Of a stretch of DNA of 64,000 nt, positions 1 to 64,000 are shown one piece after another. The notes under the pieces are model-generated. The model was not told where the DNA came from. It searched no databases and saw nothing but the letters and a program-made list of their open reading frames with translations. The position numbers and the translations under genes are program-made. This DNA is from Geothrix oryzae. Lineage in GTDB: Bacteria > Acidobacteriota > Holophagae > Holophagales > Holophagaceae. The DNA lies in the NCBI RefSeq assembly GCF_030295385.1, contig NZ_AP027079.1, positions 806,001 to 870,000 of the forward strand, written 5' to 3'. The stretch's first letter is position 1. Every line of letters begins with the position of its first letter.

Positions 1-512
1 GGGCAGCCCTCCAGGCCGCCGGTGGAGAAGCCCTTCACGAAGGGGGGGAGGTCCGGCAGCACGAGGTCGAGGACCGCGTGGCCATGTCGGGGGCCGAAGT
101 GGTTCACGGCGTCCACCACCACGGCGCTCCGCAGGCCCCCCGAGCGGGCCTCGGCCAACCCCTCCTCCAGTCCGCGCCAGAAGGCGTCGAGGCTGATCTG
201 GCTGCGGTGGACCACCAGGAAGTGGGGCGAGACCCAGAGGTCGAATCCCGTGCCTCCGGCCGATCGCGTGCGCCGCGCCGCGGCCAGGACAGCCTCGCGC
301 ACGGCCTCGCGGCCGTCCAGGAGCGCGGCGCCGAAGAGGAAGGCCTCGATGAAGCCCGGGAAGGGAACGGCGCCACCCGACCACAGGGCTTCCAGCGGTC
401 CCGGCAGCGGCAGCCCGCGGCGCCCGGCTTCCGCTCGAACCCAGACGGGGTCGAGGGAGCCCTCCAGATGGGTGTGGCGGTCAACGAGAGGAAAGAGGTC
501 GGCGGAGCTCAC
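1..512 (-). CDS. Adenosine deaminase-like metal-dependent hydrolase (partial, C-terminus outside window)
   Basis: The minus-strand frame opens with GTG at 512 and runs off the window at base 1, giving about 170 residues. The first residues include the signature DRHTHLEGSL, the N-terminal zinc-binding HxH plus EGSL of the adenosine/AMP deaminase family, which hydrolytically deaminates purine nucleosides or related amines. Downstream text such as LWVSPHFLVV and AVVVDAVNHFGP fits beta strands of the TIM barrel. A GGTGAG ribosome-site candidate lies about 12 bases upstream; an ATG at 520 is in another frame and stops at once. The catalytic Glu and remaining metal ligands lie beyond the edge, so substrate cannot be judged. 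The family call is good; adenosine specificity is inference. Confidence 0.72.
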   Translation of the reverse strand, partial: MSSADLFPLVDRHTHLEGSLDPVWVRAEAGRRGLPLPGPLEALWSGGAVPFPGFIEAFLFGAALLDGREAVREAVLAAARRTRSAGGTGFDLWVSPHFLVVHRSQISLDAFWRGLEEGLAEARSGGLRSAVVVDAVNHFGPRHGHAVLDLVLPDLPPFVKGFSTGGLEGC

Positions 513-552
513 TCGGACATTATGCTCACCGCCCGTGATCCGGCGGGGTTCG

Positions 553-846
553 CTACTCGTCGTAGTCGTCCATGCGCAGGTCGCCGGGATCGAAGCCTTC
601 CCCGCGGCCGCGCTCGATGGGCACGCCGGTCTCGCTGAAGGCCTCTTCGAGGTTCTCGGCTTCAGGCTCGGCCGCGAAGTCGTCCTCGATGACATGCACG
701 CTCTTTTCCTTCTTCACGGCGCGGGGCTTGGCGGGGGCGGCCTTCTGGTTCGCACCGCACTTGGGGCACAGCGCCTCCGGCTTTCCGAAGTCGTAGAACT
801 TCGCCGCGCACTGGAAACATGTGAATTTCTTGCCAAGATTCGCCAT
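553..846 (-). CDS. FYDLN-acid zinc-ribbon protein (TIGR02300-like)
   Basis: This 97-residue protein starts MANLGKKFTCFQCAAKFYDF. It carries two CxxC pairs (CFQC at residues 10-13 and CPKC near 27) forming a zinc ribbon, the FYDFGK motif (FYDLN in the family), then a Lys/Ala/Pro linker and a strongly acidic tail ending MDDYDE. These are the hallmarks of the FYDLN_acid family, whose function is unknown; it may bind nucleic acid or protein. I chose the ATG at 846 because the zinc-ribbon family starts there; the open frame extends to 912 but the added residues look non-coding. It sits between the deaminase-like gene and the GAF-like gene on the same strand. Confidence 0.8.
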   Translation of the reverse strand: MANLGKKFTCFQCAAKFYDFGKPEALCPKCGANQKAAPAKPRAVKKEKSVHVIEDDFAAEPEAENLEEAFSETGVPIERGRGEGFDPGDLRMDDYDE

Positions 847-927
847 TGACTCGTTCCTCGTCCGTACCCAAAGGAACAAGGTTCTACCAGAGTCAACCCC
901 GGTTGTCATCAACCTCCTGCAGGGCAG

Positions 928-1998
928 CTAGGCCCAGGGGGCCTCTCCGAGCTTGGAGGCATCGCCTTCGCACAGGTGGTGGATGACGGTGCTGGTGAAA
1001 ATCCGGTGCTGAACCTCGATTGATTCCCCGAAGCGGTCCACGAAGGTGGCCCGGCTCCGCTCCAGCTCGTCCCGGAGCAGGCGATAGAGGTTCCCCTTCA
1101 CCCGGGCCTGGGCGACTTTCTCAGGAAAATACAGTTCCACATCGTCGACGAGGACCCGGGCCAGGCGCTCGGCGGCGGCCCGCGTCCTTGGATCGAGGGC
1201 CTGGGGTGGCGCGGCGCCGATGGATTCGGGCACGACCTGGGTGGGCGCGCTGGCGGAGGAGATGCCCGGCGAGGTGCCAGGCGAGGTGCCCGGCTGGGTG
1301 TGGGAGGGGTCCTCCTTCCCCGCGGCCAGGGAAGCCAGGGTGGCGGAGGCGGCCAGCACCAGCGCCCGCACGAACTCGGGATGATCGAGCCCCTGACGGA
1401 GCCCGCTGTCCACCAGCAGCAGGGCCACGGTCTTCCGCTTGTGGCGCAGGGGGAGGACGGCCATGTCCGCGGCTTCGAAAGGACTGAGGGGAGCGAGCAG
1501 GGCGGCGTATCCGGGGCCCTTCTTCCGGAGGGACCGGCCGAGGCCCTGAATGACGGATTCCAGGTCCGGCGGTGGGACCACGGCCCCGGGCTTGAGGGGC
1601 GCCCCGGCCTCGAATCCCCGGTGGGCATAGAGCGAGGCCAATCCCTGCTTGAGGACGAAGAGGGCGCTGCGCTCCACCAGCGGCACGAGGGCGTCCAGGA
1701 GGCGCTTGAGCAGGTCGCCCTGGGAAGTGGCACCTTCCACGAGGTCGAGGGCCGAGGCGAGGGACTGATCGGCGACGCCGGCCGGGTTCGCCGGGGACGG
1801 TCCGAATCCGGAACGGGAGGGCATCGCCGCACGGAGCCGGTCGAGGAGGGCCTCATCGGGGCGGAAACCGGCCACGGCGCCCTGCCAGGTGGCGATCACT
1901 TCCTCGAGCAGAACCTGGTTCTGCTGGTTCAACCAAGCCTCCAGCTCGCTCCGGAGCGCGTCGTGGGGAGGCTGGTCCGCGGGGCTGGGGTCGCTCAT
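928..1998 (-). CDS. GAF-like domain protein with conserved alpha-helical tail, function unknown
   Basis: A 356-residue soluble protein with no signal peptide. An N-terminal helical part is followed, around residues 90-215, by a segment with GAF-like texture (LVEGATSQGDLLKRLLDALV, then SALFVLKQGLASLYAHRGF and MAVLPLRHKRKTVALLLVDS). A Ser/Thr/Pro-rich linker follows, then a C-terminal helical block of about 75 residues (ARVLVDDVELYFPEKVAQAR to GESIEVQHRIFTSTVIHHL). From memory this tail resembles one that recurs at the end of otherwise unrelated acidobacterial regulatory proteins. The gene diverges from the partner-switching genes at 2115, so the 116-base gap probably holds both promoters. A regulatory role is inferred; ligand and partner are unknown. 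Confidence 0.6.
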   Translation of the reverse strand: MSDPSPADQPPHDALRSELEAWLNQQNQVLLEEVIATWQGAVAGFRPDEALLDRLRAAMPSRSGFGPSPANPAGVADQSLASALDLVEGATSQGDLLKRLLDALVPLVERSALFVLKQGLASLYAHRGFEAGAPLKPGAVVPPPDLESVIQGLGRSLRKKGPGYAALLAPLSPFEAADMAVLPLRHKRKTVALLLVDSGLRQGLDHPEFVRALVLAASATLASLAAGKEDPSHTQPGTSPGTSPGISSASAPTQVVPESIGAAPPQALDPRTRAAAERLARVLVDDVELYFPEKVAQARVKGNLYRLLRDELERSRATFVDRFGESIEVQHRIFTSTVIHHLCEGDASKLGEAPWA

Positions 1999-2114
1999 CG
2001 GTGGGCTCGGAAGAGGATTCGCGTTCAGGGTATCCCACTTCAGGCCCGAATCCCGTCCGCTGGCAATTACCCGAGGGAACCGATAGGATGGCCCAGGTTC
2101 CTTGGAGATGGCGG

Positions 2115-2474
2115 ATGGCGGATCTTTCCATTGCGGTGAGGCAGGTCGAGGGCGTGTCGGTGCTCCTCCCGGCCGGGTTCATCAATGCCCATACCGTGCG
2201 GGAATTCGAGGAGGCCCTGGAGAACCTGGTCCAGAACGGCCACTACACCATCCTGCTCAACTGCAAGGACCTCAACTACATCAGCTCGGCCGGCCTGGGC
2301 GCCATCATGGGCCTCATCGAGACGGTCCGGGAGCATGACGGAGACATCCTGCTGTCCAACCTCCAGGACAATGTCTTCGCGATCTTCGACACCCTGGGGT
2401 TCACCCAGCTCTACCGGGTCTTTGGCAACGAGGATCAGGCTCTGGCGGCGGCCACGCCGGAGCGGAAGGGCTGA
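2115..2474 (+). CDS. STAS-domain anti-anti-sigma factor (RsbV/SpoIIAA type)
   Basis: A 119-residue single STAS domain beginning MADLSIAVRQVEGVSVLLPA. It contains the family phosphorylation loop DLNYISSAGLGAIMG, in which one Ser is phosphorylated by the cognate HATPase kinase; the dephospho form sequesters that kinase. The ATG at 2115 has GGAG at 2104-2107 and matches the usual start of the fold. An upstream in-frame ATG at 2088 would add nine unlikely residues. It is the first gene of a tight set: the kinase begins 2 bases after its stop, then the GAF-PP2C phosphatase 19 bases later. This order is the standard Rsb/SpoIIA-like partner switch; no sigma factor gene is adjacent. Confidence 0.88.
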   Translation: MADLSIAVRQVEGVSVLLPAGFINAHTVREFEEALENLVQNGHYTILLNCKDLNYISSAGLGAIMGLIETVREHDGDILLSNLQDNVFAIFDTLGFTQLYRVFGNEDQALAAATPERKG

Positions 2475-2476
2475 TC

Positions 2477-2914
2477 GTGGCGGCCAAGATGGACCACGCC
2501 CAGTTCAAGCTCGTCATTCCGAGCCAGACCCGCTATCTGAACCTCGTGACCGGCCTGGCCAAGCGGGCCTCGCTGGTGGCCGGGCTCGACGACGCCGCTG
2601 CGGCCAAGGTGAGCATCGCCGTGGATGAGGCGGTGACCAATGTGATCCTCCACGCCTATCACGGCGAAGGCGAGCACACGGTGGAGCTGGAGCTGCGCTT
2701 CACGGAACAGGCCCTGGAGATCCACATCCTGCATTCCGGGCAGGGCATCCGCAGCGACCAGATGGTGCTGCCGGATCCCAAGGAGTACATCAAGCATCCG
2801 CGGAAGGGGGGCCTGGGACTGCTGCTCATGAGCCGCTTCATGGACGAGGTCCAGTTCAAGGCGGACGAGGCCTCCGGCCGGAACGAGTGCTGCCTGATCA
2901 AGAAGATCAGCTGA
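2477..2914 (+). CDS. Serine-protein kinase / anti-sigma factor, HATPase_c (RsbW/SpoIIAB type)
   Basis: A 145-residue GHKL ATPase. The N-box region reads VDEAVTNVILHAY and the G2-box region RKGGLGLLLMSRFMDEVQF, both as expected for RsbW-family kinases that phosphorylate STAS antagonists and bind a target regulator. The start is GTG at 2477, with GGAAGGG at 2464-2470 overlapping the end of the STAS gene; an in-frame ATG at 2489 is the alternative. It is almost certainly translationally coupled to the STAS gene. No cysteine or membrane segment suggests a redox or anchored variant. The target is not evident here: it could be a sigma factor elsewhere or a non-sigma output. Confidence 0.88.
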   Translation: MAAKMDHAQFKLVIPSQTRYLNLVTGLAKRASLVAGLDDAAAAKVSIAVDEAVTNVILHAYHGEGEHTVELELRFTEQALEIHILHSGQGIRSDQMVLPDPKEYIKHPRKGGLGLLLMSRFMDEVQFKADEASGRNECCLIKKIS

Positions 2915-2933
2915 ACCGCACGGTTCATCCGCC

Positions 2934-4505
2934 ATGCCGACCAACCCCTTCGACCGCCTCCGCCAGCTGGCGCTGAAGACCCCGGAGGGGGCGCAGGAGC
3001 TGCTTCCGCTCATCGACTTCCTGGAGACCTTCCCGGAGCAGGGGACGGAGGAGGATCTGGTCCACCTGGTGGGCATCACGGCCATGGGCATCGCCAAGGC
3101 GGGCCAGGGCGGCCTCTGGGATGGCGGGCGGTGGCTCTTCCTGCGGGGCTCGGCGCCGGCCTTCCCCACCCATCCCGGCGAGGGCTGGCAGGTGCTGCCC
3201 TGGCGGTACGGGGACGAGACCTACGGCCACCTGGTGCTGAAGACCGGCGACCTGCCGGGCGCGGTGCCCCTGCTGCTGTCCATCTCGGCCCCCCTGCTGG
3301 CCTGGCGCCGGGCCGAGGCCGTGCGGAGCACCCAGAACCAGGCCCTGGCCCTGCAGCTCTCCCGCCTCAACACCGTGTTCGAGCTCACCCGCAACCTGGG
3401 CGAGGTGGAGACCCGGCACGACCTGGTGCGACTCATGGCCAACACGCTCATGGGCGAGTTCCGGATCATGCGGCTCCTGGTGGTGGATGCCCAGGGGGTG
3501 GTGCTGCACGCGAAAGGGCTGGGCCAGGTGCCGGAAGCGCTCGAAGGCGACCGCCTGCATGAGCTGGTGGAGGCGAAGGGACTGGTGCACGCGGTGGAGC
3601 TGCTGGACCAGAACCACAGCCACGGCTTCGCCTACGCCGCCGATCCGGCGGTGGGGAAGCTGTCCGACGATGACGAGGTGTTCCTCCACACCCTGCTGAA
3701 CCTGACCTCCTCTCAGCTGTCGAGCCTGGAGCTGCGGGAGGCGCGCATCCAGGCCGGGCGCATGGAGAAGGACCTGGATCTCGCCCGGGACATCCAGCGC
3801 AGCCTGCTCCCCAAGGAGCTGCCCGAGCCGGACGGCTGGCAGTGCGCCGCCGCGAACCTGCCCTACCAGGCCGTGGGCGGCGACCTCTACGACCTGTGGA
3901 TGGCGCGGGACGAGGAGCTGGGCGACCGGCTCCACATCGCCGTGGGCGACATCTCCGGCAAGGGCCTGCCCGCCTCCATGATGATGACCCAGCTCTCCGC
4001 CTTCCTGAGGGCCATGGGCGATGCCCGGGTGGAGCATTGGGGCCGGCTGGCGGAACGCCTGAACCGCCGCATGAACGATGTGCGGGACGGCAACCGCTAC
4101 ACGACCCTCTTCGCCGCCAGCCTCAACCCCCAGACCGGCGACCTCCGCTTCGTGAACGGGGGCCACAACCCGCCGCTGCTGGTGCGGGCCGGCGGCGAGG
4201 TCGTGCGGCTCTCCCCCACGGGCCCCATGGTGGGCCTGCTGCCGGGCGTGAAGTTCGCGGAGGGCCGCGCGGCCATGGGGCTGGGCGATGTGCTGGTGGC
4301 CTTCACGGACGGCCTGGTGGAGGCGGAGAACGCCGCCGGGGAGGAACTGAGCGACGGTCCCCTGGCCGAGGTGGTCCTCCGGCGCCCCCATGCCGGGGCG
4401 GACGAACTGTTCGAGGCCCTGCTGGTGGAGGCCTTCCAGCACCTGGGGGAAGGGCGCTTCCGGGACGATGTGACGCTGGTGGTCGTCAAGCGGATGGGTG
4501 CTTGA
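2934..4505 (+). CDS. GAF-domain PP2C-type (SpoIIE/RsbU) protein serine phosphatase
   Basis: This 523-residue protein has an N-terminal sensory half with GAF-like character (about residues 130-270), a short coiled linker (MEKDLDLARDIQRSLLPKEL) and a C-terminal SpoIIE/PP2C phosphatase domain (about 285-520). The catalytic metal motifs are visible: GGDLYDLW, GDISGKGLPASM, NGGHNPPLL, FTDGLVEAEN and RDDVTLVVV. The family dephosphorylates STAS antagonists, so this is the activating arm of the switch formed with the two genes upstream. There is no transmembrane segment, so the signal is probably cytosolic, perhaps a ligand of the GAF domain. Start ATG 2934 follows the kinase stop by 19 bases. The stop overlaps nothing, and htpX starts 34 bases later. 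Confidence 0.9.
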   Translation: MPTNPFDRLRQLALKTPEGAQELLPLIDFLETFPEQGTEEDLVHLVGITAMGIAKAGQGGLWDGGRWLFLRGSAPAFPTHPGEGWQVLPWRYGDETYGHLVLKTGDLPGAVPLLLSISAPLLAWRRAEAVRSTQNQALALQLSRLNTVFELTRNLGEVETRHDLVRLMANTLMGEFRIMRLLVVDAQGVVLHAKGLGQVPEALEGDRLHELVEAKGLVHAVELLDQNHSHGFAYAADPAVGKLSDDDEVFLHTLLNLTSSQLSSLELREARIQAGRMEKDLDLARDIQRSLLPKELPEPDGWQCAAANLPYQAVGGDLYDLWMARDEELGDRLHIAVGDISGKGLPASMMMTQLSAFLRAMGDARVEHWGRLAERLNRRMNDVRDGNRYTTLFAASLNPQTGDLRFVNGGHNPPLLVRAGGEVVRLSPTGPMVGLLPGVKFAEGRAAMGLGDVLVAFTDGLVEAENAAGEELSDGPLAEVVLRRPHAGADELFEALLVEAFQHLGEGRFRDDVTLVVVKRMGA

Positions 4506-4539
4506 TCCATTCCGTATCCTGGAAGGTGGAGGAAGCTTC

Positions 4540-5379
4540 ATGAACCAGGCGAAAACCCTTCTCATCATCGTGGCCATGACGGGGCTGCTGGTGTGGATCG
4601 GCGACTACTTCGGGGGCCAGTCCGGCATGGTGATGGCCCTCGCCATCGGCCTCGTGATGAACGGAATCAGCTACTTCTTTTCGGACAAGATCGTCCTGGC
4701 CAGCTACGGCGCGCGGGTGGTGACCCAGGCCGAGGCCCCCGAGCTCTACGCCATCGTGGCGAACCTCGCCCAGCGGGCCGGCCTGCCCATGCCCCGCATC
4801 GCCATCATCCCCGAGGACACCCCCAACGCGTTCGCCACGGGCCGGAACCCCGAGCATGCCGTGGTGGCCGTCACCGAGGGCATCATGCGGATCCTGAGCC
4901 GGCCCGAGCTGGAGGCCGTCCTCGGCCACGAGCTGGGCCATGTGAAGCACCGGGACATCCTCATCGGCAGCATGGCGGCCGTGCTGGCCCAGGCCATCAT
5001 GTTCCTGTCCCGCATGGCCATGTGGGTGAGCCCCCGGGACGAGGAGGGCCGCTCCAACCCCCTGGCGGGCATCGCCATCATGATCCTCGGGCCCCTGGCG
5101 GCCATCCTGCTCCAGATGGCCGTGAGCCGGTCGCGGGAATACCTGGCCGACGACTACAGCGCCCATCTGACGGGCCGGCCCGACATGCTGGCCTCGGCCC
5201 TGGAGCGCCTGCAGAGCTACAACGAGCAGCTGCCCATGCAGTCCGCCCAGCCCGCCACGGCCCACATGATGATCGTGAATCCGCTGAGTGCGGGCGGCCT
5301 CATGAGCCTCTTCTCCACCCACCCCCCCATGGCGGTCCGGGTGGAGCGCCTGCGGCGCATGCCCATCGAGGCGAGGTAA
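4540..5379 (+). CDS. htpX: M48 zinc metalloprotease HtpX, inner-membrane quality control
   Basis: A 279-residue membrane protease. The N-terminus has two hydrophobic helices (LLIIVAMTGLLVWIG and MVMALAIGLVMNGISYFF). The zinc site HELGH lies in VLGHELGHVKHRD, and the third ligand region is SREYLADDYSA. Two further hydrophobic stretches lie between these motifs, as is typical of HtpX, which degrades misfolded membrane proteins. I chose ATG 4540 because GGAGG precedes it and it gives the family N-terminus; an in-frame ATG at 4498 overlaps the phosphatase gene. The C-terminus ends STHPPMAVRVERLR, also a family feature. It follows the partner-switch genes closely and may share their transcript. 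Confidence 0.93.
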   Translation: MNQAKTLLIIVAMTGLLVWIGDYFGGQSGMVMALAIGLVMNGISYFFSDKIVLASYGARVVTQAEAPELYAIVANLAQRAGLPMPRIAIIPEDTPNAFATGRNPEHAVVAVTEGIMRILSRPELEAVLGHELGHVKHRDILIGSMAAVLAQAIMFLSRMAMWVSPRDEEGRSNPLAGIAIMILGPLAAILLQMAVSRSREYLADDYSAHLTGRPDMLASALERLQSYNEQLPMQSAQPATAHMMIVNPLSAGGLMSLFSTHPPMAVRVERLRRMPIEAR

Positions 5380-5501
5380 GCAGCCATCCGGCTTTGCCCA
5401 AGGGCTGCGCGGGGGTCCCCGGGACGCCCGAGCATCGTGGAACCCCCGGTGAGGATTAGCCTGAACTGAACGCGGACCGGGTGGGTGCCGATAGGAGACC
5501 C

Positions 5502-7697
5502 ATGCGGGAACGGCTCGGCAAATTCGAGGTGGTGCGCCTCCTGGGGAAGGGCGCCATGGGCGAGGTCTATCTGGGCCGCGATCCCAAGCTGGGCCGGGAA
5601 GTGGCCCTGAAGGTCATCTCCGCCGGGTCGGCGTTCGGCGAGGAGGCCCAGGCGCGGTTCGAGCGCGAGGCGCGGGCCGCCGCCATGCTGAACCACCCCC
5701 ACATCGTCACGGTCTACGAGTTCGGCGAGGACGAGGGCGTCCACTACCTGGCCATGGAGCACATCCAGGGCGACGAGCTGGAGGCCTTGATCCGGGCGGG
5801 CCAGACCCCCAAGGCCGAACTCCTGGAGGTGCTGATCCAGGTCTGCGAAGGCCTGGGCTATGCGCACGATCGGGGGGTGATCCACCGGGACATCAAGCCC
5901 GCGAACATCCTGGTGACGCGGCACGGGAAGCGCCCCCACGCCAAGCTCATGGACTTCGGGGTCGCCCAGATGGGCCCCTCGGGCCTGACCCAGACCGGCA
6001 CCTGGATGGGCACCGCCAGCTACATGGCGCCGGAATACCTGGACACGGGCAAGTCTTCGGCGAGTTCCGACCTCTTCGCCCTGGGCGTGATCCTCTACGA
6101 GATCCTCACGGGGGGCCGGAAGCCCTTCCAGGGCGAAACCACCACCTCGGTGCTGAACCGGATCCTCCTCCACCCCCCGGAACCCCTGCGCCCGGCGGAC
6201 ATGAAGGACCTCTCCGGTCGCCTGCTGACCGTGGTCGAGCGGGCCCTGTCCAAGCAGCCCGGCGACCGGTATCCAGGCGCGGAGGCCCTGGGCATGGCCA
6301 TCCGCGAGGCCATGAGCGCCCTGGTCGAGCCCCCCCCGGCGCCCGCTCCCGCTGCGGCCCCCGCCCCGGTCCCAGCCCCGGCGCCTGCTCCCGCCCCCCC
6401 TCCGCCGGCCGCCGAGACCTCGGGCCACCTGATCCGGGTCGGCAAGGGTGGGCAGGGGCAGTGCCTCAGCCTGAAGGTGGCCCTCCGGCAGGCCAAACCC
6501 GGCATGGAGATCCTGATCCTGCCCGGCGCCTACCGGGAATCGGTGGTGGTGGACAAGGCCGTCACCATCCTGGCCCAGGGGGAAGCGGGCGAGGTGGTGC
6601 TGGAGGGCGCCACGGGACCGGCCATGGTGATCCAGGCCCGCGGTGCGGTCATTCGGGGGATCACCCTCCGGGCGATGGAAGGTGAGGCCGCAGTGAGGAT
6701 CTCGGGGGGCGCGCCCCTGGTGGAGCAGTGCGTCATCGAAGGCGGCCTGGCGGGCGCGGTGGTGGATGGCGCGGGCACCTCGGCGCTGTTCCGGGACTGC
6801 ACCTTCACCGGCCGGGGGGTCTGGGGCCTGGTGACCGAGCAGGGGGCCCAGGCCCGGGCGGAAGGCGGGGCGCTCACGGGGTTCCGGGAGGCCGGCGTTC
6901 TGGTGAGGCCCGGGGCCCAGGTCTCCCTCGCCGGGACCCAGGTCGGACCCGGCGAGGGCGTGGCCTTGCGGGTTCAGGGGCGCGGTCAGGCCGAAGTGCA
7001 GGACTGCAGCCTGGCCGCCGCCGCGGGATCGGTGGAGGTGGAGCCCGAGGGCCGGGTGCAACTGACCCGGTGCCGCCTGATGGACAGCCGCTACGCGGGC
7101 CTGCTGGCCCTGGAGCGCAGCCACGCGGTGCTCGAGGCCTGCGAGCTGGGCGGCCACGAGTGCTCGGGCGCGCATGTGCTGGCCGGGGCCAATGTCCTGC
7201 TCCGCCAGTGTCGGCTGGTCGGGAACGCGGGGTTTGGCCTGTCGGTCATGGACCGGGGCCTGGCGACGCTGGAAGGCTGCACCGTCCAGGCGAATGGGGG
7301 CGCAGGATTGCTCATCCACCACGGAGCCACGATCCAGGCCCGGAACAGTTCCTTCTCCGAGGGCCGATCCCTGGGCGTGGACTGCGCCGAAGGGGGCCAG
7401 GGCGTGCTCGACGGCTGCGAGATCCTGGGCAACGCCGGGGCCGGGGTGCAGGTGGAGCCCGGCGGCAGCCTGCTGCTGGTGCGCTGCACCCTCAAGGACG
7501 GCCTGGACACCGGGCTGCTCCTCCTGGAGGACTCCCAGGCCACGCTGGAGGAGTGCGTGGTGCATCGCAACGCCCGGGGCGGCATCCTGCTGGCGAAGGA
7601 TGCGGCGGATCCGGTGATGCGCGGGGCCAACCGCATCGAGGACGGCTTCCAGCGCGTGGACGGCAACGGGCAGCTGGTGAAGGTCGCGCCCCTTTAA
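5502..7697 (+). CDS. Hanks-type Ser/Thr protein kinase fused to a C-terminal right-handed beta-helix
   Basis: The protein has 731 residues. The kinase domain fills roughly residues 1-270: glycine loop LGKGAMGEV (14-22), Lys37 in VALKVI, HRD with Asp130 (HRDIKPANIL), DFG at 151-153 and the APE region SYMAPEY. A Pro/Ala linker (about 277-304) leads to about 425 residues of short irregular repeats (PLVEQCVIEGG, SALFRDCTFTGRG, AVLEACELGGHE, ATLEGCTVQANGG, LLVRCTLKDG). These are typical of a parallel beta-helix (PbH1/NosD-like). Unlike most bacterial Hanks kinases there is no transmembrane helix. ATG 5502 has AGGAG at 5493-5497 upstream. All catalytic residues are present, so activity is expected; the beta-helix may bind a partner or polysaccharide (inference). 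Confidence 0.88.
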   Translation: MRERLGKFEVVRLLGKGAMGEVYLGRDPKLGREVALKVISAGSAFGEEAQARFEREARAAAMLNHPHIVTVYEFGEDEGVHYLAMEHIQGDELEALIRAGQTPKAELLEVLIQVCEGLGYAHDRGVIHRDIKPANILVTRHGKRPHAKLMDFGVAQMGPSGLTQTGTWMGTASYMAPEYLDTGKSSASSDLFALGVILYEILTGGRKPFQGETTTSVLNRILLHPPEPLRPADMKDLSGRLLTVVERALSKQPGDRYPGAEALGMAIREAMSALVEPPPAPAPAAAPAPVPAPAPAPAPPPPAAETSGHLIRVGKGGQGQCLSLKVALRQAKPGMEILILPGAYRESVVVDKAVTILAQGEAGEVVLEGATGPAMVIQARGAVIRGITLRAMEGEAAVRISGGAPLVEQCVIEGGLAGAVVDGAGTSALFRDCTFTGRGVWGLVTEQGAQARAEGGALTGFREAGVLVRPGAQVSLAGTQVGPGEGVALRVQGRGQAEVQDCSLAAAAGSVEVEPEGRVQLTRCRLMDSRYAGLLALERSHAVLEACELGGHECSGAHVLAGANVLLRQCRLVGNAGFGLSVMDRGLATLEGCTVQANGGAGLLIHHGATIQARNSSFSEGRSLGVDCAEGGQGVLDGCEILGNAGAGVQVEPGGSLLLVRCTLKDGLDTGLLLLEDSQATLEECVVHRNARGGILLAKDAADPVMRGANRIEDGFQRVDGNGQLVKVAPL

Positions 7698-7739
7698 GCG
7701 CAACACCGGGCGCCGCGTCGGGCGTCGTCCTGGGGGCGG

Positions 7740-8993
7740 CTACAGGCCCGCGAGTTCGTCCAGAAGGGGCAGCCAGGCGGTCTCCCCGGCTCCGGGCCAG
7801 GGCAGGGGGCGGATCAGGGGATCCTCGGTTTCGGCGGGTATGCCTCCGGACCGGATGAGCGCCACGGGCAGTTCCCGGAGCTCGCCCAGTTCGCGCTGGA
7901 GGTTGCGGAGGTCGGTCACCGGGGGCTCGGACCCCGGGGGAACCTCGAGGACCAGCAGCCGGCTGGCGGCCCCGGAGTCGGTCCGCAGGCGCTCCAGGGC
8001 CTGCTCCAGGGTGTCCACCGGATCCAGGCGGAGGTAACCCGCGGCCCTCAGGGCTGTCTGGGCCTCCTCGCGGGCCGACCCGGGAGCCATGGCCAGCACC
8101 AGACAGGTGCCGCGGCGCCCCAACCGGGTCAGGGCGTCCGGCGTCTCGGCCCCTGCCGGGTTCATGCGGCTTCCAGGTCCCTTGTTTTCCGTCCCGGCCT
8201 TGGCCTTGGTCTCACGGGTGCCGGAAGGGGCCGAGGGCGTCGAACTGGACACGCGCTGCATCTGCTCCCGGATGGTCAGGACATCCTGGATCTGGTTGAG
8301 TTCCGAATCCTTGAGATCCAGGAACTGGACCCCGATGATGATCTCCCCGTCCCGCTCCCAGGCATTGGCCACCCGGCCCCGGGCCTCGAAGAGGGGGTGC
8401 TTGGGCAGGTCCCGGATCTTCAGCATGGGAAGTTCCTTCCCCTTTTCGAAGAAGCCCACGCCAGGGGTTACGCGCATGTGGTCATCCAGCCGCATGACCC
8501 GGTCCACCCGGAAGGCGAGCCCGCCGAGGGAGAGGTTCACGAGGGGCCCCGCGAAGCCGAACCCCGGCAGGCCGGAATCCTGGGCCAGCACATAGGCCTT
8601 CTCCCGTGGCCGAAAGGGATACCGCTTGTGGGTGCGCCGGTCCGACTGCGTCATCCGGAGGGGAACGGAGAACCGGTACAGCAGGTAGGATTCCCGGCCC
8701 AGGAAGGTGAGGGGGGCCTCGAAGCGTTGCTCTCCGACCGCAAAGAGCATCTCGAAGGGCGCCCCGCCCACCATCTCGTGGGGGAGGGGCCGGATGAGCT
8801 TCAGATGGAGGACGCCCTTCTCGAAGTCCAGGTGCTGGACCCAGGCGGTGTAGGGCAGGGTATGCGTACCCTCCACCTTGATGGGGAATTCCGATTCAGA
8901 GCGCTGCAGGTCGGTCAGGGCCCGGCGGATCTGTACGGGATCCTCGACGGTCGATTCCCGTCCGGACCCCCCGCTTGACCTGACCAGGCTCAT
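7740..8993 (-). CDS. PilZ-domain protein (YcgR-like) with degenerate receiver-like C-terminus
   Basis: This 417-residue protein has a YcgR-like N-terminal beta domain (about 20-115) followed by a PilZ domain (about 118-240). The c-di-GMP motifs are visible as RRTHKR (RxxxR) and NLSLGGLAF (the D/NxSxxG element). PilZ proteins bind cyclic di-GMP and often brake flagella or control surface behaviour. After a Ser/Thr/Lys linker, a final block of about 120 residues (TCLVLAMAPGSAREEAQTAL, then LLVLEVPPGSEPP, ending PLLDELAGL) has the alternating pattern of a response-regulator receiver but lacks the acidic pair, and Glu replaces the phospho-Asp. ATG 8993 is used. It lies upstream of the converging kinase gene and downstream of ychF on the same strand. 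Confidence 0.82.
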   Translation of the reverse strand: MSLVRSSGGSGRESTVEDPVQIRRALTDLQRSESEFPIKVEGTHTLPYTAWVQHLDFEKGVLHLKLIRPLPHEMVGGAPFEMLFAVGEQRFEAPLTFLGRESYLLYRFSVPLRMTQSDRRTHKRYPFRPREKAYVLAQDSGLPGFGFAGPLVNLSLGGLAFRVDRVMRLDDHMRVTPGVGFFEKGKELPMLKIRDLPKHPLFEARGRVANAWERDGEIIIGVQFLDLKDSELNQIQDVLTIREQMQRVSSSTPSAPSGTRETKAKAGTENKGPGSRMNPAGAETPDALTRLGRRGTCLVLAMAPGSAREEAQTALRAAGYLRLDPVDTLEQALERLRTDSGAASRLLVLEVPPGSEPPVTDLRNLQRELGELRELPVALIRSGGIPAETEDPLIRPLPWPGAGETAWLPLLDELAGL

Positions 8994-9044
8994 CGATCCT
9001 CACCCGTTCCCAAAGCATCGGGAAAAGGCGCCGGAAGAATGAGT

Positions 9045-10145
9045 TCAGACATTGAACAGGAAGTTCATGAGATCCCCGTCTTTCACCACATAGTCCTTGC
9101 CCTCGGTCCGCATCTTCCCGGCATCCTTGGCCCCCTGCTCGCCCCGGTACTGGATGAAGTCCTCGTAGGCGATGACCTGGGCCCGGATGAAGCCCTTCTC
9201 GAAGTCGGTGTGGATGACGCCGGCGGCCTGGGGGGCCGTGTCGCCCTTGTGGATGGTCCAGGCGCGTACTTCCTTCACCCCGGCGGTGAAGTAGGTCTGG
9301 AGGCCCAGCAGGTCGTAGCTGGCGTGGATCAGGACATTCAGGCCCGGCTCCGACAGACCGGCCTCCTCCAGGAAGAGGGGGCGATCCTCCTCGGGCAGAT
9401 CCTGGATCTCGGCTTCGAGCTTGGAGCAGATGGGGATGCAGGGGGCCTGGCGCTCGGCGGCGAGCGCCAGGAGCTTCTGGTAGTGGGCATTGCCCTCGGG
9501 GTTCCGGATGTCCTCCTCCCCGATGTTGCCCACGAAGAGGGTGGGCTTGAGGGTGAGCAGCCCGTAGGACTTGATGAGGGCCTTGTCCTCGGACGACAGG
9601 CCCGCGGTGCGGGCCCACTTGCCGCCGTCCAGGGCCGCGAAGACCCGCTCCAGCACCGCCACCAGGGCCAGGGATTCCTTGTTGCCGGTCTTGGCGACCT
9701 TCCGGTGGCGCTCCAGGCCCTTCTCGACGGCGTCCAGATCCTTGATGACCAGTTCCGTCTCGATGATGCTGAGGTCCCGCTCCGGGTCCACGCCGCCCTC
9801 CACATGGGTGACATTGCCGTCTTCGAAGCAGCGCACCACCTGGACGATGGCATCGGTCTCCCGGATGTGGCCCAGGAAGGCGTTGCCCAGGCCCTCGCCC
9901 TTGCTGGCGCCCCGGACCAGGCCCGCGATGTCCACGAATTCCTGGGCCGCGGGCAGGACCCGCTGGGGGTTCACGATCTCGGCCAGGGCCGCCAGGCGGG
10001 GATCCGGCACATCCACCACGCCCGTATTGGGCTCGATGGTGCAGAAGGGATAGTTGGCCGAAGCCGCGCCCGCACGGGTGAGAGCATTGAAAAGGGTGGA
10101 TTTTCCCACATTGGGGAGCCCCACGATGCCACAAGCCACAGCCAT
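9045..10145 (-). CDS. ychF: Redox/ribosome-associated OBG-type ATPase YchF
   Basis: A 366-residue P-loop protein opening [20 protein letters not shown], the G1 motif of the OBG/YchF family. The G3-like segment is [20 protein letters not shown], followed by the helical insert and a C-terminal TGS-like domain ending [18 protein letters not shown]. YchF prefers ATP to GTP and associates with ribosomes and stress responses. The start at 10145 carries GGAGGA seven bases upstream and matches the family; the longer open frame upstream (to 10277) is not coding. The gene diverges from the small biotinyl-like gene at 10276, leaving a 130-base gap that must contain the promoters. Confidence 0.96.
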
Positions 10146-10275
10146 TCCATCCTCCAAGCCTTTCAGTATCTCAGAGAGCAGATGTGACGAAAAGAACGGC
10201 TTCCGGGACTTGCGCGGGGCCGCAGGGCGCCATACTCTCCCCGCCAAGGTCGTGGAGCGAAGACGGGGAGGCAGC

Positions 10276-10512
10276 ATGATCGTGCGGGCGGAGTGGCCGG
10301 GCTATGTGGTGGATGTACTCGTCCGCCCCGGCCAGGAAGTGGAAGAGGACGAACCCCTCTTGATCCTTGAGGGCACGGACTCCTCCCGCACCTCCTTCTA
10401 CATCAATGCCCCCGAGTGCGGAAAGGTCCGCGAGATCCTCATCGAGGAGGGCGACTTCGCCTACGAGGACGACGACCTGGTGGTCATCGGCGACACCGAC
10501 AAGGACGAGTAG
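10276..10512 (+). CDS. Biotinyl/lipoyl-like carrier domain lacking the acceptor lysine
   Basis: A 78-residue single hammerhead domain ([20 protein letters not shown], then [11 protein letters not shown] and [13 protein letters not shown]). It aligns along its length with the 70-residue biotin carrier encoded next door. At the turn where the neighbour has ESMKM, this protein reads EGTDSSRT, so no lysine is available for biotin or lipoate. ATG 10276 has GGGAGG just upstream. It is the first gene of a run with the intact carrier (10552) and an enoyl-CoA hydratase (10764). A structural or regulatory role in an acyl-CoA carboxylase complex is possible but unproven. Confidence 0.72.
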
Positions 10513-10551
10513 CCGGGTAGACTGGAGCCATCGTCCTCATGAGGTGACTGA

Positions 10552-10764
10552 ATGGCTGTGGTGCGTGCCGAGATGGCCGGGAAGGTTCTGGAGGTCTGCG
10601 TCGTGGCAGGCGATGCCGTGAACGAGGACCAGGACCTGGTCATCATCGAGTCGATGAAGATGCAGATTCCCGTGGGCAGCCCCGAGGAGGGCACGGTCCA
10701 GAAGGTCTTCGTGACCCCGGACCAGTTCCTCAACGAAGGGGACCCCATCGTCGAGCTGGGCTGA
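10552..10764 (+). CDS. Stand-alone biotin carboxyl carrier protein (acyl-CoA carboxylase type)
   Basis: A 70-residue biotinyl domain with the biotinylation motif ESMKMQ (Lys at about position 37) and the flanking glycines expected of the hammerhead fold (MAGKVLEVCVVAGDAV, EEGTVQKVFV, EGDPIVELG). Short free carriers of this kind serve propionyl-, methylcrotonyl- or related acyl-CoA carboxylases by shuttling carboxybiotin between the carboxylase and the carboxyltransferase. Its stop overlaps the start of the enoyl-CoA hydratase (TGATG at 10762-10766), so translation is coupled. The carboxyltransferase at 27331 could be its partner (inference). A second, larger BCCP, accB, is at 48943. Confidence 0.88.
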   Translation: MAVVRAEMAGKVLEVCVVAGDAVNEDQDLVIIESMKMQIPVGSPEEGTVQKVFVTPDQFLNEGDPIVELG

Positions 10765-11549
10765 TGGAGGTCCGCCTCGAACGCCTGGCGGGGGAGGATG
10801 CGGGCATCGCCCTGCTGGGCCTGGACCGTCCTGCCGCCAAGAATGCCCTGGGCCGCCAACTCATGGCCGAGTTCCGGCAGGCCCTGGTGGACCTGGGCTC
10901 CGATCCCTCGGTCCGGGTGGTGGTCCTGCACAGCCTCGTGCCCGGGGTCTTCTGCGCCGGGGCCGACCTGAAAGAGCGGGCTGAGATGGCCCCTGCGGAG
11001 GTGGCGATCTTCGTCCAGGGCCTGCGCTCGGCCTTCACAGGGCTGGAGGATCTGCCCATGCCGGTGATCGCCGCCCTGGAAGGCGCAGCCTTCGGCGGCG
11101 GACTGGAGCTGGCCCTGTGTGCGGATCTCCGCATCGCCGGGGCCGATGCCAAGCTGGGCCTGGTGGAGACCGCCCTGGCCATCATCCCGGGCGCCGGGGG
11201 CACCCAGCGCCTGCCCCGGCTCATCGGGGCGGCGCGGGCCAAGGAACTGATCTTCACGGCCCGGCGCCTCGGCGCCGAGGAGGCCGGGCGTCTGGGCGTG
11301 GTGGACCGGGTGGTCCCCGCAGGGCGGGCCCTGGACTCGGCGCTGGCCCTGGCCCGGGAGATCCTGCCCAACGGCCCGGTGGCCGTCCGCATGGCCAAGC
11401 TCGCCGTGAACCGGGGGCAGGGCCTGGATCTGGGCGCCGGCCTCGCGTTCGAGCAGGCCTGCTACGCCCAGGTGATCCCCACCCAGGATCGCCTGGAGGG
11501 ACTGGCCGCCTTCCGCGAGAAGCGCATACCCCAGTACCGGGGTCGATGA
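10764..11549 (+). CDS. Enoyl-CoA hydratase/isomerase family protein
   Basis: A 261-residue crotonase-fold enzyme. The oxyanion-hole segments are FCAGADLKERAEM (residues about 64-76) and ALEGAAFGGGLELALCADLRIA (near 105-126), and the catalytic Glu region is LGLVETALAIIPGAGGTQRL, with both acidic residues expected of true hydratases. It would hydrate a 2-enoyl-CoA in fatty- or branched-chain acid breakdown. Coupling to a biotin carrier upstream suggests a leucine/methylglutaconyl-CoA or related pathway, but specificity cannot be read from sequence. It ends KRIPQYRGR, a common family terminus. The stop overlaps the CDF transporter start. Confidence 0.9.
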   Translation: MEVRLERLAGEDAGIALLGLDRPAAKNALGRQLMAEFRQALVDLGSDPSVRVVVLHSLVPGVFCAGADLKERAEMAPAEVAIFVQGLRSAFTGLEDLPMPVIAALEGAAFGGGLELALCADLRIAGADAKLGLVETALAIIPGAGGTQRLPRLIGAARAKELIFTARRLGAEEAGRLGVVDRVVPAGRALDSALALAREILPNGPVAVRMAKLAVNRGQGLDLGAGLAFEQACYAQVIPTQDRLEGLAAFREKRIPQYRGR

Positions 11550-12487
11550 TGGCCGGCTCCCACGAGCATGGGCCCAGCACCACCGGCCGCCTGGCCTGGA
11601 GCGCGGCGATCTTCTTCGTGAGCTTCGTCCTTCAGGGCGTGGGCGGCCTCTGGACGGGCTCCATCGGCCTGGTCAGCGACAGTCTGGAGAACCTGAATGA
11701 TGTGCTGGTGAACAGCCTCGGGATCCTGAGCCTCTGGCTGGCCAACCGGCGGGCCCCTGATGACCGGTGGACCTTCGGTTGGCATCGCCTTGAAGTCTTC
11801 AACAGCCTGGTGGGCGTGGGATTCCTCCTGTTCCTGGCGGGGGCGGTGGGCTGGGAGGCCCTGGCCCGGTTCCGCCATCCCGTGCCCATCCAGACCGGCT
11901 GGGTGCTGGTGTTCTCGGGCATCGGCCTCCTGCTGAACATCGCGGCCACGGTGGTGCTGGTGCCGCGCGATCGCAGTCTGCTGGAGCGCGATGCCAGCCT
12001 GCGGGCGGCCTACATGCACGCCTTCGCCGACAGCCTCACCAGCGTCTCCCTGGTGGTGAGCATGATCCTCATCCGCCTCACGGGCTGGCGCTGGGTGGAT
12101 CCCGCCATCGCCCTGGTGATCCTGGTGGTCATCCTGCGAGGGGCGGTGCTGCTGCTCCGCGACGCGGTGGGCATTCTCATGCACCGCGCCGCCTTCGAGC
12201 ACGAGGCCGTGAAGGCCGAACTGATGGCGCTGCCGGGCATCCTCGGGGTGGAGGATTTCCGCAGCTGGAAGATGTGCAGCCACCTCACCATCGCCTCGGC
12301 CCACATCATCGTGGCCACCGACCGGCTGGAGGACACGGAGGCCTTCCTGGAGCGCATCGAGCGCCTGCTGTGGGAACGGCACGGCGTCCGCCACCTCACG
12401 GTGCACTTCGAGACCCGGGACATGGCGGATCGCCATCACCACCGGTTCATCCACCAGCACGACGCGGAAGCGGACCATCACCATTAG
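11546..12487 (+). CDS. Cation diffusion facilitator family metal exporter
   Basis: This 313-residue protein has about six hydrophobic helices in its first 200 residues and a cytoplasmic domain ending in a His-rich tail (DRHHHRFIHQHDAEADHHH). CDF proteins export Zn, Co, Fe or Mn in exchange for protons. The TM5 metal half-site HAFADSLTS (HxxxD) is intact. The TM2 half-site, normally HxxxD or DxxxD, reads SDSLENLND, with Glu at the first ligand position. Start ATG 11546 (with a second ATG at 11549) overlaps the hydratase stop. The gene is followed by a strong bidirectional terminator. Metal specificity cannot be assigned. Confidence 0.9.
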   Translation: MMAGSHEHGPSTTGRLAWSAAIFFVSFVLQGVGGLWTGSIGLVSDSLENLNDVLVNSLGILSLWLANRRAPDDRWTFGWHRLEVFNSLVGVGFLLFLAGAVGWEALARFRHPVPIQTGWVLVFSGIGLLLNIAATVVLVPRDRSLLERDASLRAAYMHAFADSLTSVSLVVSMILIRLTGWRWVDPAIALVILVVILRGAVLLLRDAVGILMHRAAFEHEAVKAELMALPGILGVEDFRSWKMCSHLTIASAHIIVATDRLEDTEAFLERIERLLWERHGVRHLTVHFETRDMADRHHHRFIHQHDAEADHHH

Positions 12488-12501
12488 GCCGTTTCCGGTC
12501 G

Positions 12502-12543
12502 CTGCAAAATCAAGGGCGGCCGAGGCCGCCCTTGATTTTGCAG
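12502..12543. terminator. Perfect 20-bp inverted repeat, bidirectional terminator
   Basis: Two 20-base arms (12502-12521 and 12524-12543) are perfect reverse complements separated by two bases. Each arm has a GC core flanked by AAAATC / GATTTT, so A- and T-rich ends are available in both directions. It lies between the converging CDF transporter and SPFH genes and should terminate both. Confidence 0.88.
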
Positions 12544-12571
12544 ATGGGAAGAACGGGCCTTGGGAACGGCC

Positions 12572-13627
12572 TCAATTCCCCATGCCGAACTTCTTCATGA
12601 CCGCGGCGCGCTGGGTGTCGTACTCGGCCTGGGTGATGAGCTGGCCGTCGAAGAGCTCCTTGAGCTCGGTGAGTTCCTCCTTCAGGGACTTCGCGGGGGC
12701 CATGGGCGCCGCGGGGGCCGCGGGAGCATTGCCCGCCGGGAAACCCTGCTGGCCCATCTGCTGGGCGGCGCCGGTCATCTGCTGGCCCATCATGTTGCCC
12801 ATGCCGAAGCCCAGGCCCACGCCCATGCCCATGCCGGCGACGCCGCCGGGGTTCTGGGCGGCCAGGGGGATGCTGTCGGCCACCTGCATCTGCGTGTAGG
12901 CGCCCATGACGGGGGCCATCATGCCCACGCCGGTGCGCTTGTCCATCATGGCTTCCACTTCCTCGGGAAGGCTGATGTTCTCCACGAAGAACTTGGACAG
13001 CTCCAGGCCCATGGTCTTGAACTCGTCCTGGAGCTTCTGCTTCACCAGGTCGGAGATCTCGTCGTATTTCGCGGCCAGGTCCAGGGCGGGAATCTTGGAT
13101 TCGCCGAGGGTATCCGTGAAGCGGCTCATGATGGTCTTGCGGAGCTGCTCGCTGATGTCGGGCACGGTGTAGACGCCGTTGGTGCCCACCAGCTGCTTGA
13201 GGAAGGTGCCGCTGTCCACCACCTTGATGGAGTAGATGCCGAAGGCCCGGATGCGCAGCATGCCGAAGTCGGCGTCGCGCATCATGATCGGGTTCGAGGT
13301 ACCCCACTTCAGGTCGTTGTAGAGCTTGGTGGAGATGAAGTAGACATCGCTCTTGAAGGGGCTCTCGAAGCCGTACTTCCAGCCCTTCAGCGTGGCGAGG
13401 ATGGGCAGGTTCTGGGTGGTGAGGTTGTGCGTGCCGGGCTTGAACACATCCGCCAGCTGGCCCTCGTTGACGAAGACGGCCTCCTGGCTTTCCCGCACGA
13501 CGAGCTTGCCGCCGTTCTGGATCTCCTGGCCCCGCATGGGGAAGCGCCAAGCCAGCGTGTCGCTGGAATCGTCAAGCCACTCAAGAATGTCCAGGAATTG
13601 GGCTTTGCCCCAGTCCATCAGACCCAT
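12572..13627 (-). CDS. SPFH-domain protein with C-terminal SHOCT-like helix
   Basis: The protein has 351 residues. The SPFH (band 7/virion-core YdjI-like) domain covers roughly residues 25-240, with KLVVRESQEAVFVNEGQLAD near the start. A Gly/Met-rich segment follows (about 255-290; GMGMGVGLGFGMGNMMG), then a short C-terminal helical hairpin SLKEELTELKELFDGQLITQ, resembling SHOCT oligomerisation modules. Members are thought to form oligomeric scaffolds at membranes or with phage-shock-like proteins. No transmembrane helix is obvious. I chose ATG 13627, which has AGGAG upstream; seven extra residues to 13648 are unlikely. It is last in a same-strand run after FabH and the PepSY-like gene. Confidence 0.85.
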   Translation of the reverse strand: MGLMDWGKAQFLDILEWLDDSSDTLAWRFPMRGQEIQNGGKLVVRESQEAVFVNEGQLADVFKPGTHNLTTQNLPILATLKGWKYGFESPFKSDVYFISTKLYNDLKWGTSNPIMMRDADFGMLRIRAFGIYSIKVVDSGTFLKQLVGTNGVYTVPDISEQLRKTIMSRFTDTLGESKIPALDLAAKYDEISDLVKQKLQDEFKTMGLELSKFFVENISLPEEVEAMMDKRTGVGMMAPVMGAYTQMQVADSIPLAAQNPGGVAGMGMGVGLGFGMGNMMGQQMTGAAQQMGQQGFPAGNAPAAPAAPMAPAKSLKEELTELKELFDGQLITQAEYDTQRAAVMKKFGMGN

Positions 13628-13732
13628 GTGTCGTTCTCCTCGCGGCATCGGCCACAGGTACGATTCTAGGCCGGACTGTCAAGCAGGGCAGGGCCCCGAG
13701 CGGGAAAAACCGGCGAACGGTCGCCGCGGGCC

Positions 13733-13757
13733 GGGGAGCCCCCTTCAGCGGCTCCCC
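13733..13757 (-). terminator. GC-rich hairpin at the end of the PepSY-like gene
   Basis: Arms GGGGAGCC (13733-13740) and GGCTCCCC (13750-13757) pair with a 9-base loop that includes the stop codon of the PepSY-like gene. No T-run follows, so a role as an intrinsic terminator is weak; it could be a processing or 3'-end stability stem. Confidence 0.35.
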
Positions 13758-14101
13758 TTGACCATGCGCACCGGACCGTCCGCCTTGGATCTGGCCCCTG
13801 GCTGGTCGATGCGCGCCTTGCTGTGGACCATGTGCGTGTCCGAGTCGATGATGCAGCGCCACCCGCGGTCCTCATTCGGCATCCGCAGATCCACTTCCCA
13901 GCCGCCGGAAGCGCCGTTCAGGGGGATGCGCCGGGCATGAACGGCCTTGCCGCCCGTCTCCCGCTCGGCGATGGCCTTGGCTTCCCCGGCGGACTTCACG
14001 GGGCCGCCCGAATGCTTGCGGGATTTCGGGGTGCCGGCGGACAGGACAAGGACGGGGATCAGCGCCAAGGCGGCGCCGAGGGCCAGGGGGCGGAAACGCA
14101 T
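13745..14101 (-). CDS. Exported PepSY-like small protein
   Basis: This 118-residue protein has a clear signal peptide (MRFRPLALGAALALIPVLVLSAG). The mature part begins with a basic stretch, then SAGEAKAIAERETGGKAVHA and GGWEVDLRMPNEDRGWRCII, the helix-strand-strand texture of a PepSY domain. These domains often inhibit peptidases or bind at the cell envelope. The stop lies within a GC-rich hairpin. Neighbours on the same strand are FabH upstream and the SPFH protein downstream. Domain assignment rests on pattern only, so function is open. Confidence 0.6.
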   Translation of the reverse strand: MRFRPLALGAALALIPVLVLSAGTPKSRKHSGGPVKSAGEAKAIAERETGGKAVHARRIPLNGASGGWEVDLRMPNEDRGWRCIIDSDTHMVHSKARIDQPGARSKADGPVRMVKGSR

Positions 14102-14151
14102 GGGGACTCCGGAGTTTCCAGGATTCTAGCCCTGGCCCGGTGCGCGTGCAA

Positions 14152-15210
14152 TCAGGCCTGGTAGAGCGCCGCCCCCCAGTGCAGGCCGGATCCCAGCGCG
14201 GTGAAGGCCACCTTCATGCCGGGCTGGATCCGTCCGTCCTCCTGGCACTCGTGGAAGAGGATGGGCAGGGTGGCGGCGGTGGTGTTGCCGTAGCGCTCGA
14301 TGTTGTGGGGCACCCGCTCCGGCGGCAGGCCCAGGGCTTTCTGCACGCCTTCGATGATGCGGAGGTTGGCCTGGTGGACCAGCACCAGATCCAGGGACTC
14401 CACAGCCACCCCGGCCTCGGCGCAGACCTGGCGCACCGCCTGCGGCATGAGGGTCACGGCGGCCTTGAAGACCTCCTTGCCGGACATGACGGGGATGGTC
14501 TCGCCGGCCTGGATCTGCTCGAGGCTCACGAAGGGACGCCGCTTGAAGCTGACCCCCGTCATGGTGAGCACGCCCGCGCCGGTGCCATCGGTGAAGAGCC
14601 GGGTCTTCAGGAGTCCGGCGTGGCCCTCCCGGGCCTCGATCACCACCGCCCCGGCGCCATCTCCGAAGAGGACGGTGCGGTCCCGGCTGGCGGTGTTCTC
14701 GGCCTTTTCGGCAGCGGTGACTTCCCGGGTGGACTGGCCGATCAGGGTGTCCCAGCCCAGGTGCCAGGGCATGAAGGCCGTGTGCACCTCGGCGCCCACC
14801 AGGAGGATGTGGCGGTACCGGCCGCTCTGGATGAGGAGGTCGGCCAGTTCCAGGCCATAGAGGAAGCCGCTGCACTGCTGCCGGAGGTCGAAGGTGGGCA
14901 GGGTGGTGCGGAGGCCCAGCGCCGTCTGCAGCAGCGGGCCGTTGCCCGGAAGGAGGTGGTCCGGCGTCATGGTGGCGAAGATGACGGCGTCGATGTCCTC
15001 GGCGCCCAGGCCCGCCTTGGCGATGGCGGCCCGGGCGGCCAGCGCCCCGAGATCGGTGGAGCCCTGACCCGATTCCGCGTAGCGGCGCTCCTGGATGCCG
15101 CTGCGGGTGCGGATCCACTCGTCCGAGGTGTCCATGATCCCGGCCAGGGCGGCGTTGGTGACGATATGGGCGGGCAGGCCGACGCCGGTTCCGGTGATCA
15201 CGCTGCGCAT
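14152..15210 (-). CDS. fabH: 3-oxoacyl-[acyl-carrier-protein] synthase III (KAS III)
   Basis: A 352-residue thiolase-fold enzyme starting MRSVITGTGVGLPAHIVTNA. All three KAS III catalytic residues are visible: Cys in LRQQCSGFLYGLELA (about 112), His in LVLVHQANLRIIE and Asn in VPHNIERYGNTTAATLPILF. FabH starts fatty acid synthesis by condensing an acyl-CoA with malonyl-ACP. It is isolated from other fab genes here, so a dedicated role (branched primers or a secondary pathway) is possible. ATG 15210 is the only start giving the family N-terminus. Confidence 0.93.
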   Translation of the reverse strand: MRSVITGTGVGLPAHIVTNAALAGIMDTSDEWIRTRSGIQERRYAESGQGSTDLGALAARAAIAKAGLGAEDIDAVIFATMTPDHLLPGNGPLLQTALGLRTTLPTFDLRQQCSGFLYGLELADLLIQSGRYRHILLVGAEVHTAFMPWHLGWDTLIGQSTREVTAAEKAENTASRDRTVLFGDGAGAVVIEAREGHAGLLKTRLFTDGTGAGVLTMTGVSFKRRPFVSLEQIQAGETIPVMSGKEVFKAAVTLMPQAVRQVCAEAGVAVESLDLVLVHQANLRIIEGVQKALGLPPERVPHNIERYGNTTAATLPILFHECQEDGRIQPGMKVAFTALGSGLHWGAALYQA

Positions 15211-15312
15211 GAAGGCTCCTGAGGGGTGGGGCCGACAGGATATCCAGAAGCCGCAACCCCGGCGAATGCCGCGTGACGCGGGTCATCGCCCGGGTCATAG
15301 CCCAGGTTGGGA

Positions 15313-16233
15313 TCAGGCTTCCGGAAGGCCCAGGTCCCGGAGCAACTCCGCCTGTTCGGTGGGCCGCTCCACGCGCAGGCCGTCCATCCGGAGGGTGCGG
15401 AGGCTGAGGGCGCCATCGGCGAAGCCCACCAGCACGCCATCCCGCGTCAGGCGGAAGTGGCCTGCGGGGCAGGACTCGTGGCTGGGCAGGGCCCAGGCCA
15501 CCTTGACGGTGCCGCGGCCTGTTTCGAGGAAGGCGTTGGGCCAGGGGTCGGCCACGGCGCGGATCTGGTTGAAGGCCTCCTGCACGCCCATGGTGAAGGC
15601 CAGCCTGGAATCCGCGGGCTTGCGCCCTCCGAAGTAGGTGGAGGGGCCAAGGGTCTTCTGATCGAGGCGGGCAATGCTCCCGTCCACCAATCCGGGAATG
15701 GCGTCGCGCACCAAGTCCCGCCCGGCGTCCGCGGCCTTCAAGGTGAGGCTGAGGGCGGTCTCGTCCCAGTCGATGGGCAGGCGGGCCTGGGCCACGATGT
15801 GGCCGTCGTCGGGCTTGGGGGTCATGGCGTGGAGGGTGATGCCGGTTTCCGTCTCGCCCTTCACCAACACCCAGTTGAGCGGGGCCCGGCCCCGGTACTT
15901 CGGCAGGAGGCTGCCGTGCAGGTTGTAGGCGCCCAGCCGCGGCAGCTCGAGGAACCGGGCCTGGATCATCTCCCGGAAGTAGAAGCTGAACAGGAAATCG
16001 GGGTGGAGCGCGCGGATGGACTCGAAGACGCCCTCTTCATTGAAGGCCGGGGCCAGGTGGACGGGAATGCCCTGGGCCCGGGCCACGGCCGCGGGAGGCG
16101 TGAACCACAGCTCGTCGGGGCCCTGAACATAGGTGTACAGGGCCTTCACCTCGATGCCGGCCTCGAGCAGCCCCTCGAGCGCGGCGGTCCCCACACTGGA
16201 ATAGGCACACACGACGGCGCTTGGATTCGGCAT
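15313..16233 (-). CDS. ArnA/Fmt-type formyltransferase
   Basis: A 306-residue enzyme with an N-terminal formyl-THF-binding Rossmann domain. It holds the motif YNLHGSLLPKYRGRAPLNWV, including the catalytic Asn and His, and the downstream Asp in TPKPDDGHIVAQ. The SLLPKYRGRAPLNWVLV wording is closer to ArnA (UDP-4-amino-4-deoxy-L-arabinose formyltransferase) than to Met-tRNA formyltransferase. The C-terminal domain is the OB-like Fmt_C type. There is no fused dehydrogenase half, unlike full-length ArnA. A sugar-amine formyltransferase for LPS or O-antigen is the best guess; fmt is the alternative. It diverges from the transglutaminase/TPR gene at 16312. Confidence 0.8.
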   Translation of the reverse strand: MPNPSAVVCAYSSVGTAALEGLLEAGIEVKALYTYVQGPDELWFTPPAAVARAQGIPVHLAPAFNEEGVFESIRALHPDFLFSFYFREMIQARFLELPRLGAYNLHGSLLPKYRGRAPLNWVLVKGETETGITLHAMTPKPDDGHIVAQARLPIDWDETALSLTLKAADAGRDLVRDAIPGLVDGSIARLDQKTLGPSTYFGGRKPADSRLAFTMGVQEAFNQIRAVADPWPNAFLETGRGTVKVAWALPSHESCPAGHFRLTRDGVLVGFADGALSLRTLRMDGLRVERPTEQAELLRDLGLPEA

Positions 16234-16311
16234 AATCCCTCCGAGCTCATCAGCATCTCATAACCCGTTGAATTTCCTGTCCGTAGACCTATGTTGTGCC
16301 GGGAGGTCCCT

Positions 16312-17370
16312 GTGCGCCTGCGAATTCTGTCCCTCCTGCTGGGAGCCGCGTTGCTGGTCGGCGGGGAGGACCCCTTCGAGGCGCCTCCGGAGCTGCAGAC
16401 CTTCGCCCGCCAGCACACCATCGGCCAGATGGGGGTCTCGGCGAAGGTCTCGGCCCTGCTCAAGGCCTTCTTCGCTCCGCCGGAGGAGGGTGGACTGGGG
16501 ATCGTCTACGACAATGCCTACACGCGGACGCCACTTGAGGCCTGGCGGGACCGCAAGGCGAACTGCCTCACCCTGACCGCGCTCTATGTGGCAGCCTGCC
16601 GCTCCATCGGTCTCGAGGCCCGCTACGGCGAATCGCTCCGGGTCAGCCGCTGGCGGCGGGTGGGCACCACCGTCCGCTACGAACGCCATGTGGTGGCCGT
16701 AGTACCGACCGGCACCATCGGCCAGGAGCTCGTCGCCGACTTCCTGCCGGAAGTCCGCCGGGATTCCCAGCTCATCGCATCCCTCGAACCCAAGCGGGTG
16801 GTGGCCCTCTTCCACAGCAACCGCGCCGTGGAGCTGCTGGCCGAAGGCAAGCCGGATGAGGCCCTGCACTACGCCCACCACTCGATCGAGGTGGACCCCG
16901 GCCTCGGCGTGGGTTGGAACATCCTGGGGGTCGTCCAGCGGGCCAAGGATCAGGACAAGGAGGCGGAGGTCTCGTTCCGGAAGGCCCTGGAGGTCGATCC
17001 TCGGGACGGCGCGCCCTGCGGGAACATGGAGAACCTCATGCGCGCCCAGGGCCGGGATGAGGAAGCCCGCCGCTTCCGGGAGCGGGGTCTGGAGATCCGC
17101 AAGCGCGACCCCTTCTTCAACGCCTTCCTGGCCGAGGAGGCGCTGGCCGATGAGCAATGGAGCGAGGCGGAGAAGCGCATCAAGCAGGCCATCAAGCTCC
17201 TGCCCCGGGAACCCGAGTTCTACCTGATCCAGGCCCGGGTGAGCCTGGCCCAGGGGCAGACGAAGGATGCCATCAAGGCCCTGGAGAAGGCGCGGAAGTG
17301 GTCCCTCCCCGAAGCGCAATCCCGCTACGACAGCAAACTGGCCCTGCTCAGGAGCCTGAAACCCGTCTGA
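16312..17370 (+). CDS. Exported transglutaminase-like protein with TPR repeats
   Basis: About 352 residues starting at GTG 16312 (GGGAGG at 16301-16306), with a signal peptide-like N-terminus (MRLRILSLLLGAALLVGG). Residues about 65-160 hold a transglutaminase-like core: RKANCLTLTALYVAACRSIG supplies the Cys and YERHVVAVV the His. From about 180 on, TPR repeats follow (NRAVELLAEGKPDEALHYAH; WNILGVVQRAKDQDKEAEVS; EPEFYLIQARVSLAQGQTK). An in-frame ATG at 16291 is less likely because a TTGAAT-N16-TATGTT promoter candidate (16268-16295) overlaps it. Its role is probably periplasmic; the substrate is unknown. Confidence 0.78.
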   Translation: MRLRILSLLLGAALLVGGEDPFEAPPELQTFARQHTIGQMGVSAKVSALLKAFFAPPEEGGLGIVYDNAYTRTPLEAWRDRKANCLTLTALYVAACRSIGLEARYGESLRVSRWRRVGTTVRYERHVVAVVPTGTIGQELVADFLPEVRRDSQLIASLEPKRVVALFHSNRAVELLAEGKPDEALHYAHHSIEVDPGLGVGWNILGVVQRAKDQDKEAEVSFRKALEVDPRDGAPCGNMENLMRAQGRDEEARRFRERGLEIRKRDPFFNAFLAEEALADEQWSEAEKRIKQAIKLLPREPEFYLIQARVSLAQGQTKDAIKALEKARKWSLPEAQSRYDSKLALLRSLKPV

Positions 17371-17385
17371 AGGCCTAGTCGGGGC

Positions 17386-19122
<1,737 letters not shown>

Positions 19123-19218
19123 GGATCCGCCTTCCCTGCCGGGTCGCTCCGGGGAGCGGCCGTCTGGTCAACTCACATCGCTTAACTTGTCGATGTTCAT
19201 TATTTTAGACTTCAACGG

Positions 19219-19236
19219 GCCCCTTTCGGGAGGGGC
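19219..19236 (+). other. Short GC hairpin in the dtd leader
   Basis: Arms GCCCCT (19219-19224) and AGGGGC (19231-19236) with a six-base loop lie in the otherwise AT-rich gap between fadD and dtd. It is too short to call as a terminator and is followed by no T-run; it may simply shape the dtd leader. Confidence 0.3.
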
Positions 19237-19300
19237 GATTATTGCCGGGGCGATGCGGCTTCGGCCTTCGGATCTGGCAGAGTCGAAGCGGAGGCCCTCG

Positions 19301-19735
19301 ATGAAGGCAGTCATCCAGCGCGTGACGCGGGCCTCGGTACGATCCGGGGACCTGGAGGCGACCATCGGTCCCGGCCTGCTGGTGCTGGTGGGCCTCGAAG
19401 CCGGCGACACGGAGGAGACCTGCGCCTGGGCCGCCGCCAAGATCGCCTCCCTGCGCATCTTTGAGGACGGCGACGGGAAGATGAACCTCGGCCTTCAGGA
19501 AGTGGGCGGTGAGATCCTCGCCATCAGCCAGTTCACCCTGGCGGGCAGCATCGCCAAGGGCCGGCGCCCCTCCTTCGACGCGGCCATGAGCCCCGACGCG
19601 GCCCGGGTGCTCTTCCGGAAATTCCTGGACCTGCTCAAGGTCCAGCATCCAGCCGTGAAATCGGGCTTCTTCCAGGAGCACATGGAGGTCGAGCTTCTCA
19701 ACGATGGGCCTGTGACCTTCATTCTGGAGCGCTGA
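19301..19735 (+). CDS. dtd: D-aminoacyl-tRNA deacylase
   Basis: This 144-residue protein starts MKAVIQRVTRASVRSGDLEA and carries the two diagnostic DTD motifs, SQFTLAG (residues about 78-84) and NDGPVTFILE at the C-terminus. The enzyme removes D-amino acids (and Gly from tRNA-Ala) from mischarged tRNA. Length equals the family norm. ATG 19301 is fixed by the family N-terminus; an upstream open stretch from 19187 has no homologous character. It converges with the PAP2 gene, overlapping it by 17 bases at the stops. Confidence 0.95.
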   Translation: MKAVIQRVTRASVRSGDLEATIGPGLLVLVGLEAGDTEETCAWAAAKIASLRIFEDGDGKMNLGLQEVGGEILAISQFTLAGSIAKGRRPSFDAAMSPDAARVLFRKFLDLLKVQHPAVKSGFFQEHMEVELLNDGPVTFILER

Positions 19736-20576
19736 GCCCGCGCGAGAGGAGCGGTGCCAGGGCCAGGGTCAGCCCCGCCAGCACCAGGCCCGCCGCCACA
19801 TCCGTGAGGTAGTGGACGCCGATGTAGACGGTGGCGAACACGATGGCGCCGGCCCAGACCCAGAACAGGGCCGCGAGGCGGGGAAAGCATCGCGTGGCCA
19901 GGAGGGCGGGCAGCACCGAAAGCGCCGTGTGGCCGCTGGGGAACGCATCCAGCGTGGTGGCTTCCGCGCCGCGCAGGAAGGCACGGACGGCCTGGGAGAT
20001 CGCCCCACCGCCCAGCTGGACCGGGGCCAGGGCCTCCGGCACCCGGGGGCCTTCCGCAGGCCACAGGAAATAACCCAGGAACGAGAGGTAGAACCCGAGG
20101 AGGATCGCAAACGCCACCCGCTCGAACCGCGCCGGGCCGAGGCGGACGCGGGCCAGCACCCCCACCGACAGGGGCAGGAAGTAGAAGCTGGCGTAGGCGA
20201 GGTAGACCAGATCCGTGAAGGCCGCGGGCCGGCCGAAAGCCCCCCGCCAGGCCACCGCGAGCGATCCGAACCAGCGCTGGTCCAGGGCGGCGAGCGTGGC
20301 ATCCCAGCGGTGATCATTCACGGCCACCACCAGCGGCTGGAGCAGCAGGAAGACGAGGAGCACCACCAGCACCGGAACGAAGTCCCGCAGGAGGTGGACG
20401 GCCTGCCTCCGGGCCCGGCCGAGTCCCAGACTGAGCACGAGCAGCCCGGCGAAGGTGAAGGCCCGGAGCAGCCAGCCGTCGGGCCGCGCCAGGAGCGTCA
20501 GCGCCAACAGGATGGTCAGCACCAGGACCGTGAGGCGCTCCGAGGGCCGCAGGGCCGAGGCTGCCCCGGCCCTCAT
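19719..20576 (-). CDS. PAP2-superfamily membrane phosphatase/phosphotransferase
   Basis: About 285 residues with roughly six hydrophobic helices. The PAP2 active-site elements PSGHT (in LDAFPSGHTALSVL) and GVHYLTDVAAG (HxxxD) are clear. The Ser-Arg normally found seven residues before that His is replaced by Ala-Thr (FATVYIGVHYLTD), so it may resemble the inositol-phosphotransferase-like branch. The start ATG at 20576 overlaps the stop of the upstream E2-like gene (ATGA), giving tight coupling. It probably acts on a lipid phosphate in the envelope (inference). Confidence 0.82.
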   Translation of the reverse strand: MRAGAASALRPSERLTVLVLTILLALTLLARPDGWLLRAFTFAGLLVLSLGLGRARRQAVHLLRDFVPVLVVLLVFLLLQPLVVAVNDHRWDATLAALDQRWFGSLAVAWRGAFGRPAAFTDLVYLAYASFYFLPLSVGVLARVRLGPARFERVAFAILLGFYLSFLGYFLWPAEGPRVPEALAPVQLGGGAISQAVRAFLRGAEATTLDAFPSGHTALSVLPALLATRCFPRLAALFWVWAGAIVFATVYIGVHYLTDVAAGLVLAGLTLALAPLLSRGLSAPE

Positions 20577-21451
20577 GGCTCCTGCGCCTCCGCTTCCGTC
20601 CCCAGCCATGCGGGCGTTCCCTCCGGCGGCCCCAGCCATCGGCCGGGATCCTCGAGGACCTTCTGGACGAGGACGAGGGCCCGGGCGCAGGAAAAGGCAT
20701 CGTCGATGCGCTCGTCGAAGGTCCAGCGCACGGAAAGGGCCTCCTCCGCGCTCACGCCGTCCCGGGTCGCGAAGGTCGCGCGGCGCGGGGCGGAGACGGC
20801 GCCGAAAATGGAGACGGTGCCGTACTCGTAGAGGTGGTGGAAGACATCGGAGACGCCCACGGAACCGAGGTTGGCCAGGAAGATGCTCGCGTACATGGGG
20901 TCGTCGCGGATCATGAAGCCCGGGTAGAGGTTCCAGTGATCCAGCCCTCGGGCGAGCCCCACCAGCAGGCGCACCACCGGGCCGGGTAGCCGCATGATCA
21001 GGGCGACTTCCTTGTCCACGGCCCGGTCCGTCTCCCGGGCCTCCTCCACCTGGGTGGAGATGCGGGCGGAGAAGGCCGTGAAACTCTCGCCCTCGAAGGC
21101 CGCCAGCTTCACGGTGGCCCCGGGGGCCTCATCCGTGAAGGCCTTCTTGGCGACGAAGGATATCGACACGCCCCGCCGCTGATAGAGCCGTCCCCCCGAG
21201 ACGAAGCGGTTCAGGCGCGGCCGGGTCTCCAGCGCCACGGCGGTGGCGTAGGCCACCAGATGGAAGAGCGTGGCCCGGGGGTGGTGGACGCGGTTGTACG
21301 CCTTGAGCCAGACGCGCGCGGCGGCGATGCGGTAGAGGGACTCCTGGTAGACGCAGCTCTCGTTCCGGCCCCGCATGAGGTAGGGCATGATGCGCCGCAC
21401 CGGGGCCTCGCCGCGGATCAGATCGCCATCGGGACGGGAGAAGAGGGGCAT
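20573..21451 (-). CDS. 2-oxoacid dehydrogenase E2-like (CAT-fold) acyltransferase, catalytic His missing
   Basis: A 292-residue protein with the fold texture of the chloramphenicol acetyltransferase / E2 catalytic domain: N-terminal NRVHHPRATLFHLVAYATAV and ISFVAKKAFTDEAPGATVKL, and a C-terminal segment where E2 enzymes have FDHRxxDG. Here that segment reads FDERIDDAF, so the catalytic His is Glu and the Gly is Ala. No lipoyl domain is present. It starts at ATG 21451 and overlaps the PAP2 gene by 4 bases. Coupling to a lipid phosphatase suggests a lipid- or membrane-linked acyl transfer or binding job rather than pyruvate metabolism (inference). Confidence 0.66.
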   Translation of the reverse strand: MPLFSRPDGDLIRGEAPVRRIMPYLMRGRNESCVYQESLYRIAAARVWLKAYNRVHHPRATLFHLVAYATAVALETRPRLNRFVSGGRLYQRRGVSISFVAKKAFTDEAPGATVKLAAFEGESFTAFSARISTQVEEARETDRAVDKEVALIMRLPGPVVRLLVGLARGLDHWNLYPGFMIRDDPMYASIFLANLGSVGVSDVFHHLYEYGTVSIFGAVSAPRRATFATRDGVSAEEALSVRWTFDERIDDAFSCARALVLVQKVLEDPGRWLGPPEGTPAWLGTEAEAQEP

Positions 21452-21512
21452 GGATCAGGGTCGGCGCGGTGGACCGGCACTGTCAAGAACACCCGGGGAT
21501 CATCTTTTCGCG

Positions 21513-21541
21513 TTGACACCGCAGGGCGGCAGGACTATCCC
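21513..21541 (+). promoter_or_regulatory. Sigma-70-type promoter for the outer-membrane protein gene
   Basis: TTGACA (21513-21518) and TATCCC (21536-21541) are separated by exactly 17 bases in the gap between divergent genes. The predicted transcription start lies about 18 bases upstream of the ATG at 21566. The -35 is a perfect consensus; the -10 is moderate. Confidence 0.6.
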
Positions 21542-21565
21542 TGGGGCAACCTTTCCGGTGCTGCC

Positions 21566-22318
21566 ATGACGATGCGTTCCGCAGGTCTCCGCCTACCCGC
21601 TTCCGGTCTGCTCGCCGCGGGCCTTCTCCTGGCCGGCGCCCCGGCCCGGGCCCAGGAGGCGGCAACGCCCTGGTCCATGACCGTCTATCTCCAGCAGAGC
21701 TGGCCCAAGCAGACGGAGACCAACCGCCAGATCAAGGAGGTCAACGCGGCCCTGGGCTCCTCCTTCAAGACCTGGGACGATGTGGCGAACCTCAACCTCG
21801 GCGTGCAGGCCTTCCGCGACCTGAATCCGCGCTGGAAAGTGGGCCTCGAGCTGGACTACTCCCGCGGGAAGATCGACGGGGCGACCACCCTGGACACGCC
21901 CGCCGGTCCCGCCACGCTCGCCTTCGAGCAGAAGTACACGATCTACGCGGATCTCCTGGCCCTGGCCCAGTTCCGGCCCCTGGGGGGGAACGGCCGCTGG
22001 ATCCCCTTCCTCCAGGCGGGGATCGGTCTGGCCTACGAGAAGGACCGGACCCTCCTGACGCTGCGCAACGACTTCCTGGACGAGACCCTGATCCAGGTCG
22101 ACAACAGCGGCTGGTTCCCCATGTTCACGGTCGGTGCGGGCGTCGATGTCTACTTCTCGAATCGGCGCACCTGGTACGCCGAGGTCGGCGTGAGCTATTC
22201 CTGGGCCCGCCTGAAGCACGATGTCGCCGCGAGCGGCGCCCTGACACCGGGCACCGTCCGGGCCGACACGGATTCCACGGGGCCCAATGCGTGGCTGGGC
22301 ATCGGGCGGAGGTTCTAG
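21566..22318 (+). CDS. Outer-membrane beta-barrel protein, OmpW/opacity-like
   Basis: A 250-residue protein with a signal peptide (LPASGLLAAGLLLAGAPARA-QE). It then shows alternating amphipathic strands rich in aromatic residues (KVGLELDYSRGK, YTIYADLLALAQFRPLG, WYAEVGVSYSWARLKH) and ends with a C-terminal Phe (WLGIGRRF), the classic BAM recognition terminus. It has eight or so predicted strands. The function could be an adhesin, a small channel or structural; nothing specific is readable. ATG 21566 and ATG 21572 are both possible. A good promoter lies immediately upstream and a hairpin terminator downstream. Confidence 0.78.
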   Translation: MTMRSAGLRLPASGLLAAGLLLAGAPARAQEAATPWSMTVYLQQSWPKQTETNRQIKEVNAALGSSFKTWDDVANLNLGVQAFRDLNPRWKVGLELDYSRGKIDGATTLDTPAGPATLAFEQKYTIYADLLALAQFRPLGGNGRWIPFLQAGIGLAYEKDRTLLTLRNDFLDETLIQVDNSGWFPMFTVGAGVDVYFSNRRTWYAEVGVSYSWARLKHDVAASGALTPGTVRADTDSTGPNAWLGIGRRF

Positions 22319-22334
22319 ACCGGAGTCAACGAAA

Positions 22335-22366
22335 CGACGCCCCGGAGGAGGACCCCCGGGGCGTCG
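22335..22366. terminator. GC-rich hairpin between converging genes
   Basis: Arms CGACGCCCCGG (22335-22345) and CCGGGGCGTCG (22356-22366) are perfectly complementary with a 10-base loop. It lies between the outer-membrane protein and the metalloprotease genes that converge here. No T-run follows, so termination efficiency is uncertain. Confidence 0.65.
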
Positions 22367-22387
22367 GACCTGCTTCCCGGTGCTGGA

Positions 22388-25015
22388 TCAGAGCGTCAGG
22401 CGCTGCAGGCTGGCCTTCAGGCTCTCGTCGACGATGGCGAGGCAGTCGGCGAAGTGCGCCTTGGTCTCCTTGCTGAAGCCCGTTTTGGCCGGAGCGGCCT
22501 TGAGCGAAGGCTGCAGGGCGCGCAGCGCCTCCCGGGCCAGGGCCCGCGCGTCGGCGGGCGTGAGGGGGTTGGCCCGTAGCACCTGGGCGCTCAGCTGCCG
22601 CAGGTGCTCCCGCTGCAGGTTGCGCCGCATGACCGAGACCTCGCGCCCGCTCTTCAGCTCCGTCCAGATGGCGCCCTGCAGGGCGTCATAGAGTTCCGAC
22701 AGGCGGAAGGCCTCCTTGGGATTCGTCAGCTTGTCCGGCGCATCCAGAATCCGCTGGGCCACGGCGGGCTGGAACAGCTGGGCCAGCACCTGGGTCTGGG
22801 TCCGCAGCACCCACTGGGCGGGCGAGGGATCCGCGTTCAGCGGCCCGCCGAACCGGTCGGTGGTGAGGCGGGAGAGGAACTCGGGCTTGAAGCGGAAGGC
22901 ATCGACGGAGAAGATGCCGGTCTCCAGCAGCTTCAGGGCCTGGCGCTGGCGGGTGGCGGGGACCGGCGTGATGGGGGCCCGGCCCGTGCCCGCGTGGTCG
23001 CGCAGGTGCACCACGCCGCCGATGTACTTGGCGCTCAGGTTGGCCGAGAGTCCCACCTGCCCCAGGGCCCGCAGCAGGCCGCGGCGCAGGGGCTGGTATT
23101 CCTCGCCATCCTGGAAGGTCCTGGCCTGCAGGCGCTCCCAGAGCTCCTTCGAGAGGCTCAGGCGCTTCTGGTAGAAGGCCAGCGGATCGGAGCCCAGATC
23201 CCGGCGGTTCACTTCAGGATCCATGCCCTCGAGCCCCATGAAGCCGAGAGCCTCCTCGTCCGTACCGTACGCCAGCTGGGGCTCGGAGCTGCGGGCGGCG
23301 ATCTTGGCCAGGGCCCCCTTTTCTTCCGAAGCCGCCAGGGGCTTGTAGCCGTACTCGATGACCCAATGATCGTAGGGCCCCAGGGTGCTCATCACATACT
23401 CGCCCTGGCGCTGGCCCTTGAGCGCCAGGTTCAGCGCGTTGTAGTCCATGACGGAGCCCGTCAGGCCGTGGGTCTTGGTGAATTCCGGATTCGAGATCTG
23501 CTCCATGGAGTAGATCGTCGAAGCCCGGAAGTTGTGGCGCAGGCCGAGCGTGTGGCCCACCTCATGGGTGATCACATCCTTGAGCACCGCGGCCACATAG
23601 GCGTCCTCCTCGGGGCTGCCGGGGGTGATCTCGCCGCGGGTTTCCAGCAGATCGAGGGCGAACCCCATTTCCTGGTGGGCTTCCGCCGCATAGGTGCACA
23701 GGCTGTGGTCGTGCCGGGACAGGAAGGCGTCCTGGGCCTTGGGTGGCAGGGTCTCCCGGGCCTCCGTGCGGCTGCCGCGGGCCCAGACTTCCCCGATGCC
23801 GATGTCGGCGTCCAGGATCTCTCCGGTGCGGGGATCCACCTGGCTGGGTCCGATGGCGAAGCCGATGTCGGTGCCCGTGAGCCAGCGCAGGGAGGCGTGG
23901 CGGGCGTCGTGGGTATCCCAATCCGCATCGGCGGGCTGGACCTTGACCTGGACGGCGTTCTTGAAGCCCTGCTCTTCGAAGGCCTGATTCCAGGCCAGCA
24001 CGCCTTGGGTGATGGCCGGCCGGTATTTCTCCGGAATGTTCCGGTCCAGCCAGAACACGATGGGCTGCTTGGGTTCGGAGAGGGCGGCTGCGGGATCCTT
24101 CTTCTCCAGGCGCCAGCGGTGGATGTAGTGCACCTTGGGATCCACCCGCGTGTCGTCGCCGAAGTCCCAGCGCGTGGTGGCGAAGTAGCCCAGCCGGTCA
24201 TCGGCGAGGCGGGGAGCCATGGGCTGCTCCGGCAGCTTCGCGAAGGAGAAGTGCCAGCCGAGGAACAGACTGCGGATGTCCTCCAGCGTGCCCGGAGGCG
24301 GCACGAAGGGCATGGGGGGCGCCCCGGGCATCTGGATGGGCGGCAGCATGATGCGCGAGAGCGCGTAGTGGGCCTGGACCCGGAAGGCGGCCTGGTCCTC
24401 GCTGCTGCGGACCTTCTCGAAGAAGCTGTTGGAAGGGTCGAACCCGTAGGGTTGGCGGTAGGTGGCTTCCAGCCGCGTGGCCCCCATGGGGATGTCCTTC
24501 AGCAGCAGGGCGTTGGCCTCCACCAGGAAGGATTTCCGCTCGGGGTGGGGTTGGCTCAGCACCGGGGCGCTGGACAGCAGGCTGTCGCTGAAGCCCTCCG
24601 CCACGGCCCGGGCCGCCGGCGAGCCCTCGGGCGCGGTGAAGGTCGTGTTCTTGGCCAGGAGCTGGAGGCTGTTCCCCACGCGGCGGAAGCTCACCAGGTG
24701 GCTGTCATCCATCATGCCGCCGTAGATGCCGCGCTCGCCGGTGCCCCGGGTGCTGCTGACCGCGAAGAAGAAGGGCATGTCCAGCTGCTCGGGCTTCACC
24801 TCGATCCAGACCTTGTCGTCCTTCGTCCAGAGCGTGAAGAGCCCCTTGTGCTCCTTGGCCTCCTTCACGACATCCGCGAAGGGCTTCAGGGCCCCGGGGG
24901 CCGGTGCGGCGGCGGGCGCCGGCGCGGGGGCTTTGCCCCCGTTCGGAGCCGTCTGGGCGGCCAGGCTCAGGCACAACAGGGGCGGGAGCGCGGAAAGGCG
25001 CTGGGGCAGGTACAT
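22388..25015 (-). CDS. Large exported zinc-dependent metalloprotease (DUF5117/DUF4953 type)
   Basis: This 875-residue protein begins with a signal peptide (RLSALPPLLCLSLAAQ) and an Ala/Pro linker. Residues about 95-300 look like the DUF5117 module (GIYGGMMDDSHLVSFRRVGN, NALLLKDIPMGATRLEATYR). The zinc site HEVGHTLGLRHNF (HExxHxxGxxH, near residue 482) and a Met-turn SVMDYNAL follow, which is the metzincin pattern. The C-terminal 350 residues are helical. Such proteins occur in Bacteroidota and Acidobacteriota, often as secreted or periplasmic proteases; targets are unknown. ATG 25015 precedes the signal peptide. Confidence 0.85.
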   Translation of the reverse strand: MYLPQRLSALPPLLCLSLAAQTAPNGGKAPAPAPAAAPAPGALKPFADVVKEAKEHKGLFTLWTKDDKVWIEVKPEQLDMPFFFAVSSTRGTGERGIYGGMMDDSHLVSFRRVGNSLQLLAKNTTFTAPEGSPAARAVAEGFSDSLLSSAPVLSQPHPERKSFLVEANALLLKDIPMGATRLEATYRQPYGFDPSNSFFEKVRSSEDQAAFRVQAHYALSRIMLPPIQMPGAPPMPFVPPPGTLEDIRSLFLGWHFSFAKLPEQPMAPRLADDRLGYFATTRWDFGDDTRVDPKVHYIHRWRLEKKDPAAALSEPKQPIVFWLDRNIPEKYRPAITQGVLAWNQAFEEQGFKNAVQVKVQPADADWDTHDARHASLRWLTGTDIGFAIGPSQVDPRTGEILDADIGIGEVWARGSRTEARETLPPKAQDAFLSRHDHSLCTYAAEAHQEMGFALDLLETRGEITPGSPEEDAYVAAVLKDVITHEVGHTLGLRHNFRASTIYSMEQISNPEFTKTHGLTGSVMDYNALNLALKGQRQGEYVMSTLGPYDHWVIEYGYKPLAASEEKGALAKIAARSSEPQLAYGTDEEALGFMGLEGMDPEVNRRDLGSDPLAFYQKRLSLSKELWERLQARTFQDGEEYQPLRRGLLRALGQVGLSANLSAKYIGGVVHLRDHAGTGRAPITPVPATRQRQALKLLETGIFSVDAFRFKPEFLSRLTTDRFGGPLNADPSPAQWVLRTQTQVLAQLFQPAVAQRILDAPDKLTNPKEAFRLSELYDALQGAIWTELKSGREVSVMRRNLQREHLRQLSAQVLRANPLTPADARALAREALRALQPSLKAAPAKTGFSKETKAHFADCLAIVDESLKASLQRLTL

Positions 25016-25125
25016 GCGGGTCCTCCTCCGATGGGGATGTCCCCTACCATACGCTGCCTTCGTGGGGTTCGTTTAGAGGCTCTCCACGCGGGAGGGCCCG
25101 GGCCAGACGGGCCGCCCCTCTGGAT

Positions 25126-25833
25126 TCAGGCCGCTCCGGCGAGGCCTTCGATCCAGGCGAGGACATCGGCCCGCATCTCCGGACTCAGCCGGTGGTCCAC
25201 CGGGTAGAGGCGGGTGATGTGGGGGATGCCCAGGTCGTCCAGCCACTGATCGGCCCGCTGGGCCCAGGCCACCGGCAGGGTCCGGTCCCGTTCGCCGTGG
25301 CCGATGAAGCCGCGCAGGTGCCCCAGCCACTCCCGGCCGGCGATGCGGGGTTCGAGCTCCGGCAGGATGCGGCCGGAAAGGATGGCGAAGCCGCCCAGCC
25401 GCTCCGGGGCGCTGAGGGCCACGCCGGCGCTCATGATGCCGCCCTGGCTGAACCCGCCGATGACGGTCTGGCGGGCCTCGACGCCGTGGATGGACTGCAT
25501 GCGGTCGACGAACCGGATGAGCGCGTGGCGGCTGGCTTCGGCCTCGGCGACGGTGATCTTCGGACCTTCGGCCGTGAAGGTCACGCGGAACCATCCGTAC
25601 TGGTCGGGTCCGAGCTGGAGCCCTCCCCGGACCAGGACCACCAACGACTCGGTGTCCACCCCCTCCGCCAGGTCGGCCAGGTCCGTCTCCCGGCCGCCCA
25701 CCCCGTGCAGGAGCACCACGAGCGCCTTGGGCCGGGCAGGTGAGGGCAACCGCAGGCGGTAGGACAGGCCGGAAACCGGGTCCAGCTGGAGGGGGCCCAG
25801 CGAAGGAACAGGAGAAGGAGCGGGGGAGGACAT
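25126..25833 (-). CDS. Alpha/beta-hydrolase, phospholipase/carboxylesterase family
   Basis: A 235-residue esterase. The nucleophile elbow is GGFSQGGIMSAG (Ser at about 116), the acid lies in GHGERDRTLPVAWA, and the His in VDHRLSPEM. The oxyanion segment LLHGVGGRETDL sits near residue 40. These features match the small carboxylesterase/phospholipase group (PF02230), which cleaves short acyl esters. There is no signal peptide. It is probably cytoplasmic and monocistronic; yceI follows upstream on the same strand with a 107-base gap. Confidence 0.87.
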   Translation of the reverse strand: MSSPAPSPVPSLGPLQLDPVSGLSYRLRLPSPARPKALVVLLHGVGGRETDLADLAEGVDTESLVVLVRGGLQLGPDQYGWFRVTFTAEGPKITVAEAEASRHALIRFVDRMQSIHGVEARQTVIGGFSQGGIMSAGVALSAPERLGGFAILSGRILPELEPRIAGREWLGHLRGFIGHGERDRTLPVAWAQRADQWLDDLGIPHITRLYPVDHRLSPEMRADVLAWIEGLAGAA

Positions 25834-25940
25834 GAGATCTCCGTCAGGGGCCGAGGTCCGAAGCCGCCGACCTCCCGAAGGCCGTGGGGACGGCCTCCAG
25901 GAGGAGTCGGTGGCGGCCCCGGATGGCCGCGGTTCAGGCC

Positions 25941-26531
25941 TTACTTCTTGGCGGAAGCGGAAACCTTGCCGGCTTCGACATTCAGGCTGATGGCGACCGT
26001 CTCGCCGACGACGCCGGGGAAGGTCTTGATGCCGAACTCGCTGCGGTTGAGGCTGAGGGCGCCGTCCACGAAGCCGGCCACCACGCTGCCGGGCTGCATG
26101 CCGGGCTGGGTTCCAGCATTGGTGATGGGGAAGGTGATGCGCTTGGTGACCCCGTGCATGGTGAAGTCGCCGGTGACCTCCAGCTTGCCCTTGGCCACTT
26201 CCTTCACGGAGGTGCTCTTGAAGGTGACGGTGGGGAACTTCTCGACATCGAAGAAGTCGGGGGACTTGAGGTGCTTGTCGCGGGCCTCATTGTCCGTGGT
26301 GATGCTGGCGGAGTCGATGGTGACCTCGACGCTGGACTTGCTGATGTTCGCGGAGTCCACCTTGATGGTCCCGTTGAACTTCGTGAAGCGGCCGCTGGTC
26401 TTGGCCAGAAGGTGGCCGACCTTGAAGCTGACTTCGCTGTGGACGGGGTCGATCTTGTAGACATCCTGGGCCAGGGCGGGCAGAGCCGCGAGGGCGAGGG
26501 ACGCGAGAAGGACGCGGAAGGGGTGTCGCAT
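25941..26531 (-). CDS. Periplasmic YceI-family lipid-binding protein
   Basis: A 196-residue protein with a signal peptide (MRHPFRVLLASLALAALPALA) followed by the YceI lipocalin-like barrel. Family phrases are VYKIDPVHSEVSFKVGHL, GRFTKFNGTIKVD, FFDVEKFPTVTFKSTSV and GDFTMHGVTKRITFPI. YceI proteins bind polyisoprenoids or amphiphiles in the periplasm. ATG 26531 has GGAGGTCAC directly upstream; the extra upstream frame is not coding. A plausible promoter lies 40-65 bases before the start. Confidence 0.93.
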   Translation of the reverse strand: MRHPFRVLLASLALAALPALAQDVYKIDPVHSEVSFKVGHLLAKTSGRFTKFNGTIKVDSANISKSSVEVTIDSASITTDNEARDKHLKSPDFFDVEKFPTVTFKSTSVKEVAKGKLEVTGDFTMHGVTKRITFPITNAGTQPGMQPGSVVAGFVDGALSLNRSEFGIKTFPGVVGETVAISLNVEAGKVSASAKK

Positions 26532-26568
26532 GTGACCTCCAAAGAATAGGTGTTTCACCATGCAATTA

Positions 26569-26596
26569 AGAATAGGCTTCATTTCTAGAGTTGCAA
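26569..26596 (-). promoter_or_regulatory. Promoter candidate for yceI
   Basis: On the minus strand TTGCAA (26596-26591) and TATTCT (26574-26569) are 16 bases apart, about 40 bases upstream of the yceI ATG. The surrounding 26580-26690 stretch is AT-rich compared with its neighbours, as expected for a promoter. No operator is recognisable. Confidence 0.5.
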
Positions 26597-26750
26597 CACC
26601 TTTTTGGAGAAATTCTTTCGCCCCTCCGGCCGAACGGTCGAAATGTTAGAAAAAAATAAAGATAAATACTCCGTGAGCTCGCTTGGAGCCCTCCAGACCG
26701 CGTCACCCAAGGCCGTTGCTTGCCCCCTGCTTTCGCCCAGGGAAGGGAAT

Positions 26751-27272
26751 TCAGACTTTCGGCGCGTCCATCCCGAAGGCCGCCCAGCCCTCCTTGGTGG
26801 GGCCGTAGATGCTGGGCACATGCAGGCCGGCCTGGCGCATGAGGACGGTCATCTGACCGCGGTGGTGGGTCTGGTGGCTGACCAGGACATAGAGCGCGAA
26901 GGCGCCGGTCCAGGTCTCGCCATAGAGGGTGAAGTTGCGGCCCAGTTCGGTGTTGCTCCAGCTGCCGATGTGGTCCAGCAGGGAATCGCTCACGGCGTGG
27001 TAGGCGGCGGCGACCTCGGCCATGGTGGGCGGGGGGGGCGTGGCGATGAACCCGTCGGGCCCCAGCCCCACGGGTCCCTTCACCTTCAGGCCCAGGTTCT
27101 GGGGCAGCTCCAGGACGGTTTCCACCAGGTGCCAGGCCATGCGCCGCAGGTCGCGATGCTGGTCGTCCACGGCCTGATGGGCCGCCGCATCGGGAATGGC
27201 CGCGAAGACCGCCAGGGTCTTCTCCGCCTCCTGCTGCCAGATGGTCTTGAAGTCATCCACGCGACGGAACAT
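26751..27272 (-). CDS. DinB-family four-helix protein
   Basis: A 173-residue protein with the DinB/YfiT metal-binding helices: MAWHLVETVLELPQNL early and VLVSHQTHHRGQMTVLMRQAG late, the latter carrying the HxxxHxxQ ligand helix. The family includes thiol-dependent (mycothiol, bacillithiol) transferases. The start is ATG 27272 with GGAGG upstream. It ends in the AT-rich gap upstream of yceI. Another DinB-like gene is at 56451; the two share only family-level features. Confidence 0.86.
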   Translation of the reverse strand: MFRRVDDFKTIWQQEAEKTLAVFAAIPDAAAHQAVDDQHRDLRRMAWHLVETVLELPQNLGLKVKGPVGLGPDGFIATPPPPTMAEVAAAYHAVSDSLLDHIGSWSNTELGRNFTLYGETWTGAFALYVLVSHQTHHRGQMTVLMRQAGLHVPSIYGPTKEGWAAFGMDAPKV

Positions 27273-27330
27273 GCCAGCCTCCGGAAAGGTCCCCGGAAGC
27301 ATAGCGCAGTGGGGCCCGGGGGGAAGAAGG

Positions 27331-28881
27331 TCAGACGGGCGTGACGCTGCGGCGCTTGGCGGGCCAGGCTTCCCGGCGGCGGGCCCGGGCGAGACGAGTG
27401 ACGAGCTCGGCGCGGAGGTCGGCGGGATCCACGATGGCGTCCACATGCAGATCCGCGCCCAGCTTCTTCAGGTTGATGTCCTCGTTGTACTCGTCGCGGA
27501 GCTGCTGGACATAGGCGACCCGCTCCTCTTCCGGCTTCTCCGCGATCTTGTTGGCGAAGACGGCGTTCACGGCGGCCTCGGCGCCCATGACGGCGATGCT
27601 GGCCGTGGGCAGCGCCAGCGTGGCATCCGGATCGAAGCCCGGGCCGCTCATGGCGTAGAGGCCTGCCCCATACGCCTTGCGCACCACCACGCAGATGCGC
27701 GGCGTGCTGCAGCTGGCCATGGCGCTGATCATCTTGGCGCCGTGGCGGATGATGCCCTGCTTCTCCACGGCGCTGCCGATCATGAAACCCGGCACATCGC
27801 TGAGGAACACGAGGGGGATGCCGAAGGCGTCGCAGAGGGTCATGAAGCGGGTGGCCTTGTCGGCGCTGTCCACGAACAGCACGCCGCCCTTCACCCGGGG
27901 CTGGTTGGCCAGGATGCCCACGGGCTTGCCGTCCAACCGGGCCAGGCCGGTGATGATCTCCCCGGCGAAGAGCTTCTTCACCTCCAGGAAGCTGCCCTCG
28001 TCCACCAGGCCCTCGATGAAGTCCTTCATCTGGAAGGGGGAGTTGATGTCCTTGGGGACGAGCGCACCCAGAGCCTTCGCTTTGGGCGAGACCGCCTTCG
28101 GCGGAGCCGCCGGCACGGCGTCTTCGCAGTGCTGGGGGAAGTAGGACAGGTACTGGCGGCAGAGCTCGATGGCCTCCACCTCGGTCTTGCAGAGGAAGTC
28201 GCCGCAGCCGCTCACGGAGCAGTGCATGCGCGCGCCGCCGAGATCCTCGAGGCTGATCTTCTCGCCGATCACCATCTCCGCCATGCGGGGTGAGCCCAGG
28301 TACATGCTGGCGTTGCCTTCCACCATCACCACCACATCGCAGAAGGCCGGGATGTAGGCGCCGCCCGCGGCCGAGGGGCCGAAGAGCAGGCAGACCTGGG
28401 GCACCAGGCCCGACAGGGCCACCTCCATGTGGAAGATGGTCCCGGCATGGCGGCGGCCGGGGAACATGTCGAGCTGGTCGGTGATGCGGGCTCCGGCCGA
28501 GTCCACCAGGTAGAGCATGGGGACCTTCATCCGCATGGCCACTTCCTGGATGCGGATGATCTTCTCCACCGTGCGGGCGCCCCAGCTGCCGGCCTTGATG
28601 GTGCTGTCGTTGGCCATCAAGGCCACGGGACGGCCACCCACCAGGGCCGTGCCCGTGATGACGCCGTCCGCGGGAAGGTCCTTGTGCAGGGCATTGGCGA
28701 AGAGGCCGTCCTCGACGAAGCTCCCCTCGTCCACCAGCAGCCGGATGCGCTCCCGGGCGAAGAGCTTGCCCGCTTCGGCATTCTTCTCGTGAGCCTTGGG
28801 CGAGCCGCCTTTCTTGACGCGATCAACTTCCGAATGAAAGTGCTCCAGCTGCATGGGGACCTCGGATGGATCCTTCAGCAT
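27331..28881 (-). CDS. Acyl-CoA carboxylase carboxyltransferase subunit (propionyl/methylcrotonyl type)
   Basis: A 516-residue two-domain crotonase-fold carboxyltransferase. The N-domain opens HEKNAEAGKLFARERIRLLV with GSWGARTVEKIIR and the oxyanion loops GPSAAGGAYIPAFCD. The C-domain repeats the fold with VPGFMIGSAVEKQGII and the KAYGAGLYAMSG loop. It moves the carboxyl group from carboxybiotin to an acyl-CoA. Its biotin carboxylase partner may be AccC (47510) and its carrier the free protein at 10552 (inference). ATG 28854 (MQLEHF) is an equally plausible start. The two-domain design and loop wording are closer to methylcrotonyl/propionyl-CoA carboxylase than to AccD. Confidence 0.9.
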   Translation of the reverse strand: MLKDPSEVPMQLEHFHSEVDRVKKGGSPKAHEKNAEAGKLFARERIRLLVDEGSFVEDGLFANALHKDLPADGVITGTALVGGRPVALMANDSTIKAGSWGARTVEKIIRIQEVAMRMKVPMLYLVDSAGARITDQLDMFPGRRHAGTIFHMEVALSGLVPQVCLLFGPSAAGGAYIPAFCDVVVMVEGNASMYLGSPRMAEMVIGEKISLEDLGGARMHCSVSGCGDFLCKTEVEAIELCRQYLSYFPQHCEDAVPAAPPKAVSPKAKALGALVPKDINSPFQMKDFIEGLVDEGSFLEVKKLFAGEIITGLARLDGKPVGILANQPRVKGGVLFVDSADKATRFMTLCDAFGIPLVFLSDVPGFMIGSAVEKQGIIRHGAKMISAMASCSTPRICVVVRKAYGAGLYAMSGPGFDPDATLALPTASIAVMGAEAAVNAVFANKIAEKPEEERVAYVQQLRDEYNEDINLKKLGADLHVDAIVDPADLRAELVTRLARARRREAWPAKRRSVTPV

Positions 28882-28897
28882 ATGCGATCCTGGATGG

Positions 28898-30097
28898 ATG
28901 CTGGACGGCGATGGATCGAAGCGGCCCGGGTTCCTGACGGTGCCCTTTCTGATCGTCTGTTCCTTCTACTTCCTGGTCTTCGCGGCCGGCTACCAGCTCT
29001 TCCCCGTGGTGCCTTTGCGCCTCCGGGATCTGGGTGCGAGCCTGGCCGAAAGCGGGCGATTCCAGACGGCCTTCATGCTGGGCTCGGGCTTCGGCGCGCT
29101 GTTCACGGGGCCCCTGGGCGACCGCCTGGGGCCGCGCCGCGTGTTGCGGGTGGCCTCCCTCGCGGTGGTCGGCATCCTGGTGGTCTACGCATTGCTGAGA
29201 GTGCGTTGGGTGTTCTACCTGCTGGCGCCGGTGCACGGCCTGTTGTGGTCGGCCCTGCGCACCGCCTCCATCTCCAAGGTGGGAGGCATCCTGCCCCTGG
29301 AGCATCGGGCGCAGGGGCTTTCGATCTTCGGCCTCACGGGGCCCGGTGGCGTGGCGGTGGGCCCCCTCGTGGGCCTCTGGCTGATGCCCCACCTGGGGTT
29401 CACCTGGATGATGGTCCTGCTCGCAGGCGTCTTCGCGCTGCTGCATTCGCTGATCGGCGTCCTGCCCCGCGAGGCCCCGCGGGAGATCGCCGGCACGGTG
29501 TTCCAGTGGCCGGACCGGTCTGTGTGGGGCCCGGTGGCCGTCATGGGATTGGTGGGTCTCAGCTTCGGCCCCATGACGCCCTACAGCGCCCAGGAGGCCA
29601 AGGCCCTGGGCCTGGCCTGGCCCTCCGCCTTCCTGACCTGCTTCGCCCTGGGGATGATGGCCATGCGCGGCCTGCTCGCCCTCACCGGCATGGGGCGGCG
29701 GCCCGTGGCCCTGATGCCGGGCATGGCCGCCCTGACGGCCGTGGGGTACGGGATGCTGGCCTTCCTGCCGGGCGGGCTGGCCCGCCACCTTTCCGCGGGC
29801 CTCGTCTATGGCGCCGGCTACGGGATGGTCCACACCCTGATGCTGACCCACCTGCTGGAGACCACGGCACCCCAGCGGCGCGGATCGGCCGCGGGAGCCT
29901 TCTTCTTCGCTTTCGACGCCGCCACCGCCCTGGGGGCGCTCGGCCTGGGCTGGGTCATGCAGCACGGAGGCTTCCGCTGGGGCTGGGCCATCGGGGCCGG
30001 CCTGATGACTCTGGCCATTCCCGTGGCCCAGCGCGTCGTCGGGAAGCGGCCGACCGTGACACCCGAGGCGGAGCTCCCTGCCATTCTGGGATCATGA
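28898..30097 (+). CDS. MFS transporter, first of a tandem pair
   Basis: A 399-residue, about 12-helix major facilitator. The loop-2/3 signature is GALFTGPLGDRLGPRR. Hydrophobic helices run throughout, with a central cytoplasmic loop near residue 200. The next gene encodes a close paralogue (shared run PLRLRDLGASLAESGRF), so the pair arose by duplication. The start could be ATG 28898 or the upstream ATG 28853, which overlaps the divergent carboxyltransferase start region. Substrate is unknown; no solute motif is evident. Its stop overlaps the next ATG (ATGA). Confidence 0.86.
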   Translation: MLDGDGSKRPGFLTVPFLIVCSFYFLVFAAGYQLFPVVPLRLRDLGASLAESGRFQTAFMLGSGFGALFTGPLGDRLGPRRVLRVASLAVVGILVVYALLRVRWVFYLLAPVHGLLWSALRTASISKVGGILPLEHRAQGLSIFGLTGPGGVAVGPLVGLWLMPHLGFTWMMVLLAGVFALLHSLIGVLPREAPREIAGTVFQWPDRSVWGPVAVMGLVGLSFGPMTPYSAQEAKALGLAWPSAFLTCFALGMMAMRGLLALTGMGRRPVALMPGMAALTAVGYGMLAFLPGGLARHLSAGLVYGAGYGMVHTLMLTHLLETTAPQRRGSAAGAFFFAFDAATALGALGLGWVMQHGGFRWGWAIGAGLMTLAIPVAQRVVGKRPTVTPEAELPAILGS

Positions 30098-31239
30098 AGG
30101 ATCTTTCCAACCCCCGCCCCAGCCTCGTCACCCGGCAATTCGCCCTGGTGTGGGCGCTGACCTTCGTCACCTTCTTCGCCGCGTTCCAGCTCTTCCCCAC
30201 CGTGCCCCTGCGCTTGAGGGATCTCGGGGCGAGCCTGGCGGAAAGTGGCCGCTTCATGAGCCTCTTCACCCTGGGCAGCGCCCTGGGCGCATTGTTCACG
30301 GGCCCGCTCGGCGACCGGGTGGGACACCGCCGCCTGGTGATCACCTCGGCGATGCTCTACGCGGCCTTCCTCGCGGCCTACGCCGTGATGCCCACCCGCT
30401 GGGGCTTCTACCTGCTCGCCTTTCCCCACGGCATCGTGTGGTCCGGCCTGCTGACGGCCACCATGGCCTCGCTGGCCCATGTGCTGCCCGCCGACCGCCA
30501 TGCGGACGGCCTCAGCCTCTATGGCCTGGCCAGCCCCGGCGGCGTCATCGTGGGTCCCCTGCTGGGTCTGTGGATTCAGCAACGATGGGGCTTCGCACCC
30601 ATCGGGTGGTATCTGGCGGTCCTCTTCCTCCTGCTGGGGGCCTTGGGCACCACCCTCCCGAAGGACCATCCGCACGGCCGCGCCGAGGGCTTCAAGTGGC
30701 CCGATGCCTCCGTGCTGATCCCCAGCCTGGTCCTCTTCTGCGTGGCCCTGGGCTATGGCGCGCTGGGCACCTACACGGCCCAGGAGGCCCTGGCCCTGGG
30801 GATGCCCGTGCCCTCGGCCTTCCTGTCCTTCATGGCCGTGGGCATGGTGCTCATGCGGCTGGCCATGCTCCGGCGCGGCTTCGGGAAGCGGCCCATCCGC
30901 AAGCTGCCGGCCATGCTGCTGGGGGCCTTCGCGGGGATGGCCCTCCTGGCGGCCCTGCCCGGCGGCACGCTGCGGCATGTGCTGTCGGCCCTGCTCTACG
31001 GCGCGGGCTACAGCATGATGCACACCCTCATCAACGCGAAGCTGATGGCCTCCGCCGATCCGAAGCGCCGGGGCTCGGCCTTCGGCGTCCTCCTCTTCGC
31101 TTTCGACGCCGGCATCGGCCTCGGCAGCTTCAGCCTCGGCTGGGCCATCGGCGCCTACGGCTACCGCGCCGGCTGGGCCCTGGGCGCCCTCGCCATCCTC
31201 GTCTCGCTGCCCCTGGCCCTGAAGCTCAGCCGGGACTGA
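30094..31239 (+). CDS. MFS transporter, second of a tandem pair
   Basis: A 381-residue, about 12-helix major facilitator paralogous to the preceding one. Both contain PLRLRDLGASLAESGRF, ALFTGPLGDR and a CTAQEAL-like / YSAQEAK-like segment in the second half. The start ATG 30094 overlaps the previous stop, so translation is coupled. Two half-identical permeases in one operon may work on related substrates or as a heterodimer; neither can be told from sequence. It converges with the SDR gene, with stops adjacent at 31239/31240. Confidence 0.86.
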   Translation: MKDLSNPRPSLVTRQFALVWALTFVTFFAAFQLFPTVPLRLRDLGASLAESGRFMSLFTLGSALGALFTGPLGDRVGHRRLVITSAMLYAAFLAAYAVMPTRWGFYLLAFPHGIVWSGLLTATMASLAHVLPADRHADGLSLYGLASPGGVIVGPLLGLWIQQRWGFAPIGWYLAVLFLLLGALGTTLPKDHPHGRAEGFKWPDASVLIPSLVLFCVALGYGALGTYTAQEALALGMPVPSAFLSFMAVGMVLMRLAMLRRGFGKRPIRKLPAMLLGAFAGMALLAALPGGTLRHVLSALLYGAGYSMMHTLINAKLMASADPKRRGSAFGVLLFAFDAGIGLGSFSLGWAIGAYGYRAGWALGALAILVSLPLALKLSRD

Positions 31240-32007
31240 TCAGATCCGCCGGTGGACCTTGTGGACGGAGGCCTGGTCCACGCACTTCACCAGGATCTCG
31301 TCGATGTTCACATGGTCGGGCGCCATGAGGCTCCACCGCACGCACTCGGCCACATCGAAGGCGGTGAGGGGCTTCACGCCCTGGTAGACGGCCTTGGCCT
31401 TGTCACCATCCTTCAGCCGGACATCGGAGAACTCGGTCACGGCCATGCCGGGATCCACGGAGGTGACGCGGATCTGCTCGCCGTTCAGCTCCAGGCGCAG
31501 GCTCTGGGCCATGGCCTTCACGCCGAACTTGGAGGCGCAGTAGACGCTGCCGCCCTCATAGGGCTGATGGCCGGCGGTGGAACCGATGAAGAAGACATGG
31601 CCCCAGCCGGCCTTGCGGAGGTGGGGGAGGCCCGCGCGGATGGTCTTCACCACGCCCTCCACATTGGTCCGCATCATGGCCTCGAGATCCTCGTCCGGCG
31701 TCTCCCACAGCTTGTAGGTGCCGCTGGCCAGGCCCGCGTTGGCTACCACCACATGCAGCCCGCCGAGGGCCGCGGCGGCTTCGGCCACGAAGGCGTCCAC
31801 GCTGGCGGTGTGGCGGGTGTCCACGGCGCCCGCAAAGGCCTTGATGCCGTGGGCCTTCGTCAGCTCATCCGCCAGGGCCTGCACCCGCTCCACGCGACGG
31901 GCGCCCAGGGCCAGGTGGCAGCCCTGCGAGGCCAGCAGCCGCGCCATGGCTTCGCCGAAGCCGCTGGACGCGCCGGTGATGAGGACGATGGGATGCTCGG
32001 GACGCAT
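31240..32007 (-). CDS. Short-chain dehydrogenase/reductase (YdfG-like)
   Basis: A 255-residue classical SDR. The cofactor motif is TGASSGFGEAMA (TGxxxGxG), then NAGLA, the catalytic Ser in FFIGSTAGHQPY and YCASKFGVKAMAQSLRLEL (YxxxK). Arg residues after the second strand (GARRVERVQAL) suggest NADP. The pattern EQIRVTSVDPGMAVTEFSDVR resembles YdfG-type 3-hydroxy acid dehydrogenases. ATG 32007 has AGGAG upstream. It follows the aminotransferase gene on the same strand with 17 bases between. Confidence 0.88.
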   Translation of the reverse strand: MRPEHPIVLITGASSGFGEAMARLLASQGCHLALGARRVERVQALADELTKAHGIKAFAGAVDTRHTASVDAFVAEAAAALGGLHVVVANAGLASGTYKLWETPDEDLEAMMRTNVEGVVKTIRAGLPHLRKAGWGHVFFIGSTAGHQPYEGGSVYCASKFGVKAMAQSLRLELNGEQIRVTSVDPGMAVTEFSDVRLKDGDKAKAVYQGVKPLTAFDVAECVRWSLMAPDHVNIDEILVKCVDQASVHKVHRRI

Positions 32008-32024
32008 GGGGACTCCTGGATGAG

Positions 32025-33380
32025 CTAGCGGAAGTTGCGGTGGAACTCGCCGAGCGCGTCCACCACTTTCTGGATCTTGTCGGTGGGCGGCAGGATGGTG
32101 GTGCGGAAGTGGGCGGTGCCCTCGGCCTGGCCGAAGCCGGACCCCGGGACCACGCAGATGCCCGTCGCCTCCAGCAGGGCCATGGCGTAGTCGAAGTCCG
32201 TGCGGCCCGCCGGCAGGGTGATGCTGGGGAAGGCGTACATGGCCCCCGCGATCTCGTTGCAGGAGATGCCTTCGATGCGGTTCAAGCCTTCGGCCAACAG
32301 GATGGCCCGCTGCTTCAGGGTCTCGAGGATGGCGCCCTTCTCCGCGGCGTACCGGGCGTGGGAGGGCATGCCCGGTTTCGGCGGACGCACCATGGCATAG
32401 GTGGCGACCTGGCCCGCGAGGTTGGCACAGAGGCTCACGCTCTGGAGCTTGAGGATCTGGGCGGCCACATCCTCCGGCACATGGCGGTATTCGAAGTACC
32501 CGCCCCGCACGCCGCACTCGCCCAGGAAGCCCTTGGAGCAGGAGTGGAAGCTGAAGAGGGAGACCTCCTTCGCCTCGACCTGGTGCAGCACCTTCGCGAA
32601 GGAGACGAACTCATCGCCGGGCAGGTAGATGTTCTCCTGGTAGACCTCGTCCGCCAGGATCGAGAGCCCGTGGGCCTTCGCGAAGTCGATGACCATCGCG
32701 ATGTTGGCCTCGTCCAGCACCGCCCCCGTGGGGTTGCCGGGGTTGATCACGCAGATGGCCTTCACGCGCGTGCCTTCCGCCTTCGCCTGGGCCAAGGAGG
32801 CCTCCAGCATGGGGCGGCTCAGCTTCCAGCCGTTCGCCTCGTCCAGGTAGTAGGGCACCATGCGCCCTTCGTAGAGCGTGATGGTGGCTGAATACAGCGG
32901 GTACTGGGGGATCGGCACCATGATGCCGTCCTGGGGTCCGCTGAGCAGCAGCCTCAGGATGGTCTGCACGCCTTTGCTGGCGCCGTCCGTGAGGAAGATG
33001 GCATCGGGATCCACCCCGATGTGGTCGCGCTCCAGGATGAACTCGGCCACGGCCTCGCGGATGAACCGCACGCCGCGGCTTTCGCTGTAGGCGCCGAGCC
33101 CGTGCCTGGTGCCGGCGAGAATGGCCTTGGCCGTCTCGACCACATCCGTGGGGAAGGTGCCCGGAGCCAGGTCCAGGAGGGCCGGGTACTCGCAGAGGGC
33201 CAGGATCTGGCGGTTCCAGGTGAGGGCCTTCTGCCCCAGCGACTGTGGGTTCCCGATGTTGCAGTAGATGATCTCGCGCCCGTGCTTCTCCAACTCCCCG
33301 GCCCGGGCCACGATGGGCCCCCGCACGGCGTATTCCGTTTCCAGGACGGCTTTCCCGAGGTCAGTCAAACGGATGGTCAT
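32025..33380 (-). CDS. Alanine aminotransferase-like PLP enzyme (class I/II)
   Basis: A 451-residue fold-type I aminotransferase. It contains the NPGNPTG substrate-carboxylate loop (INPGNPTGAVLDE), ADEVYQENIYLPGD and the PLP lysine in SFHSCSKGFLGECGVRGGY. The N-terminal IIYCNIGNPQSLGQKALTW and the CGxRGGYFE segment resemble the eukaryote-type alanine aminotransferase (GPT), so pyruvate/glutamate/alanine exchange is likely. I prefer ATG 33380 (GGAG five bases away) to the GTG two codons upstream. It is divergent from the acyl-CoA dehydrogenase. Confidence 0.9.
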   Translation of the reverse strand: MTIRLTDLGKAVLETEYAVRGPIVARAGELEKHGREIIYCNIGNPQSLGQKALTWNRQILALCEYPALLDLAPGTFPTDVVETAKAILAGTRHGLGAYSESRGVRFIREAVAEFILERDHIGVDPDAIFLTDGASKGVQTILRLLLSGPQDGIMVPIPQYPLYSATITLYEGRMVPYYLDEANGWKLSRPMLEASLAQAKAEGTRVKAICVINPGNPTGAVLDEANIAMVIDFAKAHGLSILADEVYQENIYLPGDEFVSFAKVLHQVEAKEVSLFSFHSCSKGFLGECGVRGGYFEYRHVPEDVAAQILKLQSVSLCANLAGQVATYAMVRPPKPGMPSHARYAAEKGAILETLKQRAILLAEGLNRIEGISCNEIAGAMYAFPSITLPAGRTDFDYAMALLEATGICVVPGSGFGQAEGTAHFRTTILPPTDKIQKVVDALGEFHRNFR

Positions 33381-33544
33381 GGGCACTCCAACCCTTGAGT
33401 TTAACCTCAGCCCACCCTGTGACCGCCGTCATCCTACTCCGCGTCAGGGCCTCCGGCCTTGGGCGGGGGCAGGCGGCCAGATAGACTGGAGATTCCAGAT
33501 TCACACAGCCACGCCACCTCCCCTCCTTTTCAGAAGAGGCTTTC

Positions 33545-34690
33545 ATGCTCGGTTTCTCGCTTTCCCCTGAACAGCTGGCCGAAAAAGAACGGGCCCATGC
33601 CTTCGCCGAGAAGATCATGCGCCCCGTGGCCCGCAAGTACGACGAGACCGGCGAGTGGGCCGTGGATGTCTACAAGGCCGCCTTCGACTATGGCTACCTC
33701 CAGGCCCTGGTGCCCGAGGACTGCGGCGGCCCCGGCGCCAAGCAGATCGAGGAAGCGATCGTCTGCGAGGAGCTGGCCTGGGGCTGCGCCGGCCTCTACA
33801 CCTCCATCATGGCCAACGGCCTGGCCATGACGCCTCTGCTGGTCGCGGCCTCCCCCGAACAGAAGAAGAAGTGGCTGGGCATGCTCGCCGAGGAGCCCAA
33901 GTTCGCGGCCTTCTCCCTGTCCGAGCCCAACGCCGGTTCCGACGCCGGCGGCATGAGCTGCCGCGCGGAGAAGAAGGGCGACAAATACATCATCAACGGC
34001 ACCAAGTGCTACTGCACCAATGGCGGCTACGCCGACTGGTATGCCCTCTTCGCCAGCACCGATCCCACCAAGGGCGCCCGCGGCACCAGCTGCATCGTGG
34101 TCCCCCGCGACACGCCGGGCCTGGTGGTGGGCAAGGCCATGGACAAGATGGGCCAGCGGGCCTCCAACCAGGTGGAGCTCTACTTCAACGACGCCGAGGT
34201 GCCCGTGGAGAACCTCCTGGGCAAGGAAGGCATGGGTTTCGTCATCGCCATGAAGACCCTGGATCAGACCCGCGCCGCCGTGGCCGCCGGAGGCGTGGGC
34301 GTGGCCCGGGCCGCCTTCGAGATCGCCCTGGAGTACGCCAAGACGCGCATCCAGTTCGGCCAGCCCATCTTCGCCAACCAGGCCATCAGCTTCATGCTGG
34401 CGGACATGGCCAAGAAGATCGAGGCCAGCCGCCTGCTCACCTGGCAGGCCGCCTGGATGACCGACAACGGCATCAAGAACTCGAAGCAGAGCGCCATCGC
34501 CAAGACCTTCGCCACCGACACCGCCATGGAAGTCAGCACCGACGCCGTGCAGATCCTCGGCGGCAACGGCTACAGCCGCGACTACCTGGTCGAGAAGTGC
34601 ATGCGCGACGCCAAGCTCCTCCAGATCTATGAAGGAACGAACCAGATCCAGCGCCTCGTCATCGCGAAGGAAATCCAGCAGGGGAACTGA
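33545..34690 (+). CDS. Acyl-CoA dehydrogenase
   Basis: A 381-residue flavoenzyme. The signature FSLSEPNAGSDAGGMSC lies in the N-terminal half, the FAD motifs LGGNGYSRDYLVEKCMRDAK and YEGTNQIQRL close the C-terminus, and the catalytic Glu sits in the YEGT segment, as in short- and medium-chain enzymes. It oxidises acyl-CoA to enoyl-CoA with an electron transfer flavoprotein. AGAGG precedes ATG 33545. A strong terminator follows the gene. Chain-length preference is not readable, but the short-chain/butyryl or isovaleryl group fits best. Confidence 0.93.
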   Translation: MLGFSLSPEQLAEKERAHAFAEKIMRPVARKYDETGEWAVDVYKAAFDYGYLQALVPEDCGGPGAKQIEEAIVCEELAWGCAGLYTSIMANGLAMTPLLVAASPEQKKKWLGMLAEEPKFAAFSLSEPNAGSDAGGMSCRAEKKGDKYIINGTKCYCTNGGYADWYALFASTDPTKGARGTSCIVVPRDTPGLVVGKAMDKMGQRASNQVELYFNDAEVPVENLLGKEGMGFVIAMKTLDQTRAAVAAGGVGVARAAFEIALEYAKTRIQFGQPIFANQAISFMLADMAKKIEASRLLTWQAAWMTDNGIKNSKQSAIAKTFATDTAMEVSTDAVQILGGNGYSRDYLVEKCMRDAKLLQIYEGTNQIQRLVIAKEIQQGN

Positions 34691-34710
34691 CGATCAGAGA
34701 ACGCCCTATC

Positions 34711-34742
34711 CTCAGAAGGCGGCCCCCGGGCCGCCTTCTGAG
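34711..34742 (+). terminator. 14-bp stem terminator after the acyl-CoA dehydrogenase
   Basis: Arms CTCAGAAGGCGGCC (34711-34724) and GGCCGCCTTCTGAG (34729-34742) pair perfectly with a 4-base loop. It ends 14 bases before the gdx/sugE start, so that small gene is either served by leakage or has a promoter within the stem. No downstream U-tract is present beyond TTCC. Confidence 0.75.
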
Positions 34743-34756
34743 TTCCTGGAGCCCCC

Positions 34757-35077
34757 ATGCGCAGCTGGATCCTCCTCCTCGTGGCCGGTCTCCTGGAGAC
34801 GGGCTGGGCCATCGGCCTGAAATACACCCAGGGCTTCACGCGGCCCCTGGCCTCGGCCCTCACGGGCCTGGCCATCGTGGGCAGCATGGTCCTGCTGGGG
34901 CTGGCCGCCAAGGAACTGCCCATCGGCACCGCCTATCCGGTGTGGGTGGGCATCGGGGCCTTCGGGGCGGCCGTGCTGGGCATGGTCCTCTTCAAGGAGC
35001 CGGTGACGCCGGGCCGGATCTTCTTCCTTATCCTGCTCATGGTGGCGGTCCTGGGCCTGAAGGCCACCACGGCCTAG
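34757..35077 (+). CDS. SMR-family transporter, SugE/Gdx guanidinium exporter type
   Basis: A 106-residue, four-helix small multidrug resistance protein. The conserved Glu lies in LLLVAGLLETGWAIGLKYTQ; the GLKYTxGFTR wording belongs to the SugE/Gdx branch, which exports guanidinium, rather than EmrE. Helices 2-4 follow (SALTGLAIVGSMVLLGLAAK; AYPVWVGIGAFGAAVLGMVL; FFLILLMVAVLGLKATT). GGAG sits at 34748-34751. I looked for a guanidine riboswitch upstream and saw none; the only structure is the terminator of the previous gene. It works as a dual-topology dimer in the family. Confidence 0.85.
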   Translation: MRSWILLLVAGLLETGWAIGLKYTQGFTRPLASALTGLAIVGSMVLLGLAAKELPIGTAYPVWVGIGAFGAAVLGMVLFKEPVTPGRIFFLILLMVAVLGLKATTA

Positions 35078-35101
35078 GCTCTTCCCGCGGGATTTTGGGG
35101 C

Positions 35102-35130
35102 TTGAAGACCTCCCCGCCCATCCCTAGAAT
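35102..35130 (+). promoter_or_regulatory. Promoter of the cold-shock gene
   Basis: TTGAAG (35102-35107) and TAGAAT (35125-35130) with a 17-base spacer. The start of transcription would be near 35137, leaving a leader of about 160 bases before the csp ATG, a length typical of cold-shock mRNAs. Confidence 0.6.
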
Positions 35131-35136
35131 CCCTTT

Positions 35137-35299
35137 CAACCAACCATCTTTACCAGCCCAACAGCCGTGAAAGTGGGGGTGGGACTCCCGCCGGGGATCC
35201 CGGTTTCACTCGGGCGCAAGCCCCCGCGACTCGCGCGCCTGGCGCGCGTCGCGCGACCAACCTCCAGGCGCGAGGGGCTTGGCCCCCGGGAAGAAGGAC
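35137..35299 (+). promoter_or_regulatory. Long structured 5' leader of the cold-shock gene
   Basis: The leader contains a very GC-rich stem-loop region. Arms AAGCCCC (35218-35224) and GGGGCTT (35274-35280) can close a large stem, and inside it CGCGCGCC (35232-35239) faces GGCGCGCG (35241-35248). GCGAC (35226-35230) and GTCGC (35248-35252) offer an alternative pairing. Temperature-dependent refolding, as in E. coli cspA, is possible but untested. Confidence 0.45.
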
Positions 35300-35503
35300 A
35301 TGTCCGAAGGTACCGTCAAGTGGTTCAACGCCGAGAAGGGTTTCGGCTTCATCACCCCCGACGAGGGTGGGCCCGACATCTTCGTCCACTACTCCGCCGT
35401 GCAGACCAAGGGATTCCGCTCCCTGGACGAGAAGCAGCGCGTCAGCTTCGAGGTGGTGCAGGGCCCCAAGGGCCCCCAGGCCGCGAATGTGAACAAGGTC
35501 TGA
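35300..35503 (+). CDS. Cold-shock domain protein (CspA type)
   Basis: A 67-residue OB-fold protein starting [23 protein letters not shown]1 (KGFGFI) and RNP2 (DIFVHYS) are intact, so it should bind single-stranded nucleic acid as an RNA chaperone. The length is that of a single-domain Csp. ATG 35300 with AGAAGG upstream is clear. It is monocistronic, with a recognisable promoter 170-200 bases upstream and the TPR gene starting 84 bases after its stop. Confidence 0.95.
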
Positions 35504-35586
35504 ACCCGGCCTCTTCCGAGCCCCGGTCCCGGCCGGGGCTCGGCGCGTACCGTCGTCGCCTACCCGTCGTCGCGTACCATGGGCCC

Positions 35587-37266
35587 ATGCTCTCTGCGCG
35601 CCTCCGCCCGGTCCTGGGCCTCCTCCTGATCCTGGTGGTGGTCGTCCTTTCCCTGGAAGGCTTCCGGCAGGAGCCCCGGTTCGGGTGGATCCTGGCGGGA
35701 ACCCTCCTCGTCGGGATGTGGCTGGGCTGGGCCATCCGGCAGGTCTGGATCTATCCGGCCCTCCTGGCCCGGGCCGAGATTCTGTGGAGCGCAGGCGAGC
35801 CGGCCTCGGCCGTCGCGGAATGCCTGGACCGGGCCCCCCTGGCCACCGGGGAGCTGGGCTATCGCATCCACCTCCTCCGCAGCGCCGCCCATCAGGCGCT
35901 CGGCTACCGGGACCGGGCCTGGCTGGACCTCCTGGAAGGGCAGCTGTCCCGCCTGCCGCTGTGGAAGCGCCTCGTGGTGGCACGGGCTTTCCGCAAGGTT
36001 CCGGACCTTCCCTCGGCGCGCCGCCTGGCCTGGGGCGAGCGCCTCATCCGGCTGGCTCCCCGCATGGCGCGGCTGCGCCACCTGCAGGGCATCCTCCTGC
36101 TCCGGTGCGGCGAGGCCGAGGCACTGCACCAGGCCTGGGTCCACTTCGAGGCGACCCTGCCCCTGGCCTGGGACGATCCCCTGGTCCTCGATGACCTGAT
36201 GCTGGCCGGCCTGCAGCACGGCCGCGAGGATGTGGCCGAGCGGGCCCTGGCCGTGCTCATGGCCCGCCACGGCGACCCGCGCCTGTCCTGGGACCGCGGG
36301 GCCGCCGGCATGCACCTGCTGCGCAGCGGCCATCCCGCCGAAGCCCTGGCCCTCATCCAGGCCCTGCCTCCGGAGCGGCGCACGCAGCCCCAGCACTGGC
36401 TGGTGGAGAGCATCTCCCGGCGCCGGCTGGGAGATCTCGAAGGTTCCTGGCAGGTGGCCGAAGCCGCGGTCCGCCAGCTTCCGGAGGCCTTCCGCCTCTG
36501 GATGGAGCGCCACCAGATCGCGCTGGAGCTCCGCCGCGATGACGAGGCGCTCCGCAGCCTGGAGCGGGGCTGGAAGGTCATCCCGGGCGGCGCCGAGGGA
36601 GAATCCCTCCGGCAGGAATGGCAGCTCCGGCGAGCCGAGTTCGCCTTCTGGTGGGAGGACCAGCCGGACCTGGCGAAGTCGCTTCTCGAGAAGCTTCCGC
36701 CCGAACACCAGGGTCAGCATCACCCTCCCCTCCTCCTGCAGATCGAGGTGGCCCTGGGCGAGTACGAAACCGCCTACGCCGAGGTGATCGACCTCCTCAA
36801 AGCCGAGCCCGGCAACCCGGAGCTCCTGCTGCTCCAGGCGGACTGCCTGGCGGGCATGGAGACCTGGGAAGCCCTGCTGCCCTACCTGAACGGCCTGGGC
36901 GAGGCCTGCCGGGAGTACCCGGCCTTCTGGCACCTGCGGGGCCTGGCCCAGGCCAACCTGGGCGATCACCTGCCGGCCCGCCTCGATCTCGAGCGCGCCG
37001 TCCGCCTGGATCCCCAGCACCTGAGGTACCTGCTGGACGCGGGCCACGGCTGTGCCGAGCTGGGGGACTGGGATCGCGCCGAGGGCCACTGGCGCCAGGC
37101 CCTGCAAGTCGATGGCCGGTCCGAGGAGGCCCTCATCCACCTGGCCGAGGCGCGGAGGGAGCTGGAGGACCTCGAGGGCGCCCGGCGCTACCTGCGCGAA
37201 TGCCTGCTGCACCATCCCGACAGCGCGGATGCCCAGGCGCGGCTGGCCGAGCTGGAAGCCAATTAG
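35587..37266 (+). CDS. Membrane-anchored TPR-repeat protein
   Basis: A 559-residue protein with two N-terminal transmembrane helices (LRPVLGLLLILVVVVLSLEG and GWILAGTLLVGMWLGWAIRQV). A large cytoplasmic or periplasmic region of TPR-like helical pairs follows: AEILWSAGEPASAVAECLDR, LRSAAHQALGYRDRAWLDLL, AFWHLRGLAQANLGDHLPAR, HGCAELGDWDRAEGHWRQAL. The architecture resembles LapB/YciM-like or assembly scaffold proteins, but the C-terminal rubredoxin-type metal motif of LapB is absent. ATG 35587 is preferred over upstream non-homologous frame. The function is not assigned. Confidence 0.75.
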   Translation: MLSARLRPVLGLLLILVVVVLSLEGFRQEPRFGWILAGTLLVGMWLGWAIRQVWIYPALLARAEILWSAGEPASAVAECLDRAPLATGELGYRIHLLRSAAHQALGYRDRAWLDLLEGQLSRLPLWKRLVVARAFRKVPDLPSARRLAWGERLIRLAPRMARLRHLQGILLLRCGEAEALHQAWVHFEATLPLAWDDPLVLDDLMLAGLQHGREDVAERALAVLMARHGDPRLSWDRGAAGMHLLRSGHPAEALALIQALPPERRTQPQHWLVESISRRRLGDLEGSWQVAEAAVRQLPEAFRLWMERHQIALELRRDDEALRSLERGWKVIPGGAEGESLRQEWQLRRAEFAFWWEDQPDLAKSLLEKLPPEHQGQHHPPLLLQIEVALGEYETAYAEVIDLLKAEPGNPELLLLQADCLAGMETWEALLPYLNGLGEACREYPAFWHLRGLAQANLGDHLPARLDLERAVRLDPQHLRYLLDAGHGCAELGDWDRAEGHWRQALQVDGRSEEALIHLAEARRELEDLEGARRYLRECLLHHPDSADAQARLAELEAN

Positions 37267-37282
37267 TAGGCGTTGAGGGTTT

Positions 37283-37320
37283 CTTAACAAGGCTTAACAA
37301 AACTACACAACACTTAACAA
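37283..37320 (+). repeat. 10-bp phased direct repeats CTTAACAA
   Basis: CTTAACAA occurs at 37283-37290, 37293-37300 and 37313-37320, with a degenerate copy CTACACAA at 37303-37310. The spacing is exactly 10 bases, one helical turn, so a protein could bind along one face. The array sits just after the TPR gene and about 55 bases before the first possible start of the Rhs gene. Confidence 0.6.
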
Positions 37321-37375
37321 CGATGCCTTTCAGAGCAGAGGTAGCCTGGGCCGAAACACTCGACCCGGAGTTTCT

Positions 37376-40300
37376 GTGTTCCCTGGTGCATCCGCGCTTT
37401 GCCGTGATCTTGTCCGTCTTCTGCCGAAGGCCTTCTGCTGGGTTCGGCGACGGTTGGGCCGCCTTTGCCAACCGGGCGGGCTTCGCGAAAGCGGGCTTGG
37501 TGTTGGATGGATCGTGGTGTTGGCCTGCATCCAGGCCTTCGCGGGGGCCGAAGGAGACCCGCTTCACGAAACGCCTTTGTCCCATCGGACGATCAAGCTT
37601 GGGATCGGCTCTGTCGATGCCGTGAGCGGGAGCCTGAATCTGCGGGTCCCCTTGGGGCCGAGACTTCCGGGACGGATTCCCATCGGGTTCACCTGGTCCT
37701 TCGACAACCAGGATGGTCTGCAGTCGGCCTATGGTCCATCGGGCGGGGCCGGGAGTGCCCTCGGCGGGAATGTCCGTCCCGTGGTCTGGCCGTCGATGAC
37801 AAATTTCGGCGACAGTCCGCTTCAATGCACCGTTCTGGTGGATGGCCATCCGATGGTCTTCCACCGGCGGTACGAGGCCGGGAGAATGCCCGGTCTCGCG
37901 GATCTCCAGAGCCGCATGCTGGAGCGTGGGGTGAACCCGGTTCCACCGAGGACGCCGCCTCCTGGCTATCTTCTCGATGATCCCGGGTCCCTGCAGGTGA
38001 CCGGGGCGCTCCCGTCCAGCGATGGCACCAAATTCCTGGTGGCCTTCTCCTACCTGGCGACGATCGAGCGCTACGACAAGAACACGCAGGAGACCATTGT
38101 CTCAACGCGGGCCTTGGCTCCGGGCTACGCGATCATCGATGGCCCCAATACCATCTGGACCCAGCGGGGAAATGGCGTCGTTCCCTTCGGACATGCATTG
38201 ACGCACTTCAGCAATCGCTGGGGAGACCACATCACCGTGGATGAATCCGAAACGACGGTGGAGCCTGATTTCCAGGTCCTCACCACCATCGTGATCCAGG
38301 ATCAGGTGGCGCCGGGCAACACCTTGACTCTGTCCGTGACCCCGTCAGGCCTGCCGGTCACCCATCGGAAATCCGGTACCGACGCTCGCAGCGGTCTGCC
38401 CTACGACTACCCCGCCGACCTCCGCTCGACCGGCCAGATGGAAGTGACGAACTCGTTCGGCCTGCCCAAAGCCACCCTCTTGGGGGCTTGCGCCTCCAAG
38501 CAACGCTTTGTTCCGAAACCGGCCATTACCTGTCCTGGGTACGATCCGCAGGCGGCCCCTGAGCCTGAATACACCTGGGACCACGGATTCGTACCCCTTA
38601 CGATCACCCATACCGCCGAGGACCAGTCCGTCCAGAAGCTTGGTTTTGATTGGGGCGAGGGTCTCTGGCCCACGGGCAACCTGAAACAAATCGACTACCC
38701 CAACGGGCTCCGGGAGAGCTTTCAATATGATTCCGCCATCCACCTCTCGGCCCTGAGCTTCAGCGAATGCGATGGTGCCTGGATGGGGTTCCGGCATGTG
38801 CGGGGAACCTACGCCCAGGAGGAAGAACTCGGAGCCTTCGTCTCGCGCAGCGTGGCCCGGATCTCCCGGCAGGACACGGTCGGATCCACCCCAGGGGAAT
38901 GCTATCAAATCCTGCGGGTGCGGCCCTGGTGGGATGGGACGCCACTGGGTCAGACCCGCACGCTCTGGACATGCAAAGAATACGAGAGCTCGACGGCCAT
39001 CCTGCACTATCCCGTCGCACAGCCGGATTCGGGATCGCCTTATCGAGCGGTTCGGCTGACCCATCCCTCCTATCGCGAGGATCTGAACCTGAGCGGTCCC
39101 CAGGGCTATCTGTTCGCCACAGCGGCCGTGCTTTACGAGGAGAACCTGACGGGCACGGGCCTGTCCGCGCTCCGGCCTTCAGACTTGGGCTCTTCCCCGT
39201 TTCAGGTGATTGTCTACGATGGCTTCGATCTGCGGAGCTGGGCCAACCCGTCGGGATCTTTGGCCAACGGCCTGCCCGTCAATGCCGTGCCTCTACGCAC
39301 GACCATTCATACCAAGGACCTTCCCACCCGTACGACCGTGGCTGGAAACCCCAACACGCCTGGGGCCCGGGATGAGTACGGGCCCGTGATCACCGACGAA
39401 TATACCGATGTGCCGTCCCAGTCCCTGCCAACACCCGATGGCGCGGCTGTGCCGATCTGGAGCAATGTCCTCCCATCGATGGAATCCTCTCAGCCCACCT
39501 GGCGGCGCGGCGAGATCCAGCGGAGTTTCGATGGGTCGAGGATGACCCTGCAGGTCAAGTCGGACCGGAAGAGCCTGACGCTGGATTCAGCCCAGACCCA
39601 CACGGCGCGCTTCGCCTCGGCGAACTCGACTCTCCCGGTGGCTCCACCCGCCATCCGGGTCGGCCAGGCGGATTTCGGGACCACGACCTACGACTACGAC
39701 GACTTCGGCAGGGTTGTCCGGCAGCAGGGAGACCGGGCCGGATTCTCGGCAGTTGAGGTTCGGAGCTATGTGCCTGGGCTCCCCTTGATCCTGGATCTTC
39801 GGAAGGAGCCGCTGTCGGGGCCTGGCGGCCCGTACCTTCCCAATCCAGATCGACCCGAAGTCGTGGCGGGGAAGGTCCACACCTGGCTGGATACCCATGT
39901 CCAGGCGGGGCCATCCACCGTTGTGGACAAGATCGACGGGCGCGTGGAGTCGTTCACCTACGAGGCCCAGTTGGGCCGCGAGACCTCCCATACGGATGTC
40001 CTTGGCATCACCACCCGGACGGATTACGACGCCTGGGGCCGCAAATGGCGGGTGACGCGGCAGCAGAAGGGCGTCGTCGGTTCGGTCACCACCGAGAGCA
40101 CCTACGATGCCAACGGTCGCTGGAAGGAGGAATCGGTGACCGCCGATGGCAAGACGGTACGCAGCCGCACGGAATGGGATGCCTTTGGCCGAACCGTGAA
40201 GGTGATCACCTTCGATGCGGCCGGGTCGAGGGTCGGAGAGCAGGCCCTCGAATACGATGGCTTCGGACAGAGGACGGCACAAAGCCCCAACCTGAAGCCG

Positions 40301-43300
40301 ACCCAGCAGTCCTGGGGCATGGAGCGATGGGCCTACGATGATCGCGGCCGGATGACGGATCACTGGGATGCCCAGGGCCGGCTGCTCCAGCACACGGTTC
40401 AGCAGCCCGCATGGACTTCGATCAGCGGCTTGGCGGCCGTGTGGACCTCCACTCAGGACGACCGGGGCCATGTGCGGTCGGAAGGGGTCGATCTCCTGGG
40501 CCAAAAGCGGGCCCTGGTGGACCAAGCGGGGCAGCTCAGTGAGTATTTCTACGATCAGGATGGCCACCTTCTGCAGACGCTCCAGGGGGCTGGAGCGGCC
40601 AGGCAGCAGCGCAGTTATGCCTACAACCCCATGGGATGGCTCATCAGCCGGACTGAACCGGAGGAGGGGACCACCGTCTATTCGAAGTTCACGATGTCAG
40701 GCACCCCACTCGTCAGTGAACAGTACGGCCGCGAAGGCTCCACGGTAAGGAACACCTTCACGACCACGCTCGATGGCCACAACCAGCCGAGCTCCGTCGT
40801 GGCGGCGGGCCCTGAGGGATCTGTCGTGCGTCGCTTCGGGTACGACTCAGCCTCCCGCCTGCCCGTGTTGCTATCCGAAACCCAGGATCTTCCAGACATC
40901 TGGGGGACGCCGCAAACCATGATCGAAGCCTATGGATACGACGACCTCTTCCGATTGAATTGGAAGTCTGTTTCTGACGGGCAACAGAGCTTCATCGTCT
41001 CGCAGACGCTCAATGCCCTTGGGCAGGCGACGAGCCTTACTTATCCGGAAGGGGGAGGCCGGCCGGCTTCGACCGTCACGGTGGATTACGACGACCAGAA
41101 CCGGCCTCGAAGCGTCAGAGCCGACGGAAACCTACGGGGGATGATGGTCTACGACCAGATCGCAGGTACCGCGGTGACGCATACCTTGATCCTCGGCAAC
41201 GGCGCCACCACGCTCTCGACCTTGGACAAGGATGAGCTGGCCCTGACGCAGCACGCGGTTCCCGGCGGGGTGGTCGAATCGAGCGCCATCACCTGGTCGG
41301 CGGGGGGCCTGATGCTCAGCCGCGGGAATGATGTCTTCAGCTATGACGAGCTCCAACGGCTAAGTGCCAGCCGCGTGGTGGGAGTCCATGGAGAACGCGT
41401 TGATCAGTGGTTCGGTTACGATTCATTCGGGAACCGGATCCAGTCCAATTTCGACTACGCGGAGGGTGAATCAGGCAGCCTCCAGCCTTCGGAGCTTCGC
41501 GCCTGGCGGGCTGATTCCATGGTTGGCAACGACCTCCCGGGTACCCTCGTGGCCCTGAGCCAGGGGAGTCCCGCGATGGCCGCGGCGATGGGTACCTACG
41601 ATACCGGGCGCCAGTACGATGCGTTGGGGCGCCTCAGTCAGGTGTTTGCCTATCCGGGTACTGCCAATGCGCTGGCCTCCTGGCTCTACGATCCTTCGGG
41701 GCGGGTGGTGAAGGAGAATGGAACCTCCTATCTGCTGGAGGCGTCAGGCCTTCGCTTCAAGCGCATGCGCGCCGATGGGAGCCTCGATTACACAGTCTAC
41801 GGATTCGGCCGGGAGCCCTTGGCTCAATTTTCTGTGCCTTCACCCGTGAGCCCTCCCAAATACCTCTCGGCAACGGCCTCGGGGCGCATCCGTCATCCAG
41901 CGGCCGGTGCCACCATCCTGCAACCCTCGGCGGCCATCACGGTGGCGCCGGGAAGCAGTGTGGCCTTCGCGGGAGAGACGACCTTCGGCACGGCCTGCAG
42001 TTGGGACTTCGGCGACCACAGCAGAGCCGTTGGCGCGAGGACAAGCCATGTCTTTACTCAGGCCGGCAGCTACACCGTGACCTTCAGGGCGCGAGCCGCG
42101 GGATATCGGGCGTCCGCCGATTCCGTCGTGGTCAGGGTGCTGGCTCGGCCCTCCATCACCCGTCTCACCGCCAGCCCGGCCAGCATCCTCCCGGGGGAAG
42201 GCGCCCTCCTGAGTTGGAAATCGAGCGGAGCCACCCAGCTGTCCATCGACCAGGGCGTCGGCGTGGTGGTAGGAAAGGGGCACCTCAAGGTGTTCCCGAG
42301 GGTGACCACGACCTACACGCTGACGGCGACGAATGCTGCGGGGAGCGTCACCGCGCAGGTGACTGTGGCGGTCAATGCGCCGGCGCCCCCAAGCATCGCC
42401 GAGTTTTCAGCGACGGCCAGCACCATTGCCTTGGGGCAGAGTTCGACCCTGACCTGGAGCGTCGCAAACGCCACCTCTCTCACCCTCGACGGGATCGGGC
42501 CGGTGGTGGGGAACAGCCTGGTGGTGTCTCCCACAGCGACGACGACCTATGTCCTGAGGGCCACCAATGGGGTGGGCTCAGTCAGTGCCTCGATCACCGT
42601 GGTGGTGGAGGTCGGCTTGCCCGTGATCGAGGAGTTCTATGCGGACCCGCAGGAAGTCTTGCCAGGCGGGCTCACGACCCTGAGGTGGTCCGTGAGCCAA
42701 GCCGATGGCCTCGAGATCAACGGCATGCCCGTGACGGGGAACAGCCTCGAACAGTCGCCCGCCGTGACGACTACCTACACGCTGACCGCCAGGAATCTGG
42801 TGGGAGCCGTGACCGCCACGGTGACGGTCATGGCGCGAGCCCCCGGGGCCCTGGTCTGGAAGCGCTCCATCGTCTATGGTTTCGGGCAGGAACTATCGGA
42901 GGATTCATCGGGTGTGGGAACGATGTTCATCCAGTCGGACCAGGTGGGGAGTCCCTCGGTGATGACCGATGCCTCGGGGACGATCGTGGGCCGATCCAAG
43001 AACCTTCCCTTCGGCGAGCGGATGGTCGGTTGGGGGAAAACGGCCCTCCGTCGCTTCACAAACCACGAGGAGGACCCGGACAGCGAGGCGATCTACATGC
43101 AGGCCCGGGAATACCTTCCCGTCTATGGAAAATTCGCCCAGGTGGACCCCGTCTATGACCAGACCAAAGACGATCCCGAATCCTGGAACCTCTACAACTA
43201 TGTGACGAACAACCCCGTGACGAAGACGGACCCGGATGGGCGGATCGCCGAGGTTCCAGAAATGGACGCATCCTCCTCGCGAATTTCGCAATCCGCCTGG

Positions 43301-43975
43301 GGTTTCGGCGATTCGGGCGGAATCGGCCTGTGGCATGCCGAAACGGACAACATGAAGGTGGCAGCGGACAATGCCAGGCTGCTCGGGGGAAGCACCCAAC
43401 CGATCGCGGGAACAAGCGAGGGCACCGCCGCCTCGGTGGCTAAGGCAAAAGAAACTGAAGCACCAACGGCGAAAACCGCGCAAACAATCAAATATGACAA
43501 TCCTAATGACAGCAGTAATGTGTCGACAAAATCTGCTGATATTATTAAAGGGTTGATGAAAGAAGCCGGTGCCACAGAAGTGGTTGTGACTGATACTGTC
43601 AGGACCACCCAGGAGCAGGCGAGTATCATGTATAAAAATGCATCTGCAAACCTAGATGCTCAGAAGAAACTCTATGGGATTGATGGAAATGCAGTGCTGA
43701 CGGTTTATTCAAATCTGCTCGCAGCAAAGAAGACTGAAACTGAAATCATTACGGGGATGAAAGCCAAGATCGATGAAATTAAATTGGCTAACCCTGGTGC
43801 ATTTAAACATACAGGAGATGCAAGTGTAAGGAATGTCATCGATATAAGTCCAACTAGAATAACTCCAAGCACCGCAGCGGAGAAATTTAAGGCAGCCGTT
43901 AAAGGAAGCAGCAAGATAGACAAATATTTCCTTCCTCCAAACGATCCTGCAATTCACATAGAAATTATTCAATAG
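37376..43975 (+). CDS. Giant Rhs/YD-repeat protein with PKD and Ig-like domains and an M15-peptidase-like C-terminal toxin
   Basis: Up to 2199 residues. A hydrophobic signal-like stretch (GWIVVLACIQAFAGA, residues 44-58) is followed by an Rhs-type N-domain (GSVDAVSGSLNLRVP). YD repeats occupy about 770-1485 (TYDYDDFGRVVRQQG, RQYDALGRLSQVF), then a PKD domain (CSWDFGDHSRAVG to AGSYTVTFRA, about 1520-1588) and three Ig-like repeats (about 1592-1822). The Rhs core follows (LPFGERMVGWG, YMQAREYLPVYGKFAQVDPV, LYNYVTNNPVTKTDPDG), ending near 1955. The last 244 residues are compositionally foreign and AT-rich. R2076/Q2079 (TVRTTQEQ), H2145, D2156 (FKHTGD, VIDIS) and H2194 (AIHIEI) suggest an M15-like D,D-peptidase. 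The start is uncertain: GTG 37376 is the longest option, and a TTG or GTG nearer the signal segment is equally possible. Confidence 0.86.
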   Translation: MFPGASALCRDLVRLLPKAFCWVRRRLGRLCQPGGLRESGLGVGWIVVLACIQAFAGAEGDPLHETPLSHRTIKLGIGSVDAVSGSLNLRVPLGPRLPGRIPIGFTWSFDNQDGLQSAYGPSGGAGSALGGNVRPVVWPSMTNFGDSPLQCTVLVDGHPMVFHRRYEAGRMPGLADLQSRMLERGVNPVPPRTPPPGYLLDDPGSLQVTGALPSSDGTKFLVAFSYLATIERYDKNTQETIVSTRALAPGYAIIDGPNTIWTQRGNGVVPFGHALTHFSNRWGDHITVDESETTVEPDFQVLTTIVIQDQVAPGNTLTLSVTPSGLPVTHRKSGTDARSGLPYDYPADLRSTGQMEVTNSFGLPKATLLGACASKQRFVPKPAITCPGYDPQAAPEPEYTWDHGFVPLTITHTAEDQSVQKLGFDWGEGLWPTGNLKQIDYPNGLRESFQYDSAIHLSALSFSECDGAWMGFRHVRGTYAQEEELGAFVSRSVARISRQDTVGSTPGECYQILRVRPWWDGTPLGQTRTLWTCKEYESSTAILHYPVAQPDSGSPYRAVRLTHPSYREDLNLSGPQGYLFATAAVLYEENLTGTGLSALRPSDLGSSPFQVIVYDGFDLRSWANPSGSLANGLPVNAVPLRTTIHTKDLPTRTTVAGNPNTPGARDEYGPVITDEYTDVPSQSLPTPDGAAVPIWSNVLPSMESSQPTWRRGEIQRSFDGSRMTLQVKSDRKSLTLDSAQTHTARFASANSTLPVAPPAIRVGQADFGTTTYDYDDFGRVVRQQGDRAGFSAVEVRSYVPGLPLILDLRKEPLSGPGGPYLPNPDRPEVVAGKVHTWLDTHVQAGPSTVVDKIDGRVESFTYEAQLGRETSHTDVLGITTRTDYDAWGRKWRVTRQQKGVVGSVTTESTYDANGRWKEESVTADGKTVRSRTEWDAFGRTVKVITFDAAGSRVGEQALEYDGFGQRTAQSPNLKPTQQSWGMERWAYDDRGRMTDHWDAQGRLLQHTVQQPAWTSISGLAAVWTSTQDDRGHVRSEGVDLLGQKRALVDQAGQLSEYFYDQDGHLLQTLQGAGAARQQRSYAYNPMGWLISRTEPEEGTTVYSKFTMSGTPLVSEQYGREGSTVRNTFTTTLDGHNQPSSVVAAGPEGSVVRRFGYDSASRLPVLLSETQDLPDIWGTPQTMIEAYGYDDLFRLNWKSVSDGQQSFIVSQTLNALGQATSLTYPEGGGRPASTVTVDYDDQNRPRSVRADGNLRGMMVYDQIAGTAVTHTLILGNGATTLSTLDKDELALTQHAVPGGVVESSAITWSAGGLMLSRGNDVFSYDELQRLSASRVVGVHGERVDQWFGYDSFGNRIQSNFDYAEGESGSLQPSELRAWRADSMVGNDLPGTLVALSQGSPAMAAAMGTYDTGRQYDALGRLSQVFAYPGTANALASWLYDPSGRVVKENGTSYLLEASGLRFKRMRADGSLDYTVYGFGREPLAQFSVPSPVSPPKYLSATASGRIRHPAAGATILQPSAAITVAPGSSVAFAGETTFGTACSWDFGDHSRAVGARTSHVFTQAGSYTVTFRARAAGYRASADSVVVRVLARPSITRLTASPASILPGEGALLSWKSSGATQLSIDQGVGVVVGKGHLKVFPRVTTTYTLTATNAAGSVTAQVTVAVNAPAPPSIAEFSATASTIALGQSSTLTWSVANATSLTLDGIGPVVGNSLVVSPTATTTYVLRATNGVGSVSASITVVVEVGLPVIEEFYADPQEVLPGGLTTLRWSVSQADGLEINGMPVTGNSLEQSPAVTTTYTLTARNLVGAVTATVTVMARAPGALVWKRSIVYGFGQELSEDSSGVGTMFIQSDQVGSPSVMTDASGTIVGRSKNLPFGERMVGWGKTALRRFTNHEEDPDSEAIYMQAREYLPVYGKFAQVDPVYDQTKDDPESWNLYNYVTNNPVTKTDPDGRIAEVPEMDASSSRISQSAWGFGDSGGIGLWHAETDNMKVAADNARLLGGSTQPIAGTSEGTAASVAKAKETEAPTAKTAQTIKYDNPNDSSNVSTKSADIIKGLMKEAGATEVVVTDTVRTTQEQASIMYKNASANLDAQKKLYGIDGNAVLTVYSNLLAAKKTETEIITGMKAKIDEIKLANPGAFKHTGDASVRNVIDISPTRITPSTAAEKFKAAVKGSSKIDKYFLPPNDPAIHIEIIQ

Positions 43976-43986
43976 GAGTTAATGAG

Positions 43987-44400
43987 ATGATTATCAAAAA
44001 TATCATTTTATCAATAATTATTACATCTATGTGCATTGCCAAAGAGCCACAGAAGAAGGTTAATGCTATGTTGAGCAATAATATGATTAAAATTGAAAAC
44101 AATAAATATGTATATGTAAAGCGGTGGTTCGAAAACCATTTTGGTGCTGAAATCGATTTAATAATTGCAGGAAAGGATTTGAATCCTGATTCCCTGAAAA
44201 GGGAGATCACCACGATTGTCAAGGAATATTGCGATTCACCTTTGAAGGATGCATTCCTGGCTCGCATTGCGAGCCTTAATGAGGTCGAACTAGGGCAACA
44301 CTATTTGGTAAAATGCGAACCATATTCCGAAGCTTTTTTTATGTGGACTAAAGTTGGGTTAATCGATGTGGTTACCGTGAAGTTTTATGGATCTCTTTAA
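43987..44400 (+). CDS. Probable immunity protein for the Rhs C-terminal toxin, exported
   Basis: A 137-residue protein encoded in clearly AT-rich DNA, starting 11 bases after the Rhs stop with AGGAG overlapping that stop. The N-terminus MIIKNIILSIIITSMCIA is a signal peptide (a Cys at the end might be a weak lipobox). The mature part is mixed alpha/beta (YVYVKRWFENHFGAEIDLII) with two Cys. I recognise no family. Position directly after a polymorphic toxin and periplasmic targeting, where a peptidoglycan peptidase would act, make a cognate immunity role the best inference. Its TAA stop is in the same frame as the following toxin-like module. Confidence 0.62.
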   Translation: MIIKNIILSIIITSMCIAKEPQKKVNAMLSNNMIKIENNKYVYVKRWFENHFGAEIDLIIAGKDLNPDSLKREITTIVKEYCDSPLKDAFLARIASLNEVELGQHYLVKCEPYSEAFFMWTKVGLIDVVTVKFYGSL

Positions 44401-44511
44401 TGGTCCGCGCAAACAACTCTCGTTGGATACTTCGACCAGTCCACTGGTGCAGCTTGGATCGATACCACAACAACCAGAAGTGATGGCTCATCAACAACCA
44501 CGATTACAAAT

Positions 44512-44949
44512 TTGGGTGACAAGAATTACAGCGGCAGAGGGAGTGGGAAGAACAACCCTGATTCGGAAGGCGAAAAGGGAAATCCCAAAACGCCCAATCT
44601 CAATGCTGGAGTTATTCCTGTAGGTGATTACCGGATATCGGGTCCAGAGAAGCACCCATCGATTAAAGGAGATCCTGTCCTAAGATTGACCCCCACAGGC
44701 GATCAAGACATGCATAGTAGAAATGGATTTCTCATCCATGGAGATAGTTCAAGTCATCCAGGCGAGGCATCTCAAGGTTGTATCGTTATGCCGCATGGAG
44801 CACGACAAACATTAGTAAATATGAATGTCACTAATCTCGTGGTGATTGGTCCTATTCGGGTTTCGCCCGGAAGGACTGTGCCAAGTGGTCCTGATTCAGC
44901 AGGGCAAATGACAATTGAGAGGCTTGCAAATTTGGACGGTGGAGGCTGA
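44512..44949 (+). CDS. Orphan Rhs C-terminal toxin module, Tlde1/DUF2778-like (L,D-transpeptidase fold)
   Basis: The open frame actually begins at 44401, directly after the TAA of the preceding gene. It reads TLVGYFDQSTGAAWID and then YSGRGSGKNNPDSEG, GVIPVGDYRISGPEKHP, RNGFLIHGDSSSHPG and ASQGCIVMPHGARQTL. That order matches the whole Tlde1/DUF2778 domain, a type VI effector family that cleaves or exchanges peptidoglycan stem peptides. Catalytic His (codon 44737) and Cys (44779) are present. No ATG or GTG occurs before the domain; the first usable start is TTG 44512, which cuts off the domain's first strands. I read it as a displaced Rhs C-terminus kept without its own start, paired with the immunity gene at 44951. 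Confidence 0.66.
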   Translation: MGDKNYSGRGSGKNNPDSEGEKGNPKTPNLNAGVIPVGDYRISGPEKHPSIKGDPVLRLTPTGDQDMHSRNGFLIHGDSSSHPGEASQGCIVMPHGARQTLVNMNVTNLVVIGPIRVSPGRTVPSGPDSAGQMTIERLANLDGGG

Positions 44950-44950
44950 C

Positions 44951-45526
44951 ATGAGGTATTTAATATTGCTGTTTCTAGGATTACCAGGGGCTACTCTTCT
45001 CGCCTCAGGTCTGCATGGAATTAGGCTATTTGAGGACAAGAAAATTCAGTTAAATACCAGCGCGAAAGAGCTCAACATAGAGGATGTTGGTGAAGGGGTC
45101 CAACGATTTGGTCTCGTAGCAAAACATCATAAAATTAATCTAGAATTTGAAGTGGAAACTGGAGAGCCAACAGTGGTTTCGGATGAGTACCAAATGGCTT
45201 TCGGGATTGTTCCAAATATCAGGGCCGAGAAGCTCAAATGGTTGAAAATTCATCTCGACAGTAAATTAGTAACTCTGCCAAGAACTTCATATGATCGTTT
45301 ATATCAAACAAAAATTATCAAGTGTCAATTCTCAGCTGGTGGGTTTGAATTAATAATTTTTGGAGGAGACGGTGCTGATGCTTATGTGTGCACCTTGTCT
45401 TTTAATTATAAGAGATTAAAGAAAAGGGAAATTTGTGCCCTGGACAAGTCATTCCCCTCCTCGTCAGAGGTAACTATCTACAGAGACGATTACGAGGATT
45501 TCTCAAGCGGAAAGGCAAAGAAGTGA
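44951..45526 (+). CDS. Probable immunity protein for the orphan Tlde1-like toxin, exported
   Basis: A 191-residue protein beginning MRYLILLFLGLPGATLLASG, a clear signal peptide, so it should act in the periplasm. The mature region is beta-rich (QRFGLVAKHHKINLEFEVET, SFNYKRLKK) and Lys-rich, with no family I recognise. GGAGG at 44941-44945 precedes ATG 44951, and the start follows the toxin stop by one base, so it is coupled. AT-rich composition matches the two genes before it and not the host. A terminator follows 15 bases after the stop. Confidence 0.62.
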   Translation: MRYLILLFLGLPGATLLASGLHGIRLFEDKKIQLNTSAKELNIEDVGEGVQRFGLVAKHHKINLEFEVETGEPTVVSDEYQMAFGIVPNIRAEKLKWLKIHLDSKLVTLPRTSYDRLYQTKIIKCQFSAGGFELIIFGGDGADAYVCTLSFNYKRLKKREICALDKSFPSSSEVTIYRDDYEDFSSGKAKK

Positions 45527-45541
45527 AGCACACGACACCTC

Positions 45542-45567
45542 AAAGCCCCGGATCCCAAGGGCTTTTT
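45542..45567 (+). terminator. Rho-independent terminator of the Rhs toxin-immunity locus
   Basis: Stem AAAGCCC (45542-45548) with GGGCTTT (45559-45565), extended by two further T (TTTTT at 45563-45567). It closes the whole plus-strand toxin/immunity run. The remaining 190 bases to murJ hold no gene I can see. Confidence 0.72.
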
Positions 45568-45760
45568 CGTGGTCACGCCCACACGGGTGTGCGAATGTGC
45601 CTGAATGCAGAAAGTCCCGGATGAACCTGGGGCGATGACGGTATCTCTATCGTGATCTCCAGTGGTGATCTTGGTATATCAGTGCTGTGCTTTTGAGTGC
45701 ATCTTTGGTGTTGGATTTCCTGTTCGGGGAAATAGATCTGAAACTAAAGCAGACCACCTC

Positions 45761-47365
45761 TTAGCGGCGAACGAGCTTTCCTCGGAGCTTCGCGGCTAGG
45801 TTGCGGGCCTCGGGATGCCCGAATCCCGCGGCAGTAGCTCCGTAAACCACCGCGCAGAGGGCCACGAGGGGCAGGACTTTCAGCGCCAGGGCGGCGCGGG
45901 TGAAGGCGTGGGGGGCGTCGAGGGTGAGGAGGTGCGCGCCGCCCCAGGCGAGCAGGCCCATGAGGAGGCAGGCGGCGAGGGCGCGGGCGGTGGCGTTCAG
46001 GAGGGGGCGCAGGTCCAGGCCGGGCAGGCGGGGGCGCAGGCGCAGCAGCAGGCCCGCGAGGCCCGCGAGGCTGGCGAGGCCGTTGGCCAGGGCCAGGCCG
46101 CCGGTGCCGAGGGGCTTCAGCAGCGCGAGGCTGAGGGCCACATTCACCACCAGGGTGGCACCCGCCAGGGCCGCGGGGCCGCGGTAGTCCTTGAGGGCGT
46201 AGAGGGCCTGATTGCCCAGGCGCTGGGCGGCCACGAAGACCAGGCCCACGGACTGGAACACCAGGGTGAGGGCGGTCCAGTCGGCGGCGGCGGGATCGTA
46301 GGCGCCGGTGCGGAAGAGCAGGGCGCAGATGGGCCGCGCCAGCACGGCGAGGCCCACGGAGGCCGGCAGCACCAGCAGGGCTGAGGCCGAGATGGACTGC
46401 GTGAGGCTGCGGTTCAGGGCGGGCCAGTCGCGGGCCTCGGCCTGGCGCGAGAGGGTGGGCAGTCCGGCGGTGGCGAGGCTCATGGCGAAGAGCCCCAGCA
46501 CCATCTCGCCCATCATGCCGCTGTTGTAGAGCACCATCTGGGCGCCGTTGGGGAGCATGGAGGCCAGCATGGCGCTGATCAGGGCGTTGATGGGGTAGAT
46601 GCCGGCGGCCAGGAGGCCCGGCCCCATGCGCTTGAGGGCCTTGCGGACCCAGGGGTCGCGCAGGTGCAGGCCGACGGCGAGGCCGAAGCCCTCCTTCCGC
46701 ACGGCGGGCAGGATGACCAGCAGCTGGAGCACGCCCCCCGCCAGCACGGCCAGGGCGCACACGACCGCAACCGTCTCGAGCGGCACCTGGCCGCCTCGCC
46801 CCAGTAGGCGCAGCGAGAGCCACCCGAAGGCGATGAAGGCCAGGTTCCAGAACACGGAGACCGAGGCCGCCAGGGCGAAGCGGTGGCGCAGGTTCAGCAG
46901 GCCCGCGAAGCCCGCCGTGAGGCTCACCAGGGCCAGGTAGGGGAACATGATGCGGCCCAGCCGGGTGGTGAGCTCGCTCTGGGCCTCGGGGCGCCCCAGC
47001 ATCAGCAGGCCCGCCAGGGGCCCCATGAACAGGAGGACGAGGACCACGCCCAGCAGCAGGATCACCAGCAGGGTGCCCAGGAACCGTGCCGCCACGGCCT
47101 TCACGGCGGCCTCGCCCTCGGCGGCCTCGGCTTCGGCCAGGGTGGGCAGGAAGGCGGCGGTCATGGTGCCTTCGGCGGTGAAGCGGCGCAGCAGGTTGGG
47201 CAGGCGGAAGGCCACGGCGTAGGCATCCGCGGCGGCCCCCGCCCCCAGCACATGGCTGAGGAAGAAGGTCTGGAGCAGCCCCGTGAGGCGGCTCAGCAGC
47301 GTCATCAGCCCGACGACCCCGGCGGAGCGGAGCAGGCTGGGACGGGCGCGGGGGGAATCGCTCAC
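45761..47365 (-). CDS. murJ: Lipid II flippase MurJ
   Basis: A 534-residue, 14-helix MVF-family membrane protein. The N-terminus SLLRSAGVVGLMTLLSRLTG, then FFLSHVLGAGAAADAYAVAF and RLPNLLRRFTAEGTMTAAFL, are classic MviN/MurJ text. The family translocates lipid II across the inner membrane for peptidoglycan synthesis. I start it at GTG 47365: the open frame continues through the tRNA-Thr gene, which cannot be coding. No good ribosome site is visible, so the start is slightly uncertain. It follows tRNA-Thr on the same strand. Confidence 0.94.
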   Translation of the reverse strand: MSDSPRARPSLLRSAGVVGLMTLLSRLTGLLQTFFLSHVLGAGAAADAYAVAFRLPNLLRRFTAEGTMTAAFLPTLAEAEAAEGEAAVKAVAARFLGTLLVILLLGVVLVLLFMGPLAGLLMLGRPEAQSELTTRLGRIMFPYLALVSLTAGFAGLLNLRHRFALAASVSVFWNLAFIAFGWLSLRLLGRGGQVPLETVAVVCALAVLAGGVLQLLVILPAVRKEGFGLAVGLHLRDPWVRKALKRMGPGLLAAGIYPINALISAMLASMLPNGAQMVLYNSGMMGEMVLGLFAMSLATAGLPTLSRQAEARDWPALNRSLTQSISASALLVLPASVGLAVLARPICALLFRTGAYDPAAADWTALTLVFQSVGLVFVAAQRLGNQALYALKDYRGPAALAGATLVVNVALSLALLKPLGTGGLALANGLASLAGLAGLLLRLRPRLPGLDLRPLLNATARALAACLLMGLLAWGGAHLLTLDAPHAFTRAALALKVLPLVALCAVVYGATAAGFGHPEARNLAAKLRGKLVRR

Positions 47366-47406
47366 GGTCGGGTCTGGGCGGAATGGTCCATGAGGTTCCC
47401 CGGCAT

Positions 47407-47482
47407 TGGAGCCGCCTGCCGGAATCGAACCGGCGACCTCCAGATTACAAAGCTGGAGCTCTACCAACTGAGCTAAGGCGGC
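47407..47482 (-). tRNA. tRNA-Thr (anticodon TGU)
   Basis: The minus strand gives a full 76-base cloverleaf with encoded CCA. The acceptor arms GCCGCCT/AGGCGGC pair fully, the D arm is GCTC...GAGC, the T arm GCCGG-TTCGATT-CCGGC and the anticodon loop TTTGTAA gives anticodon TGT. The anticodon stem has four good pairs; the loop-closing pair 31-39 is C opposite T. The gene lies between accC and murJ. Confidence 0.95.
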
Positions 47483-47509
47483 GCAGGGTCCAGTCTATCG
47501 GATCAGGCC

Positions 47510-48940
<1,431 letters not shown>

Positions 48941-48942
48941 GG

Positions 48943-49506
48943 CTAGCCGATCCGGACCGCGTAGAGGCGCTCGCCGTACTCGACGGGAGTGCCATTCTCC
49001 ACCAGCACCTTCACGACTTCGCCGGCCACATCGCTTTCGATCTCGTTCATGAGCTTCATGGCTTCGACGATGCACAAGGTCTGGCCGGGCTTCACATAGT
49101 CACCGGGCGACACATAGGGCGCGGCGCTGGGGTTGGAGGCGCGGTAGAAGGTGCCCACGATGGGGCTGGTGACATAGTGGATGCCGGGCTCATCCACCGG
49201 CCCGACGGGCTGCGGGGCGGCGGCGGGGGCAGAGGACATGGCTGGGGCCAGGGGGGCGGCGACCACCACCGGGGCGGCGTGGACCACGGGGGCCGGGCCG
49301 TCCTTGCGGATGCGGAAGCGCATGTCCCCGGCTTCGAACTCGAATTCCTGGAAGGGTTCACGGCCCACGAGCGCGATGAGGGTCTTGATCTCCTCCAGGC
49401 CGATGGAGGTGGGGGTGGTGCGGGGGGCGGCGGGCCTGGGGGCGGCGGCCTTGGGGGCCTGGGGGGTCTTCTTGTCGGCAGCGGGCTTCTTGCGTGAAGT
49501 GCTCAT
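48943..49506 (-). CDS. accB: Acetyl-CoA carboxylase biotin carboxyl carrier protein
   Basis: A 187-residue BCCP. An Ala/Lys-rich N-terminus leads to a dimerisation-like region ([20 protein letters not shown]), a Pro/Ala hinge and a C-terminal biotinyl domain with the biotinylation motif [17 protein letters not shown] and [19 protein letters not shown] 49506 has GGAG. It is adjacent to and coupled with accC. It is distinct from the free carrier at 10552, so the cell has at least two carriers. Confidence 0.96.
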
Positions 49507-49575
49507 CAAAGCTCCAACGATCGGATCGGGCTGGGGAAGGGATCGAGCATAGCAAACCAGCCGGGGCGGATCAGG

Positions 49576-50043
49576 TCATGATTCTTCAGGAGGTTCTGCG
49601 GCCCCGACCTTCTTCTTGATTCGGGGGCCGTTTTCTTCCGGGCGGAACTCTTTGCGGGCGGCATCCAGGATGCCGTTGAGGAATTGCGTGCCTTCCTGGT
49701 CGCTGAATTCCTTCACGATCTCCAGGGCTTCGTTGATGACGATGGGGAAGGGCACTTCCTTCACATAGATCAGCTCGAACAGCCCCAGGCGGAGCAGGTT
49801 GCGATCCACGGCGGCCATGCGATGGATCTTCCAGTGCTCGGCGTACTTCGCCAGCACCCCGTCGATCTCGTCGAGATGTCCGTGCACGCCGTCCACCAGG
49901 CGCCGGGCATAGTAGAACGCATCCCGGTTCAGATCCTGGATGGCGTAGAAGCCGGCGAACACCTGATCCGGCTGGTAGCCGGTCAGGTCCATGGCATACA
50001 GCATTTGAAGGGCGTACTCGCGCCCCCGGCGACGGACACCCAT
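49576..50043 (-). CDS. nusB: Transcription antitermination factor NusB
   Basis: A 155-residue all-helical protein starting MGVRRRGREYALQMLYAMDL, with AVDRNLLRLGLFELIYV and PFPIVINEALEIVKEFSDQEG in the order typical of NusB. It binds boxA RNA with NusE to support rRNA transcription. The start follows the ribH stop immediately (TAG ATG), the usual ribH-nusB operon. A charged Lys/Pro tail extends past the fold. Confidence 0.94.
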   Translation of the reverse strand: MGVRRRGREYALQMLYAMDLTGYQPDQVFAGFYAIQDLNRDAFYYARRLVDGVHGHLDEIDGVLAKYAEHWKIHRMAAVDRNLLRLGLFELIYVKEVPFPIVINEALEIVKEFSDQEGTQFLNGILDAARKEFRPEENGPRIKKKVGAAEPPEES

Positions 50044-50532
50044 CTACTTGCGCCCCTTCGCAGCAGCCTTCAGGGCATGGGCGAGGTCGGTCATCTCGAG
50101 GACGCTCTGGGCGGCCTCCCAGCCCTTGTTGCCCATTTTCGCGCCGGCCCGGTCGATGGCCTGCTCCACGCTGTCGGTCGTCAGCACGCCGAAGGCCAGC
50201 GGCAGGCCGGTGTCCAGGGCCACCTGGGCGGCGCCCTTGGTGACTTCGGCGGCGATCATGTCGAAGTGCGGCGTGCCGCCGCGAATCACGGAACCCAGCA
50301 CGATGACGCCCGCATAGCGGCCGCTCTGGGCCGCCAGCTTGGCCGCCTGGGGCAGCTCGAAGCTTCCCGGGACGCGGATGAGGTCCAGCTGGTCTTCCCG
50401 TCCGCCGTGGCGGAGGATGCAGTCCTTCGCGCCGTCGATGAGGCGTTCGACGATGAAGTCGTTCCAGCGCGAGGCCACCAAGGCGAAACGGTCGCCGTCG
50501 TGGACGCGGATGTGGCCCTCAAAGATCCCCAT
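50044..50532 (-). CDS. ribH: 6,7-dimethyl-8-ribityllumazine synthase
   Basis: A 162-residue riboflavin-pathway enzyme. Text includes [59 protein letters not shown] and [20 protein letters not shown], covering all substrate-binding segments; the catalytic His lies in the TPHFD part. ATG 50532 is preferred, with GGGGGG upstream. I saw no FMN riboswitch before it. It is coupled with nusB downstream. Confidence 0.95.
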
Positions 50533-50596
50533 GGGAACCCCCCGAAAGGTGGTGTAAGAACTGATGAGGCTAACACAAACTGCCTGGACGGTCACC

Positions 50597-50633
50597 CGGA
50601 AACGGCCCGGGGTGATGTCCCGGGCCGTTTCCG
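50597..50633 (-). terminator. 15-bp perfect hairpin after acnB
   Basis: Arms CGGAAACGGCCCGGG (50597-50611) and CCCGGGCCGTTTCCG (50619-50633) pair perfectly with a 7-base loop. It sits just after the acnB stop in the minus direction and before ribH; a U-tract is absent. Confidence 0.78.
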
Positions 50634-50646
50634 AGCCGAGGGGGAC

Positions 50647-53223
50647 CTAGACCTGGACGGTGTCGGCCACTTCGCGGAAATCCGCGATCTGGTCGAAGTT
50701 CATGTAGCGGTAGATGTCTTTGGCCTTCGCGTCGACGACGCCGATCTGGGCCATGTACTCGGCCACGGTGGGGATGCGGCCGAGCAGGGCGCAGATGGCC
50801 GCCAGTTCCGCGGAGCCGAGGTAGACGCGGGTGTCCAGCCCCAGCCGGTTGGGGAAGTTGCGGGTGGAGGTGGACATGGCCGTGCTGCCCTTGCGGATCT
50901 GCGCCTGGTTGCCCATGCACAGCGAGCAGCCGGGCATCTCCATGCGGGCGCCGGTGCGGCCAAGGATGCCGTAGTAGCCCTCCTGGGTGAGGACATACTC
51001 GTCCATCTTGGTGGGCGGGGCGATCCAGAGGCGGGTGGGGATGTCGCTCTTGCCGTCCAGCAGCTTCCCGGCGGCGCGGAAGTGGCCGATGTTGGTCATG
51101 CAGGAGCCGATGAATACTTCGTCGATCTTGTCGCCGGCCACCGTGGACAGGAGCTTCACATCGTCGGGATCGTTGGGGCAGGCCAGCAGCGGCTCCTTCA
51201 CCTCGGCCAGGTCGATCTCGATGACGGCGGCGTAGTCGGCGTCCGCATCCGGCGCCAGCAGCTCGGGTTTCGCGATCCAGGCCTGCATGGCCTTGATGCG
51301 GTTCTCCAGCGTTTCGCGGTGCTCGTAGCCGTTGGCGATCATCCACTTCATGAGCACGATGTTGGAGTTCATGTACTCGATGATCGGTTCCTTGTCCAAG
51401 CGCACGGTGCAACCGGCGGCGGACCGCTCGGCGGAGGCGTCGGACAGCTCAAAGGCCTGCTCCACCTTCAGCTTGGGCAGGCCTTCGATCTCGAGGATGC
51501 GGCCGCTGAAGATGTTCTTCTTGCCCTTCTTCTCGACGGTGAGCAGCCCCTGCTGGATGGCGTAGTAGGGGATGGCGTTCACGAGGTCGCGCAGGGTGAC
51601 GCCGGGCTGCAGCTCACCATTGAAGCGCACGAGCACGGATTCCGGCATGTCCAGGGGCATGACGCCCGTGGCGGCGGCGAAGGCCACCAGACCCGAACCC
51701 GCGGGGAAGGAGATGCCGATGGGGAAGCGGGTGTGCGAGTCGCCGCCGGTACCGACCGTATCCGGCAGCAGCAGGCGGTTCAGCCAGCTGTGGATGACGC
51801 CGTCGCCGGGCTTCAGCGAGACGCCGCCGCGGTTCGTGATGAAGGGCGGCAGCTCGCGGTGGGTCTTCACATCCACGGGCTTGGGGTAGGGCGCCGTGTG
51901 GCAGAAGGACTGCATCACCATGTCGGCGGAGAACTGGAGGCAGGCCAGGTCCTTCAGCTCGTCGCGGGTCATGGGCCCCGTGGTGTCCTGGGAGCCCACG
52001 GTGGTCATGCGCGGCTCGCAGTAGGTGCCGGGGCGGATGCCCGTCACGCCGCAGGCGCGGCCCACCATCTTCTGCGCGAGCGAGAACCCCTTGCCGGTGT
52101 CCTTGGGGATCGCAGGCAGGCGGAAGGCGGTGGAGGCGGGGAGGCCCAGGGCGGCGCGAGCCTTGGCCGTGAGGCCGCGGCCTATGATCAGGGGGATGCG
52201 GCCGCCGGCGCGGACCTCGTCGAAGATGACCTCCGACTTCACCTTGAACTCGGCGATGACTTTGCCGTTCTTCAGGGCCTTGCCCTCGTAGGGGCGCAGC
52301 TCGATGACATCGCCCATGTCCATGCCGTTGACATCCAGTTCGATGGGCAGGGCACCGGCGTCTTCCATGGTGTTATAGAAAATGGGCGCGATCTTGGAGC
52401 CCAGGCAGACGCCGCCGAAGCGCTTGTTGGGCACGAAGGGGATGTCCTCGCCCGTGAACCAGAGCACGGAGTTGGTGGCGGACTTTCTAGAGGAACCGGT
52501 GCCCACCACATCGCCCACATAAGCCACGAGGTGGCCCTTGGCCTTGAGGCCCTCCAGCTGCTTGAGGGGGCCCACCTTGCCGGGATCATCGGGGGTGATG
52601 CCGGGTCGGGCGTTCTTCAGCATGGCCACGGCGTGGAGCGGAATGTCGGGGCGGCTCCACGCATCGGGGGCCGGGGACAGGTCATCGGTATTGGTCTCGC
52701 CCGTGACTTTGAAGACCGTCAGGGTGAGGCTCTGGGGCACTTCCGGGTGGCTGGTGAACCACTCGGCCTCGGCCCAGGACTTCAGCACGGCCTGGGCGTT
52801 GGCATTGCCGGCATCGGCCTTGGCCTTGACTTCGGCGAAGGCGTCGAAGACCAGCAGGGTCTTCTTCAGCCCCTCGGCGGCGATGCCGCCCACCTGGGCG
52901 TCTTCCAGCAGGTCGATGAGGGGCTTCACATTGAAGCCGCCGAGCATGGTGCCCAGCAGCTCCGTGGCCTTCTCGCGCGGCACCAGGGCCACTTTCTCGG
53001 CGCCCTTGGCCACGGCGGCCAGGAAGGCGGCCTTCACCCGCGCGGCGTCGTCCACGCCGGCGGGCACGCGGTGGGTCAGCAGGTCGAGGAGGAAGGCCTC
53101 TTCGCCCGCGGGGGGATGGGCCAGGAGGAGGGTGAGTTCGGAGGTCTGCGCTTCGGTGAGGGGCAGGGGGGGGATGCCCAGGGCGGCCCGTTCGGCGACA
53201 TGTTGGCGATAGGCTTGCAGCAC
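50647..53223 (-). CDS. acnB: Bifunctional aconitate hydratase 2 / 2-methylisocitrate dehydratase (AcnB)
   Basis: About 858 residues, the length of E. coli AcnB. The N-terminus [20 protein letters not shown] matches the AcnB HEAT-like start, with [20 protein letters not shown] next. The iron-sulphur ligands lie in [20 protein letters not shown] and [18 protein letters not shown]. It catalyses citrate/isocitrate exchange and probably 2-methylcitrate-cycle dehydration. I place the start at GTG 53223, aligning with E. coli MLEEYRKH and having GGGGAG upstream; a TTG two codons earlier is the alternative. Confidence 0.96.
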
Positions 53224-53418
53224 GGTCAACTCCCCATAGAACGCCGCTGGGCGCGATGCGAACCTTCATTCTACATCCCGCCCGGCGCTGGGCGGGGAGC
53301 CGCTTCCCCGGTGGCGCATGGTCTGCCCGAATTCTGGACAGAGGGGGTGTCCTGCTCAATCCCTACTCATTCTCAGGGCGTTCCGGGCCGATCCAGGGGA
53401 TGGGAGAGTGCACGAAGC

Positions 53419-54621
53419 ATGACCATCAAACGGGTGAAGGTCGAGGACCTCAAGGCGGGCATGTATGTCCATGATCTCAACTGCAGTTGGCTCGAACATG
53501 GATTTATCCGGCAGCGCTTTGCGCTGAAGCATGCCGATCAGATCCAGAAGATCCGGGACCACGGGCTGAATGAAATCTACATCGACACCGCCCGCGGGGA
53601 CGATGTGGCGGGGGCCCCCACCCAGGCCGAGATCGAACAGGGCCTGGCGCAGCGGCTCAAGGCCTCGGCCACGGGCGGGGCCGCGCTCGCCCCGGCCCGG
53701 GTCTCCCAGCGGGAGGAGGCGATCGCCGCGCGGAGCATCCTGGGCGAAGCGGCCGATGTGGTGCAGGGTCTGCTCCAGGATGTGCGGCTTGGAAAGCAGC
53801 TGGATCCGGCCAAGGCCCTGCCCCTGGTGAAGGCGATGCGCTCCTCCGTGTTGCGGAACCCCGGGGCGCTGATCAGCCTGTCCCGCATCAAGAATGCCGA
53901 CACTTACACCTTCCAGCACTCGGTGAGCATCTGCGCCCTGCTGGTGTCCTTCGCCCAGGCCCTGGGCATGGATGCCGCCACGGTGGAGGAGGCGGGTCTG
54001 GGAGGGTTGCTCCACGATGTGGGGAAGATGAAGGTCCCGAACGAGATCCTCAACAAACCGGGGAAGCTGACGGAGGACGAGTTCGTCGTCATGAAGTCCC
54101 ACGCCGATCTCGGCGAGGCGATCCTGAGGGGCGTGCCCGGGATCTCAAGCCTTGTCGTCCGCATCGCCGGGGAGCATCACGAGAAGGTGTCCGGCGGTGG
54201 CTACCCCCGGGGGATCGCGGCCGGGGAGATCTCCCAGATCGGCCGCATGGCCGCCATCGTGGATGTCTACGACGCGCTCACCTCCAACCGCGTCTACCAC
54301 AAGGGGAAGGAGCCCTCCGAGGTGCTGAAGCGGCTCCTGGAATGGAGCGGCTCGCACCTGGATGGCGACCTGGTGCAGCACTTCATCCGGATCCTGGGCA
54401 TCTACCCGGTGGGGTCGCTGGTGCGCCTGTCCGGGGGCCGGCTGGCCGTGGTGGTGGAACAGGGGGAAGATCTGCTCCGGCCCACCGTGCGGGTGGTGTT
54501 CGATGCGAGTCGGAAGCTTCACCTCCAGCCCCGGGACCTGCACCTGGCCCACGCCACGGAGCAGATCGTGGACTACGAGGAGCCCCTGGCCTGGGGTCTG
54601 GATCCGGCGACCTACCTCTGA
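53419..54621 (+). CDS. HD-GYP domain cyclic-di-GMP phosphodiesterase
   Basis: A 400-residue protein. The N-terminal DUF3391-like part is IKRVKVEDLKAGMYVHDLNC. The HD-GYP domain holds FQHSVSICALLVSFAQALG, GLLHDVGKMKVPNEILNKPG (HD near 199), HHE at 253-255 and GGGYPRGIAAGEISQIGRMA, so all metal and GYP residues are present and c-di-GMP hydrolysis is expected. A C-terminal beta domain (VGSLVRLSGGRLAVVVEQ) follows. It is cytoplasmic and links with the PilZ protein at 7740 as a second c-di-GMP element in the window. ATG 53419. Confidence 0.9.
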   Translation: MTIKRVKVEDLKAGMYVHDLNCSWLEHGFIRQRFALKHADQIQKIRDHGLNEIYIDTARGDDVAGAPTQAEIEQGLAQRLKASATGGAALAPARVSQREEAIAARSILGEAADVVQGLLQDVRLGKQLDPAKALPLVKAMRSSVLRNPGALISLSRIKNADTYTFQHSVSICALLVSFAQALGMDAATVEEAGLGGLLHDVGKMKVPNEILNKPGKLTEDEFVVMKSHADLGEAILRGVPGISSLVVRIAGEHHEKVSGGGYPRGIAAGEISQIGRMAAIVDVYDALTSNRVYHKGKEPSEVLKRLLEWSGSHLDGDLVQHFIRILGIYPVGSLVRLSGGRLAVVVEQGEDLLRPTVRVVFDASRKLHLQPRDLHLAHATEQIVDYEEPLAWGLDPATYL

Positions 54622-54622
54622 A

Positions 54623-56332
54623 TCAGTATCCCGCCGCCTGCCCGTCCTTCCGCGATTCCGAGGCCCCGAAGTAGACCTTCTGCCTGGGGTCCCAGCGGAT
54701 GGCCTGGTAGCCGCCGTAGCCGCCGAACATCCAGCCCACCCCATGGCCGCGGTTCATAAGCTCGCGGACGGTCTCATAGGGGAAGCCGCTCTCCAGCTGG
54801 ATGGTGCCGGGCAGCTTCCCTTTTTCGCCGGTGGGCTCCGGAGAACCGTCGTGGCTCATGCGGGGCGCGTCGCCGGCCTCCTGGGCGTTCATGCCGAAGT
54901 CGATCATGTTCATCACGATCTGGGCATGGCCGATGGGCTGGAACTCACCGCCCATGACGCCATAGCTGAGGAAGGGCTGGCCGTCCTTGGTGATGAAGCC
55001 GGGGATGATGGTGTGGAAGGGCCGCTTGCCGGGCGCGTAGCTGTTGGCGTTGCCTTCTTCGAGGTTGAACAGCTCGCCCCGGTCCTGGAGGCAGAAACCC
55101 AGGTCGCCGGGCGTCATGCCGCTGCCCATGCCGCGGTAGTTGCTCTGGATGAGGCTCACCATGTTGCCCTCGCTGTCGGCGGTGGTCAGGTAGACCGTGT
55201 CGCCTTCCTTGAGGGGCGGGTGGCCCGCCTCCAGGCGGCGCGAGGCGCGGTCGCCGATGAGGGCCCGGCGCTGGGCGGCGTAGTCCTTCGAGAGCAGCCA
55301 GGCCAGCGGCACCTTCATGAAGGCGGCGTCGGCGTAGAACCGGGCCCGGTCCTCGAAGGCCAGCTTCTTGGCTTCGGTGAACAGGTGGACATGCTGAGGG
55401 CTGCCGAAGGGGATCTTCGAGAAGTCGTAGCCTTCGAGGATGTTCAGCATCTGCAGGGCGGCGATGCCCTGGCCGTTGGGGGGCAGCTCCCACACCTCGT
55501 AGCCGCGGTAGGTCACGCTGACGGGCTCGACCCACTCCGAATGGTGGGCGGCCAGGTCCTCGTAGCTGAGGAAGCCGCCCTGGGCCTTCATGTAGGCGTC
55601 GATCTTGCGGGCGATCTCGCCCTTGTAGAAGGCGTCGCGGCCTTCTTTCCCGAGGATCTCCAGCGTCTTCGCCAGGCGCGGATTGCGGAAGATCTCGCCG
55701 CTCTTCGGCGCGCGCTTGCCGTCCACGGTGAAGGTTTCCGTGAAGCCCGGGAACTTCCCGAGCACGGGCACGCTGCGGTCCCAGTAGTAGGCGATGAGCT
55801 CGCTGACCGGGAAGCCCTCCTTGGCGTAGCGGATGGCCGGGGCCAGCACCTGGGCCATGGGCAGCTTGCCGAATTTCTTGTGCAGCTCGAACCAGCCGTC
55901 CACGCAGCCCGGCACGCTCACGGGCAGGGGGCCGTGGGGCGGAATGTGCTTGAGGCCGAGCTTCTTGAAGTGCTCGAGGCCGAGCGATTTCGGGGAGCGC
56001 CCGCTGCCGTTGAGGCCGTGCAGCTTCTTCGTCTTGGCGTCCCACACGATGGCGTAGAGGTCGCCGCCCATGCCGCTGCCCGTGGGTTCCATGAGGCCCA
56101 GGGCCGCGTCCGCGGCGATGGCGGCGTCCACGGCAGAACCGCCCTGCTTCAGCACATCCAGGGCGATCTGGGTCACCAGGGCCTGGCTGGTGCAGGCCAT
56201 GCCGTGCTGGGCCGCCACTTCGGAGCGGGTGGCGAAGGCCCGGCCCGTGACGCGGTCGCCGGCCAGCAGGGGCAGGGCCGCCAGGGACAGGGCGACCAGA
56301 GATGGGGCGAGGCATGCCGTCGGGATGCGCAT
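54623..56332 (-). CDS. Gamma-glutamyltransferase-family Ntn hydrolase, exported
   Basis: A 569-residue periplasmic enzyme with a signal peptide (LAPSLVALSLAALPLLAG). The GGT N-terminal text is AAQHGMACTSQALVTQIALD, then GGSAVDAAIAADAALGLMEP, TGSGMGGDLYAIVW. The autocleavage/catalytic Thr lies in DTVYLTTADSEGNMVSLIQS, and GSGMTPGDLGFCLQDRG supplies the following loop. The family hydrolyses or transfers gamma-glutamyl groups, for example from glutathione. ATG 56332 with GGAGG is clear. It converges with the HD-GYP gene at 54621/54623. Confidence 0.9.
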   Translation of the reverse strand: MRIPTACLAPSLVALSLAALPLLAGDRVTGRAFATRSEVAAQHGMACTSQALVTQIALDVLKQGGSAVDAAIAADAALGLMEPTGSGMGGDLYAIVWDAKTKKLHGLNGSGRSPKSLGLEHFKKLGLKHIPPHGPLPVSVPGCVDGWFELHKKFGKLPMAQVLAPAIRYAKEGFPVSELIAYYWDRSVPVLGKFPGFTETFTVDGKRAPKSGEIFRNPRLAKTLEILGKEGRDAFYKGEIARKIDAYMKAQGGFLSYEDLAAHHSEWVEPVSVTYRGYEVWELPPNGQGIAALQMLNILEGYDFSKIPFGSPQHVHLFTEAKKLAFEDRARFYADAAFMKVPLAWLLSKDYAAQRRALIGDRASRRLEAGHPPLKEGDTVYLTTADSEGNMVSLIQSNYRGMGSGMTPGDLGFCLQDRGELFNLEEGNANSYAPGKRPFHTIIPGFITKDGQPFLSYGVMGGEFQPIGHAQIVMNMIDFGMNAQEAGDAPRMSHDGSPEPTGEKGKLPGTIQLESGFPYETVRELMNRGHGVGWMFGGYGGYQAIRWDPRQKVYFGASESRKDGQAAGY

Positions 56333-56450
56333 GGGACCTCCGGGGGAGGCCCCCATGAAAACACGGTTGCCTCGCAAATTGAGGCTTCAATTTCGCCGGC
56401 CCCCCGCCAAATTTCATCGCCACCGCGCCATGCTGGGGGCGAGGTGTCCC

Positions 56451-56945
56451 ATGCCCTTCGATGCTGCTGCCCGGGAATCCTTTCTTCGCCGTTATGCGGA
56501 GGGACCTGCCCTCCTCCGGCGCGCCTGGGAGGAGGTGCCCGGAGAGGCCCGGATCTGGCGGCCGGGGGAAGGGCGTTGGAGCGCCCAGGAAGTCCTGATC
56601 CACTGCGCGGATTCGGAAACCTACGCGGCCATCCGCATCCGCCTCCTGCTGGCGGAGCCGGATCCCCTGATTGTGGGTTACGATGAGAACGCCTGGGCCC
56701 GCCGGTTCGACTACCATGCGGCGGACCCGGAACTGGCCCTGACCCTGATCGGGGCCGTCCGGGCCCACACGGCGTCCATGCTGGCCGGGCTTCCGGGGGA
56801 AGCCTGGGAGCGCATGGGCCGGCACACCCAAAGCGGCCCGTACGGCACCGACGACTGGCTGCGCAGCTACGGGGAGCACCTGGAGATCCATGCCGCCCAG
56901 ATCCGGCGGAACCTGACGGCGTGGGAGGCCGGACATGGCCGCTGA
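56451..56945 (+). CDS. DinB-like four-helix protein
   Basis: A 164-residue helical protein. Segments RWSAQEVLIHCADSETYAAI and WLRSYGEHLEIHAAQIRRNL hold the His ligand positions of the DinB/YfiT fold. The function is unknown; the fold is used by thiol transferases and metal-dependent hydrolases. GAGG precedes ATG 56451. Its stop overlaps the arylamine N-acetyltransferase start by 11 bases, so the two are probably co-translated. It diverges from the gamma-glutamyltransferase gene. Confidence 0.78.
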   Translation: MPFDAAARESFLRRYAEGPALLRRAWEEVPGEARIWRPGEGRWSAQEVLIHCADSETYAAIRIRLLLAEPDPLIVGYDENAWARRFDYHAADPELALTLIGAVRAHTASMLAGLPGEAWERMGRHTQSGPYGTDDWLRSYGEHLEIHAAQIRRNLTAWEAGHGR

Positions 56946-57726
56946 CCTCGACCTGGACGCCTACCTGCAACGGATCGGTTTCGGGGGCGAGACGACCCCG
57001 CGCCTGGACACCCTGTGCGGCCTCCACTTCGCCCACGCCACGGCCATCCCCTTCGAGAACCTGGACATCCAGATGGGCCTGCCCATCCGGCTCGACCTGG
57101 CCTCGCTCCAGGACAAGCTGGTGCGGCGCCGGCGGGGAGGCTACTGCTTCGAGCACAACACGCTGTTCCTCGCCGTGCTGAAGACCCTCGGCTTCGAGGC
57201 CATCCCCTGCGAGGCCCGTGTGCGGCTGGGCGCGCCCGGGGTGCTGCCCCGCACCCACATGCTGCTGGTGATCCGTCTGGAGGGGGACTTCTGGCTCTGC
57301 GATGTGGGCTTCGGCGGCGAGGGCCTGCTCTGGCCCGTGGCCATGGACGGCGAGCAGCACGGCCAGTTCCAGAATGCCTACCGGGTGGCCGAGGAGGGCG
57401 GGCTTCGCGTGCTCCAGTCCCGCCACGAAGAGGCCTGGACGGACCTGTACGCCTTCCAGTCAGAACCCCAGTTCCCGGTGGATTTCGAAATGGCGAACCA
57501 CTACACCTCCACGCACCCGGAATCCCGCTTCGTCCGAACCCTCACCGCCCAGCTGCCGGGTCCGGAGGTCCGGCGCATCCTCCGCAACCGCGCCTATGCC
57601 GAGATTCGCGGCTCCCGCGTGGAGGGCCGCGAACTGGCGCCCGAGGAAGTGATCCCCACCCTCCGGGAGACCTTCGGGATCGAGGTGCCCGACGGCACGC
57701 GGTTCCGGGCCTTCGAGGGGGCGTGA
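56935..57726 (+). CDS. Arylamine N-acetyltransferase
   Basis: A 263-residue NAT. The catalytic triad is visible as Cys in RRGGYCFEHNTLF, His in LPRTHMLLVIRL and Asp in FWLCDVGFGGEGL. It acetylates arylamines or hydrazines from acetyl-CoA by a ping-pong mechanism. The N-terminal helical motif HATAIPFENLDIQMG is typical. Start ATG 56935 overlaps the DinB-like gene. Physiological substrate unknown; detoxification or cell-envelope roles are reported for the family. Confidence 0.94.
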   Translation: MAADLDLDAYLQRIGFGGETTPRLDTLCGLHFAHATAIPFENLDIQMGLPIRLDLASLQDKLVRRRRGGYCFEHNTLFLAVLKTLGFEAIPCEARVRLGAPGVLPRTHMLLVIRLEGDFWLCDVGFGGEGLLWPVAMDGEQHGQFQNAYRVAEEGGLRVLQSRHEEAWTDLYAFQSEPQFPVDFEMANHYTSTHPESRFVRTLTAQLPGPEVRRILRNRAYAEIRGSRVEGRELAPEEVIPTLRETFGIEVPDGTRFRAFEGA

Positions 57727-57730
57727 CCGC

Positions 57731-59488
57731 TCAGACCAGCGCGGGCATCGAGCGGTCAGCTTCCGCAGCACTAACTGGAGCAGGATCGGCGGGAAGGTAG
57801 GCGGGGTTCCACATCGCCTCGGCGACGGCCCCGGGAATCTGGGCGTCCTCCAGACTGCGGTTCGCCACGCCCGCTTCCCGGGCCTCGCGGACCACGGCCG
57901 CCGCCACCTGGGCCGTCACCTCGCGGATCCGGGCCGCGGGCGGGAAGAGGCTCCCGGCCTCGAGATCGTCGGCGTGGACCTCCTGCGCGAGCTGCCGGGC
58001 GGCGGCGGTGAACATGCCGTCGGTCACCTCCCGGGCCTCGGCGACCAGGATCCCCAGGCCCACGCCCGGGAAGACGAAGACATTGTTGCTCTGGCCGATG
58101 CGGTGCTCCCGGCCGGCATGGGTCACCGGGTCGAAGGGGCTCCCCGTGGCCACCAGGGCGCGGCCATCCGTCCAGGCCAGCACATCCTTGGGCTTGGCCT
58201 CGCACTTGCTCGTGGGGTTCGACATGGGCAGCACGATGGGGCGCTCGGCATAGCAGGCCATTTCCCGGATGGCCTCCTCGGTGAAGGCCCCGGCGGTTCC
58301 CGAGGTCCCGATCAGCATGGTGGGCTTGAAGGCGCGGATCACCGACAGCAGGTCCCGCTTCTGGCCCCGGCCCAGGCCCATCTTCTCGGCCATGTCCACC
58401 GGCCAGGCGAACTCCCGCTGCAGGGGGTCGAGCCCCGGGTCATCCTCCACGAGGAGGCCCTGGACATCGAGGTTGGCCATGGCCGCGGTCAGGTCCTCCC
58501 CGTCCAGGCCTTCGCGCCGGAGGGTCGTGCGCATGAGCCGGGCGATGCCGATCCCGGCGGCGCCGGAGCCGAGGAAGAGGATGCGGTGCTGGCGGATAGG
58601 GATCCCCGTGGCCCGGACACCGGCGATCAGGGCGGCCACGCCCACGGCGGCGGTGCCCTGGATGTCGTCGTTGAAGGAGGTGAGGGTCTTGCGGTAGCGC
58701 TCAAGCAGGCGGAAGGCGTTGAACTTCTTGAAGTCCTCCCACTGGAGGAGGGCCTTCGGGAAGCAGAGCTTCACCGCGTGGACGAACTCGTCCACCAGCG
58801 TGTCGTACTCCGGGCCCCGGAGTCGCGGCGCCCGCCAGCCCAGGTAGAACTCGTCCTCCAGCAGGTCGAGGTTGTCCGTGCCCACATCCAGGCTCACGGG
58901 CAGGGTCTGCCAGGGCGGGATGCCCGCCGCCGCCGTGTAGAGCGCCAGCTTCCCGATGGGGATGCCCATGCCGCCCACGCCCTGATCGCCGAGGCCCAGG
59001 ATGCGCTCGTTGTCCGTGACGACGATCAGCCGGATGTCCTCGAAGGGCGCGTTCCGCAGCACCTCGGCGATATGGCCGCGATGCTCCGGGGTGATCCAGA
59101 TGCCCCGGGCCCGCCGGAAGATGTGGCTGAATTCCTGGCAGGCTCGACCCACCGTGGGCGTGTAGACGATGGGGAGGAACTCCTGGATGTGATCGATCAG
59201 GACCCGGTAGAACAGGTGCTCATTGCGATCCTGCAGCGCGGCCAGCCCGATGTACTTCTCCAGGGGATCGGGCTTGCACTGGATGCTGGCATAGACCCGC
59301 CGGGCCTGCTGGTCGATGGTGGTGACCGCGTGGGGCAGCAAGCCCTCGAGGCCGAGGGCCAGACGCTCCTCCTGGGTGAAGGCGGTGCCCTTGGTGTACA
59401 TGGGATTCCGCAGGAGGCGCACGCCCCGGAAGGGCACATTCACCCGCTTCCTGCCACTGGGTTCGAGCTTTTGGCCGTAGCGTTCCAT
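57731..59488 (-). CDS. maeA: NAD-dependent malic enzyme
   Basis: A 585-residue large-type malic enzyme. Features include the N-terminal GTAFTQEERLALGLEGLLP, IVYTPTVGRACQEFSHIFRR, VVTDNERILGLGDQGVGGMG, FNDDIQGTAAVGVAALIAGV and the dinucleotide motif FLGSGAAGIGIARLM. It oxidatively decarboxylates malate to pyruvate. Its length and helical N-terminus place it with the MaeA/ScfA group; whether NAD or NADP is preferred is inferred from that group. ATG 59488 has GGGAGG upstream. Confidence 0.93.
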   Translation of the reverse strand: MERYGQKLEPSGRKRVNVPFRGVRLLRNPMYTKGTAFTQEERLALGLEGLLPHAVTTIDQQARRVYASIQCKPDPLEKYIGLAALQDRNEHLFYRVLIDHIQEFLPIVYTPTVGRACQEFSHIFRRARGIWITPEHRGHIAEVLRNAPFEDIRLIVVTDNERILGLGDQGVGGMGIPIGKLALYTAAAGIPPWQTLPVSLDVGTDNLDLLEDEFYLGWRAPRLRGPEYDTLVDEFVHAVKLCFPKALLQWEDFKKFNAFRLLERYRKTLTSFNDDIQGTAAVGVAALIAGVRATGIPIRQHRILFLGSGAAGIGIARLMRTTLRREGLDGEDLTAAMANLDVQGLLVEDDPGLDPLQREFAWPVDMAEKMGLGRGQKRDLLSVIRAFKPTMLIGTSGTAGAFTEEAIREMACYAERPIVLPMSNPTSKCEAKPKDVLAWTDGRALVATGSPFDPVTHAGREHRIGQSNNVFVFPGVGLGILVAEAREVTDGMFTAAARQLAQEVHADDLEAGSLFPPAARIREVTAQVAAAVVREAREAGVANRSLEDAQIPGAVAEAMWNPAYLPADPAPVSAAEADRSMPALV

Positions 59489-59703
59489 GCGGATGCCTCC
59501 CTGGGTGGATGACCAGCCGCTTCACAGCGAAGGCCGTGAAGCTCACAAGGCACCCTCCTCTGGAACCGATGCCGCGCATGGGACGGGGCGGGTGCCGGGG
59601 AAACCAAGCCCGCCCCAATATGCGTTCCAGGAGGAAGCCTGTCCAGCTTGCTGGTTCCAAAACCCCAGCAGGTCCAGAAGGATAGGAACGATTGCCCCAG
59701 GCT

Positions 59704-60381
59704 TTACCAGGCGATTCGCTCTCCATCCCGCCAGAACCCGCCCGTGAGGTCCGGACTGGCCTGGAGGAGCAGCCAGAGGATGCTGTTCGCCCCTTCTTCG
59801 AGGCTGCGGGGCGCTTCGGCGCCGCCCATGTCGGTGCGCACCCAGCCGGGGCAGACGGCGTTCACGGCGATGCCGCGGGGCCTGAGGGCCTCGGCCAGCT
59901 GGACCGTGACGGCGTTGAGGGCGGTCTTGGAGATGCAGTAGCCCGGAGCCCAAGCGGCGGGGGCGGACAGCGAGCCGCCCTCGCTGCTCACATTCACGAT
60001 GCGACCCCCCCTCGGCATGAGCGGCGCGAAGGCCTGGGCCATGCGCAACGGACCCAGGGCATTGGTCTCCAGGGTGCGGCGGAGGGTGTCGGCCTCCAGC
60101 TCCATCACCCCCGTGGCCCCGTCCAGGAGGATGCCCGCGTTGTTCACCAGGGCGTCCAGGTGGCCGTGGCGGGCCTTCACTTCGGCCGCCGCGGCCAGGA
60201 TCGAGGCCTCGTCCGCCACATTCAAAGCCAGCACTTCCAAGTCATGGAGGGGCTCCGGCCGCCGCATGCCCGTGATCACGGTGAACCCCCGGGCGGCCAG
60301 CCGCAGGGCCACCTCCCGACCCAGCCCGCGGCCTGCGCCGGTCACGAGGATGGTGCCGCCACGAAGTCCCGCATCGCTCAT
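59704..60381 (-). CDS. Short-chain dehydrogenase/reductase
   Basis: A 225-residue classical SDR. The cofactor loop is TGAGRGLGREVA, then NNAG (LDALVNNAGILLDG), VNVSSEGG and the catalytic Tyr/Lys YCISKTALNAVTVQLAEAL. A conserved PGWVRTDMGG follows. It resembles carbonyl reductases and may act on small aldehydes or ketones; the substrate is unknown. ATG 60381 has GGAGG. It is divergent from the truncated ybaK copy at 60438. Confidence 0.87.
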   Translation of the reverse strand: MSDAGLRGGTILVTGAGRGLGREVALRLAARGFTVITGMRRPEPLHDLEVLALNVADEASILAAAAEVKARHGHLDALVNNAGILLDGATGVMELEADTLRRTLETNALGPLRMAQAFAPLMPRGGRIVNVSSEGGSLSAPAAWAPGYCISKTALNAVTVQLAEALRPRGIAVNAVCPGWVRTDMGGAEAPRSLEEGANSILWLLLQASPDLTGGFWRDGERIAW

Positions 60382-60437
60382 GCCGCCTCCAGTGCAGGGA
60401 CCGGTCGCCGCCTGCCGAGTCGTGGAATCATGGAGCC

Positions 60438-60605
60438 ATGTCCAAGGCCCCGTCAACGAACGCCACCCGGCTCCTGAAGCAGGCCGGCGTGGCCTACACC
60501 GAGCACCTCTACCGCTACGAGGAGCACTGTGGCACGGCGGTGAGTGCCCGGGAACTGGGGGTGGGTGAACACGCGGTTTGCCCCGTGACGGAAGCCCAGA
60601 CCTAA
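60438..60605 (+). pseudogene. Truncated ybaK/ebsC copy (5' end only)
   Basis: Fifty-five codons starting MSKAPSTNATRLLKQAGVAY match the first 46 or so codons of the intact ybaK at 61782 at roughly 85% by eye at the DNA level. The homology ends near 60578; after that nine unrelated residues lead to a stop. The missing rest would hold most of the deacylase fold, so this copy cannot work. The loss coincides with the switch to AT-rich DNA. Confidence 0.75.
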
Positions 60606-61444
60606 TTCGAATGTCGGAAATAGCGAATCTGACTTGGCGCCATTTCTGATGGGCGATTCTCTTTTAAAGGCAAGGTGGTGAGTTTTAGGCGGCCACCGGT
60701 TTCTATTTCAAAACAAGATTCCGAGCCAGATATTCCCTGGCCAGTTCGAAGCCACCAACATCCGGGGCCCCAATCGACGAATACCCCACCTGTCCATGTT
60801 TGTTCGCTTCCACCTATGGGGATCTCGGAAATGTTGTGTGGGGTGAATCGAATTGTGAAGGGTTGATGGTCAGATGCAGGAGTGATGATCATTCGCTCTG
60901 GAGCTGGAGAAGATTCCTGAATCCAAGTGCCATGAAGAGGTTTCGGAACGGATGGAATGACATCAGAAAAATCTTCATAATATGGGCCAGGGCGTGGCAC
61001 CATGCGCTTATAGATGCTGATAATCGGTGAATCACTTCTTGTGGCCGATGATCCGCGTTCCCAGACATGCAACTCTAGTGTGAAAGAATCAAGAAGTTTG
61101 AAAGTCCCTTCTATGCGTGTATATGGCCATGCTAGTGTTCGGAATCTCCACTCATTAGTGGAAATGGGTATATAGTAAGATAAATATCGTCTGATCTCTG
61201 AGGGTTGGAGGCTTCCCTGTAGAGAAGATTTTCCAAATGATGGAATCCAGTATTGTGATTTAGTGGTTAGATATAAATATTTACTCGAAGGAGGATTTTC
61301 TGAATTTAGGTTTTCCCAGGCACCTTGGATCTCTTCGGGAATTCCAGTTATTGTTGATGAGGTAAGTGGAAGTTCATTTGGCGTCGACTGGAGTCTTACC
61401 GGATTGGTGAGTTGTACGAGTAACATGAATATTGTTGAAAACAT
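60602..61444 (-). CDS. Exported hypothetical protein with two lipocalin-like GxW repeats
   Basis: About 280 residues in AT-rich DNA, with a signal-like N-terminus (MFSTIFMLLVQLTNPVRLQS). Two segments share a pattern: IQGAWENLNSENPPSSKYLY and LHGTWIQESSPAPERMIITP, the xGxW start of lipocalin-like beta repeats, each followed by beta-rich text. I recognise no family. ATG 61444 is 2 bases after the stop of a small upstream ORF, so they are coupled. Its composition, export signal and position recall the immunity genes of the Rhs locus, but the role is unproven. Confidence 0.6.
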   Translation of the reverse strand: MFSTIFMLLVQLTNPVRLQSTPNELPLTSSTITGIPEEIQGAWENLNSENPPSSKYLYLTTKSQYWIPSFGKSSLQGSLQPSEIRRYLSYYIPISTNEWRFRTLAWPYTRIEGTFKLLDSFTLELHVWERGSSATRSDSPIISIYKRMVPRPGPYYEDFSDVIPSVPKPLHGTWIQESSPAPERMIITPASDHQPFTIRFTPHNISEIPIGGSEQTWTGGVFVDWGPGCWWLRTGQGISGSESCFEIETGGRLKLTTLPLKENRPSEMAPSQIRYFRHSN

Positions 61445-61445
61445 A

Positions 61446-61625
61446 TTAACACCCGCCACTTCCAAATTTAGAAGCTATAGCATCAGCCAATCCATTTAAG
61501 CCCATTCTCCGAAGCGCTTCTTCGATAGAAATTGACTCGGCCTTTGCTTTCGCGCCAGCAGCTAACATTACTCCCAAAGTATCTATGCTTGGGGTGGAAG
61601 AATTTGCTAGATCTAAATATTCCAT
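61446..61625 (-). CDS. Small coupled ORF, possible remnant of a polymorphic toxin C-terminus
   Basis: A 59-residue frame (MEYLDLANSSTPSIDTLGVM through the helical ISIEEALRRMGLNGLADAIA) ends TAA two bases before the next ATG. It can be extended upstream without a start to a TGA near 61675, reading PALVLPIGRPQNPK, which looks like the tail of a longer lost protein. No family is recognised. I give low confidence that it is made. Confidence 0.35.
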   Translation of the reverse strand: MEYLDLANSSTPSIDTLGVMLAAGAKAKAESISIEEALRRMGLNGLADAIASKFGSGGC

Positions 61626-61700
61626 CTTCGGATTCTGCGGTCGACCGATGGGGAGAACGAGAGCTGGGTCTCAAGGCACGACATTCTGCTGCAGGCATGC

Positions 61701-61732
61701 AAAAAGGGGTTGTACGAACCATCGGAACCCCT
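61701..61732 (-). terminator. Intrinsic terminator pointing left, orphan
   Basis: On the minus strand AGGGGTT (61732-61726) pairs with AACCCCT (61711-61705), ending in TTTTT (61705-61701). No minus-strand gene lies immediately to its right, as ybaK is on the plus strand, so it appears to be left over from the inserted AT-rich DNA or to shield it from antisense transcription. Confidence 0.5.
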
Positions 61733-61781
61733 CTTCTGCACTCATGCCTGGCTCCTGCTCCGCGGGTGCGATCATGGGGTC

Positions 61782-62261
61782 ATGTCGAAGGCACCCTCCA
61801 CCAACGCCACTCGGCTGCTCAGGCAGGCCGGCATCGCCTACACCGAGCACCTCTACCGCTACGAGGAGCACGGCGGCACGGCGGTGAGCGCCCGGGAACT
61901 CGGAGTGGACGAGCACGCCGTCATCAAGACGCTGGTGATGGAGGACGAGCGCGCGGCGCCGCTCATCATCCTCATGCATGGCGACCGCGAGGTGAGCACC
62001 AAGGAGCTGGCGCGCCAGATCAGCGCGAAGGCCGTGCAGCCCTGCAAGCCCGAGGTGGCCAACCGCCACAGCGGGTACCTGGTCGGCGGCACCAGCCCCC
62101 TGGGCACGAAAAAAGCCATGCCCATCCATGCCGAGGCCACGATCTTCGACCTGGACCGCATCTACCTCAACGGCGGCAGCCGGGGCTTCCTCGTCGGCCT
62201 CAATCCCAAGGACCTGGACAAAGTGCTGAAGGTAAGCCGCGTGTCTGTGGCGGTCCCGTAG
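61782..62261 (+). CDS. ybaK: Cys-tRNA(Pro)/Cys-tRNA deacylase YbaK/EbsC
   Basis: A 159-residue aminoacyl-tRNA editing protein. Text GTAVSARELGVDEHAVIKTL, PLIILMHGDREVSTKELARQ and VGGTSPLGTKKAMPIHAEAT is family-typical, including the Lys-bearing active-site loop and the GGxSPLGxKK element. It clears Cys mischarged on tRNA-Pro in trans. ATG 61782 is supported by the parallel start in the truncated copy at 60438. A large inverted repeat follows the gene. Confidence 0.93.
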   Translation: MSKAPSTNATRLLRQAGIAYTEHLYRYEEHGGTAVSARELGVDEHAVIKTLVMEDERAAPLIILMHGDREVSTKELARQISAKAVQPCKPEVANRHSGYLVGGTSPLGTKKAMPIHAEATIFDLDRIYLNGGSRGFLVGLNPKDLDKVLKVSRVSVAVP

Positions 62262-62288
62262 GCGTTGGCCCATCTGGGCGTGTGGTTA

Positions 62289-62365
62289 ACCACAGAGGTC
62301 GCAGAGATCGATTGGAAGGTTCACCGTTCTTTCTCTGCGTCCTCTGCGACCTCTGCGGTAAAAAA
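62289..62365. repeat. Imperfect inverted repeat element after ybaK
   Basis: ACCACAGAGGTCGCAGAG (62289-62306) and CTCTGCGACCTCTGCGGT (62342-62359) are reverse complements except for one G-T-compatible change, with a 35-base loop and an A-run after the second arm. It could be a terminator for ybaK and also resembles the dispersed CCTCTGYG-type palindromes found in many genomes. Confidence 0.6.
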
Positions 62366-62399
62366 GGAAGTTCGTTCCCCACCGTCTTCGGAGGTTTCC

Positions 62400-63356
62400 A
62401 TGACGCACGCCAAGCGACCCCTGGGCCGCACCGGCCTCTCGATCTCGCCGCTGGTCTTCGGCGGCAATGTGTTCGGCTGGACCGCCGACAAGCAGACCTC
62501 CTTTGATCTCCTCGACCGCTTCACCGGCGCGGGTTTCGAGACGGTGGATACCGCCGATGTGTACTCGGCCTGGAAGCCCGGCAATGTCGGCGGCGAGTCG
62601 GAAACCATCCTCGGCGAGTGGATGCGGGCCCGCGGTTGCCGCGACCGCATCATCCTAATCACCAAGGTCGGCATGGAGATGGGGCCGGGCCGGAAGGGGC
62701 TGTCGGGGACCTGGATCGAGCGCGCGGTGGAGGATTCCCTGCGTCGCCTCCAGACCGACCATCTCGATGTCTACCTGTCCCACAAGTACGACCCGGAGGC
62801 GCCGCACGAGGAAACGCTCGCGGCCTACCAGAAGCTGATCGCGGCGGGCAAGGTGCGGGCCATCGGCGCCTCGAACTTCGATGCGACCCAGCTGGGCGCG
62901 GCCCTGGAGGTCGCGGCGGAGAAGGGCCTGCCGCGCTACGAGATCCTGCAGCCCGAATACAACCTGTACGACCGCAAGAGCTTCGATGGCGCCCTGCGCG
63001 ACCTGTCGATGGCCGAGGGGCTTGGGGTCATCACCTACTACAGCCTCGCGCGGGGATTCCTCAGCGGCAAATACCGGGGCGAAGCCGATCTGGGGCTGAG
63101 CCCGCGGGGCGGCGGGGTCAAGGCCTACCTCAACGAGCGGGGCTTCCGCATCCTCCAGGCGCTCGATGAAGTGGCCTCCCGGCACGGGGCGAAGCCTGCG
63201 GAAGTCTCGCTGGCCTGGCTCATGGCCCGACCGGGGGTCACCGCCCCCATCGCCAGCGCCACCTCCCTGGATCAGCTGGACAGCCTGCTCCGGGCCGCAT
63301 CGCTGGCCTTGTCAGGCGAAGATGTCGCGGCCCTGGAGCTCGCGAGCCGGTATTAA
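62400..63356 (+). CDS. Aldo/keto reductase
   Basis: A 318-residue (alpha/beta)8 NADPH-dependent oxidoreductase. The catalytic residues are Asp in ETVDTADVYSAW, Tyr in the same segment, Lys in ILITKVGMEMG and His in VYLSHKYDPEAPH. The cofactor segment is VRAIGASNFDATQLGAALEV and ASATSLDQLDSLLRAASLAL. The wording resembles YajO/Tas-like bacterial AKRs. ATG 62400 with GGAGG is certain. Substrate is not readable. Confidence 0.92.
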   Translation: MTHAKRPLGRTGLSISPLVFGGNVFGWTADKQTSFDLLDRFTGAGFETVDTADVYSAWKPGNVGGESETILGEWMRARGCRDRIILITKVGMEMGPGRKGLSGTWIERAVEDSLRRLQTDHLDVYLSHKYDPEAPHEETLAAYQKLIAAGKVRAIGASNFDATQLGAALEVAAEKGLPRYEILQPEYNLYDRKSFDGALRDLSMAEGLGVITYYSLARGFLSGKYRGEADLGLSPRGGGVKAYLNERGFRILQALDEVASRHGAKPAEVSLAWLMARPGVTAPIASATSLDQLDSLLRAASLALSGEDVAALELASRY

Positions 63357-63389
63357 AGGCTTCCGCGAGGGCGGAGGCCGATCCACGGG

Positions 63390-63980
63390 CTACTTCCCGT
63401 CCCGCTCGAAGGCCTTCACCAGCCAGGGCAGGGCCGCGGCCAGATCGGCTGCCGACGAGAGCTCGAGCTTGTGGGTGAGGCGGTCCTTCTTCTTGGAGCC
63501 GCCAGTGTCCTTGAGGCGGCCGGAGAGATCCTTCACGGTGGCCGGGTCGCCCAGGGCGAGGCCCAGGTCCAGGCGGGAGACGAAGGGCCTGATCTCTGCG
63601 AAGACATGGTTCCGGTAGAAGGGGACGAGGGTCTCGCAGGGGCAGACCCTCACCTCCTTCCCGAGACCCCGGGCCAGCGCGACGACCTGCTCGAACAGGG
63701 GACGGAGGTGCGCCTTCTTCCCGCCGTACTGGGCGTCCACATACCCAGGGGCCGCGGCGAGGTAGCCTTCCGGCGTGTCGTCAAAGGCGTGGCCCGGTGC
63801 GGCCGCGGCCCGCTGGGCCACGAACCCGGCCTGGTTGGTGCCGAGGCCCTGTGTTTTCAGCCAGGCCAGGCGGGCCTTGGCCTCGGTCGGACCCTCGGCC
63901 TTCACCCGCGCCACCCAGGCCTCCAGGGAGTGCCCGGTCTTCGCCTCCAGGTTGGCCAGGATGCTCTGGACATAGGCCAC
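63390..63980 (-). CDS. DUF4287/DUF5655-domain protein, start may lie beyond window
   Basis: At least 196 residues. An N-terminal helical DUF4287-like part (NLEAKTGHSLEAWVARVKAE, LAWLKTQGLGTNQAGFVAQR) precedes a DUF5655-like part (YGGKKAHLRPLFEQVVALAR, VCPCETLVPFYRNHVFAEIR). The function of both is unknown; such proteins are cytoplasmic. GTG 63980 is the last visible start, but the frame stays open to the window edge, so a further N-terminal start is possible. Confidence 0.72.
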   Translation of the reverse strand: MAYVQSILANLEAKTGHSLEAWVARVKAEGPTEAKARLAWLKTQGLGTNQAGFVAQRAAAAPGHAFDDTPEGYLAAAPGYVDAQYGGKKAHLRPLFEQVVALARGLGKEVRVCPCETLVPFYRNHVFAEIRPFVSRLDLGLALGDPATVKDLSGRLKDTGGSKKKDRLTHKLELSSAADLAAALPWLVKAFERDGK

Positions 63981-64000
63981 GCTTGGGTGCAGGTCGTAGG

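Follow-up and report, generated by a model that had tools for sequence, protein, structure and literature searches.

A predicted M15-like peptidase forms the exchangeable tip of a Sec-type Rhs protein in Geothrix oryzae, next to a candidate periplasmic immunity protein

Polymorphic toxins that leave the cell through Sec have been described (PMC3482391), as have RHS shells and tips of the NlpC/P60 type joined to RHS repeats, and the locus reported here shares with the Sec-exported Rhs/YD-repeat toxins of that article a signal peptide, an RHS shell, a core, an exchangeable tip and a partner gene. VanY, D-Ala-D-Ala, dd-peptidase and carboxypeptidase have no mention in the first 300,000 characters of that article, in which we saw no sign of the tip family described below. 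M15-like domains have been reported in WHIX effectors of type VI secretion systems (T6SS) (PMC12135965), and a Neisseria protein combining LysM and M15 has been reported as a T6SS effector (PMC10210955). These are wall peptidase toxins, as we predict the present tip to be, and a Scandinavium T6SS LysM protein encoded between vgrG and a PAAR gene ends in the very domain found here; unlike the present tip, they are delivered by a T6SS, for which no sheath gene was found in 47 genomes of the window's genus. A VanY-like carboxypeptidase-related toxin domain coupled to an immunity gene has been predicted in polymorphic toxins (PMC12419801); its setting is that of Lipocone toxins. Among the matches listed for Rhs with M15, VanY or Tlde1, and for Acidobacteria or Geothrix, none describes an Rhs protein with such a tip and an exported immunity partner, as judged from titles and the beginnings of abstracts. 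The original prediction that no Rhs effector of this pairing is described stands for those matches, and it has to be narrowed in that M15-like T6SS and polymorphic toxin domains are already published.

We analyzed a stretch of 64,000 nucleotides of the Geothrix oryzae genome, referred to as the window; the genome that contains it is a single contig of 3.27 Mb. An ORF call on the forward strand places a Rhs/YD-repeat protein gene at 37376..43975, encoding 2199 residues counted from the first GTG as a putative start. Scans with Pfam and NCBIfam identified RHS repeats, a PKD domain and an RHS core in the product. A hydrophobic stretch, LGVGWIVVLACIQAFAG (37496..37546, forward strand), was read by eye as a Sec signal peptide, and Rhs genes of four other genomes of the genus likewise appear by eye to encode a signal-like N-terminus. 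The RHS core (TIGR03696, E 1.2e-15) extends to residue 1955, window position 43240, and closes with the sequence NNPVTKTDPDG (43208..43240, forward strand). This confirms both the placement of the core end at TDPDG near 43236 in the original prediction and its count of 244 Rhs residues past the conserved core. It had also described a turn to AT-rich DNA beyond the core, and the composition in 500-base windows agrees: GC runs at 0.59-0.67 over the Rhs gene ahead of the tip, falls to 0.36-0.51 from 43250 to 45749, and is back up at 0.61-0.76 after about 45750.

Comparison with related genomes revealed a replaceable cassette at 43488..45758, to which no strand is assigned and inside which blastn found no match to the same-species genome G396. 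DNA identity to G396 (95%) ends at 43487 and resumes (99%) at 45759, and identity to the same-genus genome G040 (92%) ends at 43243, beside the core end, and resumes (97%) at 45807. The linker between the core and the toxin domain (43241..43486, forward strand) belongs to the stretch that is 95% identical to G396 despite the differing toxin domains. Tips that differ behind 92% and 95% identical DNA, following a TIGR03696 core, present the variable tip behind a conserved RHS core that characterizes Rhs polymorphic toxins. The start of the toxin domain had been set by eye before any homolog was found; because the same-species identity ends at this independently chosen position, 43487, the domain is unlikely to be a product of chance.

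Related genomes carry other predicted wall-cutting enzymes in place of this tip. The tip of G396 at the same locus (L089) is NlpC/P60 by Pfam (E 6.1e-7), and that of G040 (L090) contains SPHYEGLAVDI and GPHFHFQL, which look M15-like by eye; both are followed by a signal-bearing neighbor. Profile comparison with tips of the G040 type (A6) gave nothing, so the M15-like label for this tip is a motif reading only; PDB and Pfam searches with it were empty. Also retained in G396 is an orphan gene that shares 58% identity with the gene partnering the G040 tip. The window holds a displaced tip of its own at 44401..44949 (forward strand), in frame right after the stop codon of the gene that follows the Rhs gene, and without a core or a clear start. 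This orphan frame passes the Pfam cut-off for Tlde1 (PF10908, E 3.5e-7, 31.1 bits against a cut-off of 30.1); a PDB sequence search with it returned no peptidase. Tlde1 is an L,D-transpeptidase effector of T6SS, whereas this L,D-transpeptidase-fold frame, which follows a Sec-type Rhs protein in a genus with no detected T6SS sheath gene, would be a displaced tip. The next gene (44951..45526, forward strand) encodes 191 residues with a signal-like N-terminus by eye and no Pfam or NCBIfam match, and is the candidate partner of the Tlde1 tip (candidate immunity protein 2). Counting the tips of the window, G396 and G040 together with the displaced Tlde1, four different tips have sat at one locus in three genomes, two of them wall enzymes by Pfam. 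This natural series offers a way to learn how a Sec-exported Rhs protein may reach and harm a neighbor without a T6SS. Right after the cassette, in the conserved right flank, a gene on the opposite strand (45761-47467) resembles by eye the lipid II flippase MurJ.

Relatives, an alignment and structural models delimit a predicted M15-like metallopeptidase toxin domain of 162 residues (2038-2199; 43487..43972, forward strand); it has no Pfam or NCBIfam match above cut-off and, at E 0.01, none in PHROGs. The alignment, A4, contains 41 rows; it omits L005, L006 and L008, L002 and L003 (the same records as L009 and L030), L004 (false), L007 (partial tip), L037 (broken frame), L055-L058 (partial matches), and L040, L041, L043, L052 and L053 (near copies or redundant). 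Eight of its columns are without variation: Q44, M48, G67, M91, H108, D119, H157 and E159. On the forward strand of the window, the predicted zinc ligands are H2145 (alignment H108, 43808..43810), D2156 (D119, 43841..43843) and H2194 (H157, 43955..43957), and the acid of an HxE motif, E2196 (E159, 43961..43963), is a candidate general base; all four are conserved in 41/41 rows. An R[ST]xxxQ motif, R39 to Q44, is encoded at 43601..43618 (forward strand), with R in 40/41 and Q in 41/41 rows. The H2145, D2156, H2194 and TVRTTQEQ named in the original prediction were all found where it had put them, and the H/D/H pattern goes beyond chance because the same residues are invariant in all 41 aligned relatives.

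The window copy deviates from its relatives at two near-invariant positions, S36, which is D (S in 39/41 rows), and S106, which is F (S in 40/41), and for this reason its activity may be lowered or altered. Carried further, these replacements would fit an M15-like fold whose window copy has little or no activity left and persists as a relic beside an immunity gene; the occurrence of the domain in one of 47 genus genomes, which leaves no orthologs for a selection test, gives such a reading room. We consider it unlikely, as neither the open frame nor the neighboring gene is broken and none of the eight invariant residues is lost.

AlphaFold2 models were computed with the window sequence first (model one, mean pLDDT 95.8) and with L009 first (model two, 94.8). 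VanXYc was the top row of VIA-align for both (Z 6.2 and 6.4, 113 and 118 residues, rmsd 3.2 and 4.9), VanYB followed at Z 5.6 for model one and 5.5 for model two, and model two also matched the phage T5 endopeptidase (Z 4.8) and LdcB-type enzymes (Z 4.4 and 4.0). VIA-align scores with Z under 8 may reflect merely a common arrangement, and Z alone is not decisive here because unrelated short matches reach similar values, namely a phage helicase loader (6.0 over 63-67 residues, both models) and PilO (5.8 over 78 residues, in the list of model one). The M15 rows span 109-118 residues, that is, the whole domain. The searches gave no confident hit to any non-peptidase fold, the outcome that would have spoken against the original prediction, and over full length both models are best matched by M15 enzymes (VanXY, VanY, LdcB and the phage T5 L-alanoyl-D-glutamate peptidase among them), at modest Z. 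Foldseek against the PDB gave no match at E 0.001 or better for either model, and against a viral library it gave one, the unnamed 174-residue protein A0A8S5VRB5 (E 7.3e-8). In model one, residue 162 pairs with VanXYc residue 161, and with a last strand free of gaps this would put H157 on VanXYc residue 156. The His of EPWH in the VanXYc sequence lies at construct position 177, which we take to be residue 156, a zinc ligand. The Glu of the M15 EPWH motif is the catalytic base.

The residues that characterize family M15 are retained in part. The predicted ligands H108, D119 and H157 (41/41) follow the order H, D, H as in VanXYc, and S-x-x-R-[ST]-x3-Q, S-x-H, D and the final H occur in the same order as in M15, with equal R-to-Q spacing. 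The substrate motif S-x-x-R-[ST]-x3-Q is present in the relatives (S 39/41, R 40/41, Q 41/41), whereas the window copy has its R, T and Q and a D in place of S. The H-x6-D of the M15 motif SxHxxGxAxD is not found: the H-to-D spacing is 11 in 38/41 rows including the window and 9, 9 and 14 in the other three, against 7 in the VanY set. Nor is there a Glu three residues before the last His as in EPWH. The acids near this His are a D four residues upstream in 34/41 rows and an E two residues downstream in 41/41, so that the sequence mostly reads D-P-x-x-H-x-E. The window domain further differs from M15 in a long helical stretch between R and H (model residues 41-101). It gave no sequence match to curated M15 models, and no convincing one came from the family: among the 41 members, one matches vanXY (E 0.0036), one vanY_far (0.24) and one Pfam VanY (0.23). 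Profile comparison with a VanY alignment was weak (E 0.0013, probability 18.8%, 34 columns). PDB sequence searches with the domain and with profiles A1 and A4 returned no peptidase; weak matches to OXA-51, fumarase and Rab_bind were taken as chance. Because the H-to-D spacing and the position of the catalytic Glu both depart from M15, we keep the domain outside that family. We call it M15-like, a separate unnamed family that, judging from its sequence pattern, its model and its company, would work like an M15 peptidase. The original description of H-D-H and TVRTTQEQ as an M15/VanX-type arrangement is upheld for the ligand order and the R-to-Q motif, and not for the H-D spacing (11 rather than 7) or the EPWH Glu.

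Besides the window itself, domain searches over 396 genomes of the phylum gave two true relatives and a single false match, L004 (E 0.0086), which was dropped as a chemotaxis-receptor-like protein by eye. In plasmid and phage records, relatives turned up in a T6SS locus of Scandinavium, an Rhs protein of Prevotella, a partial tip from Pseudoalteromonas and a protein from a faecal phage record. With a three-sequence alignment as query, relatives were found encoded in 32/84 pattern stretches of genome contigs, two of the 32 being records found earlier, and in 18/67 pattern stretches of viral contigs, several of the 18 being near copies; a viral scan with a single protein as query found no relatives. 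The record titles place them in Acidobacteriota, Bacteroidota, Proteobacteria, Actinobacteria, Chloroflexota (Anaerolineae) and other groups. In a hand-picked set of 19 relatives' proteins scanned with Pfam, of which L057 was chosen with its PHROGs result already known, nine carry a wall-cutting or wall-binding domain: SLT (L012, L014, L019), Amidase_2 (L018), Amidase_3 (L015), Glucosaminidase (L039), LysM (L005) or PG_binding_1 (L029, L057). L057, a protein of 264 residues on a viral contig, combines an endolysin-type binding domain with the toxin-domain relative as its sole visible enzyme. Rhs proteins carrying the domain were found at L006, L022, L025 and L028, where the RHS core scores over its cut-off, and at L026, where it scores below. 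This is a testable candidate wall-hydrolase family, unrecognized by the curated libraries searched, with members in Rhs tips, in a protein linked to a T6SS and in one that resembles an endolysin. Among further observations, the Scandinavium plasmid T6SS cluster (L005) consists of vgrG, the LysM protein ending in the domain, a signal-bearing neighbor and a PAAR gene. Viral-contig proteins L042-L054, most of about 720-780 residues, contain the domain and a tail at their end and have a similar-looking next gene; the three that were scanned (L042, L045 and L050) match no PHROGs family.

The same fusions bear on the idea that the domain serves to process its own Rhs protein, or has a periplasmic protein instead of the wall as its target. 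Self-processing peptidases are frequent in polymorphic toxins, according to PMC3482391. This domain, though, belongs to the exchangeable part downstream of the core, where G396 has an NlpC/P60 wall hydrolase, and its relatives are fused to wall hydrolases or to an endolysin-type wall-binding domain; we regard the idea as quite improbable.

The gene next to the toxin tip (43987..44400, forward strand) starts 11 nt past the toxin stop codon and encodes candidate immunity protein 1. As originally predicted, it is short (137 residues), AT-rich (within the windows of GC 0.36-0.51) and signal-bearing, with an N-terminal hydrophobic stretch. Its position and signal-like N-terminus fit an adjacent immunity gene, and protection is its candidate role. 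Comparison of its product with the neighbors of L007 and L024 revealed a weak likeness that is suggestive, with 5 and 10 of 1000 shuffles scoring equally high; between the L007 and L024 neighbors, 0 of 1000 shuffles score as high. A match to argonaute (19.7 bits against 700) was rejected as chance, and tblastn of immunity proteins 1 and 2 and the Tlde1 frame over the collected loci found no convincing relative. Bacteroidota Rhs tips that carry the domain are adjoined by a lipoprotein-like gene. The products of the next genes of L022, L025, L026, L028, L032 and L034 (the last two being near copies) align with an invariant lipobox Cys and are 20-28% identical to the first. By eye, an exported-looking next gene is present at 11/32 genome loci (L022, L025-L028, L032-L034, L036, L039 and L040), with none apparent at the remaining genome loci, and it is also present at L005, L006 and L007.

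This neighborhood extends to other tips of the genus. RHS cores were found in 20/47 genus genomes and at 41 places in all; the analysis covered 30 of these places as loci. A tip motif search over these 30 loci and ten longer stretches, which did not catch other genus loci, yielded 20 distinct tips, one of them cut by a contig or locus end. Pfam assigns 3/17 of the other genus tips above cut-off, all to wall hydrolases (NlpC/P60, SLT and M23), and finds no family above cut-off for 14/17. Among those 14, the L083 tip leans weakly to M91, a non-wall metallopeptidase (20.5 bits against 25). A reading by eye of L063 as Tlde1-like was set aside without Pfam support. Exported-looking genes follow 15/19 genus tips, compared with 6/46 gene-like ORFs of the window, at an N-terminal hydropathy of 2.2; at 1.9 the counts are 17/19 (one on the threshold) and 14/46. 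Hydropathy is a crude measure used here without a signal predictor, with the best start codon taken in both sets, and the 19 tips include that of the window, two that share one toxin, and L075, whose neighbor may be a membrane protein. The original pairing of a wall toxin with an exported partner is largely supported by the wall-domain fusions and the recurring signal-bearing neighbors, with the correction that the enzyme would not be a textbook M15 peptidase. That the Rhs protein is instead a surface wall-remodeling enzyme beside a gene unrelated to immunity, as would be allowed by several relatives that belong to wall hydrolases of many domains or occur alone, with no exported-looking gene next to them, is the least probable reading, given the tip polymorphism at one locus, the displaced tip with a neighbor of its own, and the G396 orphan gene resembling the G040 tip partner.

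We therefore return to the reading of this locus as a Sec-exported Rhs polymorphic toxin whose exchangeable tip is an M15-like peptidoglycan peptidase and whose periplasmic immunity protein is the 43987 product, which we consider likely. The huge exported protein would probably end in a zinc enzyme that cuts the cell wall of rivals, and its small exported neighbor would probably protect the producer. The Rhs protein would leave the cell through Sec and would have to reach a neighbor, its YD-repeat shell keeping hold of the tip until it is set free in that neighbor's periplasm. There, H2145, D2156 and H2194 would hold a zinc ion, R2076 and Q2081 may lie in the substrate groove, either E2196 or D2190, both acids close to the last His, would activate water, and the target would be a peptide bond of wall stem peptides or cross-links. 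Because the Rhs protein would cross the producer's own periplasm, the producer needs immunity in that compartment, where the 43987 product is the putative protector.

A search for the T6SS sheath family VipB/TssC (PF05943) found it in 0/47 genus genomes and was positive in the E. coli control; 30 of the 47 reach a completeness of 90% or more with contamination no higher than 5%. Since no sheath gene was found in the genus genomes searched and the Rhs protein begins with a signal-like sequence, T6SS delivery is not indicated. The arguments seem to us evenly balanced on a broader claim, that an undescribed family of wall-cutting zinc peptidases, spread over several phyla and phages, here supplies one tip of an Rhs system that is exported by Sec and free of T6SS, with a periplasm-aimed tip repertoire and periplasmic immunity as the rule. 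Relatives of Tlde1 are present in 2/47 genus genomes, that of the window included. One genome of the genus, G076, has 14 RHS core matches, several of them clustered with short frames that resemble orphan tips.
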